Source: Kazachstania africana CBS 2517 (taxonomy: Eukaryota; Ascomycota; Saccharomycetes; Saccharomycetales; Saccharomycetaceae). From it: DNA of 64,000 nucleotides. A program made the translations under genes and the position numbers. A model generated the notes under the pieces. That model made no database searches, had not been told where the DNA came from, and saw only the letters and a list, made by a program, of their open reading frames with translations. The stretch lies in assembly GCF_000304475.1 (NCBI RefSeq), contig NC_018943.1, positions 1 to 64,000 on the forward strand, read 5' to 3'. Positions 1 to 64,000 of this stretch are shown piece after piece. Each line of letters opens with the position of its first letter. The stretch's first letter is position 1.

Positions 1-1685
1 AAAGACCGACAACACAGTTCCAGAATCTATTTTTCTGAACTTGAAAACATTGATTTCAATTGAAGGAGAAAAAGAAAGAGAACAATTTGCCAAATAATTC
101 TATCTAAAATATCATTCTGTCAAGACACTTCACTGACTCAGTTCTTTATCATATTCTATCTAATATATCCTTTATAATATTCAATTCACAAATCTCTCGA
201 ACGTCGATTCTTATTAACTGTAATACTATCCGTTAAATTATCATTAACTGGTTCTTATCTTTCTTGAATTTTTAAAGCATCTACTCAATGTGTAGCCTTA
301 TTCTAATAAACTCGTCACCCTTCTCACTCTATAACTAAAGAAACATCGTTCAGTCCGGCTTAAGAGAATTATTTATAGAGGTGGATCATCTTGCTAATAT
401 ATTCCTTTCAATTTTTCAATGTTTCTCAATCATATCAACAGGTAACATTTCTCATTATTTTTTATCTATGAATACAGGTATCATATTGTCTTTTTCCTAC
501 TTCAACATACAAATATTATCCAGCTTAATGAACACTAGCCAACATTATCGTCGAGAATATATATAACCAATAAGTTCTAACCGATCCTTTAGGACCTACT
601 CCGAAAACAGCTTCGTCAAATGCGCAATAACAGATTCTGTTCAATCTAAATGTGCCAGTCATCTACCATTGGAACGTCATTACCACATTCCCACAGTCTA
701 GCCACTATTTCTACATCATTACTCAATTGCCTGAAGACAGCCCCTGAACATAGCTCTACAACTCTACTAAAGAACTTGATTCGACAAGTTCGATTTAATA
801 ATTTCGTAAATTACATCACCTAACGCCAACGTCCTGTATCTATTTGTATTTATGGTGCCAATACTGTCATCTCTTTATTTCGTGATACCTTTGTGTCATC
901 GCATCATCTTCTTTTATTCATTAGCAGACACTACCGCTTTATAGTGATAGTTGACATCAAGGAAGTCCATCAGTGTAAGCACTTGGCAATAATACAGCTT
1001 GGCTCTATTAAATGACCACTAGTGCGCTATTTTGAGCCTAATCCTCAACTCTTATTCTTCTTATCAAATAGATTGCACCTTTGATAGATTGGAATTGACA
1101 GCAAATTTGTGTAAACCAACTCTTAACTATGAGTAAAGGCAATTGACCTTGAATGAATATGAATACTCAACTTTGTACAGAAAATCATGATAACTAACAC
1201 TTGGACATCCATTTCATAGCTCCCTTTGGTATTTCAGATCTTCAGTATATCTTGGGTGAATAAATGTACTATTCTCACACTTTTAGGGCTCAGTGAAAGC
1301 AACAATAAATAAAAATTATCTCAATCCTTGTCTACCTCTCATTCTTTTCTATTATACTCATCTCTTCTCTCTTCCTATCACGGCATCACTTCTTGTACCT
1401 CGAGCTTTAGATTATTTTTTTTCAAATATAGATGCTCGAGAAAAACAGATTTGATCTACTTTCTCCAAAGATAGAAAAAGCAGCATGTTGCATTTGGTTG
1501 CTAGATTGTGGGCTTTGTTATTGATTCTGTGTCTCGCTTCATTGAAAGCAAAAGTAATATTTATTGACATGCGCCCTCGCAATAGAAGAAGAAAGCAAAT
1601 GTATCGTGACTATCAATACTCGTCATACTTTAATTGCGTAGTAGTGAATACGATGAAAAGATTTTGGCCTTTACGAGAGTTCTTG

Positions 1686-1931
1686 CTATATCGTCATAGT
1701 TATGTTTTCTTCTGCTGCTGGCATCGCAAACAAAATTGGAAGCCAGGCAGCAAAAATACCAACGACAGCAGCGACACCAATATCTGCAATCACAACAACT
1801 CTACTAAATTTGCTTTTAGGCTCGGTCCATAATACAAACAGTACCACAACAAACGACATTAAAACAGCAAACATTCTCATCCTTCGAGCATTGCCTATTA
1901 TATCCTCTTGCGAATTACCAAAGGAGTTCAT
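1686..1931 (-). other. possible small membrane-protein ORF or relic
   Basis: An 81-codon frame starting with ATG at 1931. It contains two strongly hydrophobic stretches, roughly residues 19-36 and 46-70, separated by a short charged loop, so it could encode a two-span membrane peptide. I do not recognise a family. It could be a decayed piece of a longer subtelomeric membrane-protein gene or a chance frame; an opposite-strand frame of similar length covers the same bases, which argues for caution. Confidence 0.2.
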
Positions 1932-4160
1932 CACTAGCCTAATTATTTGATATACGTAGGCTTTGTCCCCTTTTAGAAACCAATAAAAATTTAATATGGA
2001 CTAAGTGGGACTAAAAACTTTAGAAGCTTCTATGTCTACTTACACTTTTCCAAGTTAAGATTGTTCTTTTTGAATGTTACTTACTGTACACGCAACATGA
2101 AACCATTTCCCTCCAGGAAAAAATTTCAAAAAACAAAGGAATACAACCTTCTGCGTCTGCTTAACATTCGCCAATATTTTAACAAGATGTTTCTGTTCAT
2201 TGAACTCAGCTGATGGGAATAGGTTGCTACTCTCATAAAGTCTTGTTTCAATCGATTGTTGAAGAAACCATTATAGCCATCGATTAGACGCTGTATGAAG
2301 GCTCGGAATTTTTGCCTCAATAAACTGAAAAGTCTGATTGTTCACGTCCAGGTTCCTTCGTTCTGGTGAGTGTAGCTAAACTGGTTCTTCGAGAAGTAAA
2401 AATCCAGCGTAACATCATATAGTATAGGCTGTGATGTTTTCTGGAGCAACTAATGTAGGTCCTTTATCTAAACGCAATGATAACATAAAGAATAAAAGGA
2501 TACAGAAACATAAAGCACTTTATTGCAATAGTGCTGAAAAAAGTTGAACCATCATTTTTCAACTCTGGAGAATACTTTGAACTATGGGACACCCCATCAG
2601 ACAGGGACGACAGCGCTGCATTCAGAAAATAGCTTTACTATTTCTTTCATCAGTTATCCAGCCTTCCACAACAGAAAACGTTCGTTAATAGCAACTTTTA
2701 TTGATTGACTCTAATGTTTAGCTATGCGTCAATTGTTTACTTTTCTCGATTATGTTAAACAAGAGAGCAAGTTCTCCAAGTGTCAGATCTTCTATTTTAT
2801 CTTGTTCAAGAAAAAAAGAATTTTGTAGTGACCTACCAGTAAGAATTTGTGTATGAAATAAAGATCGTAACGTTCTGACCCCTGATAAGATGAGCGTTCC
2901 TTACAGTGGAGCTTAAGGAAACTACAGCGATCTTAACAGTAGGAGGTGACGAATCAAAAAATGGTATAAGCTCCAGGAGAATAGAAGTCGTGGCCAATCG
3001 CTCTCAATCAAATTAATGAAACACCAGAAGGAGTAAGGGTAAACGTATAGCTACTTCTATTGCATGCGCTTAGAACAACAATTAGATCAGGAGAGCTTAT
3101 GTTTCATATCGATTGGCACGTTTCCCCATGGAATCTCGCGGAAACGTTGAATAATTATCCATTTCAATTGGAATGCTTTTGCTGCCAAATTTTATTGACT
3201 GATTTTTCCAGCAATATTTACTTTGTAATTGACTTCAATTTAGTATTTTATTTCCTTTCCAATGTAGTGAACTTCTGTGCTTTCAGGCATTCCTTCCCCT
3301 AACACAAACTTGTTGAGCTGACATGAACCAAAAGAAAAGATATTACACAACTAGACATAGCCTTGTTTTAAAATGATATGTGGTTCCTTTAAGCTGAGTA
3401 ATTCTATGATTGTCAATGGAATGACAAGTAACAGTTTTACTATCCTAGTAGATGTCAAGCCTCCTGAAGAAGAACAAGTTATACTGCTCGAATACAAACG
3501 AAGGCTTCTATTATTGACAGGAAGAATGACAGATCTGCAATAAAAATAATGATATTGATAACCAACCTTAAAATGGCTTGTATGTGAGAATCTAGAACCA
3601 TACTACTTAATTCTATATGTTTCATAAACGTCTATAAACCATTATTCTGTCTAGCTTAGTATCGTATTTTGGTTATTCAGTACATTAGCAGGACAGACAT
3701 GACTTTTTAAGTGGACAATACTCCTCATAGAATAATTTGATGTATATCTTTACTCTATCAAGTTTTCGTCTCAAGTTCATTACCGACTGAAATAAGAACC
3801 GAAGGTATTTACAAGTTTAAAGGAGTGCTTAATTATCTCTCGAGATTTATCTTCATCGAAAAAAGGACCTCCAGAAGAGCCGTCGTAGAACAAGTTGGGA
3901 GAGGTAATGGTGTTGTTTCAAAATCTTTAACGTTAATCTTATTAAATCTTCTTTCTCAAGGTGAAGTGATAGCAGCCGCCTTCACATTTACTATAACTCA
4001 ATGAATTTTCTGTTCTATCACTCCAAATACTTATAATTGAAACTGTAGAGTTTCTCGCACATTTTAATCAGTTCCATTAACATGAGTGGCTGCCTCGAGA
4101 TAAGTGCGTGCCGGAAGGTCCATTAATACAATTATTTATATGACAAGTAACTAGTATCTC

Positions 4161-4186
4161 AGACAGGCCATACTGACGGCCTGTCT
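4161..4186. repeat. perfect 9-bp inverted repeat (hairpin)
   Basis: AGACAGGCC at 4161-4169 is repeated as its exact reverse complement at 4178-4186, leaving an 8-base loop, and is followed by a short run of T. In a yeast this is not a recognised terminator. It may be a cruciform-forming site or the end of a decayed element. Confidence 0.5.
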
Positions 4187-4932
4187 ATTTTAGGAAAATT
4201 TTTCAAAAGAAGAGACCTGAAAAGGGACCGCACATAAAAAATTTCTTTTTCGAATCTGGAACCCTTGTCCACAACATTCATTTGCCTACCTTTTAAAAAT
4301 GACGTGTGCTCTTTTGTACGTGCTTTCTCTGTTTCTTAGAATTGGCACAGCCATCTGGGGAGATGTGTCATTATGATTACACTCTCAGAGTAGTATGTAC
4401 AAATAAATCTATTTTTATCTCCATATTTGGTCGCATCTAAACTCAAATAGTCAGGAACGCCTTTTTATACCCTCGCAACACATCTTGTCGTTCCTTAAAG
4501 CTTTTTTTGCGGTATTCGGCAAAGTGTGTTAGTATGAATGCTAATTACATCTGCATAGTATAAAAAAAGACCAGGTTTCTTTAGGTTTTTGCAACGTAAC
4601 TAACCTCAAGAACATTGTATAGGTACTCCCACAATAGTTCTTTTGTTCTGAACGAGATTTAAGCAGGCACAGTAGTAAAATAGAGGGCTACAAAATACAT
4701 TCCGTTATTTGCATAAGCTGCAGTCTTTGACAGTTTTTTAGGTCTAGAACAAAGCTCATGCGTTGACTAGAAACTCATGTCGCCAACCGAAAATTTATCA
4801 TTCTCAAACAGTATATTTTATTTCAGTGTAAGTTTTTTTCCTCAGAGTCTTCAGTAGTTGAAAAATTGTTGAAGTTAAACAGTTTTAACAGAGTGGTCCA
4901 CGATAGCGTTATTGGCCGATCGAGGAAAAACA

Positions 4933-5865
4933 ATGCGTTCAATTTCCTTATTTTGTTTCGCTTTTTTCACTGTTATTGCCCTTGCAGCATTTCCATATTA
5001 TGATTATATTCATTTAGGCGTCACAGCTATTTACGCCTATTTTCGAGACGATAAACCTGTTGCAGTTAAGGTAGCTTGGTGGGGTTCTTTTATTCAATCA
5101 TCGAACAATGTTATCCAAACAGGCATAGATGCATGTAAAATTTGTAAGGATAATCACGAGAACTCCGCATCTTTAGATTGTGCACGTGCGGTAAGTAATT
5201 TGGCTGCAACACTCGTGACTAATTTATTATCGATTTACGTTGGCTGGCATTATGCAGGAACACTAAATGGAAGTTTAGAAGGTGGAGATCCTACAGCGCT
5301 TCGAAAAAGACGGCTTAGGCACTGTGAAAGTACTAATGATTTGTATGACGTCTCTTGCGTTACGGATTGGTTATTTGATCACTATTCTCAACCAGAGTCT
5401 GGAAAATGGTACCCAATTGACAACTCATTGACCAAAAGAGATTTGACTCAACCCTCAATTTATTTGAAACATAACGAAACCTCTGAAGTGTATCACTTGA
5501 TCTTTAATCCTTCATCTGGATCAACAGGAACATTGGCGATTGCACCAACAAACATCGCAGGAAACTCGACATTAGCAAAACGCCAAGATCTTCCAGTGTA
5601 TTCTCCATTGTGTACTGGATACATTGCTCTCGATTTCTGTGCCAACCAGAGTAAATGGGGAGGCTTCTATACCAGTGGAGAACTTGAAAATGAACTAAAC
5701 GAGATTTTCGCAAATGACGTTAATGGTTCGTGGAAAGCTAATTACTATAAGATGTATACTTGCGAAGCTACTTGTGATACGCAAGATTGGGAAGTCTCCT
5801 TTAGACTTTACTATGCTAGTGTAGGTCAATTCTTACATTGGACAAAATGTGATACCGGTTCTTAG
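4933..5865 (+). CDS. K1-like killer preprotoxin (KKT family)
   Basis: A 310-residue secreted protein that resembles the K1 killer preprotoxin of the S. cerevisiae M1 dsRNA satellite in length (about 316 residues) and layout, but is encoded in the chromosome. The ATG at 4933 has A at -3; an in-frame TTG at 4912 is a less likely start. Residues 1-20 form a signal peptide. Kex2-type dibasic sites fall near residues 125-126, 168-169 and 216-217, which would split it into a Cys-containing alpha-like part, a glycosylated middle part and a 93-residue beta-like part. Possible N-glycosylation sites are at 112, 181, 211, 238 and 264. K1-like stretches are seen around residues 49-71 (WGSF followed by paired Cys) and 266-275, and the C terminus is CDTGS. 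In K1, alpha and beta make an ion-channel toxin and the precursor gives self-immunity; the same role here is inferred. No internal stop or frameshift is visible. Confidence 0.85.
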   Translation: MRSISLFCFAFFTVIALAAFPYYDYIHLGVTAIYAYFRDDKPVAVKVAWWGSFIQSSNNVIQTGIDACKICKDNHENSASLDCARAVSNLAATLVTNLLSIYVGWHYAGTLNGSLEGGDPTALRKRRLRHCESTNDLYDVSCVTDWLFDHYSQPESGKWYPIDNSLTKRDLTQPSIYLKHNETSEVYHLIFNPSSGSTGTLAIAPTNIAGNSTLAKRQDLPVYSPLCTGYIALDFCANQSKWGGFYTSGELENELNEIFANDVNGSWKANYYKMYTCEATCDTQDWEVSFRLYYASVGQFLHWTKCDTGS

Positions 5866-7210
5866 GTACAATTTTCTTATAAGAGATAAATATTTTTTTG
5901 CAGCGCTATATAGCAAATAAAACATTTTTGATCGATAGTAGAAAAGAGCACAAATATTTGGGTACTAATGATCTTGCAAATTTCACTTTTAATGCAAAAA
6001 TCTTCAACGATCCTTAAGCAAAAGCGCTCTTAACACAATGTATCTGGATTTCATAATTATTCAAGTCAAAGCTTTTTGTGAGTATATTTCTGTAAGTATT
6101 TTCTTCACCGTTCCCATTGTGACTTTAGTCAAAAAAAAATGCACGCCATTACTAGCAGTGTAACTTTGTGCCCTTCAATGATGGCACTTCTGTATGAATA
6201 AACAAATATATATAGTCGATGGGATGGCGACAGTCGTGAAAAGATTGGTTAGCTTCAGGAAGTCATTCCCTTCAATATTCACCGACGCTTCCTTGTCAGG
6301 TAATGGTAGATCGATGTTGCACCTAGTATTTGGTCCAAAGCTTAATTCCAGGAAGCTAGCCCTGAAATATAAAACAATCTTAAAATTTTTGGGACGTTGA
6401 TCAAGTGCAACAAGTAATGATCTTGGAAACGTACCTACTTTTGAGTGACCTCCAAAGGAACGAACAGCGCAATAGTAAATTATTCAATCTCTCAAAACAG
6501 CAAAACTTCCAGCTTAGACTGTTTCGAGCATATGCTGTTTGGCAGTTTACAGATGGGAGTGTGTAAGTTTAAAGGTAAAACTGTGTCCAAATCGAAAAAC
6601 CTGAAAACAGGGAGCGTTCAATTATTTCTTTTCGTTTTTGCATAATCATAGTCCAAAAAACAGCTCACGTATTGAAGACTAGAAAGACCTTCCTTCCTCC
6701 AATTTTTTGATTTTGCAAAATTCTACACATCGATTATAGGAAAAGGACGTATGTAATGTTAAGAAGCTCGTAACACGAAAACATTCCTATCTAGAGGCTC
6801 CAGAATGGCACTGCATCTTATATAGCCTTGGGTTTTACATCCTTCACTATAACTAATAAAACAGACACGTGTTGAATTTGTCCCGGATGTTAATGAAAAT
6901 AACTGTAGATCAGTAGATCAAAATAACTGTAACCATTAAATATAACTCAATACTTATCAGAATTAAAAAGTTCTACATATTCACAAAGTACCAAAGAAAA
7001 AATTACCGTACGATGTATTTAGAAATGAGGTTTTCTGCTCTGAAAACAATACCATATTCGTATTAACTTATTTCTCAATAATCAAACATATATCTCAACT
7101 AACTGCTGTTTCATTTATATCGTTGTTGGAGACTCATTGACTTTGAATTTTCGCTTGAATGTTTGTTGCGTCGCGATTATAAATCAATTACGTTGATATA
7201 TATGATCTTC
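5866..7210. other. intergenic, no convincing gene
   Basis: About 1.3 kb between the toxin gene and CHA1. Short open frames at 6194-6400 and 6445-6645 on the plus strand have no recognisable domain, no conserved neighbour and no supporting context. The rest is AT-rich DNA with stop codons in all frames. Confidence 0.5.
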
Positions 7211-8308
7211 TTAAATATTCTTTAAAAACGTTTCCTTGTTGACTTTCAAAAATGGATTTGGTAGTGTCATTGCAGCATTTTCCTCGCTTCTTAGTCTTAG
7301 TAGGGTTTCCTCCATATCTTGTAAAGTGTTTGAAGAACCCCCACATGCAATAACTACGACAGTATCGTCCTTCGTTAACTTAGTGCCTAACGCATTTTCT
7401 AGAATGTCAATATTATAAGCTAAATGGATTGACGCACCGCAGGCTGGTTCTGTGACCATATTGTAATCCTTTGTGTATTTTAGGCAAGTCTCAATGACAT
7501 CTGCATCCTTGACAATGACAGATCTTGTGCCGTATTTCAAAGCGTTTTCAAATGTCTTTGCAGATATACTGGCGGTAGCTAATGAAGTAGCTATGCTTGT
7601 GATTTTTTCGAATTCGACTTGTTTACCTAGTTTCAAAGATGTATTGAAGACGTGACAACCTTCTGTTTCTACACCAACAACTGGTATTTTATCAACCAAC
7701 TTGTGTCTTTCAAGGCCTTGAATGATACCGTTGTATAAACCACCACCACCCACGCTACATACTATACCTTTAATGTTAGAAGGTTGGACCTTTTGCTCTC
7801 TAAGTGTATCCATTATTTCATCTACAATGGAGGAGTGACCTTCCCATATTAAAGGATTGTCGAATGGATGTACATAAATGGGATCAATCTCATTCTTATT
7901 TATCTTATTCATCACAGACTTTTTCAAATATTGATCAGCTTCTTTCCAAAATGCTCCATCAATGATGACATTAGCACCAGTATCTTTAATTTTTTCTATC
8001 ATTCTTTGTTTTGTAGCTGTTGGTACGACGACAGTACATGGCAATGACAATCTTTGACATGCGACAGCAGCAGCGTAACCTGCATTACCTCCAGACGAAG
8101 CGAAAACTTCCGGTCTTTTTGTACCTTTTTTATGGATTTGCATAGCTTGTTTGAGGATTAAATTACCGATTCCCCTACTTTTAAAACTACCACTTGGCTG
8201 TAAACATTCATACTTCAAGAAGAACTGAGGAAGACTATTCGATTTTCTGGATTTTGTTCCTGGAAAAAACTGACGCAGAAGAGGTGTCTTATTGTAAACT
8301 ACAGACAT
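7211..8308 (-). CDS. CHA1: catabolic L-serine/L-threonine dehydratase
   Basis: Pyridoxal-phosphate enzyme that deaminates serine to pyruvate and threonine to 2-oxobutyrate, letting yeast use these amino acids as nitrogen source; the S. cerevisiae enzyme is mitochondrial. The 365-residue product is close to the usual 360. The Schiff-base lysine lies in the SFKSRG motif (Lys43), and the glycine-rich phosphate-binding loop reads SVGGGGLYNG. A second glycine-rich stretch near the C terminus (VIACGGSSN) is typical of fold-type II enzymes. It is divergent from VAC17, as in S. cerevisiae chromosome III. In S. cerevisiae it is induced by serine and threonine through Cha4; the long shared upstream region leaves room for this, but I did not identify a Cha4 site with certainty. 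Confidence 0.95.
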   Translation of the reverse strand: MSVVYNKTPLLRQFFPGTKSRKSNSLPQFFLKYECLQPSGSFKSRGIGNLILKQAMQIHKKGTKRPEVFASSGGNAGYAAAVACQRLSLPCTVVVPTATKQRMIEKIKDTGANVIIDGAFWKEADQYLKKSVMNKINKNEIDPIYVHPFDNPLIWEGHSSIVDEIMDTLREQKVQPSNIKGIVCSVGGGGLYNGIIQGLERHKLVDKIPVVGVETEGCHVFNTSLKLGKQVEFEKITSIATSLATASISAKTFENALKYGTRSVIVKDADVIETCLKYTKDYNMVTEPACGASIHLAYNIDILENALGTKLTKDDTVVVIACGGSSNTLQDMEETLLRLRSEENAAMTLPNPFLKVNKETFLKNI

Positions 8309-9051
8309 TATAGTTTAATTTGCTATTCTTTTTTTTAGTATGTTAATTTGATACCTCACAAGAAAGAGAAACAAGTCAAAAAGTACAATGAACATTTCTG
8401 TCGTTCTTTATATATATACTACTTTCAGTACCATTTCTATCGATAAGAACTATATGAGTGAGTAGATACCTTTTTTTTTTGTTTCTTTTTATGCTGCAGT
8501 GGTTTAACTCATCGATTCTTGGCATTTTCACTCGCAATTTGTGATTAGATAGAATGCACATATTCGAGTCGTAGTTCTCTCTTATCTAATTCTGTTCTCG
8601 TTATGTCAATAAAAAATTCGTTATATAAATTTTCCGAATTTTTTAGTGCCAATTGTGAAAATTTAGCAGATAGTGCGGACAATGAATAACATTTTTTTGG
8701 ACGGAAAATGAAATGAAGAGTGTTAGAATGTAGAATAACATTCAAATTTTTTTTTTACTTCTTACCCGGTATTTATCTTATTTGCGGAGACTTATCTCCA
8801 CGGCGGGGTAAGCCCAACCCGATTTGAGAAAAAAATCAGAAATATTGTCACGTGATATGATCCGGGTAGCAGGCTGAAAATCATGTGATGATTAATGCCA
8901 TTGTTGTTGTTATTTTTTTTTTTTTTTTGTTTTTTATTAGAGCATCTCTCATATATTTACTAAAGAGGATCAATTCAGGTCCTACTATAAGCAGCCGGAA
9001 TTACAAGAGTGATAAAAGAATATTACCAACATCCACACTGTTAGTGTAATT
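8309..9051. promoter_or_regulatory. CHA1-VAC17 divergent promoter region
   Basis: A 743-bp shared upstream region. It contains a Reb1-type site TTACCCGG at 8762-8769, a related CCGGGTAG (reverse-strand variant) at 8862-8869, and an E-box CACGTG at 8849-8854 in the Cbf1-type context GTCACGTGAT. A poly-T tract lies near 8916-8930. Reb1 sites with poly-T tracts are typical nucleosome-free promoter elements in yeasts. Binding is inferred from motif matches only. Confidence 0.5.
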
Positions 9052-10251
9052 ATGGCTAGTCTTGTTTCGGACACTCTGCTTCAAAGATCGGAGGAAGCCG
9101 TCTCGCAACTGGAATCGTGGTTAAAACAACAAGAGCAATTGCACCAGACAACGGCAGAATATAAACAATTAAATTCACTTTGTGCAAAATCTAAATACAT
9201 TAGCAATCTGTTAAAGGATGATAGTAGCTCCATTCCACATGATTTGATGGAGCAGAAGGAGAGAAGCTTTATAGTTGAATCATTGATTCATGAATTTAAT
9301 GAAATTTCAACAAAATTAAATGAAATAGTAACACATACTTCACCTCAATCCACAATTGATTCATTCGAACCAAAACCATTGAATTTATTGAGAAAGAACA
9401 AGATACTAGAATCCCCAACAAGATCAAGTCCTGTAACAAGAGGTAGATTGGAAAGGAAAATTAGCATCAATCTATTTCCGATGCACACTACTACTAAATG
9501 TAACTCTGTACCAACGTCTCCCAAATGCAAATCTACTTCAACGTTAAACCAAAGAACCTTACGAAATATCAAATCATACCACTACGGACTGAATGGAGAT
9601 TACATAAATCCATTTAAAGAAAATAATAGACTCTCAATTTCTTTCTTCAATGGTGACAATACATTCAATGATAATAATTCCGATTCTGAAAGTGACATTG
9701 ATGATGACGATACAGTATTGGTGACAAGTCCCTTCTTAACAAATCCGAAACAGAAATTAAAAAGATCAAATTCTCAAGATAGCGTATTCTGGAACGAAAA
9801 TTACTTACGCAAGCCATCTTTTCAGAAACAACTAAACCTCTTTCCAAGTACTTTGACAAAACCGACTGCAGAACTCTCTTCTACTCAAGTATTCTTAAAA
9901 AACACAGGACGTTTGGGTTCCTCGTCTAAAGCTCTACTCACATCGTTTGTCAAAGACAACTTGCAACAGCAACAACGAACTCATAATGCCTCCTCATTCA
10001 ATAACATCTTCAATTCAGTAACATCAGAAATTGGTAAATCCAAACTGGATAAGTCGCAAATAATACACACGGAGAGGAGGGTTTTATCAGATAATTCAAT
10101 TGTAATTTCTACCTTAATCACTTCAAAAAAATCAAGATTCAATCGGTTCTCTTCGGTGGACAATATATCGCCAACCAAAAAACCAATAATAAATAACGAC
10201 GTCCAATATTCAGATTTAAATGATGCTTTAAATACTGAGTTTCTCTATTAA
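9052..10251 (+). CDS. VAC17: vacuole inheritance adaptor, Myo2 receptor
   Basis: In S. cerevisiae Vac17 bridges the myosin V tail (Myo2) and the vacuolar membrane protein Vac8, moving the vacuole into the bud; its phosphorylation and degradation release the cargo. The 399-residue product is near the usual 423. It has a predicted helical N-terminal part (residues about 1-100) and then long Ser/Asn-rich, low-complexity sequence with an acidic patch around residues 212-223, which fits a mostly unstructured adaptor. Sequence is weakly conserved in this family, so the call rests largely on position: directly right of CHA1 and on the same strand as in S. cerevisiae. Confidence 0.85.
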   Translation: MASLVSDTLLQRSEEAVSQLESWLKQQEQLHQTTAEYKQLNSLCAKSKYISNLLKDDSSSIPHDLMEQKERSFIVESLIHEFNEISTKLNEIVTHTSPQSTIDSFEPKPLNLLRKNKILESPTRSSPVTRGRLERKISINLFPMHTTTKCNSVPTSPKCKSTSTLNQRTLRNIKSYHYGLNGDYINPFKENNRLSISFFNGDNTFNDNNSDSESDIDDDDTVLVTSPFLTNPKQKLKRSNSQDSVFWNENYLRKPSFQKQLNLFPSTLTKPTAELSSTQVFLKNTGRLGSSSKALLTSFVKDNLQQQQRTHNASSFNNIFNSVTSEIGKSKLDKSQIIHTERRVLSDNSIVISTLITSKKSRFNRFSSVDNISPTKKPIINNDVQYSDLNDALNTEFLY

Positions 10252-10304
10252 TACCCCATCTATAAACATTATGTAATCATACAAATACTGTAATAAATTA
10301 GCAC

Positions 10305-12519
10305 TCATTCTAGAAAACCGTTTAAGGCATCACTTTCTAAAGCCTTCGCAGCAGCAATCTGCTGAGAAATTTTCTTCGATGTCCCACGACCTTCGCCAAG
10401 GACGACGGCTGTATTTTTAACAAATACGAAACTGTAAAAATCAGTGATAGTCCTTTGAGTGGTGTTGTACTCTGGCAAAAATCCAAACTTATGTAATTCG
10501 GCATATAATTTACCCATGGCCATCTTATCACAAGTATCGTATAGCTCTAAGTCAGGCTATATTGTGGATTAAGTAAATCGGGTCTTGAAAAGGAGGTTTC
10601 AATTTCGTCTTTGCTGTTGTCATTATCGTCAGCATAATTTTCCAAAAGTTCCGGCTTCATTTCATCCTCATTATTCCTCCCCATGAGTTTTGTTTTGTAT
10701 TTTTTATTCTGCAATGCGTCACTTGCAGCTACTTGTTCATCAATCTTTTTATTCGTACGACGTCCACGGCCTAATGTTAAATCTGGCACATGCTTGACAG
10801 TAACAGTAGAGAAAAAGTCATTTAACCCTAATTGAATGGTGACATATTCTGGGAAGTGATTTCTTACACCCAATTCTTTGTATAAGTTGAACTTTGCAAG
10901 TTTGTCGCAAACACTTTTAATTGGAATATTAAAATCAGTGGCACTTTCTTCTTCTTCTTCTTCTTCTTCTTCTTCTTCTTCTTCTTCTTCTTCTTTTCCA
11001 CCTTTTCTCTCCTTTTTGACCTTGGGCCCAGTGTCTCTATTTAGACCGGTATCTGGAGCTTCTTTAAAAATGAAAGAGGAATATGCTTGCTCTGGGGTAC
11101 ACTTTCCTGGAAGAGTTCGTGAGTTTCCAGTGGTGTCATTTGCCAACGCCTTTTCTGCCTTAACGGATATAATAACAGGGACGTTTTCACGCTGAAGAGT
11201 TGGTTCTAACGTATGAGATATTACGTTGTTGTGAGCTTTAGCAGATACAGTTTTAGGTTCTTTTGCAAAAGTTTTAGCCTTTGCCCTGCCATTATTGGAG
11301 GCGACAGCCGTAAGCTTTTCAAGAGGGGAAGAGTTTGAAGGTCTTTTATTTGCTTTTGAAACGGTTTTGGATGGCGCTTCTGCTAAGCAAAAGTCATTTA
11401 GTTTTGTGTCAGTGTTCACTTCTACTGATNNNCAGTTCTCAATAGACATGGTTGCAGCAACGTCATTCTTCGCCGTAATAGGTGATTTGTGTAGCATTTC
11501 AGCCGTTATTTGAGAAACGATGGAAGCCACCTTTTCATTAACGGATTCCATGATTTTTCTTGTTAATAATTCTGGATCGGTATTTGCTGTGGATACTAAG
11601 TTATTTGGTGTCTTTTCAGCACTATCAACTGTTGAAAATATGGAATGCTTGGACAACAAAACTTGATCATTCAGTACTTTTTTGGATACATTGTGTTCTG
11701 TCTCTTGAGTAGTATTAGATGGGTCGCCTATACTTAAAATAGTGTCGCCCAAATGTACGCTCGAAACATATTTACCACCTATATTCTTGGAAATAAATGA
11801 TACTTCATGGTTACTTTTGTTATTTTCCAACAGTTCTATAAGTTGTTGCTTGTAATCTGAAGGGTACAGAACCTTCAAATTAGCATTCTTTAGTTGAGTA
11901 AGCTGCGCGTCACGTACTTCTGCAAGCCAAGTGATGATAGTTTTCATAGCTGGACCATCTTCATCTTGGACCAACGCTCCGATATAAGCTTTGAACCCCT
12001 CAATATTATTGAATTTCTCTGGTAGGCGTATTTTTGAAAGTAACACATTCAAAGCCTCATTAGATAGCATGGCGTTTTCTAATTTCTCCAGAGTGTTTTG
12101 TTTGCTAAAGGAAAACCTATGACATAAAATTCTGGAAAGTAAAGCTGATAACCATTTTTCACCTACGAATTCCAAATTTTCTCTGTGAAGAGGTATCATA
12201 GCCTCCAAATAAGTACTCGTTATGATTGGGAAGTCATTGTATGGGTTATGTAAATTGGAATCAAAATTGTAATAAGCAAAAATTTGGTTAAAGTCAATAG
12301 AGGCTCTTAGGTTGCTAAAATAAGAAGAAATCATAGAAGCAGGAGAGCTTGCAATAAATCTTTCGACTTCGTTGCGGCTGCTTGCATACTTTGCCAACTC
12401 GTGATTGTTTAAAGAATTTTCGTAAATTGTCCTAAGAACTTCTTCTAATTCAACACAGGCGTTTTGTAACTTGAAAAATGCCTCAACGTTGCATCAGAAG
12501 AATAAGAATCATTACTCAT
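10305..12519 (-). pseudogene. DCR1: degenerate budding-yeast Dicer
   Basis: Budding-yeast Dicers have an N-terminal domain, one RNase III domain and two dsRNA-binding domains; Rnt1 has only one dsRBD. Here a long open frame (about 12493 to 10547) carries the RNase III domain (near 12190-11960) and a dsRBD (near 10920-10690), and a second dsRBD follows in another frame (10556 to 10305). Two breaks are visible. The only sensible ATG (12519) opens a frame that must shift near 12450-12493 to reach the main frame, which itself lacks an ATG upstream. The main frame then stops at 10547 while the second dsRBD is open one frame back, sharing only 10547-10556. Catalytic acids are changed: the LEFLGD-type motif reads LEFVGE (Asp to Glu, 12158-12160), and the D-x-x-E pair of the second motif reads Glu...Lys (11999-12001 and 11990-11992). 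Three Ns lie at 11430-11432. Otherwise the frame is long and clean, so inactivation may be recent, or some breaks could be sequencing errors. Confidence 0.75.
10946..10995 (-). repeat. GAA/TTC trinucleotide repeat coding poly-Glu
   Basis: About 16-17 perfect TTC units on the plus strand (GAA on the minus strand) encode a run of about 17 Glu just before the first dsRBD of the Dicer relic. GAA repeats expand easily; length variation between strains is likely. Confidence 0.85.
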
Positions 12520-13232
12520 TTTTGATGCTTCTTACTAGTTCCAAGTTTATTACGGCTGAATGTTGGGTTCATATTTAATTTTTTTTTTTATCATCGAGGA
12601 ATAAGATATTAGACGGGTTTCTATTGAAACGTCGCCGATTTCATTCTAAACCTCATCGATATTAGTAAACGACAGAGAAACAAAGTGTGAAATATTCAAC
12701 CAATTTCTTTCGCTGTGAAATCCTGCAATGGATGCAGAGTGTGAGGGTATGTTAAAGGTGTGATTAAATGCATTTGTTGACATTTGGTGCTGAATATTTC
12801 ATGTGGACGGTCACCTAAATCATGTGGAAATTCATGCTCGGCAATTAGCACAGCAGGTCTAGGTATTAAGCAGTTAAGAAAAACATTCTTTTATATAATA
12901 ATCTTATCTCTCCTGGTCTTGTATTGTATTGGTTGTAAGTGTAGTACTCTTTACTTAAGTTCTTACCGTTGCATCATCCACTGGAATGTTTGTTAGTATT
13001 GCTTTACACTGACACTACTATATAGATTGGCAACCCTATGGAATTAGAACAAATCAAGCATTGGTAACTTTTTCCCATGAGAGACTAATTTGATATTGTT
13101 ATTCAACTTCAAGGCGAGCAACCTTGTCGGATGGAGGGTATTTACGTTTAGCTAGAGCCGCCCAAATTTCAAAGTAAAAGAATTTTAAAATCTATTGAAT
13201 AAGAAAATTAGAAATATTAAAAGTATATATGT
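12520..13232. other. intergenic between DCR1 relic and MRC1
   Basis: About 700 bp without a supported gene. A 70-codon frame at 12784-12996 has no recognisable features. Poly-T/poly-A tracts are present just upstream of the Dicer relic (about 12580-12590). No RNA gene was recognised. Confidence 0.5.
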
Positions 13233-16200
13233 TCAAGACTCAAAACTTTCATCTTGACGACTAAATAATTTACTTGTTCTGGAATTGGTATTTTTTATGT
13301 CACTTGAAGATAAATTAGCTACTTTTTTTTGGGGGGCAACCAGTTTTCTCATTTTACCCATATAAGTGATAGAAGCCTTCGAACTGCTCACACTTTTATA
13401 TGCCTTAGAAACTTTCACTGTTTTAACACCCTCCTGAAATTTATCATTAATGTCAACTGTAGCACTAAATGTTTTCATAATGGATGACGTGCCAACCCTA
13501 CTGTTCAGTAAATCATCAAAGCTATCATCATTTTCTTTATCAAAATCAGTGGGTTCCTGAGATACTGATGCTCTGGTTGTTTTGAAGCTTTTGATCGAGC
13601 TTTGTTTCTTCAGTGCCGTCAGATCCTCAATTAACTCATCATTAGCTTCAGCACGCATGCTTCTAGCTGGCGCAAATTGATCCATATCTTTACTACTGTT
13701 GAGAAAAGATAAAGTTCTCTGAACGAATTCTTCAGAAAGCATGACTTTCTTGGAGGGATTTTGGGAGGCTGCCCCTTCATTGCTGTTTGCATTTTCTTGG
13801 GTCCCATCATCTGTGGTTATGGTCCCACTTCGTTGTGGTTCAAAAACAGCGAAGGGATTTTTAACCTCCACAATGTCGTCAACCATACTTTCAAAAAATG
13901 CCTTAGATTTTGGATTCTTCACCAACGTCTCTGCTTCTCCCACTTCAAGCCTTTTTTGTCTCATCAATTCTCTTCTTTTCAAGCGATATTGCTTCAATTC
14001 ATCATCTTCTTCATCACTTAGCTCGAGATCCATAGCCCCTTTCCTCCTTTTCCTAAAACCGCCATTTTTGATATCATAAAGAATCTTTTCAACCATTTTT
14101 ATATCTGTTTCTTTATTTTCATCTGCAAGCATTTGACGTATCTCATCAGGATTGAAATTTGCCTTGGAGTAATCGTCGATCATTTTCTCAACTTCAGAAT
14201 CGTATTCATCTGACATTTCTCCATCTATACCACCAATACCATGCCATTCATCCTCTGATTCTTCTGCTTCCTCTTCTAAGAAATTAGTGATACCTTTAGC
14301 TTTCATTTCCTTTCTCTTTTTCATTTGTTTCCTCTGCCTTTCCAATTCATGTTGCTTCTTCTCTTCAATCAGCCGTATACGGTCTTTTTCTGGAATTTCT
14401 TCATCACGCTCGTCTCCACTTTCCCTACTGACTTTGAAGTTTTTACCAGATTGTTTTTCAGTGGTAATTCGTATTGGAGCCAAACTTAGATTATCACCGT
14501 ACGGCCCCAAGTTAATAGCGTTTCTATTTTGAAATAGGGAGTCATCTTTCTCTTCACGGATCTGCGCGTTATGTGACATTTTTTCATCTTCAATTTCTGT
14601 ATCAGAGTCTTCAACAATGACTTTCTTCTTTGAACGTTTTGTTTTCTCGAGTGAAAAATCGTCATAATCATTGTCGCTATCAATTGCACTCTCTTCCCCA
14701 GAGAGCTCAGATTCGTCAAGCTCATTAGCACTATGATCAAAGTCGAGATCATTTTCATCATCTTGTGCATCAGCTAATTGTTTTTCCCGTTCTTTTTCTC
14801 TTTGTCTAATTTTTTTATTTCTATTGATTTCTTGTTCTAATAAATTCTCGACTATTTTCTTTTCTTTCTCGATATCCTCTAGATTAAGACCCTTTTTTTC
14901 TATCACTTCCTTCTGATGCTCAATAATTTGTTGACGACTCGCTTTCTGTAGCTTATTAAAAAGTGTATGCAGCGTAGTTTTGCTGTCATTGGAAATCTTA
15001 ACTATCGGTCTCTTCTTGGATAACCTTGCCTTTATATCAAAAACTGTTGCTTTTGACATTTGTGAAATAGGACCCTTTTCTCCCATGCGATCAATCCCAT
15101 CTTCGTCATCAGAGTCTAGATTTAAGTCTATTTGCTGGTCAGAATTGAGTTGTCTCTTTAATTTCAGCTCATAGTTGTTTAGCCCGTGAAGTTTCGGCTT
15201 AAAAGAAGGTGAAGTTCTAGTTTTATCAGGGAGACGCTTTCCATCATTGCTTTTATCAGATGGGCTTGTGTTTTTGAGAAGCTGCACTTTTTGAGAGTCC
15301 CCCTCCGATTCTAAATTTTCCTCCTTCTCCTCATCATCACTGTCGAACTCATCAAAATACGACTCTTTAGTGAATACTATAACATTTTTTGGAGTCCGCA
15401 CATGTTGTTTATATTCAGGTATGGTTTTGGTCTTTTGGGATTCCTCAAGTTCTCTTTGAATCTCATGGATTTTCAGGGTATCTGATACAGTAGCTGAATA
15501 TGAAGTTCCTTCTGTAGTAGAATCTATTTGTGTTTTTAGAACTGCAGAAGTATCCTTTTGCGTCTTGTCCCCTTCTGGTATCGGGAGGGTTGATGCATCA
15601 TCATCAAATTCCCTCGGTATAATCTGTGTGTCTTCTGGTGTTGGATGTCTATTAAATTTATTAGTCTTGTAATCCTGGGTCGAACTAGAATAACTTATTG
15701 GTTGCGTACTATCAGTAATGCTTTGAGTTTCTTGAGTATTATAAATCCCCTGCGTAGATGCCGAGAGAACTTGGGTCATCTGGGTCGCCTGTGTATCAGC
15801 TTCGCGAGCGCTTACTACTTGTGTATCATCTTGAGTGGCAGAGTGAATTACCTGAGTCGATTGATTCACATCAGGGACATACTTGAAATAAGTTCTCGAG
15901 ACGGGGCTGAATTCCTTAGCCAGCTGGGTTGATCCGATGACTTGTGTGGGTTGCATTAATCGTAAATCATTTATATTTCCAGAGCTCTTTGTAAAAGCAT
16001 GCAATTGACCTTTGCTTGCCCTTTTCTTTGTTAATTCCAGCTGTTGTTCATGTAACTGTTGTTTTTCCCTCCTTTCTACTTCTGGAGCATCCAAATCTTC
16101 ACCTCCGCCATAAAGGTTCGAAATAAGCTGAGTTTGGGAGAAATTCATTGTGTACTGAACTACATCTTTTTCCTCGCCATCTAGTCGCTTTTTGATTCTG

Positions 16201-16358
16201 TTTAAAGTAGGATTATCAAATAAAAATCCTTCTCCAGTAAGAGCAGGCGGGTCGTTATTACTCTCAGAAGTGTCATTTTCAAGGTCATCTGAAATTTTTT
16301 TATAGGTAGTCCTCTTCTTTGGTTTTAGAGCTTGTAGATTGCCGAAAATGCCATCCAT
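13233..16358 (-). CDS. MRC1: DNA replication checkpoint mediator (Claspin family)
   Basis: Mrc1 travels with the replication fork together with Tof1-Csm3, speeds fork movement and relays the Mec1 signal to Rad53 under replication stress. The product has 1041 residues (S. cerevisiae 1096). The N-terminal third is packed with about 20 TQ/SQ dipeptides between residues about 70 and 270, the Mec1/Tel1 target cluster expected of this protein. Long acidic and Lys/Arg-rich charged segments follow, then a conserved block with DEEDDELKQYR near residues 776-786. It lies left of KRR1 on the same strand as in S. cerevisiae. Two MCB boxes lie just upstream, consistent with G1/S expression. Confidence 0.95.
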   Translation of the reverse strand: MDGIFGNLQALKPKKRTTYKKISDDLENDTSESNNDPPALTGEGFLFDNPTLNRIKKRLDGEEKDVVQYTMNFSQTQLISNLYGGGEDLDAPEVERREKQQLHEQQLELTKKRASKGQLHAFTKSSGNINDLRLMQPTQVIGSTQLAKEFSPVSRTYFKYVPDVNQSTQVIHSATQDDTQVVSAREADTQATQMTQVLSASTQGIYNTQETQSITDSTQPISYSSSTQDYKTNKFNRHPTPEDTQIIPREFDDDASTLPIPEGDKTQKDTSAVLKTQIDSTTEGTSYSATVSDTLKIHEIQRELEESQKTKTIPEYKQHVRTPKNVIVFTKESYFDEFDSDDEEKEENLESEGDSQKVQLLKNTSPSDKSNDGKRLPDKTRTSPSFKPKLHGLNNYELKLKRQLNSDQQIDLNLDSDDEDGIDRMGEKGPISQMSKATVFDIKARLSKKRPIVKISNDSKTTLHTLFNKLQKASRQQIIEHQKEVIEKKGLNLEDIEKEKKIVENLLEQEINRNKKIRQREKEREKQLADAQDDENDLDFDHSANELDESELSGEESAIDSDNDYDDFSLEKTKRSKKKVIVEDSDTEIEDEKMSHNAQIREEKDDSLFQNRNAINLGPYGDNLSLAPIRITTEKQSGKNFKVSRESGDERDEEIPEKDRIRLIEEKKQHELERQRKQMKKRKEMKAKGITNFLEEEAEESEDEWHGIGGIDGEMSDEYDSEVEKMIDDYSKANFNPDEIRQMLADENKETDIKMVEKILYDIKNGGFRKRRKGAMDLELSDEEDDELKQYRLKRRELMRQKRLEVGEAETLVKNPKSKAFFESMVDDIVEVKNPFAVFEPQRSGTITTDDGTQENANSNEGAASQNPSKKVMLSEEFVQRTLSFLNSSKDMDQFAPARSMRAEANDELIEDLTALKKQSSIKSFKTTRASVSQEPTDFDKENDDSFDDLLNSRVGTSSIMKTFSATVDINDKFQEGVKTVKVSKAYKSVSSSKASITYMGKMRKLVAPQKKVANLSSSDIKNTNSRTSKLFSRQDESFES

Positions 16359-16443
16359 ACCTCCTCAATAGTAGTGATATTTTCTCGAATGAGTAGCTTA
16401 TAATTACTTATTATACCTTTGGTCTCCTGTATAGTGGTGAGTG

Positions 16444-16479
16444 ACGCGTAGCTTTACATATTAAAAAAAGCTTACGCGT
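16444..16479 (-). promoter_or_regulatory. two MCB (MBF-binding) boxes upstream of MRC1
   Basis: ACGCGT occurs at 16444-16449 and again at 16474-16479, 86-121 bp upstream of the MRC1 start codon. ACGCGT is the core of the MluI cell-cycle box bound by Mbp1-Swi6, which drives G1/S transcription of replication genes. Two palindromic copies 30 bp apart in a 214-bp intergenic region are unlikely to be chance. Confidence 0.8.
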
Positions 16480-16572
16480 CGAATAAAAAAAATGAATATC
16501 GATGAAAGTGAAAGTTTTTATTTCCCAAATATTTAATTTACATACAATTTTTGTTTGACATATACATAATAT

Positions 16573-17634
<1,062 letters not shown>

Positions 17635-17662
17635 TTAACCTTGTGTTTGATGCTTTTTAATT

Positions 17663-17741
17663 GAGCTCATCTCAATATGAATTTTTCTACTATGAAAATT
17701 TTTCTTTTTCTTTTAAAATTTAAACTTAGCGAACCTCATCG
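17663..17741. promoter_or_regulatory. RRPE and PAC-like motifs between KRR1 and ADF1
   Basis: TGAAAATTTTTC at 17693-17704 matches the ribosomal RNA processing element. PAC-like cores flank it: GAGCTCATCTC at 17663-17673 (one mismatch to PAC) and CTCATCG at 17735-17741. This RRPE/PAC pairing is the signature of ribosome-biogenesis genes and fits KRR1. Confidence 0.6.
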
Positions 17742-17822
17742 AAATAAAAATTGATTATAGATAAATGATGGTATTATTTATATGAATACGTTCCCTCCAC
17801 ATTAGTTCAACATCTTTAAGCC

Positions 17823-18158
17823 ATGGGTAAGTCTAAAACTGCTAGACAGGCGGGTGGAAACAGAATTAAGAAGATAAAGAGCAGAAAGAATGTAATTTCT
17901 CAATCTGAGAGGAAAAAGAACAAGCTGATAGTGGAAAAATTCAATCAGCAAACGATTACAAATGTCCAAGAATTGAATAAAGACTTGAAGAAAGATAAGA
18001 GAAGACTTTCGAAGACTAAAAATGCATTAGAAACCAAGAAACTACTTCATGATCAAGCCAGAGATCATGAAGTCAAACAAAATATTGAAACTAAATTGAA
18101 AGAGACAGAAGACAGTATGTTAAAACAAATTGAAATGATTTCAGGGTTTTCATTATAA
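17823..18158 (+). CDS. ADF1: small basic nuclear protein, Adf1 (YCL058W-A)
   Basis: A 111-residue, very Lys-rich protein. The C terminus (SMLKQIEMISGFSL) and the basic N terminus beginning MGK match S. cerevisiae Adf1 (113 residues), a small transcription-repressing protein encoded antisense to FYV5. Position between KRR1 and MIC10 is the same. No open frame equivalent to FYV5 is seen on the opposite strand here, which suggests that ADF1 is the conserved coding gene of that pair. The conserved core spans roughly residues 25-111 with a probable coiled-coil or long helix. Confidence 0.9.
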   Translation: MGKSKTARQAGGNRIKKIKSRKNVISQSERKKNKLIVEKFNQQTITNVQELNKDLKKDKRRLSKTKNALETKKLLHDQARDHEVKQNIETKLKETEDSMLKQIEMISGFSL

Positions 18159-18219
18159 ATACTGAAAATGATTATATATACACACGTACAATACTGCAAC
18201 AAATTAACCTATTCCTGTT

Positions 18220-18492
18220 CTAAATTTGCACAGACCTCAAACCTGCATTTGAACGGAATATAGCATCCCCTTCTGAGTATGCCCTACCAAACCCATATCC
18301 TATTCCCAACCAAACAGGGAATGCGCGTCTCTTAAAGAATATTACCGATGTTACCACTCCTACTCCAAACCCAAGACCCACTTTCACTAGCATATTTGAC
18401 AATACCAAATCCCACTTATCATTCAAAATGGATCTATCTATACTATTATTACTGTACTCAGCAGGTTTACCAACCTTATCCTCTTCGCTCAT
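18220..18492 (-). CDS. MIC10: MICOS subunit Mic10
   Basis: Mic10 is the inner-membrane protein that bends cristae junctions in mitochondria. The 90-residue product from the ATG at 18492 (S. cerevisiae 97) has two membrane spans, each with the glycine-rich motif that drives oligomerisation (GLGFGVG and GIGYGFG), separated by the positively charged FKRRAFP loop. The conserved C terminus reads [13 protein letters not shown]. An upstream in-frame ATG would add 22 residues with no counterpart in the family, so the inner start was chosen. It is convergent with ADF1. Confidence 0.95.
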
Positions 18493-18705
18493 CACGTAAA
18501 AGTAGCAATCTACTAATTCACTTTCTATCCGTCCTTCCAATACGTTTATCCACATCATATAAATCGAAATTCAAATTAAATCCTTATGAGAGTCGCATTC
18601 CCGTTCTAAGATTTGATTGGCCCTACAACAACAAATATACATATATACAAATATTCAAAGATTTATAACAAGGATCTCCATAATGCATTCATCCAGAGAG
18701 GATAC

Positions 18706-18888
18706 TTACGAGTCTTCTACGATATTCGTAGTCTCTTCATTAACCTGGACTTGGAAAACATTTAAACCATCACAGTAAACTTGCCCATTACCCTCTCGCA
18801 CGGTCCAAGCTACGTCCAATTTCCAAATTCTTCGGTTCTTTGTATCGTGCTGGCGTATTTTGGAACTAATGAGAGAAAGTATATACAT
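18706..18888 (-). other. uncertain small ORF, possibly spliced
   Basis: A 60-codon frame starting 12 bp from the PRD1 start on the opposite strand. The second half has a protein-like composition (Trp, Val, Asn, Cys and Gly mixed, no low complexity). The frame ends in a stop created within CTCGTAAGTAT, a plausible 5-prime splice site. A TTGTTGTTGTAG acceptor about 85 nt downstream would keep the frame open for about 15 more residues. No TACTAAC-like branch point is visible and I do not recognise the product, so it may be chance. Confidence 0.2.
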
Positions 18889-18899
18889 GAATTGAGCAC

Positions 18900-21071
18900 A
18901 TGCTTAATCGTCTTTCTCGACTTGTTATTCCTTCGAGGAAATCCTTTCTATCGTTAGTGTGTATCCCCGCCACATCGTACTTAGTGTATAATAGGCTTTA
19001 TTCGAACATGACAATTTCTGCATTTATTGCCCCTCAAGCTGCTCCATCATGGAATTGGAACCCATCTAGGTTATTATTCGACGCTGAATGTGTAATTGAT
19101 AATTCAAATAGGCTTTATGATGAACTTTCATCTCTAAAAAAGCCTACTGTCGAAAATCTCGTCAGGCCATACATGATTCATGAGAACAAGATTAGTCCCT
19201 TGATCAATAAATTGTGCTTCTTACAACATGTCTCTGAAGACCCAAAGATAAGAGAAGCTTCTCTCAAGGCTACCGAATTACTCCAGAAGTTTGAAATTGA
19301 AGCTTCCTTAAGACACGATCTTTTTTTACAATTTGATAAGATTTGGCAAGAAATCTCAGAAAAGAAGGATGATTTTGTTAAAGAGTATGATTTCGAGACT
19401 TGGAAGTTCATTGAGAAAGTTCATAAGGATTACGTCCGTTCTGGTTTGAACTTACCAGAAGACAAGAGAGAAAAAATCAAAGAAATTAAAATCAAAATTG
19501 GTAATAACTCTTTACAATATTCTAAAAATTTAGGTGAACAGAAAGAGTTGATTGCCTTCACAAGGGAAGAATTAGATGGTGTGTCTGATGCAGTCTTCGA
19601 ACAATTCGAAAAATTCATCGATGAAGAAACGGGTGAAGAGAAATTCAAAGTCACTTTCAAATATCCTGATATTTTCCCTGTCTTAAAAACTGCTAAGAAT
19701 CCAGAAACAAGAAGAAAGGCTTTCCTGGCAGATCAAAATAAGGTCCCACAAAATGAAGACCTTTTCGTGGAAACGTTAAAATTGAGAAATGAATTAGCTA
19801 CAACCCTGAATTATTCGACTTACGCCAATTACAATTTAGAAGAAAAAATGGCCAAGAGACAAGAAACTGTTTTAGATTTTTTAAATGACTTGAAGTACAG
19901 GTTGAAACCATTAGCAATGAAAGAAATTTCAATTTTGAAGGATATAAAGCAAAAAGAATGTAAGGAATTGAATCGTGAATATGACAGTCACTATTACATA
20001 TACGATCACAGGTACTATGATAACAAGTACTTGAAAGATAATTTCAATGTAGATCTGGAAGCCATCTCCGAATATTATCCATTGGAACATACTATCAATG
20101 GTATGTTGAAAATTTATGAAGAGCTATTCAAATTGAAATTTAACGAAGAAACAAAAAATAAATCAGTATGGCACGAAGATGTTAAACAACTGGCTGTCTG
20201 GAAGATGGATAATCCAGAGAAACCTGAATTTGTTGGTTGGATTTATTTTGATTTACATCCAAGGGATGGTAAATATGGCCATGCTGCCAATTTCGGTATC
20301 TCGTCCTCCTACGTAGATATCGAAACAGGAAAGAGATCATATCCAGTCACTGCATTAGTCTGTAACTTCTCAAAGTCCACAGCTACCAGACCATCGTTGT
20401 TGAAACACAATGAAATTACCACATTTTTCCATGAATTAGGTCACGGTATCCATGATTTGGTTGGTAAAAATAAATTATCTAGGTTCAATGGTCCTGGCGC
20501 TACGCCATGGGATTTTGTCGAAGCACCATCTCAAATGTTAGAATTCTGGACTTGGAACGCAAATGAACTAAAGTCCTTATCTTGCCACTATGAATCAAAT
20601 GAAAAAATTCCAGATGATTTACTCACTTCATTAATCAAAACTAAGCACGTTAATGGTGCTCTTTTTGCTTTGAGACAGCTGCATTTTGGTTTATTTGATA
20701 TGACTGTTCATACAACAAATAACGTAGAAAGTTTAAACCTGTTGAAATTATGGAATGAATTGAGAGAAGAGATTTGTTTAGTTGAGACTGGTCACGAATT
20801 ATCAAAAGGCTATGATTCCTTTGGTCATATAATGTCGGATTCTTATTCCGCTGGTTATTATGGTTATATGTGGGCCGAAGTCTTTGCAGCTGATATGTAT
20901 CATACAAAATTCTCTCCAAATCCATTAGACAGTGAAGTTGGTGTCCAATACAGAGACATTGTTTTGGCTAATGGTGGTTTATATGAAATTGCCGACAACT
21001 TACGTGATTTCTTGGGTAGAGAGCCATCAAAGAACGCATTCTTGAAGGAGCTCGGCTTAGATGCAGCTTGA
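18900..21071 (+). CDS. PRD1: saccharolysin, thimet-type zinc metallopeptidase
   Basis: Oligopeptidase of family M3 that degrades short peptides, including mitochondrial presequence-derived ones, in the cytosol and intermembrane space. The product has 723 residues (S. cerevisiae 712). The zinc motif HELGH begins at residue 511, within FFHELGHGIHDL. The N-terminal 36 residues are basic and hydrophobic like a mitochondrial presequence; an internal ATG at 19009 would remove them, so two forms are possible. It is convergent with PEX34. Confidence 0.95.
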   Translation: MLNRLSRLVIPSRKSFLSLVCIPATSYLVYNRLYSNMTISAFIAPQAAPSWNWNPSRLLFDAECVIDNSNRLYDELSSLKKPTVENLVRPYMIHENKISPLINKLCFLQHVSEDPKIREASLKATELLQKFEIEASLRHDLFLQFDKIWQEISEKKDDFVKEYDFETWKFIEKVHKDYVRSGLNLPEDKREKIKEIKIKIGNNSLQYSKNLGEQKELIAFTREELDGVSDAVFEQFEKFIDEETGEEKFKVTFKYPDIFPVLKTAKNPETRRKAFLADQNKVPQNEDLFVETLKLRNELATTLNYSTYANYNLEEKMAKRQETVLDFLNDLKYRLKPLAMKEISILKDIKQKECKELNREYDSHYYIYDHRYYDNKYLKDNFNVDLEAISEYYPLEHTINGMLKIYEELFKLKFNEETKNKSVWHEDVKQLAVWKMDNPEKPEFVGWIYFDLHPRDGKYGHAANFGISSSYVDIETGKRSYPVTALVCNFSKSTATRPSLLKHNEITTFFHELGHGIHDLVGKNKLSRFNGPGATPWDFVEAPSQMLEFWTWNANELKSLSCHYESNEKIPDDLLTSLIKTKHVNGALFALRQLHFGLFDMTVHTTNNVESLNLLKLWNELREEICLVETGHELSKGYDSFGHIMSDSYSAGYYGYMWAEVFAADMYHTKFSPNPLDSEVGVQYRDIVLANGGLYEIADNLRDFLGREPSKNAFLKELGLDAA

Positions 21072-21148
21072 TTAGAATACATAATGTGTCAAAATTACTT
21101 TTTACTACTTTTTATTATACAGTTATACACAACGCCACATAATTAAGC

Positions 21149-21706
21149 TTATGGACTAGTTGCAGTTATGATTCTGGTTACGGTAATTAGGTTAGATAGT
21201 ATTTCTAAATTTCTAATACCTTTTACGTATCGTTCGAGTGATTTAACTTTGAAAACCTCTATAATGACAATTATTAGATATAAAAGTACCTGCAAAAACT
21301 CTAAAAGAAGATCTCTTATTATTGAATTACATTTCTGTAGCGATTGCAAAAGTTTATCTTTTAATATCCCATTGACCAATCCATTTTCACTCGATTGATT
21401 CCTTTTCTTTGAGACTATACTGAGTTCTGTGACGTATTTCCTTCTAGTCCTATACATGTGGGTTAAATTCTTGAAACATCTCCTAATTGATAGGATCAAG
21501 GAAACCAGCCATATCTTCGAGCCAAGGTTACCTTTATTCAACTTTTTATAGATAAAATTGTCTTCTTTTATCACACCTAAATTTTTTAAAAAATAGATAT
21601 TGTCAAATACAGTACAAATACCTTCCAATTTGTCTATCAGGATGTCCTCCAATGTAATAGATTTGCGATGAAACTCGTCATCCTTATCTGTCAAAGGGCT
21701 ACTCAT
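21149..21706 (-). CDS. PEX34: peroxisome-size regulator Pex34
   Basis: Pex34 is a peroxisomal membrane protein that works with the Pex11 family to control peroxisome number and contacts with mitochondria. The 185-residue product is longer than the S. cerevisiae protein (144). Hydrophobic segments are at about residues 59-72 and 133-150. Recognisable blocks are LKNLGVI near residue 40, IWLVSLILSIRRC and the C-terminal SNLITVTRII. Position between PRD1 and KAR4 on the minus strand matches S. cerevisiae. Confidence 0.85.
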   Translation of the reverse strand: MSSPLTDKDDEFHRKSITLEDILIDKLEGICTVFDNIYFLKNLGVIKEDNFIYKKLNKGNLGSKIWLVSLILSIRRCFKNLTHMYRTRRKYVTELSIVSKKRNQSSENGLVNGILKDKLLQSLQKCNSIIRDLLLEFLQVLLYLIIVIIEVFKVKSLERYVKGIRNLEILSNLITVTRIITATSP

Positions 21707-21886
21707 AGATGGCTCATATAGGCTTAAGTGGGAGCTATTCCTTCAAAATGTACTGATATGTGGATAAAAAATTGTCCGTATTAATCCGAAAATCAATGAT
21801 TTTTAAATTTTGCAGTCATCGACTGCGTTAATAAGGAAAATGAAACTTATCAACGAAGGACAACATATTACAGTTAGCTATCATTC

Positions 21887-22254
21887 ATGGGACTAGATCA
21901 ACGTGAAGAGGATAACAACTTGATAGACAGAGTTGGTGGCTTATAGCTCATGAAGAGAACAACAGTGATACGATAATTTGAGGTCTATCTTTGCTTATAC
22001 ACATTGCTGATAATTTAACAGGGATGTCAACGGTGGTTGATGATAGTGCCGACTATTTGAAGAAAGATTCATTGGAAAATTACGACAAGAAACTGCACTC
22101 TCCATCATTTGGCGGTACTATGGAGACATGTAAGGATATCTCTCAGAATCGTGATATAGCTTCCTCGACATGGGCTGCAATTGAGAAACCATTTTACAGA
22201 AAATATCAAGTCACCCTCAAACGACGTCACACATCTAGATATGATAAGGGCTAG
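21887..22254 (+). other. two short unexplained frames, possible gene relic
   Basis: An ATG at 21887 opens a hydrophilic 19-codon frame, and an ATG at 22024 opens a 76-codon frame ending at 22254; they are not in the same frame. Neither product is recognised. They could be remnants of a decayed gene, or chance. The preceding stretch, 21707-21886, shows nothing beyond the PEX34 upstream region. Confidence 0.2.
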
Positions 22255-22363
22255 TTGGTTTAAGTGAATGTCTCTCAGCAGTAGAGGAAAGCATATCTTC
22301 CTACTATGTACGTATCAGCTAGTATAATTAGGCCTTCTTCATTGATCAAACAATATTCAGCCG

Positions 22364-23020
22364 TTAGGGCTTTGGTTTGGGGTTAATCGCTACGTGACCA
22401 GGATTTGGTCTCTTCGGTCATTTTTCGTTTAGGGCTGAAATTGGAGCGGTGGCAAAAGTATTGACTAAAAACAGCGTGTTTTCCGACCACTATTTCAAAC
22501 AGAAATAAAGCCACAAAAATGCGGACTTTTGGAGCCCTAAATGGTTTCATTCAACTCCTGAGCTCCTTAGCTTCAAGATGGTACTAAAATCGAAGTTACT
22601 TGTCTAAGATATTTACGATGTATAACCCATATTCTCTGTACTCCGTATTCAGCCTGGACAGATCCTGTTATTGATAACGAAAAAGTGTCCGGGTAGTGGC
22701 TGTCCGGACAAAATTCTCTCTTTTTCAGTGCGATATGAAGTTTTACCCTCTGTATATAGACCTCTCGGCCAATGAAATCACTGTATTTCATCATCTGAGC
22801 GCATGAAAACATTTAGTTTTTCTCTGAATTGTCCGATGGTGTGCTCCTTACCAACCACTTTTCCACGTTTTTAATAACAAAAAAATTTTTTTTTCTAGTT
22901 TACTTTACATCACCGCGCACGAGCTCTCGGACAAATCTAGGGTTAGTATAATTTTGTACACCTGGACTTTTTTATTTTATAGGGTTTGTTATTCCATTTT
23001 GTTCCTAGTTATAGGGTTTT
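22364..23020. promoter_or_regulatory. motif-rich region upstream of the gene at 23194
   Basis: The 940-bp gap before the next gene carries six TAGGG(C/T)-type elements: TTAGGGC at 22364-22370 and 22429-22435, GCCCTAA at 22534-22540, and TAGGGTT at 22938-22944, 22980-22986 and 23012-23018. They resemble Tbf1 sites. The same region has CGGACAA (either strand), matching the Rgt1 consensus CGGANNA, at 22705-22711, 22829-22835 and 22928-22934, plus a perfect palindrome TGTCCGGACA at 22701-22710. No protein gene is seen in this gap. The grouping suggests dense regulation, possibly of an unannotated RNA gene. Confidence 0.45.
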
Positions 23021-23193
23021 AAAAGTAGTAACAAAAACAATAATAGTGCCAGTGATTGCTTTCATAGAGTATACGATCTACTGCTAAGCAAACGTTATAT
23101 TTATTTTGACGCCTTCATTGAGCTGCTCATAATAATTACAAATATTTTATTTTTTTTTTCTCAATTTAGTTCCTGTTCATTCCTTTATTAGAA

Positions 23194-24138
23194 ATGGCTT
23201 CTTTTACTAAACGTGACTATTCGGAGTTCCTTACGCCTTCCTTTAATTCTAAAAAAAGTAAAACAATTTCTGCTAATGCTTTGAAGGATTCAATACCACG
23301 TAACTCAGCTTTTAAGCCTCTGAGGTTACTCAATACCAACATCAAACCATGCTCAGAGAAAGATAGTAGCTTTTCTACCGAACAATCTGAATTTTATAAA
23401 GATCCAAAATTCAATAAACAAAGTTTTCAAAGTGAGGTTAAACATTCTGGTGATGAGAATTTTAATTCTTCCACCTGCAGTGTACCTGTGTCGTCAGTAG
23501 TACCAAGGAAAGTAAGATCTTTGTCCAGGCCTGGATCGTTCTCCTCTTCTAGAAGATATTTGGTCAGCAGAGAAGATTTAGTATCTAGGGAACGTTGTTA
23601 TGATTATATCATTCAATGTATTGATGAAGTATGGGCGCGCTACTGTGACACTACTTCCTCAGCAGAAGCTATGGTTTATGGCAACGTGAATGGCATAAAT
23701 GAGCAATTTTCCAGTCATTATCATCATTCTTCAAAGGCTTTGACCTTGTCTGATGACGACGAAACGGAATATGAAGACAATGAGAGTACTGTCTCCTTTA
23801 CAGAGAGCAAGTACGATTATTCGGATGGTGAATACGATGGCTATAAATCAGAAACTACAAATGCTACTGAATATGAAACGGATTCGAGCGAACATCGTAC
23901 CGTATCAAAATTGCCAGATTCTATGAAGTTAGAGTCGTTAAAGTGCAGATTAACTAAAGCAAAAAACGATTTAGAACAATTTTATGATTCCGACAATTAT
24001 TCAGACTGTGTAGCCTTCTGGCAACGGTGGGATATGATAAAGTATAGAGCGGTAGAAGTCATGGAGGAAGACGACGACGATGAAGTAGTTCAAGCTACTT
24101 TGGAAGAGTTAGAAGCAGGTCGGTGTTTTTATGAATAG
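23194..24138 (+). CDS. uncharacterised protein
   Basis: A 314-residue protein that I do not recognise. The N-terminal 130 residues are Ser/Lys-rich and probably disordered, with SRPGSFSSSRR near 111-121. A compact, probably folded motif follows at residues 132-163 (RERCYDYIIQCIDEVWARY, then CDTTS). Residues 185-235 are acidic and Ser/Thr/Tyr-rich, and the C-terminal part (244-314) is helical with a Trp-rich FWQRWDMIKYR and a short acidic run. It lies between PEX34 and KAR4, where S. cerevisiae has no gene, so it may be an ancestral gene lost or moved there, or a lineage-specific insertion. Codon use looks ordinary and the frame is long, so it is very probably real. Confidence 0.8.
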   Translation: MASFTKRDYSEFLTPSFNSKKSKTISANALKDSIPRNSAFKPLRLLNTNIKPCSEKDSSFSTEQSEFYKDPKFNKQSFQSEVKHSGDENFNSSTCSVPVSSVVPRKVRSLSRPGSFSSSRRYLVSREDLVSRERCYDYIIQCIDEVWARYCDTTSSAEAMVYGNVNGINEQFSSHYHHSSKALTLSDDDETEYEDNESTVSFTESKYDYSDGEYDGYKSETTNATEYETDSSEHRTVSKLPDSMKLESLKCRLTKAKNDLEQFYDSDNYSDCVAFWQRWDMIKYRAVEVMEEDDDDEVVQATLEELEAGRCFYE

Positions 24139-24616
24139 AAGTAAATTTTTTTTTTCTGTTACTTTTACTACTATTCTGGTTATGGTATATTATTATGGGA
24201 AGGAGTATAGGGTTGGTTATTAATAAAAAAAATACAAAAAAACGATACAAGTATTCAAACAATAATGAACTGATAACGATATGTAAATAAATAAGTATTT
24301 AATGTTCAAATTGTGTTGAATTGATACAATTTTATTACAGTTTCAAAATCTTCATTATAATCACAATTTTCCCACCAAACTTCTTGCTGCCCGAATAAGG
24401 GACTAGAGTCGACGGCAAAAAAAATTCAGATTGGTTTCAGATTGCAACATAGCAGAAGACGTTGTAAAGCAATTGCTTCGACACATATTTCATATTCTTC
24501 TCATATAAAAGCATTCATATTGGTAACATTTTGTGATATTACACATTTTCTGTTCGAATTAAAACAGTATTGAACATTTTATCAAATTATATATTCAAGA
24601 TCAATAACAAAAAATA

Positions 24617-25582
24617 ATGTTTTCCCAAGAGATATACTCCAATGTCAAGACCAATGAACCAAAGACAAAACGTGTAAGTTTCAGGGCGACGAAGGAATTC
24701 CATACGAATAATTACACAAACCACTATGTTCATAACGGCTCATTTCCTCAGAAACACGTCTCAAACATAGAAAATACTGTTGATGGATACCCCAAATTAC
24801 AGAAGTTGTTTCAAGAAAAAGAAAGACAAATTGCAAACTATGCCACTAAACCCTTCGGTTGTAAAGTCAATATAGATCAGATTGTTCCAACTTTGAATAA
24901 ATGGATACAGAAAGATCATCTCTGTTTTGATGTGGTGATGATCGGCTGTTTGACTGATAATCAGTTCATTTATCCAATACTTTCCCAGTTGCCCTTAGAT
25001 AGACTAGTATCGAAACCAGGATTTTTATTCATTTGGGCTAGTGCTCATAAGATTAACGAATTATCTAAATTATTAAACACTGAAATTTGGGCAAAAAAAT
25101 TTAGAAGAAGTGAAGAGTTGGTCTTCGTCCCAATAGATAAGAATTCTCCCTTCTACCCGGGTTTGGATCAAGACGACACTTCACTGATGGAAAAAATGCA
25201 ATGGCACTGTTGGATGTGTATCACAGGTACGGTTAGAAGATCCACAGATGGTCATCTAATTCACTGTAACGTAGATACAGATTTGAGTATCGAAACACAG
25301 GGGGCACAAAACGTAGCAGTACCAGAACATTTATACAAGGTAGCAGAAAATTTCTCCACTGCAACCAGAAGACTACATATTATCCCTGCTAGGACGGGCT
25401 GGGAGACACCTGTTAAATTAAGATCTGGTTGGGTTATTATGAGCCCTGACATCATGCTAGATAATTTTAATCCAAAGAAATATAGAGGTGAAATATCGAG
25501 AATCGGCTGTAACGTACCATTGAAAAATGAGATCGAAGTTTTGAGGCCAAAAAGTCCCGTCCAGAAAGCACAACAAAACTAA
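24617..25582 (+). CDS. KAR4: Kar4, MT-A70 family transcription and m6A-complex factor
   Basis: Kar4 assists Ste12 in activating karyogamy genes during mating and, in meiosis, is part of the mRNA N6-methyladenosine writer complex with Ime4; it is a METTL14-like, non-catalytic member. The 321-residue product (S. cerevisiae 335) has the MT-A70 fold signatures in order: FDVVMIGCL (about 108-116), LSQLPLDRLVSKPGFLFIW (about 127-145) and EKMQWHCWMCITGTVRRS (about 195-212). The catalytic DPPW motif is absent, as expected. Upstream, TGAAAC cores on the minus strand (24340-24345 and 24434-24439) weakly resemble pheromone response elements; the rest of 24139-24616 shows nothing notable. Confidence 0.95.
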   Translation: MFSQEIYSNVKTNEPKTKRVSFRATKEFHTNNYTNHYVHNGSFPQKHVSNIENTVDGYPKLQKLFQEKERQIANYATKPFGCKVNIDQIVPTLNKWIQKDHLCFDVVMIGCLTDNQFIYPILSQLPLDRLVSKPGFLFIWASAHKINELSKLLNTEIWAKKFRRSEELVFVPIDKNSPFYPGLDQDDTSLMEKMQWHCWMCITGTVRRSTDGHLIHCNVDTDLSIETQGAQNVAVPEHLYKVAENFSTATRRLHIIPARTGWETPVKLRSGWVIMSPDIMLDNFNPKKYRGEISRIGCNVPLKNEIEVLRPKSPVQKAQQN

Positions 25583-25801
25583 GTATCATCACGTATATTC
25601 GCTGTGTACTATCTATAACAATGCATCATTCAGAAAAAGGTCATCATTTAAGTGAGATCAATAGCTGCGTCTGTCTGCGAGCAATAGATATATATAAACC
25701 ATAACAAGCTAATTACATGATACAACTTCTACAACAGTTAATACTTAGTCCAAACTATCACGTGACTCTTTTTTACCTTTCTTCGGATTTTCATAGAATT
25801 C

Positions 25802-25829
25802 TGAAAAATTTTCTGTAAGAGCGATGAGC
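25802..25829 (+). promoter_or_regulatory. RRPE plus PAC motif upstream of SPB1
   Basis: TGAAAAATTTTC at 25802-25813 is a perfect RRPE, and GCGATGAGC at 25821-25829 is a PAC core. They lie 80-107 bp upstream of the SPB1 start with the close spacing seen in ribosome-biogenesis promoters, where Stb3 and Dot6/Tod6 bind. Confidence 0.85.
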
Positions 25830-25908
25830 ATCTTGAAAAGAAAGTGTAATGTATATTCAAGTGTAGTTACACTGTTGAAAGTTAACAAGACCAAGAACTG
25901 CATTTATC

Positions 25909-28434
25909 ATGGGTAAGACACAGAAGAAGAATAGTAAAGGTCGTTTAGATAAGTATTATTTTCTTGCAAAAGAGAAGGGGTACCGTGCACGTTCTTCTTT
26001 CAAGATTATTCAAATAAATGAAAAATTTGGTCATTTCTTAGAAAAATCCAAGGTGGTCATCGATTTATGTGCTGCTCCAGGTTCCTGGTGTCAAGTAGCA
26101 TCTAAATTATGTCCTGTGAATTCGTTAATTATTGGTGTTGATATTGTTCCAATGAAACCAATGCCAAATGTCATCACTTTCCAAAGTGACATTACAACTG
26201 AAGATTGTAGATCTAAATTAAGAGGTTATATGAAAACATGGAAGGCAGATACTGTTCTACATGACGGTGCACCTAACGTTGGGTTAGGTTGGGTACAAGA
26301 TGCGTTCACCCAATCTCAGTTGACTTTGCAAGCATTAAAACTTGCAGTTGAAAATTTGGTCGTTAATGGTACCTTCATCACAAAGATTTTCCGTTCCAAA
26401 GATTATAACAAACTGATTTGGGTTTTCCAACAATTATTTGAAAGAGTTGAAGCTACTAAGCCTCCAGCATCAAGAAATGTTTCTGCAGAAATTTTTGTTG
26501 TTTGTAAAGGTTTCAAAGCTCCAAAGAAGCTAGATCCTAGATTATTGGATCCAAAAGAAGTCTTTGAAGAATTACCAGATGGCCCTCAGAATATGGAATC
26601 CAAGATCTATAACCCGGAGAAAAAAGTGAGAAAGAGAGGTGGTTATGATGAAGGTGACAATTTATTATACCATGAAACTCCAATAATGGAATTTATAAAA
26701 ACTGAAGATCCAATTACGATGCTTGGTAGTATGAATAAATTCACAATGGATAAAGATGATCATGAATGGAAAATTATCAAAAAATTAAGACAAACAAATG
26801 ATGAACTGTTATCATGTGTGGAAGATTTGAAGGTCTTAGGTAAAAAAGATTTCAAGATGCTTTTGAGGTGGAGAAAGAACGCAAGAGATTTATTAGGATT
26901 GGATAAAGAAGAAGAAAAACCAGAAATTAAAGTTACCCCTCTAACTGAGGAAGAACAAATTGAAAAGGAACTTCAAAGTTTACAAGACAAACAACGTTCT
27001 TTGAAGAAACGTGAAAAGAGAAGGAAAAATGAAATGAAACAAAAAGAAATCACTAGAATGCAATTAAACATGTTGACACCAACAGATATTGGTATAGAAG
27101 CAGCAAGTTTAGGAAAAGAATCTCTTTTCAATTTAAAGACTGCTGAGAATACAGGTATCCTTAATGACCTAGCCAGAGGTAAGAAGAGAATGATCTTTAG
27201 TGAAGAAGAACTAGCCAAGGACAACGATATCCATATAGATGAAGCTGAATTAATCAGGGATCGTAATTCTAGAGAAGATGTTGATGATCTTGAAGCCCAA
27301 TTGAATGCTATGTACAGTGATTATAAGTCGAGAAAATCTGAAAGAGATGCAAAGTTCAAAGCCAAACAGGCTAGAGGTGGCGACGGTGATGAAGAATGGA
27401 CTGGTTTTACAGATAACAAGAAAGAGGATGAGGAAGAAGATGCTCAATCTAGTGACTACATAAATGACGATGATACCGATTCCGATTTATCTGAATCTGA
27501 CGATGATGAAGCTATCAATAACTTAATAAGCAAATTGAAGGGTTCTAGCGGCGATCATAAGTTAAGTAGCAGAGCGAGAATGCTATTCAACGATCCAATC
27601 TTCGAGAACGTGAAGGCCGACTTAAAGTCAACGGCTACTGCTGAGCCTGTCTCATCAGAATCTGTGGGTGACATTTCAAAAATTACAAGAAAGAGAACAC
27701 ATAAGGCAGCTGAAGACGAAGAAATTATCTCTTCAGCTGAATCCAGTACTGATGACTCAGAGTCTGATTTTGAAATTGTTCCAAATGAAAATGGTACCCA
27801 AGATGACTTTGATTCAGATTACGATTCAGAGGAGGAAAGAAAACAAACCAGTAAGGAAAAGCATGCTAAAGAACTTGATATTGCAACAGTAGAAGCAATG
27901 ACATTGGCCCATAAATTAGCTCTTGGTAAGGCAACGAAACATGATTTAATGGATGAAGGCTTCAATAGATATTCCTTCCGTGATGTCGAAAACCTACCGG
28001 ATTGGTTCATTGAAGATGAGAAGCAACATTCTAAGATCAACCGACCTATTACTAAGGAAGCTGCCATGGCTATCAAGGAGAAGATGAAGGCTTTGAATGC
28101 TCGTCCTATCAAAAAGGTCGCTGAAGCTAAAGCAAGAAAGAAGATGCGTGCTGTTGCTCGTCTTGAAAAGATAAAGAAGAAGGCGGGTTTGATCAATGAC
28201 GATAACGATAAATCAGAAAGAGACAAGGCAGAAGAAATTGCCAAATTGATGAGAAAAGTTACGAAGAAACAAAGAACGAAGCCAAGAGTTACTTTGGTCT
28301 ATGCCACGGGTAAAAACAAGGCCCTATCAGGCAGACCTAATGGTGTCAAGGGGAGGTATAAGATGGTTGATGGCGTTATGAAGAATGAACAAAGAGCATT
28401 AAGACGTATCGCCAAAAAGCATAAAAAGAAATGA
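25909..28434 (+). CDS. SPB1: 27S pre-rRNA 2'-O-methyltransferase
   Basis: Spb1 methylates the A-loop guanosine of the large-subunit rRNA (Gm2922 in S. cerevisiae) during nucleolar 60S assembly. The product has 841 residues, as in S. cerevisiae. The FtsJ/RrmJ domain is at residues 1-210, with SAM motif DLCAAPGSWCQ (52-62), catalytic Lys32 and Asp52, and HDGAPNVG. The remainder is charged, with long acidic blocks (about 505-545 and 605-650), coiled-coil segments and a conserved Lys/Arg-rich C-terminal Spb1 domain. Same order and strand as S. cerevisiae. Confidence 0.97.
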   Translation: MGKTQKKNSKGRLDKYYFLAKEKGYRARSSFKIIQINEKFGHFLEKSKVVIDLCAAPGSWCQVASKLCPVNSLIIGVDIVPMKPMPNVITFQSDITTEDCRSKLRGYMKTWKADTVLHDGAPNVGLGWVQDAFTQSQLTLQALKLAVENLVVNGTFITKIFRSKDYNKLIWVFQQLFERVEATKPPASRNVSAEIFVVCKGFKAPKKLDPRLLDPKEVFEELPDGPQNMESKIYNPEKKVRKRGGYDEGDNLLYHETPIMEFIKTEDPITMLGSMNKFTMDKDDHEWKIIKKLRQTNDELLSCVEDLKVLGKKDFKMLLRWRKNARDLLGLDKEEEKPEIKVTPLTEEEQIEKELQSLQDKQRSLKKREKRRKNEMKQKEITRMQLNMLTPTDIGIEAASLGKESLFNLKTAENTGILNDLARGKKRMIFSEEELAKDNDIHIDEAELIRDRNSREDVDDLEAQLNAMYSDYKSRKSERDAKFKAKQARGGDGDEEWTGFTDNKKEDEEEDAQSSDYINDDDTDSDLSESDDDEAINNLISKLKGSSGDHKLSSRARMLFNDPIFENVKADLKSTATAEPVSSESVGDISKITRKRTHKAAEDEEIISSAESSTDDSESDFEIVPNENGTQDDFDSDYDSEEERKQTSKEKHAKELDIATVEAMTLAHKLALGKATKHDLMDEGFNRYSFRDVENLPDWFIEDEKQHSKINRPITKEAAMAIKEKMKALNARPIKKVAEAKARKKMRAVARLEKIKKKAGLINDDNDKSERDKAEEIAKLMRKVTKKQRTKPRVTLVYATGKNKALSGRPNGVKGRYKMVDGVMKNEQRALRRIAKKHKKK

Positions 28435-28544
28435 TTCATATCTTTTCTTTCTCATATAAATAGTCAATAAATGTATACTAGAAATAAAAAACTGAACAGG
28501 ATGTAGGTTTCAATCATTTTACCAGGAATTATAAAAAATGTGTA

Positions 28545-29801
28545 TCATGTATGTTTTGTCGTTTTCAAAAATAATTTGAAGGACAGATACAATAGCGAAA
28601 GTAAAAGACATATCGCGGTAGTGTATTGAATCTTATTGTAATTTTCCATAGTCGCCTTTGGTATTGGAACGACTAGATTCTCTTCGCTAAGTGTGTGTAA
28701 AACAGTGTTAGAGGTGAAATATGACTCTAGACCAAAATTTTTTGTGTAAAATGGGTTCTCCATAACGTCTTCTGAGTCTGTGTCACAGCCTTTAAATATG
28801 CGCAGAGATAATGGGATTATTCCGTAAGACGTATTCTCAGAAGGTTGGAGATACCTTGAATGCAAGGTGATTTCATTCGTTTCGCCAGGTACTAAGTTGA
28901 AAAGTACTTCTGAACCCCATGTACTGTCTTTAACTTTATAATCTGGTAATTCTAAGCCAGTTTCACCGAACAGTAGTACTGGATCAGATTGAAACATATC
29001 TACGAATAGTTGAGTTGGAAGCTGGGAAAACATGAAATATTCACAATTTTCAGCCGAGGACAGTTCCGTCAAATCAATCAGGACCTTTGGATGTAGACCA
29101 GTTGGGACTTCTAGGGTAACATTTACTTTCCCTTCTAAATGAATGTCATGAAAGTAGGCAGGTTTATAAAACAGTGTAGTTTTGATGCATTTGTCTAGCT
29201 CGTTGTCAGCATCATCTTTCCATAGACACCTTAGCCCAGATAAGTTGATATCTTCTTCATCTACGGAGTCTATATAGAAGATACCAGCTTCCATTTTATC
29301 ATACAAGTCATTCTTCGTAATAGCTAAAGTTTTATTTTCATAGAGTTTAGAATATTCCACAATTTCGATGGTATCATTTGTGGTTTTTATGTCATAAGTA
29401 CAGCTTTCCCATTTCCATTCCATGAAAGTTAAATCTACATCTGAAGGCAGATAATCTGTTATTTGTGATTCCATTTTATCCAAATGCAAAACCTTGTATA
29501 CTGGAGTCTTGACAAATATTCCCTTAGCACTAGCATCAACATCATTATATACATTGAGACCGTGATTTAGAATAGGCTCAATGACACTCTGGGAGCAATC
29601 AGAGAGTGGATTGTTACCTCTCCATGTTATTCTTGAAGAACTCTGATCGTCATGGCCTCCTGTTCTAGGGATAATCCATCTCTCTTGTACTGTGACTCCC
29701 TTCTCTGAGCCTTTCAACAGCAGATGTGTACTGTTTTGATCCACATTTTCATTCAACTCCCCAACTGAATCATACAAAACAGTCAATCTATTCCTCACCA
29801 T
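28545..29801 (-). CDS. PBN1: GPI-mannosyltransferase I subunit / ER protease B nonderepressible protein
   Basis: Pbn1 is the ER-membrane partner of Gpi14 (PIG-X/PIG-M) that adds the first mannose to GPI anchors and acts as a chaperone-like factor in the ER. The 418-residue product (S. cerevisiae 416) is a mostly lumenal beta-rich protein with a single C-terminal membrane span (about residues 392-411) followed by a short basic tail. The conserved PIG-X part includes TGLHPKVLIDL and the later block PLSLRIFKG near residues 329-337. It is convergent with SPB1. Confidence 0.92.
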   Translation of the reverse strand: MVRNRLTVLYDSVGELNENVDQNSTHLLLKGSEKGVTVQERWIIPRTGGHDDQSSSRITWRGNNPLSDCSQSVIEPILNHGLNVYNDVDASAKGIFVKTPVYKVLHLDKMESQITDYLPSDVDLTFMEWKWESCTYDIKTTNDTIEIVEYSKLYENKTLAITKNDLYDKMEAGIFYIDSVDEEDINLSGLRCLWKDDADNELDKCIKTTLFYKPAYFHDIHLEGKVNVTLEVPTGLHPKVLIDLTELSSAENCEYFMFSQLPTQLFVDMFQSDPVLLFGETGLELPDYKVKDSTWGSEVLFNLVPGETNEITLHSRYLQPSENTSYGIIPLSLRIFKGCDTDSEDVMENPFYTKNFGLESYFTSNTVLHTLSEENLVVPIPKATMENYNKIQYTTAICLLLSLLYLSFKLFLKTTKHT

Positions 29802-30272
29802 TGTCTAAACGAGTGGCTTCCAAAGTTTCCGATGCTGCTTTAATCTGCACGTCATTTCTAAAAATATTCACTTCTTACGTGTTTGATTATGATCGGCGTT
29901 CGAGAAATTTTCATCAATTGTAAAATGAAAATCCATGAAAAAAACATCAGAAGAAGTAAGCAACAACGCTGCTCAGACACAATATCTTTATTGACACTAT
30001 TGGCTTCTCTAGGGCAGCTTGTTTAGCAACAGTGGTCCTCAAGTCATATTTTCCACGAATCAAGGTAGTCACAACTAATATTATCGAGGATTGATTTGCT
30101 ATTTTCTAGAATCTTTTATTATCTATACACGCTCATTACTTCCATCATTTGAAGTCACTGTCCCAGTTTCATAACATCAAGAAGAATAAAATACTAGAGG
30201 CAATATTTTTTCCTACCGTCCATTCGTGCATTAACCTCGTCTTTATATTCCACCTCATAAACCATCCCCCCC

Positions 30273-31793
30273 ATGGCAGAGACTCAACACCTACAATTAC
30301 CCGATGTGTCCCCGACGGTTGCTAGCTTTGCTACTCCTTCTAAGAGGGGACATCGTCACAAAAGATCATTGGCGATATCTGGAGATTTTGAATTTTTGAA
30401 ACAGGCCCCATCGTCTGTACCGCCTCTGCCTACCTATGCTACATCGCCCAACACCTATCTAAAACCTGCTGTATTGGATCCATCCATGGTGAAGACCCCG
30501 CAACATCCTGGCAACCCCATTGGTACTACTCCAAGTCCTAGATTTTTTATTAGTGAGGAACCCAGATTTTCATCTCCAATTCAAGGCGTTCCTGACGCCA
30601 TTATTAATTTGGATGACGCATTGAAAACAAGGCCCAGATCGTTTAAGACACACAGAAGATCGGAGTCAGCACCAGCGGACCTAGAAATTACCCTAGACTT
30701 TCCTGCACAGATCAAAAGTAAATCTAATAAACCAAGTTTTACAATTGACGAAGAAGAAGATGTAAGTGATAATGAGGAACGACCAAGTGTCAAGCTGGCG
30801 GATGGATTATTATCGCCACTTCGGCCCTCTACTCCACTCTTTCCTGATTCCAAAATGGAACCAGGGAGTAAAAATACATCACCTCTGAAGGACCATGAAG
30901 GAACCAACAATAACGAAAAATTCAATTCATTGAAAATCATGAAGCAGAAGCAAAGGTATCGTTACTACACTAAGCAGCTGCCAGTATATGGCATCGACGC
31001 AGTTAGTGATAATACTGGTGTACAATCTCAACGGCTTAAAAATCAAGCTTCAACTTTATCACTGACATCTTCGATTTCAATAACACCGGCATCAAATTCA
31101 TATACCCCATCTAGACATCTTGTTACGCCCATGACTCCAGATTCATTTGTTGATCAACAAAAGCAACCAGAGTCAATAACCGGTACGTTAAGTAAAGACA
31201 GAAGCGCATCAAATCGTAGTATAAAATTCCAAGAAGCTATATCGAAGAGGACTTTGAGCCCTCAACGCAAAAATTTTCAACGACTCAGTAATACTAATAT
31301 TAATACTGTAAGGCGGAATAGTAGTACTGGTGTCTATTCTAAATTCAATTTCAAAAGTAAAGAGTATGACATGCCATATAATGATGTTGAAACGGAGTCA
31401 AAATTAACATTAGTAAGTAAGAGTGATGAAGCTTCAATATCCACAGATCTCAATCTAGTGGAGAATGAAGTATGCGGCAAGAAAAATGAGTTATCCAAGG
31501 AATTACTATTAGGTGAGCCCGGTGATACTGTAGACTTATCCAGTTTCAGCATGGCCAAACTCAATTCTGCCAAGCCAAGTAAGACTAATTTGAAGCCTTC
31601 TATATCCAATGATAAAAACAATGTGAAATTGCAGAAGAAGGATGATCTAGATGATATCGCTGGCGGTAAAGATAAAGCATCGGAGGTCAAGGCTGATAGT
31701 GCACCAACTTTCGGGATCAAAAGTAAGAGTAAGAAAAAGAGGAAGTCAAGGTTAAGCATTTTTATAAACTTATTTACAAAGGACAAGAAATGA
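30273..31793 (+). CDS. LRE1: Lre1, cell-wall and stress regulator linked to Cbk1
   Basis: Lre1 and its S. cerevisiae paralogue Hlr1 act in cell-wall maintenance and stress resistance, and Lre1 inhibits the Cbk1 kinase. The 506-residue product (S. cerevisiae 583) is Ser/Pro/Lys-rich and mostly disordered. Recognisable points are the N-terminal GHRHKRSLAISGDF block, the KTHRRSESAP phospho-type motif near residue 127, and the short basic C terminus KKKRKSRLSIFINLF. It is assigned to LRE1 rather than HLR1 because its neighbours match chromosome III. The preceding 30 kb-side gap (29802-30272) shows no other gene. Confidence 0.88.
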   Translation: MAETQHLQLPDVSPTVASFATPSKRGHRHKRSLAISGDFEFLKQAPSSVPPLPTYATSPNTYLKPAVLDPSMVKTPQHPGNPIGTTPSPRFFISEEPRFSSPIQGVPDAIINLDDALKTRPRSFKTHRRSESAPADLEITLDFPAQIKSKSNKPSFTIDEEEDVSDNEERPSVKLADGLLSPLRPSTPLFPDSKMEPGSKNTSPLKDHEGTNNNEKFNSLKIMKQKQRYRYYTKQLPVYGIDAVSDNTGVQSQRLKNQASTLSLTSSISITPASNSYTPSRHLVTPMTPDSFVDQQKQPESITGTLSKDRSASNRSIKFQEAISKRTLSPQRKNFQRLSNTNINTVRRNSSTGVYSKFNFKSKEYDMPYNDVETESKLTLVSKSDEASISTDLNLVENEVCGKKNELSKELLLGEPGDTVDLSSFSMAKLNSAKPSKTNLKPSISNDKNNVKLQKKDDLDDIAGGKDKASEVKADSAPTFGIKSKSKKKRKSRLSIFINLFTKDKK

Positions 31794-31898
31794 TCAAGAA
31801 CATGATATATCTTGAGGATAGGACTGAAAAATAAAACTAATATGAACCATAATCAATTAAAAAGACATGAAATTTTTTTGTATTATTATATATAAAGA

Positions 31899-32759
31899 TT
31901 ATTTTGATGGATTTGGAAATCCACACTCTAATAGTAATTTATCAAGTAAGTCAGGATTTGAAGTCAGATCATCGTACATGTGCTTGAATTTTACTAGGAC
32001 TAACCCTGCATAAGCGATTGAATTAAAACCTATATCAATAGACTTTGCTTTAATTGATGAACGTGGGATAAGACACATCCAATTTTTAGTCATTATGAAG
32101 TTGTAAGATAGAGGAGTACTGCTATGGTAATTCTGAGTCATAGTAAGTAAGGAGGAATAACACTCGTGAAGAGTATTAGCATGCGGATTCCCTGACAAGG
32201 GTAAAGTAAAGTGAGCAAATGAAACGTTCGAATCACTTATTGCACCCTTGGGTAATTTGTCTTGGAACGGTGTGAAGTCTTCAGGTAATTGAATTAGCTG
32301 TAAATGCTTATGTTTTTGAGAAGATCCTGAACTTGGACCGGAATTATATATTACCATGTACTTATGAGTCTCATTCATTAGAGTGATAAGATTGTATGCA
32401 GTAAGTAAATCAGAGGGTGTTAGTTTTGACGTTTGATCTTTAAAGCTGTTAGTCGTTAATAAACAGTGATTTTCCATTATAGGAAATTTATTTAAAACGA
32501 GCTTAAACTCATTAGTTCCATCTAAGTCTTTCAAGATTGTCAATTCAGGTTCATCTCTAGCGAGTGGATCGTCGTCCTTTGGTGTATCACCAAACTCGGG
32601 TTTCACTGCGAAATTTGGTTTTAAGATTATCCAATAGTTCATATTTGTTTTCGAATCATAACATATTGACGATGGAGTTTCAGTGTATATCAAATCTCGA
32701 GAAGAAATGGCTGCATGAAATTTGTCATGAGCCAATTGAGATACATTAGTTGGAATCAT
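31899..32759 (-). CDS. APA1: diadenosine tetraphosphate phosphorylase
   Basis: Cleaves Ap4A with phosphate to ADP and ATP. The 286-residue product is shorter than S. cerevisiae Apa1 (321), with deletions in loops but no loss of the core. The GalT/HIT-like motif HKHLQ is at residues 150-154, preceded by the conserved YNSGPSSGSS. Other blocks are ELTILKDLDGTNEFKLVLNKFP near residue 72 and VSFAHFTLPL near residue 180. S. cerevisiae has a second copy, APA2, on chromosome IV; this copy is APA1 by position. Confidence 0.93.
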   Translation of the reverse strand: MIPTNVSQLAHDKFHAAISSRDLIYTETPSSICYDSKTNMNYWIILKPNFAVKPEFGDTPKDDDPLARDEPELTILKDLDGTNEFKLVLNKFPIMENHCLLTTNSFKDQTSKLTPSDLLTAYNLITLMNETHKYMVIYNSGPSSGSSQKHKHLQLIQLPEDFTPFQDKLPKGAISDSNVSFAHFTLPLSGNPHANTLHECYSSLLTMTQNYHSSTPLSYNFIMTKNWMCLIPRSSIKAKSIDIGFNSIAYAGLVLVKFKHMYDDLTSNPDLLDKLLLECGFPNPSK

Positions 32760-33876
32760 GGCAAACTGTATTTCTTTCTGTACTTTTGAGTCTCCTTTCC
32801 TTCAATGTTCTTTCCAAGAAATTAGAACACGCGTGCCTTGAAATTATATAATCTGGATGCGTCTAACTTTTATGATCTTCAATAATTTTCAAAGATGACA
32901 CATTTTCTGGAGCGCGTAATCGTGTTAAAAAACCAACCCTTCTCCTTGATGTAATAGGAAATCAATTAAACAAAAAAGGAAATGAGCAGAAGCAAAAAAA
33001 AATTATAATGCAATACCAAAGCGTGGTAAACTAGGATTAGTTGATTCAAAAAACCATGTGAGTCGTAGTTGGAACCTCTGAAAACGGTAGCGTAGATTAT
33101 CTACAATCCCTTACTTACTCCTCAAGAAAAGAGGCATCCCTCAGACGGAGGAGAGTAAACCGCTTGTGTCAATATCCCTATCTTCCCGACCCTCCGATGC
33201 ATTCAAATTGTGGAGTTAACACCCCCACCTAATGATTGACGGCAATTGGCAGCCCTCGCGGTCGCAATAGCAACGATAGTTAAACAAAAATCACGCCAAT
33301 AATATAGCGAGTTATTTATAAATTTCTCGGACTATCAGTTTATGAAAGGAGGAAGGGACTGTGCGGCAAATGACATCAACGCTATCCGAGAGGCAAAAAT
33401 AAGCTATTCTCTGGATGCTTCTTTGCCGTTCTAGATCTTATGCCAGGGAGTTTATGCTCCAGATTGGGAAATGTAATAGCGTTCATCATACTAATAAAAG
33501 ACCGAACTGGGTAATTGGCTCCCAGATAGCCTAGACAATGAAGTGGTAGTAGTAGTAGGCTCAGTATTAAATTGAATAAGGTCTATACCCTTGTAGATTT
33601 AAAGAGGGATGAGATGGCACATAATCCCGCTCGAGGGGAAAAAAGATGTGTATTCCTGCAACTAAATTTAGTGATGACAGGGTTAAATTGGTCCGAAAAC
33701 TTAATGACATCAGTTGTTTATTAGTAATCCTTTTTTAATTTCCGTTTATATGGTTCCATTTCATATATAAACAACCCAAAGTTGGTCTCAGTTGAAAATC
33801 TTTACCATCTTTGTATTTTTAACGCTTACATATCAAGAACTTACTTCTCTAAATAAGTTAAAAAGTACTAGAAACC
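32760..33876. other. intergenic region where YCL049C would lie
   Basis: About 1.1 kb without a supported frame. In S. cerevisiae an uncharacterised gene (YCL049C) sits here; no equivalent was found on either strand. Scattered C4/G4 tracts are present, including AGGGG near 33634, but no clear element was assigned. Confidence 0.45.
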
Positions 33877-34206
33877 ATGCAAGCTAAAACTATTTTCGCC
33901 GCTATTGCTTTAACCTTCTTTTCTGTTCAAGCACAGAACGTCAGTAACACAACTGCAACATCTTCTGCTATAGTATCTATTCCAGAATCGTCTGAAGTTA
34001 GTACAGTTGGTGTACCAGCAGTAACTTCAGGGAACGCAACAACAATAAGCACATCCCCACAGGTAACAGCTACTATTCCTAGTGGAAATGGCAGTACAAA
34101 TGGTACTTTCACTACCAAGGTGTCTACTGGCGGTGCCGTAGCAAGGACCATGGGTGCTGGTGTTTTCGGTGCTGCTATTGCCGCTGGTTTAGCCTTAGTG
34201 TTATAA
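33877..34206 (+). CDS. small GPI-type cell-wall protein, YCL048W-A-like
   Basis: A 109-residue protein with an N-terminal signal peptide ending near residue 19, a Ser/Thr/Val-rich middle with several potential N-glycosylation sites, and a C-terminal hydrophobic tail (about 93-109) preceded by small residues, the layout of a GPI-anchored wall protein. S. cerevisiae has the short protein YCL048W-A at the same place, directly left of SPS22. Its TATA-like AT-rich upstream DNA and strong codon bias suggest good expression. The exact function is unknown. Confidence 0.8.
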   Translation: MQAKTIFAAIALTFFSVQAQNVSNTTATSSAIVSIPESSEVSTVGVPAVTSGNATTISTSPQVTATIPSGNGSTNGTFTTKVSTGGAVARTMGAGVFGAAIAAGLALVL

Positions 34207-34780
34207 GGTGATTTATTTATTTAAAAGTCTGTGACCTTTCAAGAGCATTCAAAAATACTGTTTTTTAAATATTGTTCTATTACTTTCCCCCATTGTGTTC
34301 TTTACCAGTAATATTTCTTTTTTTGTTATATTGGTTAATTTGCTAATATAGGTTCGACTATGATTAGTTGATCGTTGATTATATATTTTAATATAATATT
34401 TCTAATTTTTTTTAATAATGAATTTTTTATATTCTTCATATCTCTACTATTCAGGGTATCATACATTCTGGAATTTTGTTACTACGTTACCAAGTAAAAG
34501 CCACATATGCTCTGCGCAAGGGATGTTAAGATAAACAGCGACATCCCTCAGAAATACTTTTCTGTATATTAAAAGGTTGCGTGTTACATCAATTGAGCTA
34601 ATGTCGGATGTTTCCTGACCCGTGCAACGAACTTAGAGCATTGCCTTATTTGGAGCGTTTTCCCAGTAAGTGTGGCATCATCACTTTATTTTCTTTTTCA
34701 GTGTCAAAAATTCCTTTTTGACGGGTAACAAGCTAGCTCGACGCTAATAATAGCCAATTTCAATCAAAGACTGTCGTTGC

Positions 34781-34789
34781 GTCACAAAA
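34781..34789 (+). promoter_or_regulatory. mid-sporulation element (Ndt80-type) upstream of SPS22
   Basis: GTCACAAAA matches the MSE consensus gNCRCAAAA exactly, 107-115 bp upstream of the SPS22 start. Ndt80 induces spore-wall genes at mid-meiosis through this element, which fits the known expression of SPS22. The rest of the 34207-34895 gap shows nothing else notable. Confidence 0.65.
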
Positions 34790-34895
34790 TTGGTACCGGC
34801 ATTGATATAAATACGATTGTATAAAAGCCATATAGCTAGTCTAGTGGTATTTTTCATTACTATATACAAAAGGTGAGCAAAGACAGTCTTAAATA

Positions 34896-36239
34896 ATGAA
34901 ACTTTTACATATTTTATTCATATTAGGAACTACTTCAGCAAGCTTTTTTAGCTTCAATAAACAGAACAAAAACGACGTAGTGCCACAGCATCCTTTACCA
35001 CATACAGTCAAGATAGAGCGTAACAACAGTTCTTTCAGCGTTTTGGGGAAACGTGAAGCAAAGAAATTTAATGAGTTCTGTTTTAAAGACAACCACATCA
35101 TCGATTCGTCAAATGATATATATCAATTAAACTTGCATTGTTCCAAAAAGATTATTGGTAATGTGGTGGTCTCGGCACAATTTTCTGAAAATGTTATAGA
35201 TTTGCAAGACATTGAAAGAATTAACGGTGACTTGATTATTGAGAATAACGTTCATATTACAAGAATCAATGCAAATTCATTGAAATTTGTCACAGGTAAC
35301 GTTCTGTTTAATAGTCTAACTTCATTAATTACTATCGACCTACCCATTATTGAGGACTGCAATTCGATTGATTGGAAAGTTTTACCAATCTTAAATAATG
35401 CAAACTTCAACAATAAAGTCATGGTACATCAAAATATTATTATCTCAGACACGTCAATCTCTAATATTGAAGGTTTTGATAAGATTAAGGAAATTTCAAT
35501 CTTCAATATCAATAATAACAGATTTTTAGAGACAGTTAAGACCAATCTTAAATTTGTCACCACTCAATTCAGTGTTCACGCAAATGCAAAGGATATAGAA
35601 TTAGACATGCCCATGTTACAAGAAGTTCAAAACGCCACCATTAGAGACACATCATATGTTTCCTTACCAAATCTAGAGGTAGTGCACACATCTTTAGAAT
35701 TTATAGAGAATGATTTCTCTACACTTGAAGTTCCAAGTCTGAAATTTGTTGGAGGTACTTTAAGTATAATGGAAAATAAAAATTTGAAGGACTTAAATTT
35801 CAATAACATTACTGAAATAGAAGGCGGATTAATGATCTCACATAATAAGAAGTTGAATGTCATTGATTCGTTCCAGAACTTGAAGATGATAGGTGGAGCC
35901 ATTCATTTTGAAGGGGAATTTAATGACGCAAAATTCAATAACTTGAAACTTGTGAAAGGAAGTGTCTTCATCAAATCAAACTCGAACGAATTGGACTGCA
36001 ATAAATGGATAGTCCCATTGAATGGTCGTTCCATTATTAGAGGAGGAAAAGTAAAATGTATCTCTCTGAAGAAGCAATCTTTGATTAGTGTAGATGAAGA
36101 CGGTAACGTTGTCGAGAATATAGAAGGTGGCAATGATTTAGACGGTCACAAGAAGACAAATGATACTGCATCTTTAACCTTACCATTGTCATTAATAATA
36201 TCGATTGCAATAGTCATAGTTAATGCGCTTATATTATAA
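34896..36239 (+). CDS. SPS22: Ecm33/Sps2-family GPI protein, spore wall
   Basis: Sps22 and Sps2 are redundant proteins needed for the beta-glucan layer of the spore wall; the family also includes Ecm33 and Pst1. The 447-residue product (S. cerevisiae 463) has a signal peptide (about 1-17), receptor-L-like leucine-rich repeats across residues 65-390 with the recurring pattern I-x-G-x-L-x-I, and a C-terminal hydrophobic GPI-signal tail (about 427-447). It is on the same strand and next to the same small gene as in S. cerevisiae. S. cerevisiae keeps the paralogue SPS2 on chromosome IV. Confidence 0.9.
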   Translation: MKLLHILFILGTTSASFFSFNKQNKNDVVPQHPLPHTVKIERNNSSFSVLGKREAKKFNEFCFKDNHIIDSSNDIYQLNLHCSKKIIGNVVVSAQFSENVIDLQDIERINGDLIIENNVHITRINANSLKFVTGNVLFNSLTSLITIDLPIIEDCNSIDWKVLPILNNANFNNKVMVHQNIIISDTSISNIEGFDKIKEISIFNINNNRFLETVKTNLKFVTTQFSVHANAKDIELDMPMLQEVQNATIRDTSYVSLPNLEVVHTSLEFIENDFSTLEVPSLKFVGGTLSIMENKNLKDLNFNNITEIEGGLMISHNKKLNVIDSFQNLKMIGGAIHFEGEFNDAKFNNLKLVKGSVFIKSNSNELDCNKWIVPLNGRSIIRGGKVKCISLKKQSLISVDEDGNVVENIEGGNDLDGHKKTNDTASLTLPLSLIISIAIVIVNALIL

Positions 36240-36318
36240 TAAAAATAAATAAACGAATTACATAACAAGATATCGTTCTTATTCGTTATCTGATAAGTAG
36301 ACTTAAAATAATCGTCCA

Positions 36319-37131
36319 TCACAAAAAGATTGATTTACCATTAGTGTCACTTTCGTTTACTAGATACTGTAATATTGGTTCGGGAACTTCATTTAACAGA
36401 TTCCTCTTACCATCACTAAACTGTTTTCTAACGATCGAAGAAGAAATGTAGGAATATTTGTTATCATTCAGCACACTATGAATTTTGGACCCCCAATTTC
36501 TTGGGATTGCGGGCTCGTATCTTCCTTCAGTTATATCACTTGAATAATTGATCTGTTTTTTAATATCATTATTATCATCATCTCTAGTTAGGCAGAAAAA
36601 TTCAGCATGTTGCATAAACTCTTGCAGAGCTACAGATAAAGGTGTGGGCACATAGTATTTTGCATCCATTATTCTTATTATTGTGTCAAAGCCGACTAAA
36701 TATGCAATTCTGCAATTCTTGAATGCAGTGAAGAATAGTTCCTTCACATCTTTGTCTTTGTCAACAAACTTTCCATGTGAAGTTATCCCAACAGAAACGT
36801 TAACGTCTTCTAAGGTTTTTCTAATGAAATTAGCCAGTATGCACATCATATCCATTCGTTCGGGAAACATGGCAGGCTTAGGGGCTTTATCAGCATTTTT
36901 TATGGCCAATAGTAACAATACGTGGAATCTTGTGTCTTGTGGGAGAATGTCTCTGTAATAATCGACCGCCTTGTTTATAAGTGTGTAATGGCCCCAGTGG
37001 GCGGGATTAAAAGATGAGTCAAGTACTAGTAGAACTTCATTTTCGGTGTTATTAATATTTATAGGACCATCGATAATTTGGAATGTCTTTGAATTCTTAA
37101 CAAAGTATTGAAGGATATGCTTATTTGACAT
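36319..37131 (-). CDS. POF1: Pof1, nucleotidyltransferase-like (NMNAT family)
   Basis: Pof1 belongs to the nicotinamide-mononucleotide adenylyltransferase fold and is linked to NAD synthesis and filamentation in S. cerevisiae. The ATG at 37131 gives 270 residues (S. cerevisiae 258); the frame is open a little further upstream but without an ATG. The nucleotidyltransferase motif HWGH is at residues 45-48, preceded by VLDSSFNPA, and the second motif ISSSIVRKQF lies near the C terminus. Also conserved are YLVGFDTIIRI and PRNWGSKIH. It is convergent with SPS22. Confidence 0.92.
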   Translation of the reverse strand: MSNKHILQYFVKNSKTFQIIDGPININNTENEVLLVLDSSFNPAHWGHYTLINKAVDYYRDILPQDTRFHVLLLLAIKNADKAPKPAMFPERMDMMCILANFIRKTLEDVNVSVGITSHGKFVDKDKDVKELFFTAFKNCRIAYLVGFDTIIRIMDAKYYVPTPLSVALQEFMQHAEFFCLTRDDDNNDIKKQINYSSDITEGRYEPAIPRNWGSKIHSVLNDNKYSYISSSIVRKQFSDGKRNLLNEVPEPILQYLVNESDTNGKSIFL

Positions 37132-37236
37132 CACTGCTTTTCTATCAAAAATCCTGTCCAAACACTTTTCGAGAGTTCTCGCTAATTTCTGAAAAATAAT
37201 TTACTATATACGTTATATCTGTTATTTACGAAAAAC

Positions 37237-39555
37237 TTATTCTCTAACCAGCCAGATGCTCTTCAGTTTCTTGCTTGCGACACTAGGGCGTAAGAAATAA
37301 CATATTATCACCATCGCTATGATTGTGCCTATAAGCTTACCTTTTTCGAAACTAGGACTCATAAAATCGAATGGTCCGGATGGCGTAATTCTGGTGCAAA
37401 ATATATCATGACCGATCTGACAAACTATAGAAGTAGACTCTAGGTTTGTTGGGACAGATATCATTTTTGATTTGGTATTCGTTATTAAATCTCTATAATG
37501 TGTAATGACAAAATGGTCATTAATTCGTACGGTTGGAATATATTGGCTGGCCATAAATTCCTTCTTGTCGTCAGCAGTCATTTCACTTTCATTCTTACGT
37601 CTGGCGTTCAATACAACCTTCGGAATATATGTAATTTGTCCGTTTTGTAGTTCAACAATAAGAGATCTGGTCGTGATATCGTACTTAGTGTTGGAAAGTA
37701 TCATATGCTTAATAACTTCTGGGAAAATATAAGACTTTGTGAGTATTTCGGGCTTGTTAAATATCCCATTGATAGGATTATAAGAAGCAGACGCGTCCGA
37801 CTTCCTTTCATTTGGTTCTAATGACTCATATAACTCAACAACAGTTAATTTTTGTTCAGGAACTGGCTTAACACTGAAATAAGAATAAATGAACCAATGC
37901 TCTCCAAATAATATGTTTATTGGTAAATCAAAATCCACCCCATCCTTTTCGTGCTTATGTTTTTGGGTATAAAGTAGTTCACCAGTAATGGTATCAATCA
38001 AATTTACGACCATGTCCCCAGTATCCTCATTTATCACTACATAACTTGCCAAATTTGGATAGAAATATTTGTAAAGCACCTCTCTGCTACCTAAGATTGT
38101 ACCTAGACTTCCGACTTGAGGTTCTGAGTTTCGTGCAGCAAATGCCACAATACGTTCATTGCTTTTTAACGTAATTTTCCAAGTCTTTTGGGGAGTTATT
38201 TTAGACGCTTCGCCAAGTTCGTTATTTTTGCCAATCGTATGACCAGAAATTGCCTTTTCATCATGATCAGTGATATAAATATCAGCGTTAGGTAACTTCT
38301 GTTCAACGGAACCGAACGAAACAATCTCTTTTTCTGAGCCATCTGCAAATTCTAGATAAAAATAGTCGGAATCATCCAATCTATGGGCTGCTGCAATTTC
38401 CCTCCTTGTAATAAGAGACCCTTTGCTGTTCAAAGTTGGAGACAATAATTCACTAGTACTTTCGTAAATTTCGAAATCACCCATTTTAGAAATTATAAGC
38501 AGTTTATTAGTTTTTCCAATTAACTCAACAGACAAGATATCTTGTAAATTTGAATCAATGGACCACGCTGTTTGCCCTCTATTATCCAAGTCAATTGCGT
38601 TTATCTTTGAATTTCGTGTCGCAACAATGAGTAATTTGCTTAAACCAAAATTCAGATTCTGGGTTCTTGCTAATTCTATTTTTTCTGAATCATCATTTTT
38701 CCTTATATTGAAAACTTCCATTAGTGCCTTTCCAGGATTGTACTTGTTTCTTCTCAATAGATCTCTTAATCTATTCCAGTCGGTTGTAACCCTAAACATG
38801 TATGCATCTAAGACATTGTCCATTGTTTCCTCAACTGACATCTCCCTCTCTATCTCATCCATAGAATGGTCCTTTATATCTATAATCACATAGTCTACTA
38901 CATCAGCTAGTGATTCATCTCTTTCCCACTCCGGTTCTTGGGTATCAGAAATATTGAACTTGATTTCATAATAAGAATATCTGAGGCCCGTAAGAGCTAT
39001 CGATAATTTTAAAGAGTTCACGTTATCTGTTTCCAAAAAGACTACTTCTTGAAAGCCCTCCGGTAGAGGCATTTGGAAGAGAGGAAGCTTTGTTTTGACG
39101 TCTAAAATACCTAATGTATTCCCTTCGATCTTGACATTTTCATTCTGTTGCACGCAGTTGCATGAAGAAATAAACACCTCTTCTAATCTGCTTGTGGTTA
39201 CTGGAAATCCCAAGTTTAAATCAAAAGTTTCGAACTCATTCTTCTCAGTCCTCACAACAAAGGCTTCTTTATCAGAAGATCTCATTACATCTAAAATCTT
39301 GTAAGGAAGAACGAATCTAGACATAATATTTCCATCCTGTGAGTTAACGTATGATACCAGCGTCTCTTCCTCGTCATTAAAATCAGAAAATACAATTAGC
39401 TTTGAAGTATCATTGTTGGATATAATACACTTATATTTTCCTATATTTTGTAATTGCCAATCAACTTTATAAGCTTCGTCCGAGAACACAGCATTGGTGA
39501 GCACGAACTGAGAGACAAGCCCAAATACCAGTGTGGCAATTGGATGCAACAACAT
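37237..39555 (-). CDS. EMC1: ER membrane protein complex subunit 1
   Basis: Emc1 is the large lumenal beta-propeller subunit of the ER membrane complex, which inserts tail-anchored and some multi-pass proteins. The ATG at 39555 gives 772 residues (S. cerevisiae 760), beginning with a signal peptide followed by AVFSDE as in S. cerevisiae. Upstream in-frame ATGs at 39597 and 39624 are alternatives that would lengthen the signal region. A single C-terminal membrane span lies near residues 744-758. The conserved C-terminal DUF1620 block includes ATRNSKINAID-like and YIPTVRINDHFVITHYRD regions. Confidence 0.93.
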   Translation of the reverse strand: MLLHPIATLVFGLVSQFVLTNAVFSDEAYKVDWQLQNIGKYKCIISNNDTSKLIVFSDFNDEEETLVSYVNSQDGNIMSRFVLPYKILDVMRSSDKEAFVVRTEKNEFETFDLNLGFPVTTSRLEEVFISSCNCVQQNENVKIEGNTLGILDVKTKLPLFQMPLPEGFQEVVFLETDNVNSLKLSIALTGLRYSYYEIKFNISDTQEPEWERDESLADVVDYVIIDIKDHSMDEIEREMSVEETMDNVLDAYMFRVTTDWNRLRDLLRRNKYNPGKALMEVFNIRKNDDSEKIELARTQNLNFGLSKLLIVATRNSKINAIDLDNRGQTAWSIDSNLQDILSVELIGKTNKLLIISKMGDFEIYESTSELLSPTLNSKGSLITRREIAAAHRLDDSDYFYLEFADGSEKEIVSFGSVEQKLPNADIYITDHDEKAISGHTIGKNNELGEASKITPQKTWKITLKSNERIVAFAARNSEPQVGSLGTILGSREVLYKYFYPNLASYVVINEDTGDMVVNLIDTITGELLYTQKHKHEKDGVDFDLPINILFGEHWFIYSYFSVKPVPEQKLTVVELYESLEPNERKSDASASYNPINGIFNKPEILTKSYIFPEVIKHMILSNTKYDITTRSLIVELQNGQITYIPKVVLNARRKNESEMTADDKKEFMASQYIPTVRINDHFVITHYRDLITNTKSKMISVPTNLESTSIVCQIGHDIFCTRITPSGPFDFMSPSFEKGKLIGTIIAMVIICYFLRPSVASKKLKSIWLVRE

Positions 39556-39700
39556 TAAAAAAATTGGCGTTTTTGGTTTACATTGAACGGATTGCATTAT
39601 CGAAATCTCTATACTTTGTATCATTTTCTCGATACAGTTATTGGAAAAAAATGATCGGGGTAACAATTTATATAACACAGATTATATATTTAGTCAGTAA

Positions 39701-40927
39701 TCATTCCTCATCATCTCTTGAATGACTCTGATCCTCTGTGGATTGTGCATCATTAGGGGTAATTACAGTAGGGATGAATTTGATACTTAATGAAGTGTCG
39801 AGTCCCAGGTTCATCCATGGGTCGTATAGTGACCATATCTCATTAAGGTCGATATCTTCGGAAGTTTTGACTTGTATGGGATCCAGAATGACATTTCTGG
39901 GGGGCACAAGTAAATTAGATGAGTGTTCGACTTTTTGTTTCCTTTTCTGTTCCATCATTGAAGATATAGATTTCGTGATGTCTTGTCTTAGGCCAGGCTC
40001 TTCCTCGGCATCATTGCTATTGTCTTGTTGTAAGGAGATTTCTTTTGACAAATCTGACATTATGACGTCCCTTGTTTGTTTATTTTTCTCAATGACCTTC
40101 TCTATTTCATCATTTGAATAGGAGATAATATTTAACAGCATATTTGTAGAATTATTGTCATCGTTGTTACGGATTTTTCTACTTTGTAAGAGTTCCATCA
40201 TGTGTAAGTAATACTCCATTCTCCCTAAATAGTCATTAAATGACATTGGCTCCAATTCTATTGGACCATACCACTTAATTATTGGGTTACTTGCCTCATT
40301 TTGTGCCCTAACTATGGCTACGCTTTGCTTTATTTCATTTACGTTGGGATTCACGCTAACACTGTCATCACCACCGGACCTCTTCACTTTAACTTGGATC
40401 TTCGTTGGATCTATACCTTCGTTATAATATTTTATAATGTCGTTGAAGAACTTTTTATCCCTAGCACATCTTGCTTCCTCGTACCATGGATCGTATTTGA
40501 GTAAGGAGAGTCTGCAAAGCTCTAATAGAGATTGTGATAAAATTACTGTACCACTGAACAAATAAATGAATTTTTTCGTCGTATCCCACCTACTTAACTT
40601 CTGCAATGGTTTAGATTCGATTGAAATTATCTTATCAGTCTTGGAAAATCTGTTCAATGTGGGTAATCTTGATATATTAGTCTTTATCACTTGATGTGCC
40701 CTGCGTAAGCTGTTGAATCGTTTGAAACAGCCAATTCCAACCACAGTCTGTATCGTTAGCAACGTCCAGAGACCTGTCCTGTTGTCTGATGCTGGTACTA
40801 ATGGTCCCCATAATTTCAAACCAAGACTTGGTCGTACGAAAAATTTCTCCATTTCACTTGCTGAACCGACATCATTATCATTGATCCCACTATTATTATT
40901 ATTACCTGAAGGAGTATACACTGCCAT
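39701..40927 (-). CDS. MGR1: Mgr1, adaptor of the mitochondrial i-AAA protease
   Basis: Mgr1 binds Yme1 with Mgr3 in the inner membrane and hands unfolded proteins to the protease. The 408-residue product (S. cerevisiae 417) contains the conserved block RPSLGLKLWGPLVPASDN (residues 32-49), two membrane spans (about 53-68 and 118-134), and a charged, Asp/Asn-rich C-terminal region with several short helices. It lies about 150 bp before EMC1 on the same strand, as in S. cerevisiae. Confidence 0.93.
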   Translation of the reverse strand: MAVYTPSGNNNNSGINDNDVGSASEMEKFFVRPSLGLKLWGPLVPASDNRTGLWTLLTIQTVVGIGCFKRFNSLRRAHQVIKTNISRLPTLNRFSKTDKIISIESKPLQKLSRWDTTKKFIYLFSGTVILSQSLLELCRLSLLKYDPWYEEARCARDKKFFNDIIKYYNEGIDPTKIQVKVKRSGGDDSVSVNPNVNEIKQSVAIVRAQNEASNPIIKWYGPIELEPMSFNDYLGRMEYYLHMMELLQSRKIRNNDDNNSTNMLLNIISYSNDEIEKVIEKNKQTRDVIMSDLSKEISLQQDNSNDAEEEPGLRQDITKSISSMMEQKRKQKVEHSSNLLVPPRNVILDPIQVKTSEDIDLNEIWSLYDPWMNLGLDTSLSIKFIPTVITPNDAQSTEDQSHSRDDEE

Positions 40928-41180
40928 TAAGTTATAGAGACGTTGCAGAGGGTCACAGCTATATCTAAATGAATAATTGCTCTTCTTTTTCTGTCTGTCT
41001 CTTTTTTTTGATTTTCTGTTTTATTTCCTAACATAAGCAAGCAGTAATACTTTAAACTATTTAGAAGTATCCAAATTTTTGGTAAATAAGTTAGATAGGT
41101 ATGTCTTGAGAGACTACATAATTGCAAGAAGTATATAGTGTATTGTGATTTCTTGTGCTCAATCTATAATTTAAAGCAAA

Positions 41181-42809
41181 CTACAATTCATCGTGACCAA
41201 TTTCTTCTTCTTCATCATCGAACTCATCGTCTTCTTCTGCTTCCTTTTGCTTTTCAGCTAATTTAGCGGCTTCTTCTTCCTGAGCAATCTTTAAATCGTT
41301 TTGATAATCTTTGTACAATTTCATAGAATTAATCTTGTTACCAGAATTTTCTTCTAAGAAAGTTAAGAGAGATTCAATGCTTCTTGAACCTTCGTAAGTG
41401 ATTGGCTTATCCTTTTGACCAGCTGGGTATAAAATGATAGTTGGGTAACCCTTGATTTGTAAGTTAGCAACATCATTTACAGTGTCGTCGATATCAGCAA
41501 TAACAAAACTGTTGTTAGTCTTCTTGTTTGAAGCAACAACATCAGCTAATTCTTCATAGATTGGAGCTAATCTCTTACAGTGACCACACCATGGAGCGTA
41601 GTATTTGACTAAAACATCCTTATCGCTATCTAAGACAATTTCATCGTGAGTCTTACCGACTAATTTGTAGACGTTAGTTTCTTGAGTTTCTGGGATTGGT
41701 TCAGATTTGACAATTGGTTCAATATCACCATTTGCATAATCTTCAACGAATTTAGTAATTTCACTTTCATCTAAAGTGTAAGGTTCAGTCAATTCTGAGA
41801 ATTCTTCAGGAGTTAATTGATCTAAACCATACTTCAAGTTTGAAGATATGTCATGAATGACAAATAATGGGAATAATTCCTTCATGTTTAGATTATCAGC
41901 GTGTCTACCGTATTTAGTGGAGTCTAAACCAACGAAATTGATCTTACCACGGTATTCTTTACCTAACTTGGAGAAGAGATCAGAGTAAGATTCAAATTCC
42001 TCTTCGGAAGTGTAGAAGAAATAAGCTAAAGGTAAGCCACTATCCATGTATTTCTTGAAGATATCACCATTCATACTGGCAAAATAAGGTAAAGATTCTG
42101 TAGATAACCAGCTTTCCATTTTTGTGAAGTCACCAGATAGTAAATCTGAAACTTCAGTGAAATATGATGGTTCATCGGAACCTTGTACATAGAGAGCTAA
42201 TTTTGCGGCATCATCCTTAACTGATTTATCAGGGAATGATACAAAAGTGTAATCTTCAGATAAATTATCGGCGATTTTGTAGAAAGTTTCATTTAATTTA
42301 GAATTTTCAGATTCATAGGAGACTAAGACATGTTGATTAACTTCTTCTAAGAAGGCAGTTAATTCTTTTTTGTCGTTCACGGTGATAACATTTGGTTGAG
42401 ATTGTTTTATCATATAATTAACGATGGCATCAGCGGATCTAGCACCAGAATAGTCACGTTTTGAGATCAATTCACCATTCTTGAATACTTTCAAAGTTGG
42501 ATAACCTGGAACATTTTGTTCCATGCAAATATCTTGATCTTCAGTACAATCAATCTGGACTAATGGAATGCCCTTTTCTTGTAAGATATCAGCAGCTTTA
42601 ACATATTCTGGAGCCAAATTTTTGCAATGACCACACCATGGAGCAAAAAATTCAGCTAGAACTAGCGGGTTATGTTCCATGAAATCTTTGAAATTTTCAG
42701 AAGTTAATCTAACGACTGCAGAATCAGCAGGAGCAGCGGCTTCCTGAGCCATACCGAACTGTACACATAGAGCGGCCAGAGAGAATAGAGTCTTTTTGCT
42801 GAACAACAT
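41181..42809 (-). CDS. PDI1: protein disulfide isomerase
   Basis: Essential ER enzyme that forms and reshuffles disulfide bonds. The 542-residue product (S. cerevisiae 522) has a signal peptide (1 to about 21), thioredoxin domains a-b-b'-a' with active sites CGHC at residues 59-62 and 408-411, and an acidic C-terminal tail ending in the ER-retention signal HDEL. The a-domain cis-proline is in VPGYPTLK and that of a' in IKGYPTII. It is PDI1 rather than the EUG1 paralogue by position and because both sites keep CGHC (EUG1 has CxxS). A Hac1-type element lies upstream. Confidence 0.97.
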   Translation of the reverse strand: MLFSKKTLFSLAALCVQFGMAQEAAAPADSAVVRLTSENFKDFMEHNPLVLAEFFAPWCGHCKNLAPEYVKAADILQEKGIPLVQIDCTEDQDICMEQNVPGYPTLKVFKNGELISKRDYSGARSADAIVNYMIKQSQPNVITVNDKKELTAFLEEVNQHVLVSYESENSKLNETFYKIADNLSEDYTFVSFPDKSVKDDAAKLALYVQGSDEPSYFTEVSDLLSGDFTKMESWLSTESLPYFASMNGDIFKKYMDSGLPLAYFFYTSEEEFESYSDLFSKLGKEYRGKINFVGLDSTKYGRHADNLNMKELFPLFVIHDISSNLKYGLDQLTPEEFSELTEPYTLDESEITKFVEDYANGDIEPIVKSEPIPETQETNVYKLVGKTHDEIVLDSDKDVLVKYYAPWCGHCKRLAPIYEELADVVASNKKTNNSFVIADIDDTVNDVANLQIKGYPTIILYPAGQKDKPITYEGSRSIESLLTFLEENSGNKINSMKLYKDYQNDLKIAQEEEAAKLAEKQKEAEEDDEFDDEEEEIGHDEL

Positions 42810-42948
42810 TGTGCTTAGAACTCTTTTTTATTTGAAGTTGGGATACTAAGTTGTAAAGTTTTGAAATGAAGTATGTTTTTCGAGTACGTAGTATATATAT
42901 TTTATTACAAATCTTTGAGAGATGACCAGAGCGGGAAACTTCTTTTGC

Positions 42949-42955
42949 CACGCTG
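42949..42955 (-). promoter_or_regulatory. Hac1-type UPR element upstream of PDI1
   Basis: On the minus strand the sequence reads GCCAGCGTGGC, which contains the UPRE core CAGCGTG, 140-146 bp upstream of the PDI1 start. PDI1 is a classical unfolded-protein-response target in S. cerevisiae. The near-palindromic surround supports a real site. Confidence 0.7.
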
Positions 42956-43800
42956 GCATTTCGTTCAAGGTGATTTTGCACCGTATGGGTATCGGAAAAG
43001 CCACTACATTTCGTGAAGAGAAGCAACGGTCGAGCACAGAGGCTGGAGAGCATGGTGACTAGTCTTAGAATTATATTGGATGTACTCAGGATGGTGACAG
43101 CGTTGCTCTTAGCAGAATATGATATAGCCAATTATGTGTGCGGCATTACGTAATATTCACGTGATGCTATAATTGAAAAAAATAGTCATGCGTATTTCAC
43201 GTGATTGGTTTTTTTTATCAGAGTAACGGTCAACTTTTTTTTGTGTTCTGCACAGCATACAAAGTTGGTGAGATCCCAATTAGCAGCATACAGCATTTGG
43301 GTAGGATCTTGGATTTACATGTTTCATATTGGTAAAATATAGCAAGATGAAGAAGTTCAACAAAGATAAGGGACCATTAATATGACGATTACATGCATCC
43401 CTCTCAGACCATTACTGAATTGAGAAATCTCGACATGAGTTTTCCCTTGTGCGCATGATTGACCACAATCGAATTTCTAAGAGAGTGTTTGATTAAAATG
43501 CGGAGGCTTGCACTCATGAGAGTTAAGGGCAATTTCTTATGATACAAAGCTGAGACTCTTGTTACATGAGTCGTGCGCTTTGCAGGAAAGTCGACACATA
43601 CTTGACAGCTCCACGGAACCAGACCATAAATATGCACCAAGAGAAGTTCTTCAGTGTAAAATAGGCTACCCCGCTATTCTGTCAGGCCATTTACTCGGTT
43701 CTGCGACACATTCTCGCTTGTAGGTCCTTACCCCACAAACTGGATACGCGATCGCATTTCATCTTCTTTCGTCCCACAGCGGCGTCTTCTTCATTTTCGC

Positions 43801-44097
43801 AGGGGGGAGCAAATTACGCTCTCTCGGCTTCTCCCAGCCTATATCCCCTTTAGGAAAGACCGCCGCCCCTGCGTTTTGACTTTCCCCTATTATAGTCACG
43901 CCAAGAAGCAAACGAGAAGAACAGTGACGACGATACTTTCTCCTTCTCATTTATTGTTCGCTTAAGTAAATCTGCTGATTTTTTTTTTCGAATTCGTATT
44001 TTTCTCGAAACCCTTCCACTATCTCTCTCTGTCGTTTTCTGTGTCAAACTGTTGATCCCCCTGCTGTGGGGCTCTGTATTTTCCGTTCCTTTCCCCT
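43801..44097. promoter_or_regulatory. cluster of six stress-response elements upstream of GLK1
   Basis: STRE cores (AGGGG or CCCCT) occur at 43801-43805, 43845-43849, 43866-43870, 43884-43888, 44058-44062 and 44093-44097, within 490 bp of the GLK1 start. GLK1 is induced by stress and by glucose exhaustion through Msn2/Msn4 in S. cerevisiae. The remaining PDI1-GLK1 gap (42810-44283) also has CACGTG at 43159-43164 and 43199-43204, and no further gene. Confidence 0.7.
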
Positions 44098-44283
44098 CAG
44101 GTGAAGTTCAACAAGATTATCAACTCATTTTTTTTTTTTAATTATGCCATTAAACCATGTGCACATTCTACATATATAAGTGCCCGAAACACTCCCTCCC
44201 CCCCATAAAACTTGTTCCAATTCTATTTCTTACTCTTTTCTTCTATCTAACTTTCTTTTGATATAACCAACCTAACAAAAACA

Positions 44284-45768
44284 ATGTCTTTTGACGACTT
44301 ACACAAAGCAAGCCAACAACAATTAACTACTGCAGTAGACGAAATCTGTAAAGAATTCGAAGTCACTCCACAAAAATTGGATGAATTGACTGCTCATTTC
44401 ATTGAACAAATGCAAATGGGTCTATCCAACACTGATGAATCCGCCGAAAATAAAGGTTTACCAATGATTCCATCCTTCGTCACTGGTTCTCCAAACGGTA
44501 CTGAAAAGGGTATGCTTTTTGCTGCTGATCTTGGTGGTACCAATTTCAGAGTTTGTTCAGTTACTTTAAGTGGTGACCACACTTACAAAATGGAACAAAT
44601 GAAATCAAAAATTCCAGATGAATTATTAGAAGATGAAAATGTTAGTAGTGAAGATTTATTCTCCTATTTAGCAAGAAGAACCGCTGCTTTCATTAAAAAG
44701 AACCATCCTGAAGTTACTGAAACTAAAGATATCGTCAAATTAGGTTTTACTTTCTCTTACCCAGTCTTACAAACTTCTCTAAATGCTGGTACTTTAATTA
44801 GATGGACTAAGGGTTTCAACATTCCAGACACCGTTGGTAAGGATGTCGTCCAGTTGTACCAAGAACAATTAGCCAAACAAGGCTTAGGTAACTTGAAGGT
44901 CGTTGCTTTAACTAACGATACCGTCGGTACCTACTTATCTCACTGTTACACCTCTCAAAACACTGATTCAATGACCACTGGTGAAATCAGCGAACCAATC
45001 ATCGGTTGTATTTTCGGTACCGGTACTAACGGTTGTTACATGGAAGAATTAGATAAAGTCACTAAGTTGCCAAAGGAATTTAGAGATAAACTGGCCGCTC
45101 AAGGTAAGACTCATATGGTCATTAACACTGAATGGGGTTCCTTCGATAATGAATTGAAAGTCTTACCAACTACTAAGTACGATGTCTACATTGATCAAAA
45201 ATTAAGTGCAAACCCAGGTTTCCATTTATTTGAAAAGAGAGTCTCTGGTATGTTCTTAGGTGAACTATTGAGAAATATCTTGATTGACTTACACTCCCGT
45301 GGTCTAATCTTCAACCAATACAGAACCAATGAACAGTTACCTCACCGTTTACAAACTCCTTTCGAATTAGATTCTGAAGTTTTATCTCATATCGAAATTG
45401 ATGATTCTACCGGTTTAAGAGAAACTGAATTATCTTTGTTACAAACTTTAAGATTACCAACCTCTCCAACTGAACGTAAGGAAATCCAAAAGATTGTCCG
45501 TGCCATCTCTCGTAGATCCGCCTACTTAGCTGCTGTTCCAATTGCTGCTATCACTATCAAGACTGGTGTTTTAAGCAAGAGATACCATGGTGAAGTCGAA
45601 GTCGGTTGTGACGGTTCTGTCGTCGAATACTACCCAGGTTTCAGATCCATGTTGAGACACGCTTTAGCTTTATCTCCATTAGGTTCTGAAGGTGAACGTA
45701 AAGTTCATTTAAGATTGGCCAAGGATGGTTCAGGTGTCGGTGCCGCATTATGTGCTTTGGTCGCTTGA
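44284..45768 (+). CDS. GLK1: glucokinase
   Basis: Phosphorylates glucose (and mannose) to the 6-phosphate at the first step of glycolysis. The 494-residue product (S. cerevisiae 500) carries the hexokinase-family phosphate-binding loop LGGTNFRV near residue 82, the sugar-binding block FTFSYPVLQTSLNAGTLIRWTKGF (about 157-180), and the second phosphate/adenosine motifs IGCIFGTGTNGCY and VGCDGSVVEYYPGF. It has the strong codon bias of a highly expressed gene. S. cerevisiae keeps EMI2 as the paralogue on chromosome IV. The 45769-46077 gap shows no other gene. Confidence 0.96.
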   Translation: MSFDDLHKASQQQLTTAVDEICKEFEVTPQKLDELTAHFIEQMQMGLSNTDESAENKGLPMIPSFVTGSPNGTEKGMLFAADLGGTNFRVCSVTLSGDHTYKMEQMKSKIPDELLEDENVSSEDLFSYLARRTAAFIKKNHPEVTETKDIVKLGFTFSYPVLQTSLNAGTLIRWTKGFNIPDTVGKDVVQLYQEQLAKQGLGNLKVVALTNDTVGTYLSHCYTSQNTDSMTTGEISEPIIGCIFGTGTNGCYMEELDKVTKLPKEFRDKLAAQGKTHMVINTEWGSFDNELKVLPTTKYDVYIDQKLSANPGFHLFEKRVSGMFLGELLRNILIDLHSRGLIFNQYRTNEQLPHRLQTPFELDSEVLSHIEIDDSTGLRETELSLLQTLRLPTSPTERKEIQKIVRAISRRSAYLAAVPIAAITIKTGVLSKRYHGEVEVGCDGSVVEYYPGFRSMLRHALALSPLGSEGERKVHLRLAKDGSGVGAALCALVA

Positions 45769-46077
45769 TTCTGAGACTGCCCACCTGTTACGCCTTCTAT
45801 TTTTTACTTTACCGTATATAAATTATATATATTTGGTATTATGATATAACGATGACTTTTCAACTTATTTCAACTTATTCACGTTTTATCTAAACTATTA
45901 AAGTTACTAATAGAATATATATAGCCGTTTATTTTTATGATTCAAGCCGGGTAAGGAAATTGATCGCAATTTCATTAAAATAATATAAGGGAGTCGGAGG
46001 GGTTTATAAAGCATTATGATAGATCTAACCTGGCACACGGTTTCTGATAAAGTCTTATTTGGTTTCAAATTTGAAAT

Positions 46078-48531
46078 ATGGCTTTTTCATACTCCCAGAA
46101 ACCTGCTGGTGACACAAATATGAGATTGAAAATCGATAAGAGTTCTAGCAATAATACTAATATTATTGGTGGTGTATTCGATAAAGTTCAACTCACTAAA
46201 TTGCTGATTCATTCATTAAAAGAATTAGGATATTCAAGATCTGCCATATCATTACAGGAGGAGAGTGGTGGTATACAGGTCGAATCCACTATTGTCCAGA
46301 GACTTTTCAATTTTATCAACAATGGTAGATTCCAACTAATTGATTTGAACCTTTTATTAAGCTTACCTTTGAAAGACAATCCATCTGCAATATCCTCATC
46401 AGAGGCGGAAAATAACACCCATAATTTAATGAAAATTGATAACATGTTGAGTGGACCTGTCGACTCCATTAAAGCAGAAGAGATCTTAAACGTCTTCACT
46501 ATAGAGTATAACAACTTCGAGGCCTACTATAAGAACATCGGTAATGATATGATTAAATTATCAAATTTTCTGAAGATTTTAGAAATTATATTGTTAATTT
46601 GCAAAGAATTATTCATTGAACTGATTTTTACCAAAGCAATTGACACTTCTACGGCTGTACTATTTCTTCGAAACACTATAAGAAAGTTTATCGCTCTATG
46701 GGAAGAGGTCCTCTTGACATTAGATGAATATATCGATGATGAAGATACCATTTTCACACCAGAAGACTTGTTAAGAGAATTATCAAGTCTTTTAACAAAT
46801 CCCTCGATATTAAATGACCCAAATTGTAATTCATGGAAAGGTTCCATTGAGAAATCAAGAGACTCCCTCATTGAAATAATTTCTACTTATATTAATCCTA
46901 ATGACCTGGTCCCGAAAGGGAGATTGATTGCTTTGCTCAAACAATCGATCAAATATCAACGTTCTCACGACATTTCCGATGCTAACGCACGTAATGACTT
47001 TGATTACATGGATGTGGATGATGAAGATAATGAAGAAGAAGTAGAAGAAGGAAAAGAAACATTTGAGAGGACAGTAAATTTATTGCAAGATAACCCATCA
47101 GATTTCCAAAGAATTAGATTTAAAGATGAAAAAACTTTGGTACAAAATGCAGATGAAATTTGGTATCTTCAGTTCTCACCAGACGGGAAATATTTGGCAA
47201 GTGCTTCTGCTGATTCAATGACAGAACGAAAAATTCTAATTTATGATGTTGAAAATGATTTCCAGGTTTATAAAATTCTAGAAGATAACCCTCAAAGCGT
47301 GTTATATCTTTCGTTTTCCCCAGACAGTAAGTACTTGGTTTCCTGTCCTTTTAATGAAATGGCAAACATTTATGATATACATTCAAAAGGTGAACCAACT
47401 AGCATTAATCCAATCATTCATAATAATAAAGCCCAAGAAAATCAATCTAATAAAAATATAGTGGCAGAAATTATTCATCCTATAGATTCATTCCAGATTC
47501 CCAATAACGATTCAGGAAATGCTTCACCATCTAGTCCGGGCTCGGTAGAATCGCCTACTTTATCCATTACTAACGGTACCAGCAGTACCGAAACATCTCC
47601 CAGGATTTGGTGCTGTGATTGGTTCCGTAGTGAAGAGCATAAGGGTAAATTTATCGTTGGATCTCCAGATCGTGATGTTGTAATTTATGATATGACGACA
47701 AAATCGATTATTTTCAGCTTTGCACAAAAACTTTTTCCTAACAATAACGCTACCAGTAACAGTAATGCCGCTAATGGCACCGACACTACTACTTCAAGTA
47801 ATGAAAATAGAAATATGAGCAATGACGACAGCAACCATAAATTTGACGATTATCAACATGAAAAGTTTCCACGTATCCATGATTTAAAGCTATCATATGA
47901 TGATAAATTTTTGATCTTGATGACATATAATGGAACGATAGACGTTTATGATCTTTCGTCATTCCCTGATAATGACACCTTGATAAAAACAGATAATTCT
48001 GTTCTCCAGAATTTTGAGTTAGAAAGATTTTCTAGACTTGAAATCGATAAGAATATGACGTGTATTTCGTTGCCACAACTCACAAACATTTCACGTGTAT
48101 CAATAGCGGGTTCGAATTTGCTAGCACCAAGTTTAAATATTGAAAATTTAGTCTTGGTGAGTTTACAAAACAATGAAATCCAGCTTTGGGACTTTAAAGA
48201 AAACTTGCTGATTCAAAAATACTACGGGCAAAGACAAGAGAAATTCATAATTAGATCTTGTTTTGGTTATAATAACAAGCTGGTGGTGAGTGGATCGGAG
48301 GATGGTAAAGTTTACGTTTGGGATAGATTGAGGGGTAACATAATTGATGTTTTATCTGGACATGTGGGCGAAAGGGTAACCGCGGCGACAGCTAATGAAA
48401 AGATAAGTGCCAATGGCAAAACTTTCGGTAGAAATTGTAATGTGGTAGCGTGGAATCCTGTTGATAAAAGCTTATTCGCTTCCGGTGGTGATGATGGTTA
48501 TATTAAGATTTGGAGGGTCATTAAAGAGTAA
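46078..48531 (+). CDS. GID7: GID E3 ubiquitin-ligase subunit Gid7
   Basis: Gid7 is the WD40 subunit that drives supramolecular assembly of the GID/CTLH ligase, which degrades fructose-1,6-bisphosphatase and other gluconeogenic enzymes when glucose returns. The 817-residue product (S. cerevisiae 745) starts with a LisH-CTLH helical region (about 36-260), then a WD40 propeller from about residue 345 to the end, with the last blade ending FASGGDDGYIKIWRV. The extra length comes mainly from two Asn/Ser-rich insertions in loops near residues 440-510 and 560-600. It neighbours GLK1, as in S. cerevisiae, linking two glucose-response genes by position only. Confidence 0.94.
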   Translation: MAFSYSQKPAGDTNMRLKIDKSSSNNTNIIGGVFDKVQLTKLLIHSLKELGYSRSAISLQEESGGIQVESTIVQRLFNFINNGRFQLIDLNLLLSLPLKDNPSAISSSEAENNTHNLMKIDNMLSGPVDSIKAEEILNVFTIEYNNFEAYYKNIGNDMIKLSNFLKILEIILLICKELFIELIFTKAIDTSTAVLFLRNTIRKFIALWEEVLLTLDEYIDDEDTIFTPEDLLRELSSLLTNPSILNDPNCNSWKGSIEKSRDSLIEIISTYINPNDLVPKGRLIALLKQSIKYQRSHDISDANARNDFDYMDVDDEDNEEEVEEGKETFERTVNLLQDNPSDFQRIRFKDEKTLVQNADEIWYLQFSPDGKYLASASADSMTERKILIYDVENDFQVYKILEDNPQSVLYLSFSPDSKYLVSCPFNEMANIYDIHSKGEPTSINPIIHNNKAQENQSNKNIVAEIIHPIDSFQIPNNDSGNASPSSPGSVESPTLSITNGTSSTETSPRIWCCDWFRSEEHKGKFIVGSPDRDVVIYDMTTKSIIFSFAQKLFPNNNATSNSNAANGTDTTTSSNENRNMSNDDSNHKFDDYQHEKFPRIHDLKLSYDDKFLILMTYNGTIDVYDLSSFPDNDTLIKTDNSVLQNFELERFSRLEIDKNMTCISLPQLTNISRVSIAGSNLLAPSLNIENLVLVSLQNNEIQLWDFKENLLIQKYYGQRQEKFIIRSCFGYNNKLVVSGSEDGKVYVWDRLRGNIIDVLSGHVGERVTAATANEKISANGKTFGRNCNVVAWNPVDKSLFASGGDDGYIKIWRVIKE

Positions 48532-48630
48532 ATAAATAATGCAAATAAAATATATATATATATATTCTATAGATGAAAAAAGAGAACATAATTCCAAGCA
48601 TAGTCGCAATGATCTGATGAGATATGATCG

Positions 48631-50124
48631 TTAAATTTTACTCAACTCTTCAGCTTCGCGTTTGCCTCTTTTTACATCCAATGAGCTGAAAATTGGTAAA
48701 GACACGACTAATAGCCCAAATAGTAAGAAAAAAGAGTATCTAATATTGTGAGTCTTGTCAGTTATTAACCCTACAAGGGACGGTCCCACTATAGATGATC
48801 CCTTGTCCGTGATTGAGAACATACTGAAGAAAGTTGATTCTTTACCCTTTGGGATGATCAAACTGAAAACTGTACGGGATACTGCAGCGAGACCACCGAG
48901 TGACAAGCCATACCATACTGCCAAAGCATACATTTCGAATTTATGTTTCAAACCGATTGATTGAAAGAAAAATCCAAGCATTCCATAGAAGGGTATAAAA
49001 CTAGACCAACAGATAATGTAAACTAAAGTACGATGAGGTAGCCAGTTGAACTTTTTGGCTAAATAATTTGGTATAATAAAGGCACCTATCATGGCCATTA
49101 TCATCGTAATTATGCTAATGGCGATTAAATTTACGGCAGACATGGAGAGTTCAGTCCTTGAAAATAGAATAGCTGTAGAATTTATAGTTGTTAAAGAATC
49201 ACTGATTATGAACCAACCTAGCAGGAAGATCATGACATCCTTCAACAATTTTGCGTTCTTAAAAGATTCATATAGAGACCACCAACCGTATTTCAATGAA
49301 GAGATTGGAATTGAGTGTGGTATGGTTTGAGGGTTTTCGTTAATGTCTCTAAGAAGCCAGAGCATTGGTAACTGCCAAATGATCCACCAGATGCCAACAA
49401 ATAGGACAGCTATCTGGATATTTTCCCTTGATTTTGATTTACCAACAAGTGCCATCGAGATCAATTGTACAATTAGAGCACTTGAATATCCTATGCTTGC
49501 ACCTCTACCACTGATAATATTGGTTAGTTTTTCATTTGTATCACTGATTAAGCTTGAATTTTCATCCTCTTCTTCTCCACCATTCCCATATTTAGTCAAA
49601 TCAGATATGAATATTGGTAGCAGCGAGTTTCCAACCACGTTTATAACACCATAGCATGAGTTTGCTATTATACAAAGCAATGGAAGCGTATAAATCTGAT
49701 CAAATGACAATTGAGAGATATAAATGGTAGATAATGCCCCTAATATGCTGAACGTAACTAAAGTCAAGCCTTTAAATCTTATAGAATTCAAAATATCTAC
49801 AATTCCTGAAACAGTTATTACCATTACTGTCTGAAACAATACACTGATCGAGAAAGTGTAGAGGGCGAAGCTGGATGTGTCCACGAAAAGTGAACCATTA
49901 AATAATGGAACCACACACTTGTCAGTGGAGTGTGTAGCTGGTGCTATAATGCACGGTTGAGAGTGATCGTTTAATTTCACACCGTTGATCCTAGCAAATT
50001 GTTCAAGCAATAATGGAATGTACGTAGAAACAGCTGAAACAATAAACGGCTCACTTGAAAAAGAGTAAAAATACCATCCTTTTATATTTTTCTTAGTGAT
50101 TTGCAAAGGGTCATCTTCATTCAT
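48631..50124 (-). CDS. ATG22: vacuolar amino-acid exporter Atg22
   Basis: Atg22 is a vacuolar membrane protein of the major facilitator fold that exports leucine and other amino acids released by autophagy. The 497-residue product (S. cerevisiae 528) has about 12 hydrophobic spans, the first near residues 28-47, and a charged central loop near 190-200. Conserved points are the N-terminal IKGWYFYSFSSEPFIVSA and GKESTFFSMFSITDKGSSIVGP near residues 428-447. It is convergent with GID7. The 50125-50569 gap shows no gene. Confidence 0.95.
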   Translation of the reverse strand: MNEDDPLQITKKNIKGWYFYSFSSEPFIVSAVSTYIPLLLEQFARINGVKLNDHSQPCIIAPATHSTDKCVVPLFNGSLFVDTSSFALYTFSISVLFQTVMVITVSGIVDILNSIRFKGLTLVTFSILGALSTIYISQLSFDQIYTLPLLCIIANSCYGVINVVGNSLLPIFISDLTKYGNGGEEEDENSSLISDTNEKLTNIISGRGASIGYSSALIVQLISMALVGKSKSRENIQIAVLFVGIWWIIWQLPMLWLLRDINENPQTIPHSIPISSLKYGWWSLYESFKNAKLLKDVMIFLLGWFIISDSLTTINSTAILFSRTELSMSAVNLIAISIITMIMAMIGAFIIPNYLAKKFNWLPHRTLVYIICWSSFIPFYGMLGFFFQSIGLKHKFEMYALAVWYGLSLGGLAAVSRTVFSLIIPKGKESTFFSMFSITDKGSSIVGPSLVGLITDKTHNIRYSFFLLFGLLVVSLPIFSSLDVKRGKREAEELSKI

Positions 50125-50569
50125 CTCGTAGAATAGCTGTAGATTGACCTATTTATCTCGTTGTTCTAACTGTTTTTTCCTTAAATTTTTGACTGTTTTA
50201 AGACTCCATCGGCTTGCCAGATATAAACAAAACGTCAGTAATAAATAGGTGATGATTGAAAAAAAAACTATAAGTTTGTAATTCTATATATATTTTAGTG
50301 CTATATGAGAATGATTAATATTAGTTTTATAGTTCACGATTTGTTTACTTTGAGCTTCTTTTTCTATTATACAAAAATAATGAGCTCCTCTTACTATTTT
50401 ATACATTACAAATGATCAAATATTGATGAGTATGGTGTTGTCGACTGCTTCGATTGAATGTTGCATTGAGTATTGTAATAAAAGTGAGCCATCAAATAAA
50501 AAAAACAAAAAAAAGTAAGAATGCTTATGATTAAGAAAAAAAGTTTGATAGAAGGGTCTATGGTGCTAT

Positions 50570-51847
50570 TTAATCAGTTGCTTCAGTGGCAGCAGATTCT
50601 TCGGATTGTTCTTCTTCGACTTTCTCTTGTTCGATTTCTTGTTCTTGGTCTGGGGACTGGGTTTGTTGTGGTCTTTGTGGGACTGGGATAACCTTAATCA
50701 TGAATTCATCTAATGCGTCACCGTTTAAAGTGTTTTCAATGCTAATTTCAGTTTCAACAGTTTCAGGAATCCATTGTTCCCACTGTTTACTACGGATGAA
50801 ATATTTATCTAATGGTGATTCAACTGGATCTTGTTCTTGTGGTTCTTGTTCTTGCTCTACTTTTTTTTCTTCTTCAGTTTCCTTGACTTCGTCTTGCTTC
50901 AATTTGGTTAAAGTACCGATGGAAACTTCGACAGTGGCGTTTTCATTGAAGACAATTTCTCTTAAAGCAGCTAAGATGACGTTAGCATCACCACCAAAGG
51001 ACATGTTGACGACTCTGTAAAATTTAGCAAGTAGAGATAGTGGGACGTAACCTTCATTTGAAAGTTTAGATCTCAAGTAGTTATCGTTGGTTAAATTTTC
51101 AGGACTTAAGTAGTATTCTAATTGTCTTGCAATGTTGTTGACAGCCATCATAGCTGGTTGGAAAGGATAGAATTTGGATTGTAATTGAGCCATTTGTTGT
51201 GGTTGGAATCTATTACGGTGGTTAGAACGTGGATGGAATTCGTTTTTATTATTGTGATATCTTCTTCTTTGGAAGCCATTTTGGTTGTTATTAGTGTTGT
51301 GACCCAGGGGGGAATTTGGTCTGTTATTATTGAATCTTCTTTGAGCTTTGTTATTTTGTCTCTGTAGTTGAGTGTCAGAGGAATCATCTTGTTGTGCTTT
51401 GTTTTCATCTTCATGGCCAGATAATTCTGATCTTTCTTCAGATTTTTCAGAATCTTTGGTCGTAGAGTCACTTTGATGTTGTTTCTTGATAGGTTGTTGC
51501 TGTTTTTTTCTTCTTTGGGAATTGTTATTAGATTTATTGTTTGGTTTGTTATTTGTCTTTCTTCCGTTGTTCGAACCGTTTCTGTTGTTATTACCAGAGA
51601 CAACGATGGAAGCCTTTATTGGAGCCCATTTGGTGGAGGCAGTGGTCTTGATAAAAGGAGATGGAGCTCTAACTTTCTTCTTGGAAGAGTCCAAATCCTT
51701 AATAGAGATACTAGTCACAGGAATTTCAGTGTTAACAGTTTTCCATGGTGAATTAGTTGGTAATGGAGCCGGAGTCAAAGTAATTGGTTTCTTTTCTTCC
51801 TTTTGTTCTTGGACAGCAGGTTGGGTATTCTCAGTTACTACAGACAT
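50570..51847 (-). CDS. SRO9: La-motif RNA-binding protein Sro9
   Basis: Sro9 associates with translating ribosomes and nascent mRNPs and binds RNA through a La motif. The ATG at 51847 gives 425 residues (S. cerevisiae 434). The N-terminal half is Asn/Gln/Lys/Arg-rich and disordered. The La motif spans about residues 233-315 (IARQLEYYLSPENLTNDNYL, then FGGDANVILAALREIV). The tail contains the conserved DKYFIRSKQWEQWIPETVETE and an acidic Gln/Glu-rich end. It is SRO9 rather than SLF1 by position. Confidence 0.95.
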   Translation of the reverse strand: MSVVTENTQPAVQEQKEEKKPITLTPAPLPTNSPWKTVNTEIPVTSISIKDLDSSKKKVRAPSPFIKTTASTKWAPIKASIVVSGNNNRNGSNNGRKTNNKPNNKSNNNSQRRKKQQQPIKKQHQSDSTTKDSEKSEERSELSGHEDENKAQQDDSSDTQLQRQNNKAQRRFNNNRPNSPLGHNTNNNQNGFQRRRYHNNKNEFHPRSNHRNRFQPQQMAQLQSKFYPFQPAMMAVNNIARQLEYYLSPENLTNDNYLRSKLSNEGYVPLSLLAKFYRVVNMSFGGDANVILAALREIVFNENATVEVSIGTLTKLKQDEVKETEEEKKVEQEQEPQEQDPVESPLDKYFIRSKQWEQWIPETVETEISIENTLNGDALDEFMIKVIPVPQRPQQTQSPDQEQEIEQEKVEEEQSEESAATEATD

Positions 51848-51964
51848 CACAATTGGGTATATGGACTATTGGGTGATCTTATTTTACCAATCTATAATCC
51901 AGTAAAAGAAAGTCTGTATGAATTAATATCGAATAAATCAACTAATTTTTGGCCATTGCATCCT

Positions 51965-52215
51965 GCGATGAGCGTTTTTTTTTTTTTTTTTTCTAAATCT
52001 GAAAAATTTTGCGTTTTGCGTGGGTAAATCTGCACACCGCACTATAAACTCATAAAAAAAAATCTTGGCTCTTCGGTTTCGCGTTTACCCGGCTAGTGGT
52101 AGCAGAATCTGTTACCCTCTTAAGGGTTTTCTAGGGCTATCTTTTCGAGAAACAGGGCTAAAGTTCTTCAGCTTCAGGTTTACGCACAAATTGAGTCCGG
52201 GCACAGTTAGGGTTT
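51965..52215. promoter_or_regulatory. PAC/RRPE, Reb1 and Tbf1-like motifs in the SRO9-GFD2 promoter
   Basis: From left to right: PAC core GCGATGAGC at 51965-51973, an 18-base poly-T tract at 51975-51992, RRPE TGAAAAATTTT at 52000-52010, Reb1 site TTACCCGG at 52085-52092, CTAGGGC at 52131-52137 and TTAGGGTTT at 52207-52215 (Tbf1-like). The PAC and RRPE pair is nearest to SRO9, suggesting co-regulation with ribosome-biogenesis genes. The rest of 51848-52426 shows no supported gene. Confidence 0.6.
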
Positions 52216-52426
52216 ACTGCAGGAATTATTTTCCGACCCAGAAGCACGTTGCTTTTTTTGTTTGTGTCAAATTCAATCTTTCCATTTCGTCTTGCGGGTT
52301 TCTACTGCTTTGTCACGTAATTGAAAATTGTCGAGTAGCAATGACGAAGCTTAATGAAAGACATCTCGAGCAGCAGTATTGCCAACAATAGTGTAAATCG
52401 CGACAGTTTATCACATAAAAGAAAGT

Positions 52427-54016
52427 ATGACACGGAGTGCTGTTGTTGATATCCCACTGTCATCGGATTTGAAAAAGTTGTTCGATGTTCCGATTAAAGT
52501 TAAAGGCTTGTCTGACGATTTTCATAGTACGAAAGTTGCCAAGAAGCTTTATACTAGATCTTGTGAGGAGCTGACAGAGAAGCTGACAGAGAAGCTGTCT
52601 TGGGAGCCCAAACAAAGGGACTCTTCGATCTTGGGTAGTGATGCATACTATTCTGATTTACGTAATGTTCCATACGATATGAATGTTGACAAATTGAAAC
52701 AGTTTAATGCATATATTTCACAACTGGAATCGCAATGGTCTCAGAGAGCTGAGTTGAGTAAGAGGGAATTGAAAAACACCGTGGGGATCAGGATTAAAGA
52801 ATGGGTGGAAGAATCAAACGACTCTCTTTCAGATGACTGCATAGATATTATCTGTAACGATAAAAAGAGAAATGTGGATTCTAAATTGACTAAATTGAAA
52901 ATAAGCATCGAGGCAGAAAAGACAAATTTTAAAATAGAATTGAATAACTTGAAGAAAACTCTGGAAAAGAAACTGAAAATAGATGACTACAGTGATGCCT
53001 TGCTACTAGAACAAAAATTGCAAACTATTAATACAAAATATGAAACTAATATCAAGGGTTTACAGTCGAATTATAAGCAGCTAGATAGGTACAATAAACT
53101 TATTAAAAGCATTGAGAACAGTTATTATCCAAAAGTGTTTTCACCACCTATGTCATCAAATTTTGAATATTTGAAAAATGCCTTCAGAATAATATCAATG
53201 AAGGAAGCAATATTATTTTCCATTGATATTGAGGCCTTCGAGATGCAAAACGACATTATTACGGAGATTGGCATTTCGATCTATGATCCAAGGGAGAATC
53301 TTGATTCAGTCATGCCAATTTTCAAAAATTATCACATTGTTATTAAAGAATCGCTTCATATCAGAAATAGTAAATATATCTGTGATTATAAGGATTGTTA
53401 TCTACTCAATGAATCTATTGTATTAACTTTGAAAGAATCAATCAATTTCATCCAAAATTTAATTGATTTCTACATGATCCCCCAAACTCAAGAAGATCTT
53501 ACATGGAAGAGATCTATCGTAGGACATAACGTTAAGCAAGATATAAACTGGTTGCTTGACTTAGGTGTAAAGTTCCCAACTGAAAAAATCAATTTTGATT
53601 TAACTGGGAACCTTATGAAAAATATCACTGTTATAGACACAGAAAAGATTCATAAATTGTTATACGGTGAAATATATTCAAATTTGGGTAAAATATTGAA
53701 ATTATATGAAATACCCCATTCCTTTTTGCATAATGCAGGTAACGATGCCTTCTTTACCTTAGAATTGTTGATGGTAATTTGTGACTTTAAACAGAGGAAA
53801 ATAAAGAGATTAGATGATCTGAAGTATACAGGTGATAAGATAAGGATATTAATTGAAAGAGATGACGAACCGCAAATATTACCGATGTCATATATTCTAG
53901 CGGTTGCAACTGCTCCAAATAATGATAAAGCATCAAAAAAGTTGATTCCACAGACACAATTCCATGGATTACAATACTATTCAACGGCTCAAAATGCATT
54001 TAATTCATACTTATAG
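52427..54016 (+). CDS. GFD2: Gfd2, DEDDh exonuclease-fold protein
   Basis: Gfd2 was found as a suppressor of a Dbp5 mRNA-export defect in S. cerevisiae; its enzyme activity is not established. The 529-residue product (S. cerevisiae 566) has a helical, coiled-coil-like N-terminal half (about 60-225) and an RNase H-like domain from about residue 262. All DEDDh catalytic positions appear intact: Asp267 and Glu269 in FSIDIEAFE, Asp372 in GHNVKQDINW, and His435/Asp440 in LHNAGNDAFF. It is divergent from SRO9. S. cerevisiae has the paralogue YDR514C on chromosome IV. Confidence 0.93.
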   Translation: MTRSAVVDIPLSSDLKKLFDVPIKVKGLSDDFHSTKVAKKLYTRSCEELTEKLTEKLSWEPKQRDSSILGSDAYYSDLRNVPYDMNVDKLKQFNAYISQLESQWSQRAELSKRELKNTVGIRIKEWVEESNDSLSDDCIDIICNDKKRNVDSKLTKLKISIEAEKTNFKIELNNLKKTLEKKLKIDDYSDALLLEQKLQTINTKYETNIKGLQSNYKQLDRYNKLIKSIENSYYPKVFSPPMSSNFEYLKNAFRIISMKEAILFSIDIEAFEMQNDIITEIGISIYDPRENLDSVMPIFKNYHIVIKESLHIRNSKYICDYKDCYLLNESIVLTLKESINFIQNLIDFYMIPQTQEDLTWKRSIVGHNVKQDINWLLDLGVKFPTEKINFDLTGNLMKNITVIDTEKIHKLLYGEIYSNLGKILKLYEIPHSFLHNAGNDAFFTLELLMVICDFKQRKIKRLDDLKYTGDKIRILIERDDEPQILPMSYILAVATAPNNDKASKKLIPQTQFHGLQYYSTAQNAFNSYL

Positions 54017-54063
54017 AAAATAAATATACGAAATATCTATATAGAAGTCACATTTATATTCAA

Positions 54064-54474
<411 letters not shown>

Positions 54475-54570
54475 TTATACTAAAAAGTTCAAGCTACATT
54501 TAGTAATCATCGTGTTATTAATCTCACCCATTTAGCATTAAATCGTTCTCTTAATTTTTAGTCAGCTGAC

Positions 54571-54690
54571 ACCCTAAAGATTTGCCGATTACTAATTGGG
54601 ATATCGAATTACCCAATCAGGAAAGTGGCCCGACTTTTTTCGGCTGGATAAGCCCTAATTAAACTCCGGGCACCTGACTGCAAACCCTAA
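54571..54690. promoter_or_regulatory. three CCCTAA (Tbf1-like) elements between GRX1 and LSB5
   Basis: ACCCTAA at 54571-54577, GCCCTAA at 54652-54658 and AACCCTAA at 54683-54690, all in the same orientation, match the RCCCTAA core bound by Tbf1 in yeasts. They lie 170-290 bp upstream of LSB5 and 100-215 bp upstream of GRX1. Confidence 0.5.
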
Positions 54691-54860
54691 TTCATTCTTT
54701 TTACCCTCCCGCTTCCGGAAGATAAGCTAGTAAAATCAACTGATTAAAAGGAACAGTGTGGAAGTTAGCAATTAAAAGGGCATAGAGATAAACCAACAAG
54801 TCAATCACTACGATCCAGTACGACGTTGGAAGAAGGTTGAAGTATTAATAAAAAGTCAAA

Positions 54861-55991
54861 ATGAAAAAAATGGGTTTTTTGGTGGATCATCCCCACACAG
54901 CAATTACAGAGACTGTATATCGTGTTGTCACAATGGATGAATATGAACTGGAAAGTAACTTACCTAGCTTGGTCCGTATGATAAAGGACGCTTCGAGTGA
55001 CTATCAGTACACTTTGAATCAAGAGGAACTTGCTAGAGCTATTAGAAAGAAATTGAAGTATGGATCAAAATTGCAGCAGGTCCGATCTCTCGATTTATTG
55101 AACATGTTGATCTCTCAAGGTATCAAGTTTTCCACAGTTTACAATGATGATAAGCTAATTGAGAGATTGGATGTTGTAACTACTGCGAAAGTCATGAATA
55201 AAAGAGATGGCCAGGGTAAACCATACTCTTCAAGAGTTGTTAAAAATTGTAATAAGTACCTTATATCATGGAATGATTACATTTTAGATAATGGACTGGA
55301 TCGTTCTCGTTGCTATAGAAGTATATTGGATTTAAGTGAAAAAGTAAGAACGAACTATAGTAATAACATTAGTAGTAAGAAAACTTCTAAAAATAAATCA
55401 ACTTCGAGACGTGGATTTTTAAATGATCGCGCTGATGAATCAATGAACTATTACAAGAAACCGAAGACTGCGGATCAACTGTACAGGATACCTCCTATTG
55501 ACTTGAAGAAGGAGTCTCCGAAGATTAGTTTGACTTTAAGTAATGCACTTGCAGCTGCTATTGCGCTGGAAAATTCGTTAATTACATTACCTGCAGGTAA
55601 GAATGCAATGGATGATGAAGAAGTAACTGAAAAATTTGTGAAGGCCAGAGATATAAGAAGAAAAGTACTCAGGTACTTACAATTGGTCACAGAGGGAGAG
55701 TTCCTAGGGTCTCTAATCCATGCAAATGATAAGTTGGTTGAAGCATTAACGAAATTTGATGAAAGAAGTTGGGAAGAAGGTACTGATGGAGTGAGAGATG
55801 ACGATGATGACGATGAAGGTTACGATGATGATAGCATAAACAATTATGAAACTGATGACAGTGATGACATGGACGAAAGCCGCAACACTGTCTCAAGCAG
55901 TGCTCCAAGACGTAATATTGAGACAGATATATATGCCAATACAACAAAGGGCTCCTCATCTAACCCATTTGGTGATCAAAACGAAATCTAA
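54861..55991 (+). CDS. LSB5: Lsb5, VHS/GAT endocytosis adaptor
   Basis: Lsb5 links endocytosis and the actin cytoskeleton, binding Las17, Sla1, Arf3 and ubiquitin. The 376-residue product (S. cerevisiae 354) has an N-terminal VHS domain (about 13-150), a GAT domain (about 220-300), an Asp-rich stretch (about 310-340) and an NPF motif at residues 368-370 that would bind EH domains. Position between GRX1 and MXR2 matches S. cerevisiae. Confidence 0.94.
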   Translation: MKKMGFLVDHPHTAITETVYRVVTMDEYELESNLPSLVRMIKDASSDYQYTLNQEELARAIRKKLKYGSKLQQVRSLDLLNMLISQGIKFSTVYNDDKLIERLDVVTTAKVMNKRDGQGKPYSSRVVKNCNKYLISWNDYILDNGLDRSRCYRSILDLSEKVRTNYSNNISSKKTSKNKSTSRRGFLNDRADESMNYYKKPKTADQLYRIPPIDLKKESPKISLTLSNALAAAIALENSLITLPAGKNAMDDEEVTEKFVKARDIRRKVLRYLQLVTEGEFLGSLIHANDKLVEALTKFDERSWEEGTDGVRDDDDDDEGYDDDSINNYETDDSDDMDESRNTVSSSAPRRNIETDIYANTTKGSSSNPFGDQNEI

Positions 55992-56075
55992 AAATGATGA
56001 AATTGTATATATACCAGTAACCGATCATCATGAAGTAAGAATGTAGATATATACTCATATATACACATATTCTCT

Positions 56076-56555
56076 TCACTTTGATTTAAATGTTAATGAC
56101 AAACTGTTAACGCAATGTCTAACATCTTTAGGTAAACCTAGCGATTTGCTCCAGCCTTCGTTTTCGAAAACGTGACCTAAATGACCGCCGCAATTGTTAC
56201 AGCAAATTTCTGTTCTTTGAATGTCCATTGAATTATCTTTGATATATTTTAAAGCTTGAGGGTTGATTTCTTCATAAAAGGAGGGCCAACCACAGCCTGA
56301 TTCAAATTTTGTTTCACTCTTGTATAGTGGAGCGTCACAGTTTGCACATGAATAAATGCCTGTCTCCTTGTTGTTCAGGTATTTACCAGTGTTAGGTGGC
56401 TCCGTTCTTTTATATTTCAAGATTGATAACTGCTCAGGCGTTAGTTTGGGATTCCAGTTATTGCCATCACCATTTGTAGACATAGTTCTCACTTGAATAA
56501 TACTATTTGATCTGATTGAAGTTAAATAGCGCAATACACTTCTTCTAGAGAGCAT
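56076..56555 (-). CDS. MXR2: methionine-R-sulfoxide reductase, mitochondrial
   Basis: Reduces methionine-R-sulfoxide in oxidised proteins; mitochondrial in S. cerevisiae. The 159-residue product (S. cerevisiae 168) has a basic N-terminal presequence-like segment (1-25), zinc-binding cysteine pairs Cys70/Cys73 and Cys119/Cys122, the GCGWPSF block at 87-93, the GGHLGHVF block at 123-130 and catalytic Cys148 in RHCVNS. All residues needed for activity are present. It is convergent with LSB5. Confidence 0.96.
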   Translation of the reverse strand: MLSRRSVLRYLTSIRSNSIIQVRTMSTNGDGNNWNPKLTPEQLSILKYKRTEPPNTGKYLNNKETGIYSCANCDAPLYKSETKFESGCGWPSFYEEINPQALKYIKDNSMDIQRTEICCNNCGGHLGHVFENEGWSKSLGLPKDVRHCVNSLSLTFKSK

Positions 56556-57396
56556 ATATCTACTTGACCGATGTGTCTATGTAAATTTTTGTTTTCCCCT
56601 TCACTCTCATCTCTTGAGCGATGACTTTATCATATCTTTTTATACAGTTGCTGATTTCAGAATAAGAGGGAGAAAGGCCAAGGGATATCGTCTGCGACAA
56701 TCAAGAGCTATTTACAGCATTATTGGCAGTATTTGAGAAACAAATTCTTTTGCCATTCTGTCACAGTACGGTAGTAATGAGTGAAGCCGACTCATTTGTC
56801 AGGATGGAAAAGTAGCTGAGTATATATTTCAGCACGTCGTTCTAAGTGGTGTAGAATGATTGGACTGAAGATAGCATACTATGTGCCGTTTATAGTAGCC
56901 AACAATGGTTTTGTTTGTGAATATGCAAGAGTGGAAACGCAGCACATCGACGTAGAGAGTGGCAAGTGAGTCTAGAAAGTACAGTGAAATGCATGTGACG
57001 AGAGCACCTTCTAAGGCTGAAATACAGCTAAACCACCCGAACAATTCATAACATGCATCATTTTGCAAAACACAAAAGAGTCTCAGTAAATTCTAATGCT
57101 GGAAAGTAGCTCTAATTCTCATACTTCACCCCAATCGCCGCAAGACTTATCTTGATATAGTGTAACTGAAACTTGTAAGCATGCTATTCCATCCAATTAC
57201 CCTCTTGTTAAGAAGCATTAGAGCCTCTAAGAACAGTACTTACCATTAGAATTGGTAACGATATGATTTTTTTTTTTCTTTGGGATGTCTCTATAGCGAT
57301 ATGAAAATAGTGCAAGATGAAACTATAGGAAGATGATAAAAAGATTCATCGTGAGAGTTCACATCTAGAAGAGCAGAAGTTATCGTACATAGATAT
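56556..57396. other. MXR2-STE50 intergenic region
   Basis: About 840 bp of divergent upstream DNA without a supported gene. An 80-codon minus-strand frame at 56829-57068 has no recognisable feature. A weak pheromone-element-like TGAAACT lies near 57318. Nothing else could be assigned. Confidence 0.45.
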
Positions 57397-58245
57397 ATGT
57401 CAGAAAGCCCAGTATCCCAAATTAACAATGGAGACTATGCAAACTGGACCGTCGATGAGGTCGTGTCATGGTGTAAATCAACACTAAAACTTCCAGACGA
57501 CAATTCTTTATGCTTAAGCCTGGTGGAAAATGACGTGTCTGGTAGTATATTGAAAGATTTAACATTAGATGATTGTAAAGATCTGTGTGATAGTAATTTA
57601 AAACTGGCAATCAAACTGAAGATTTCTATAAATAAACTAAATGATACGAGTGCCGATTTAGCAAGTGAACAGAATGAGAATATCAATGTATTACTGAAAA
57701 ATCTTTATACAACCTTATCTCATAAACTGCAGGAATATGAATCACAATATAAAAAATTGAGAATGGATGTCTTAGAAGTTATGAAGACTAGTCCTTCTCC
57801 CATACAACATACGCAGGGTGATTATTTCGAACAGAAACGTGCACATACGCCCGCGACACATATAGGTACTGCTACTGCCGTTGTCAAATCCTTGCCGGAT
57901 AGTAGCAAGTCTGCCAGTGTGGTAGCAACAAACGAGCCCTTGAAACAGTTGAGAGCTTCAAAGGAAGACTCGTGTGAGAGAGTTTTGAAAAATGCTATGA
58001 AAAGACACAATTTAAATGACCAAGATTGGAAGCAGTATGTACTTGTTCTTTGTTATGCAGATCAAGAAAGAATTCTTGAGTTACATGAAAAGCCAGTAAT
58101 CATCTTCAAGAATTTGAAACAACAGGGATTGCATCCATCAATCATGTTAAGACGAAAAGGTGATTTTGAAGAAGTGCCAATGAGTAATCTCAATAATCAC
58201 AGTTCTAATGATAATGGTAATCTTACCCCTGGTGGGAGATTATAA
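57397..58245 (+). CDS. STE50: Ste50, SAM/RA adaptor of MAPK pathways
   Basis: Ste50 tethers the MAPKKK Ste11 to membrane Cdc42 and Opy2 in mating, filamentous and osmotic signalling. The 282-residue product is shorter than in S. cerevisiae (346), mostly through a shorter linker. It has the SAM domain at about 15-80 ([10 protein letters not shown] onward), which binds Ste11, and the RA domain at about 190-262 ([14 protein letters not shown], then [10 protein letters not shown]). The short Ser/Asn-rich tail is not conserved. It is convergent with RRP7. Confidence 0.94.
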
Positions 58246-58273
58246 TAAGTGTTAGGTATACATTTTTATAAAA

Positions 58274-59167
58274 TTACAAATTATTTTTGTATGGATTGAA
58301 TTTTCTTTTAGCTTTCATTATTTTTACCTTTTCTTGGTCTTGCTTAAACTTAGCTAATAATTGATCAATTTCTTGCTTCTTATGTTCCCTAACTTGGAAT
58401 CTATAGAAATCTTTCTTTGCCTTTTTATCTACCGTAGTAAGTATTGGTTTCTTACTTTCATGCTTCGATAGTGGGTTCCTATTTAATATCTTTTTCTTTA
58501 TAGAGTTCAACGTCTTTGTATTTTTACCTACTACCAAGGTGAAACCGTCTTCATCAACTAAAGAGCGTTGAATATCTTCTTGTGCTTGTTCTTCCCGCTG
58601 TTCGAATAGTGACAGGTGTGTGTAGACGCTTTCTTTCAAATAATCAATATCTAAAGGTTTATAGAAACTAACGAATGTGGAAATGGATGGAGAAGTATAA
58701 GCCCACTCAAGAAGGTTTTCAGGTTTATTTTTAGAATATCTTTTTAAGGAATTCCAACAATTGTTCAGACTTGGTTCATCTAAAAACTTTAATAATGCTG
58801 TATTTCTTGGAGTGAATCTTTTTTCTGCTAGGCTAGAATCTGCCATTAAATCTGACGTGAGTGAGGATAAATCTATTTCTTGAAGGCCGAATTCATCATT
58901 GAATAATAAATCTTCTATATGTGAAACTGTGTCATTAGAGGCACAAATCTTGTTCATAATCCCTTTTAATGTATCTAGATTGGTCAATAATGGAATATTC
59001 ACAACAAATAAACAATTTTTTTCCTGTTCGTTCTTACTTTCATGCCTTCTAAAGAACATATAATGATATGCATCTTTCTTGTTCAACACTTTTTCTACTG
59101 ACTTGTATTTCGGTAATTTGAAAGGTATCACGAGAAATCCATTCTTCATACTATCAACCTTGACCAT
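58274..59167 (-). CDS. RRP7: Rrp7, 18S rRNA processing factor
   Basis: Rrp7 is an essential component of the UTP-C/CK2 subcomplex of the small-subunit processome with Utp22. The product has 297 residues, the same as S. cerevisiae. It has an N-terminal RRM-like region (YHYMFFRRHE near 33-42, LFVVNIPLLTNLDTLKGIM near 53-71) and the conserved C-terminal Rrp7A tail, DEDGFTLV followed by the Lys/Arg-rich YRFQVREHKKQEIDQLLAKFKQD-type helix that ends RKFNPYKN. The order STE50-RRP7 matches chromosome III. Confidence 0.95.
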   Translation of the reverse strand: MVKVDSMKNGFLVIPFKLPKYKSVEKVLNKKDAYHYMFFRRHESKNEQEKNCLFVVNIPLLTNLDTLKGIMNKICASNDTVSHIEDLLFNDEFGLQEIDLSSLTSDLMADSSLAEKRFTPRNTALLKFLDEPSLNNCWNSLKRYSKNKPENLLEWAYTSPSISTFVSFYKPLDIDYLKESVYTHLSLFEQREEQAQEDIQRSLVDEDGFTLVVGKNTKTLNSIKKKILNRNPLSKHESKKPILTTVDKKAKKDFYRFQVREHKKQEIDQLLAKFKQDQEKVKIMKAKRKFNPYKNNL

Positions 59168-59386
59168 TCTGAACTCTCTTGATCGCTATTCTCTTGTCTC
59201 GTCACGAATAGCTAGTAGGCATCGTCTATGCACTCTCTTTAGTATTAAAATTTTTTTCATGTGCGTGGATCCGTCTGTAATGATTTTCCTGCCTCATATA
59301 ACATTATCGAAGTTCATTACATGTCGCTAGTTCCACCAATGATAATGCAATGCCTGAGCATGTAGTTATAGCTGGTTATAAATCAT

Positions 59387-59812
59387 CTACTTTCCATTTT
59401 GAGGGTTGTCATTTGTTTTCACCGTGTCATGAAGTCGTTGAGCTTCTTTCATTAACTCATACAATTGCACTACTTGCTCCTTTGACATTTTTTCCAGTTT
59501 TTGTTGTGAGAGTGTACCCTCTTGCCATTCTCCATTACTCACGATGTGCCAGTAATCCTGCCAGCTAGTAAGAAATCCCACGATATGTAGTGGATTATCG
59601 ATATTTTTGTGTAATCTGAACTCATTCTTGACATACGAATCACCAATAGATTTCTGCACCGGTGACAAGTTCCTGTGTGATCGTAAAATCCTCCTGTAAA
59701 GCTTCAAAGGCGGTAGCAGCATGTGTTGATTATTATCGTTACTAGCCAACCGAATGAACCACTTAATATTCGTGGTAGAATTACCCCTGAAATTGCAGGA
59801 TAAGTTTATCAT
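59387..59812 (-). CDS. SDH7: succinate dehydrogenase assembly factor SDHAF3
   Basis: Sdh7 (Acn9) is a mitochondrial-matrix LYR protein that helps insert or protect the iron-sulfur subunit Sdh2 of complex II. The ATG at 59812 gives 141 residues (S. cerevisiae 133). It begins with a basic presequence-like segment, followed by [13 protein letters not shown] with the LYR motif, [24 protein letters not shown] and [11 protein letters not shown], all characteristic. S. cerevisiae has this gene on chromosome IV (YDR511W), in the block that is the whole-genome-duplication sister of this region; here the copy was kept between RRP7 and HIS4. Confidence 0.95.
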
Positions 59813-60056
59813 GATTTTCACTTGCTATGAACGTGACTATAAAACCTTTCCAACAGTTCCCAGTCTTGATAGCTTTTAGCCAGTCTCTCTTCCTTCTTTA
59901 ATGGGGGAACTTATTCATAATTTGATCTCATTTTGGCCCATTTCATTTTCGAAGTTAATTAATAGTCCGAAATTTTCTACTCGGAGTGCTAAATCTAAAA
60001 AGTGAACATTAACATTATCTATCGTTTGTATATAATATTACACAACCCACAAGCGG

Positions 60057-62420
60057 TCAGACCTTTGGTAGAAGGCCCAATTTGTTCATTCGGATCTTGA
60101 CTGCATTTCTGTGTCCATCTAAACCTTCAACCTTGGCAATACACATCACTGCTCTGCCGATTTTATCCAAACCTTCTGGCGTAATGCTTTGCGCAGTGAT
60201 AAATTTCTGGAAAGTAGAAGTGTTGCAACCACTGTACTGTCTTGCATAACCGTAGGTAGGCAATGTATGATTTGTACCACTCGAATAGTCACCACATGAT
60301 TCTGGTGTGTAAGCACCGACAAAAATACTACCGGCATTGTCTACCAACTTTACGTAGTCATTCGCATTATTGATCTGTAGGATTAAATGTTCTGGAGCAT
60401 ACTTATTCGACATTTCAATTGCCTCTTGATAACTTTTACACAGTATTATTGTACTGTGAGTGATACATTTGCGCACAATTTCCAATCTAGGTAATTCTAG
60501 TGCCTGGGAGTGAACTGCTTGTTGAATTCTGTCAATCTTAGCTTTGCTCAAATTTACACCCACAAGAATAACTTGGGAATCAATACCATGTTCAGCTTGT
60601 GAAAGCAAATCACTGGCGACAAAATCCTCATCTGCATCTTCATCGGCAACAACTAAAACTTCACTAGGACCCGCTGGCATATCAATCGAACATAATGCCT
60701 GCGTATCGTTTTGTACATGCATTTTAGCCGCTGTGACAAATTGGTTACCTGGACCTAATATTTTATCAACCTTTGGAACAGATTCGGTACCATACGCCAT
60801 CGCAGCAACAGCTTGAGCACCACCGGCAAGAACAATTTTGGATGCACCAACTTTTGAAGCCACATACGCAACTTCAGGTGAAATTTTCCCATCCGATTTA
60901 CAAGGAGGTGAGGCAAATACAATTTCTTTGCAGCCAGCAACCTGTGCCGGGACCCCCAACATTAATGCTGTACTCGGTAAAATAGCAGTACCACCTGGAA
61001 TATAGAGACCAACCCTTTCAATTGGTCTCGGAAATCTTGAACAAACAACGCCTGGTTGAGTTTCAACAACCATAGGTTCCTCTTGTAGTTGAGCAGCGTG
61101 GAATTTACGAACGTTTTCAATGGAGAGATCCAAAGAATTCTTCATTTCATCGGTCAAACCTTCGAAATATTCTTCAGGGATTGGCGCTTCGATACAAGTA
61201 CTTGTTAATTTCACGCCATCGAACTTTTCTGTATATTCAAGGAGGGCTTTATCACCATTAGTCTTGACATTCTCGATAATAGGTTGGACAAGATGCATAA
61301 TCTCAGAGGTCTTTTGGATTGGTCTAGTAACTGCACCTTGAACACCCTCGATATCACTTGATTCTACCACTTGTAGAAAGACGGGTTCATCCTTTGAAGT
61401 ATCGATTTTTAATTTCTTTTCCACAATTGAATCCTCTTTTTTCTTCAAAAACTTAGGTTTAGCATCACCTTTTCTTCTTGTAATCTTAAGATTCTTCATG
61501 TTCAAATTATTTTCAACATCCTTTAATGAAACACCACAGGAAACTAATTTTGTCATTATAAAATAAAATAAATCAGCTGCCTCCCATGAAATTTCATCTT
61601 TACCCTTGGCTTCAACCAATTCCTCAGCTTCCTCTTTAATTTTGGCATTTAACAGTTCCTCATCGCTGAAAAGGCGTCTTGTATAAGAACCTTCAACAGC
61701 ATTACTCAACCTGTTTAATAAAGTCTTCTCGAGTTCGACCAAACCGTAACTGAAATTTCCAAAGCATGATTCAGTTTCTAAGTGGCAAAAACCGACTCCA
61801 TCCTGACCGACAATAAACTTTAAAGCATCAGAGTCACAATCTAAGTCAACAGAGATCAATTTTTGAGTATTGCCTGAAGTGGCACCTTTTTCCCAAATTT
61901 CATTTCTAGACCTTGAAAAGTAAATACCACGTTCTTTCTTAATAGCTAATGCAATTGACTCCTTTGAGGAATATACTAAACCAAGGCAGCGTTCGGCCTC
62001 GTCAACAACCAGAGTTGTGTACAATCCATCCTTTCTATCACTCTTCAGCTTAGATAAAACAGCTTCACTGAAGGCATCGAGGGACATGTCATCTGCCCTA
62101 GCCAAGCCGGTTGGGATGTTACTAACAAGTCTACTAGGCGGGATAGACTCAAAAGTGATTTGCTTAATAGAGTAAATTTTATCAACTCCGTTGTTTAAAA
62201 TATTTATGAGTTCTTTTTCATTGAATTGTTCCACAGAATCCAAGAAAATGGAAATAGATTTAAAGTTGTTACTACATTTCTTAGCTGCAGCTAAGATGTC
62301 AGCGTCTGTCGCAAATTCAGAGGCGTCTAATACTGCTTGACCAGCTAATTTCAAAAAAGGTTTGTCTATTAAAACATTGTCAATGTCTTTCCCAAATATT
62401 GGTAAAATAGGGAACGTCAT
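60057..62420 (-). CDS. HIS4: trifunctional histidine biosynthesis enzyme
   Basis: A fusion of three enzymes: phosphoribosyl-AMP cyclohydrolase (about residues 135-225), phosphoribosyl-ATP pyrophosphohydrolase (about 228-325, with EEAEELVEAKGKDEISWEAADL) and histidinol dehydrogenase (about 355-787, with GPGNQFVTAAK and GDYSSGTNHTLPTYG). They catalyse steps 2, 3, 9 and 10 of the pathway. The 787-residue length fits the family (S. cerevisiae 799) and all three domains look intact. A Gcn4 site lies upstream. Confidence 0.97.
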   Translation of the reverse strand: MTFPILPIFGKDIDNVLIDKPFLKLAGQAVLDASEFATDADILAAAKKCSNNFKSISIFLDSVEQFNEKELINILNNGVDKIYSIKQITFESIPPSRLVSNIPTGLARADDMSLDAFSEAVLSKLKSDRKDGLYTTLVVDEAERCLGLVYSSKESIALAIKKERGIYFSRSRNEIWEKGATSGNTQKLISVDLDCDSDALKFIVGQDGVGFCHLETESCFGNFSYGLVELEKTLLNRLSNAVEGSYTRRLFSDEELLNAKIKEEAEELVEAKGKDEISWEAADLFYFIMTKLVSCGVSLKDVENNLNMKNLKITRRKGDAKPKFLKKKEDSIVEKKLKIDTSKDEPVFLQVVESSDIEGVQGAVTRPIQKTSEIMHLVQPIIENVKTNGDKALLEYTEKFDGVKLTSTCIEAPIPEEYFEGLTDEMKNSLDLSIENVRKFHAAQLQEEPMVVETQPGVVCSRFPRPIERVGLYIPGGTAILPSTALMLGVPAQVAGCKEIVFASPPCKSDGKISPEVAYVASKVGASKIVLAGGAQAVAAMAYGTESVPKVDKILGPGNQFVTAAKMHVQNDTQALCSIDMPAGPSEVLVVADEDADEDFVASDLLSQAEHGIDSQVILVGVNLSKAKIDRIQQAVHSQALELPRLEIVRKCITHSTIILCKSYQEAIEMSNKYAPEHLILQINNANDYVKLVDNAGSIFVGAYTPESCGDYSSGTNHTLPTYGYARQYSGCNTSTFQKFITAQSITPEGLDKIGRAVMCIAKVEGLDGHRNAVKIRMNKLGLLPKV

Positions 62421-62545
62421 TTCGTTTATTCTGTGGTATGTTTATGATGGTAACACTGATCACAAATTCACATACAATCAAAAGCAAGAAGAGTTTATAT
62501 ATGCTGATGTACTACAATAAATATGGATAACTTTGTTAGACTCAT

Positions 62546-62552
62546 TGACTCA
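62546..62552 (-). promoter_or_regulatory. Gcn4 site upstream of HIS4
   Basis: TGACTCA, the perfect Gcn4 consensus, lies 126-132 bp upstream of the HIS4 start; a half-related AGACTCA directly adjoins it at 62539-62545. HIS4 is the model target of general amino-acid control in S. cerevisiae. Confidence 0.85.
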
Positions 62553-62689
62553 TTCTCGATATACGCAATTTCGCGCTACGCATGAAATGTCAAACCGAGT
62601 AAAAGATAGCAAGAGAAGTCAAAGCTTTATATTAAAATCTAATAAAATATTAATTGAATTGTAATAATGCGAGTCTATACCGTACATAT

Positions 62690-64000
62690 TTAGAAATAGA
62701 GAGGTTCGTTTGAGTTCGCATCGTTACTGCATGCATTGTCTCCGTATTGGAATGGACAATCAATCTGTTCGTGTCCAGATTTTTCACATAAAACGCACCA
62801 AAGCTTTCTACCAGCAGCAGCATCGATTTTCTTTTCCGGTTCATATAACGGCAATGACTGGGGTATGTTTTCTTCTTGAAGTTCTTGAAGGGCACCGGTA
62901 TTTGTTGTAGATTTTGTAAGCTCATCAATTCTATTATGCGCCAAGTTCAGGTCCTCTTTCAGTTGGAGTATCTCTTTTTTTAGCTTGTCATCAGAATTAC
63001 TACTATTTGACATGCTCAGTAACTCTTTATTGAGAGCTTGATATTCCTTGCTCAATGATTCATTGTGCATTCTCAACTGCTCCTTTTCTTTATCCCATTT
63101 TTTTTTGGCATATTCCGTTTCATCTTTATACTTTCTTAGTTCATCCAACTCTTGGTTCAATGCTTCAAGCTCTATGTTAGTAGTGGTGCTGGTAGCAGCG
63201 GAAGCTTGCTGCTTCTTTTCTTCAGCAATGCGCCTTTCGTTCTCTGTTATCTCCTGATGAAGCTGAGTAACAACTTCTAATAACTGTTCGTGCTCTGTCT
63301 CGAAATATTGTTTTTGTTTCTTCTGTTGCTCACGCTCGTGATCCAATTGAGCCTTCAGTTGATCTCTCTCTTGCTCTATTTCACGAATATTATTTTCACA
63401 TGCATCTATTGTTGGCTGTATTTCTTCAAGAACGATCCTCTGATCATTTAACAACCTCTCATATTCTATTATCTTTCTCTGTTGCTTTTCTACCTTCAAT
63501 TCGTATTCTCTTATGACATTAATATTTTGAAAAATTTCGTTTGTGCTACGAGGTGCAGATGATGGTGTGTCTATATCCATAAGATCGTCGTTATGATCCT
63601 GTAATCTATAGTCAATATTTGACACAATCTGTACATTTCTGTTACTCGAGGTTCTAGAGGTTCTAACGGGAGTAGGTGATTTCTGTTCGGTTAATGAGTG
63701 TCGCGTTACTAATACGTTTGATTTTTGATTTTTACTCACACTTCCAAGACTGTTATTACGTGAAAGTTGTTCATTTTGAGGTAATAATGTATTTCTTCTA
63801 GAAATTGTGGCGTTTTCAATCAAATTAGCAACTTTGTTCAATTGAATGAACAGACCACTTTTCGGGTATTCTGTATCAAAATATTTTCTACCATTAAAAC
63901 TACCATCATTCTTACCAATATTAGCCAATAGATCAATACCTGCATAGTGTCCTGGTTTCGCATCTACGGTACCTACATATTTTACTTGACCTCTTCCAAT
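62690..64000 (-). CDS. BIK1: Bik1, CLIP-170-family microtubule plus-end protein (5' end outside window)
   Basis: Bik1 tracks microtubule plus ends and brings dynein and kinesin-8 partners to them for spindle positioning. The frame stays open to the right edge, so the first residues (about 18 judging from S. cerevisiae Bik1, 440 residues) are missing. The visible 436 residues begin inside the CAP-Gly domain (YAGIDLLANIGKNDGS), followed by a disordered Ser/Asn-rich segment, a long coiled coil (about 160-375) and a C-terminal CCHC zinc knuckle (CVLCEKSGHEQIDC). No ATG start can be assigned within the window. Confidence 0.95.
   Translation of the reverse strand: MGRGQVKYVGTVDAKPGHYAGIDLLANIGKNDGSFNGRKYFDTEYPKSGLFIQLNKVANLIENATISRRNTLLPQNEQLSRNNSLGSVSKNQKSNVLVTRHSLTEQKSPTPVRTSRTSSNRNVQIVSNIDYRLQDHNDDLMDIDTPSSAPRSTNEIFQNINVIREYELKVEKQQRKIIEYERLLNDQRIVLEEIQPTIDACENNIREIEQERDQLKAQLDHEREQQKKQKQYFETEHEQLLEVVTQLHQEITENERRIAEEKKQQASAATSTTTNIELEALNQELDELRKYKDETEYAKKKWDKEKEQLRMHNESLSKEYQALNKELLSMSNSSNSDDKLKKEILQLKEDLNLAHNRIDELTKSTTNTGALQELQEENIPQSLPLYEPEKKIDAAAGRKLWCVLCEKSGHEQIDCPFQYGDNACSNDANSNEPLYF

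Follow-up and report, generated by a model that had tools for sequence, protein, structure and literature searches.

A candidate family of non-catalytic Dicer paralogs in the budding yeast Kazachstania africana

Budding-yeast RNAi is described, in excerpts of one article, as a streamlined pathway with Dicer and Argonaute as its known core, and DCR1 and AGO1 are enough to rebuild RNAi in Saccharomyces cerevisiae (PMC7528652). According to the same excerpts, siRNA levels in vivo are normal only with both double-stranded-RNA-binding domains (dsRBDs) of the budding-yeast Dicer, and the second of them (dsRBD2) has been proposed as a stand-in for Dicer accessory factors (PMC7528652). Active RNAi is spoken of, in part of a further article, for a yeast group that includes K. 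africana (PMC7888664).

Excerpts of the RNase III literature record that the E. coli mutant enzyme E117K (rnc70) binds dsRNA, leaves it uncut and showed dominance over the wild-type enzyme on lambda N mRNA (PMC8708148), that rnc70 gel-shifted viral dsRNA without cutting it (PMC3621894), and that A. aeolicus E110K RNase III has been co-crystallised with dsRNA (1rc7, 1yyo). Substitution of another catalytic acid is recorded there with a different outcome: E. coli D45E or D45N is weakly active in vitro and binds dsRNA poorly (PMC8708148). Among the titles and abstract openings listed in a literature search, none describes Dicer duplicates in K. africana; Wolfe 2015, Gordon 2011 and Drinnenberg 2011, which lie outside that search, may mention them.

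Here we analyse a DCR1-derived gene in the first 64,000 bases (the window) of the 1,026,673-base K. africana CBS 2517 contig C4, together with profile searches that covered the 11,130,140-base, 12-contig genome.

Reading frames and domains of the window copy

The DCR1-derived gene occupies window positions 10305-12519 on the minus strand and has two frame breaks. The ATG of the 5' frame (12517..12519) is in a different frame from the main one; by homology with DCR1, the passage from one to the other occurs at five consecutive T (12474..12478, placed by eye). The main open frame (10547..12493) consists of 648 codons with 0 stops (12493-10550), followed by a TAG (10549-10547). The third frame (10305..10556) consists of 83 codons (10556-10308) and a stop (10307-10305). 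Two stops seven bases apart flank the 3' break, and the longest base run there is two. An intron was considered as the cause of the breaks and rejected, since no yeast-type 5' splice signal is seen by eye near either break. The gene also contains three N (11430..11432), the sole N run of the 64 kb window, and a perfect TTC/GAA microsatellite of 16.7 units (10946..10995) that the main frame reads as consecutive Glu codons.

The neighbours are a VAC17 homolog (9052..10251, plus strand) and a gene for an MRC1-domain protein (13233..16358, minus strand). From 7211 to 21071, the order by Pfam names is CHA1-like PALP enzyme, VAC17, MRC1, KRR1 and M3 peptidase, which we take to resemble the left arm of S. 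cerevisiae chromosome III.

All domains described here are on the minus strand. As in budding-yeast Dicers, the N-terminal domain Dicers_N is present (12254..12490); the genome search scores it at 89.6 bits, above the cut-off, and in the main frame it reaches 84 bits against a Pfam cut-off of 27. It is followed by a degenerate RNase III domain (Pfam-matched part, 12008..12181; Ribonuclease_3 score 24.3 in the main frame, just below the cut-off of 27) and by dsRBD1 (11669..11854; Pfam dsrm 22.8 bits, just below the cut-off of 23). Residues 527-600 of the main frame form a dsRBD2-type domain, dsRBD2a (10694..10915; 42.4 bits and i-E 1.2e-13 with the Dcr1 dsRBD2 profile). The third frame carries dsRBD2b, which scores 71.5 bits with the same profile and 24.3 with dsrm, over the Pfam cut-off of 23, is 41% identical to dsRBD2a and ends like the C-terminus of DCR1. 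The C-terminal dsRBD2 of Dcr1 is therefore present in the window locus both in frame (2a) and out of frame (2b), and the single continuous frame of Dcr1 is absent from the window copy as assembled. Because a further dsRBD2-type domain sits inside the main frame, the locus has three dsRBDs. Two dsRBD2 matches of more than 14 bits each are unique to the window copy among the Dcr1-type sequences profiled; the Rnt1-like sequence P0044 also has two dsRBD2-profile matches (39.7 and 22.2).

The best solved relative of the main frame is K. polysporus Dcr1 (3RV0, E 2.1e-24), and identity to K. africana DCR1 is 29.8%. Taken together, the E-values and the stop-free length indicate a Dicer-derived gene beyond chance. 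The initial annotation had identified a budding-yeast Dicer from one RNase III domain and two dsRBDs, with the start codon and the second dsRBD out of frame. Dicers_N and the match to 3RV0 bear out the Dicer origin, and the two breaks are as described; the dsRBD count, however, is three, and the out-of-frame dsRBD is the third, preceded by dsRBD2a in frame. A predicted model of the first 345 main-frame residues (mean pLDDT 76.6, pTM 0.42) resembles Dcr1 domain by domain, with uncertain placement of the domains.

Dicer-type genes and catalytic sites in the genome

The genome contains an open DCR1-type gene on contig C1 (KAFR_0A03070, 562 aa) with all four catalytic acids (Dicers_N 126.9, Ribonuclease_3 68.7 and dsrm 68.9 bits). 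A check for AGO1 elsewhere in the genome, which had been proposed earlier, finds an AGO1-type gene of 1296 aa on C5 (Piwi 221, AGO_N 201, Ago_N_1 154 and PAZ 33.7 bits); the Piwi search gives this one match, over the cut-off and within a 1301-codon open frame. Judged by sequence, the window locus is a DCR1-derived paralog and not the cell's Dicer. The earlier reading of the locus as a sign that Dicer was lost does not hold, and with an open DCR1-type gene and an AGO1-type gene in the genome, loss of RNAi in K. africana is not supported.

The Dicers_N genome search gives five matches at four loci, three of the five over the cut-off. Besides DCR1 and the window copy, there are two further DCR1-derived loci with altered catalytic sites; we refer to these two and the window copy as the dead copies. 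The chromosome 1 copy (C1 623887-625606) is oriented opposite to DCR1, which is ~4 kb away, and has a frame break within its N-terminal domain. The chromosome 3 copy (KAFR_0C03740, C3:763425-765611; Dicers_N 26.6 bits against 27) is annotated as a hypothetical protein; it is an unbroken 729-aa product with a ruined catalytic site. Other RNase III genes and matches are an Rnt1-type gene on C2, a match on C9 and a match on C1 at 458713. Between DCR1 and the chromosome 1 copy lies an 867-codon open frame that by eye resembles a zinc-cluster regulator. In Naumovozyma dairenensis, there are two Dcr1-type proteins, NDAI_0K00140 and NDAI_0E00120 (P0013 and P0016), each with four catalytic acids; both genes are numbered low, suggesting places near chromosome ends.

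We take catalytic positions 1-4 of the window copy to be the equivalents of E. coli E41, D45, D114 and E117, and A. aeolicus E110 to be the equivalent of the last. At position 1 (12170..12172, minus strand, as are the others), Glu is retained. Position 2 (12158..12160) and position 3 (11999..12001) are changed from Asp to Glu, and position 4 (11990..11992) from Glu to Lys; K. polysporus Dcr1 E224Q (3RV1) has Gln at the last of these. The window copy thus reads E,E,E,K where Dcr1 has E,D,D,E, as the initial annotation had noted. The pattern E,D,D,E is present in 37 of 37 aligned sequences P0003-P0039 and in all five Rnt1-like sequences P0041-P0045; the truncated P0040 covers the last two catalytic columns only. 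The corresponding columns are Q,E,G,E in the chromosome 1 copy and E,S,gap,K in the chromosome 3 copy. An indel error cannot yield a Glu-to-Lys change, in accordance with the earlier remark that the Lys is not a sequencing slip. The Lys that the chromosome 3 copy has in common with the window copy may have arisen by convergence. Since the aligned sequences came from a catalytic Dicer query, diverged dead copies in other genomes could be missed.

Pooled over the three copies, catalytic columns are kept less often (3/12) than other conserved RNase III columns (92/155; p 0.022). The excess of catalytic loss is also seen in the chromosome 1 copy alone (p 0.029) and is not significant in the window copy (p 0.41) or the chromosome 3 copy (p 0.36) alone. 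All three retain Phe at the position equivalent to E. coli F42, a residue that presumably plays a role in the RNase III dimer. In being an RNase III relative with replaced catalytic residues, the window copy is like a non-catalytic partner subunit.

Conserved columns were counted over 33 sequences, with dsRBD2 extracted by a motif pattern that left 16 family sequences, missed 17 Dcr1 sequences and favours sequences bearing the motif. For dsRBD2, 12/18 highly conserved columns are kept in the chromosome 3 copy, 12/18 in window dsRBD2a, 15/18 in window dsRBD2b and 18/18 in the chromosome 1 copy. The counts in the chromosome 3, window and chromosome 1 copies are 25/53, 23/53 (aligned columns) and 47/60, respectively, for RNase III, and 9/23, 10/23 and 20/23, respectively, for dsRBD1. 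By these counts dsRBD2 is the best-preserved part, among sequences chosen by the motif. With the Dcr1 dsRBD2 profile, DCR1 scores 122.8 bits, the chromosome 1 copy 105.8, the chromosome 3 copy 53.1 and the window domains 42.4 and 71.5. Under the generic dsrm model, the chromosome 3 copy has a higher-scoring dsRBD2 (38.9 bits) than DCR1 (36.6), and the predicted structure of this chromosome 3 domain has pLDDT >90; the window dsRBDs are absent from the seven matches of the genome-wide dsrm search.

The DCR1 query gave 55 protein matches, namely DCR1 itself (P0002), the 43 that were aligned (P0003-P0045) and 11 left out (P0046-P0056). Each protein search scored about 8,000 candidates, those with the most words in common with the query; among these, the chromosome 3 protein matched itself only and the window protein had zero matches. 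In a tree of 41 of the 48 aligned sequences, a 100/100 branch parts 38, including all three dead copies, from three on the Rnt1 side, which places the dead copies with Dcr1. Branch lengths in changes per column are 3.91 (window copy), 7.22 (chromosome 3) and 1.23 (chromosome 1), and because the branches are long, the order of the dead copies inside the Dcr1 side is not fixed by the tree. Three one-clade AU tests (p-AU 0.436, 0.281 and 0.439) neither reject nor demonstrate a common origin of the dead copies.

Coding constraint and the cause of the frame breaks

There are 0 stops in the frames of 648, 729 and 527 codons. Given the codons present, the stop-free main frame limits strictly neutral time to about 0.032-0.041 substitutions/site (95%). 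In a neutral simulation, DCR1 was drifted to the observed identities and stops were counted per 328 codons (60 runs at each of two settings). For the window copy, the simulated mean is 15-17 stops and the minimum in 120 runs is 7, against 0 in the main frame, indicating that most of its divergence accrued under coding constraint. The simulated values are 17.5-18.4 (minimum 10) for the chromosome 3 copy and 11-13 (minimum 4) for the chromosome 1 copy. The stop argument holds equally for KAFR_0C03740, which has 0 breaks. The codon log-odds per codon is 0.200 in the main frame and 0.152 in DCR1; synonymous codon choice carries no signal in any copy, DCR1 included (-0.03 to 0.03). Protein identity between the paralogs is 20-47%, and synonymous sites between them are therefore judged saturated.

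By a rough calculation, the probability of three catalytic replacements inside the neutral cap is at most about 0.005. Together with the cap, this suggests that the window copy probably lost catalysis at a time when its frame was still being maintained, i.e., before the reading frames were lost. The earlier claim that cleavage was probably lost irrespective of the breaks is in line with this order of loss.

An ordinary pseudogene, i.e., a Dicer duplicate that decayed after duplication without ever coming under selection as a non-catalytic protein, would fit the two frame breaks, the ruined catalytic site, the long branch (3.91) and the second frame-broken copy that adjoins DCR1. However, 0 stops in 648 codons at 29.8% identity is not what such decay predicts, the simulation giving at least 7 stops per 328 codons in 120 of 120 runs, and a paralog with a ruined active site is unbroken; we consider this explanation unlikely. 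Conversely, the window copy could today be unbroken and encode a non-catalytic Dicer paralog, with both breaks being assembly errors. Homology puts the 5' break within five consecutive T, the sole N run of the window is inside the gene, and the genome is presumably of the 454 era. Errors of this kind are harder to invoke for the 3' break, which lies between stops seven bases apart with runs of at most two bases, and the main frame has its own TAG after dsRBD2a. An explanation of both breaks by assembly error is accordingly held to be improbable.

The main frame by itself has a Dicer architecture, with dsRBD1 and dsRBD2a ahead of its TAG, and could be a working shorter gene that discarded dsRBD2b, with its 5' end misread or with a start at the internal ATG at 12334. 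It is dsRBD2b, however, that is better preserved (71.5 versus 42.4 bits) and has the DCR1-like end, and translation from 12334 would omit most of Dicers_N (12254-12490), leaving a shorter gene quite unlikely. Programmed frameshifting that fuses the three frames into one protein would agree with the common direction of both frame changes and with the T run at the 5' one. It seems very improbable, since no X XXY YYZ heptamer is found by eye at either place, the 3' overlap between stops is just seven bases, and the programmed shifts known to us in budding-yeast chromosomal genes are +1.

Proposed role and comparison with known systems

Copies predicted not to cut, one of them unbroken, suggest a dsRNA-binding job rather than RNAi loss. 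We favour, with a probability of roughly two in three, the reading that these loci encode non-catalytic Dicer paralogs that act as dsRNA binders or Dicer partners, with the window copy broken recently or only in the assembly. Retention of dsRNA binding is the leading reading because the unbroken chromosome 3 paralog exists. After duplication, the copies would have lost cleavage yet remained proteins that bind dsRNA as subunits built on an RNase III fold. Each might pair either with Dcr1 or with itself, keeping dsRNA or siRNA duplexes bound and uncut. The effect would be either to aid siRNA hand-over to Ago1 or to damp Dicing; as a brake, a dead copy would occupy dsRNA or pair with Dcr1. The frame of the window copy would have been lost recently, or be broken only through base-level errors, and that of the chromosome 3 copy would still be kept open. 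A kept dsRBD2 and dimer fold without cutting are what would allow a dead copy to act as an Ago1-feeding partner or a brake. Since E. coli D45E and D45N bind dsRNA poorly, dsRNA binding by the RNase III part of the window copy is not assured.

More specifically, and tentatively, the Dicer duplicates may be non-cutting dsRNA-binding partners of their own Dicer, as counterparts of R2D2 or TRBP, or a brake on RNAi, with KAFR_0C03740 as the living member and the window copy, with its extra dsRBD, as one recently silenced. A natural set of cutting-dead Dicers that coexists with an open Dicer and Argonaute would stand out as an uncommon example of Dicer turned regulator or cofactor. The idea is directly testable, because DCR1 and AGO1 rebuild RNAi in S. 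cerevisiae.

Like the budding-yeast Dcr1 proteins (K. polysporus 3RV0, Naumovozyma, KAFR_0A03070), the window copy has Dicers_N, a linker and dsRBD2; between Dicers_N and the linker it has candidate RNase III and dsRBD1 domains with scores just below the Pfam cut-offs. It differs from them in having E,E,E,K for E,D,D,E, three dsRBDs and two breaks. R2D2, Loqs and TRBP are Dicer partners, and the likeness we propose to them, as dsRBD proteins beside Dicer, is one of analogy. Unlike the dead copies, none of them is a Dicer paralog that carries an RNase III domain; the match to chains of this type concerns the chromosome 3 copy only and reflects the general dsRBD fold. In trypanosomes, KREPB7 and KREPB8 are among the kin of KREPB6. 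For KREPB6 and kin, part of one article describes non-catalytic RNase III relatives kept as partners of catalytic editing endonucleases (PMC9508840). They belong to another organism and pathway and have other domains, and the corresponding pairing in K. africana would be a parallel drawn from sequence. The laboratory binding-only mutant rnc70 carries Lys at the equivalent of the catalytic Glu that is Lys in the window and chromosome 3 copies. In contrast to rnc70, the window copy is a natural paralog with further changes and a Dicer architecture, and its dsRNA binding is predicted by analogy with that mutant.
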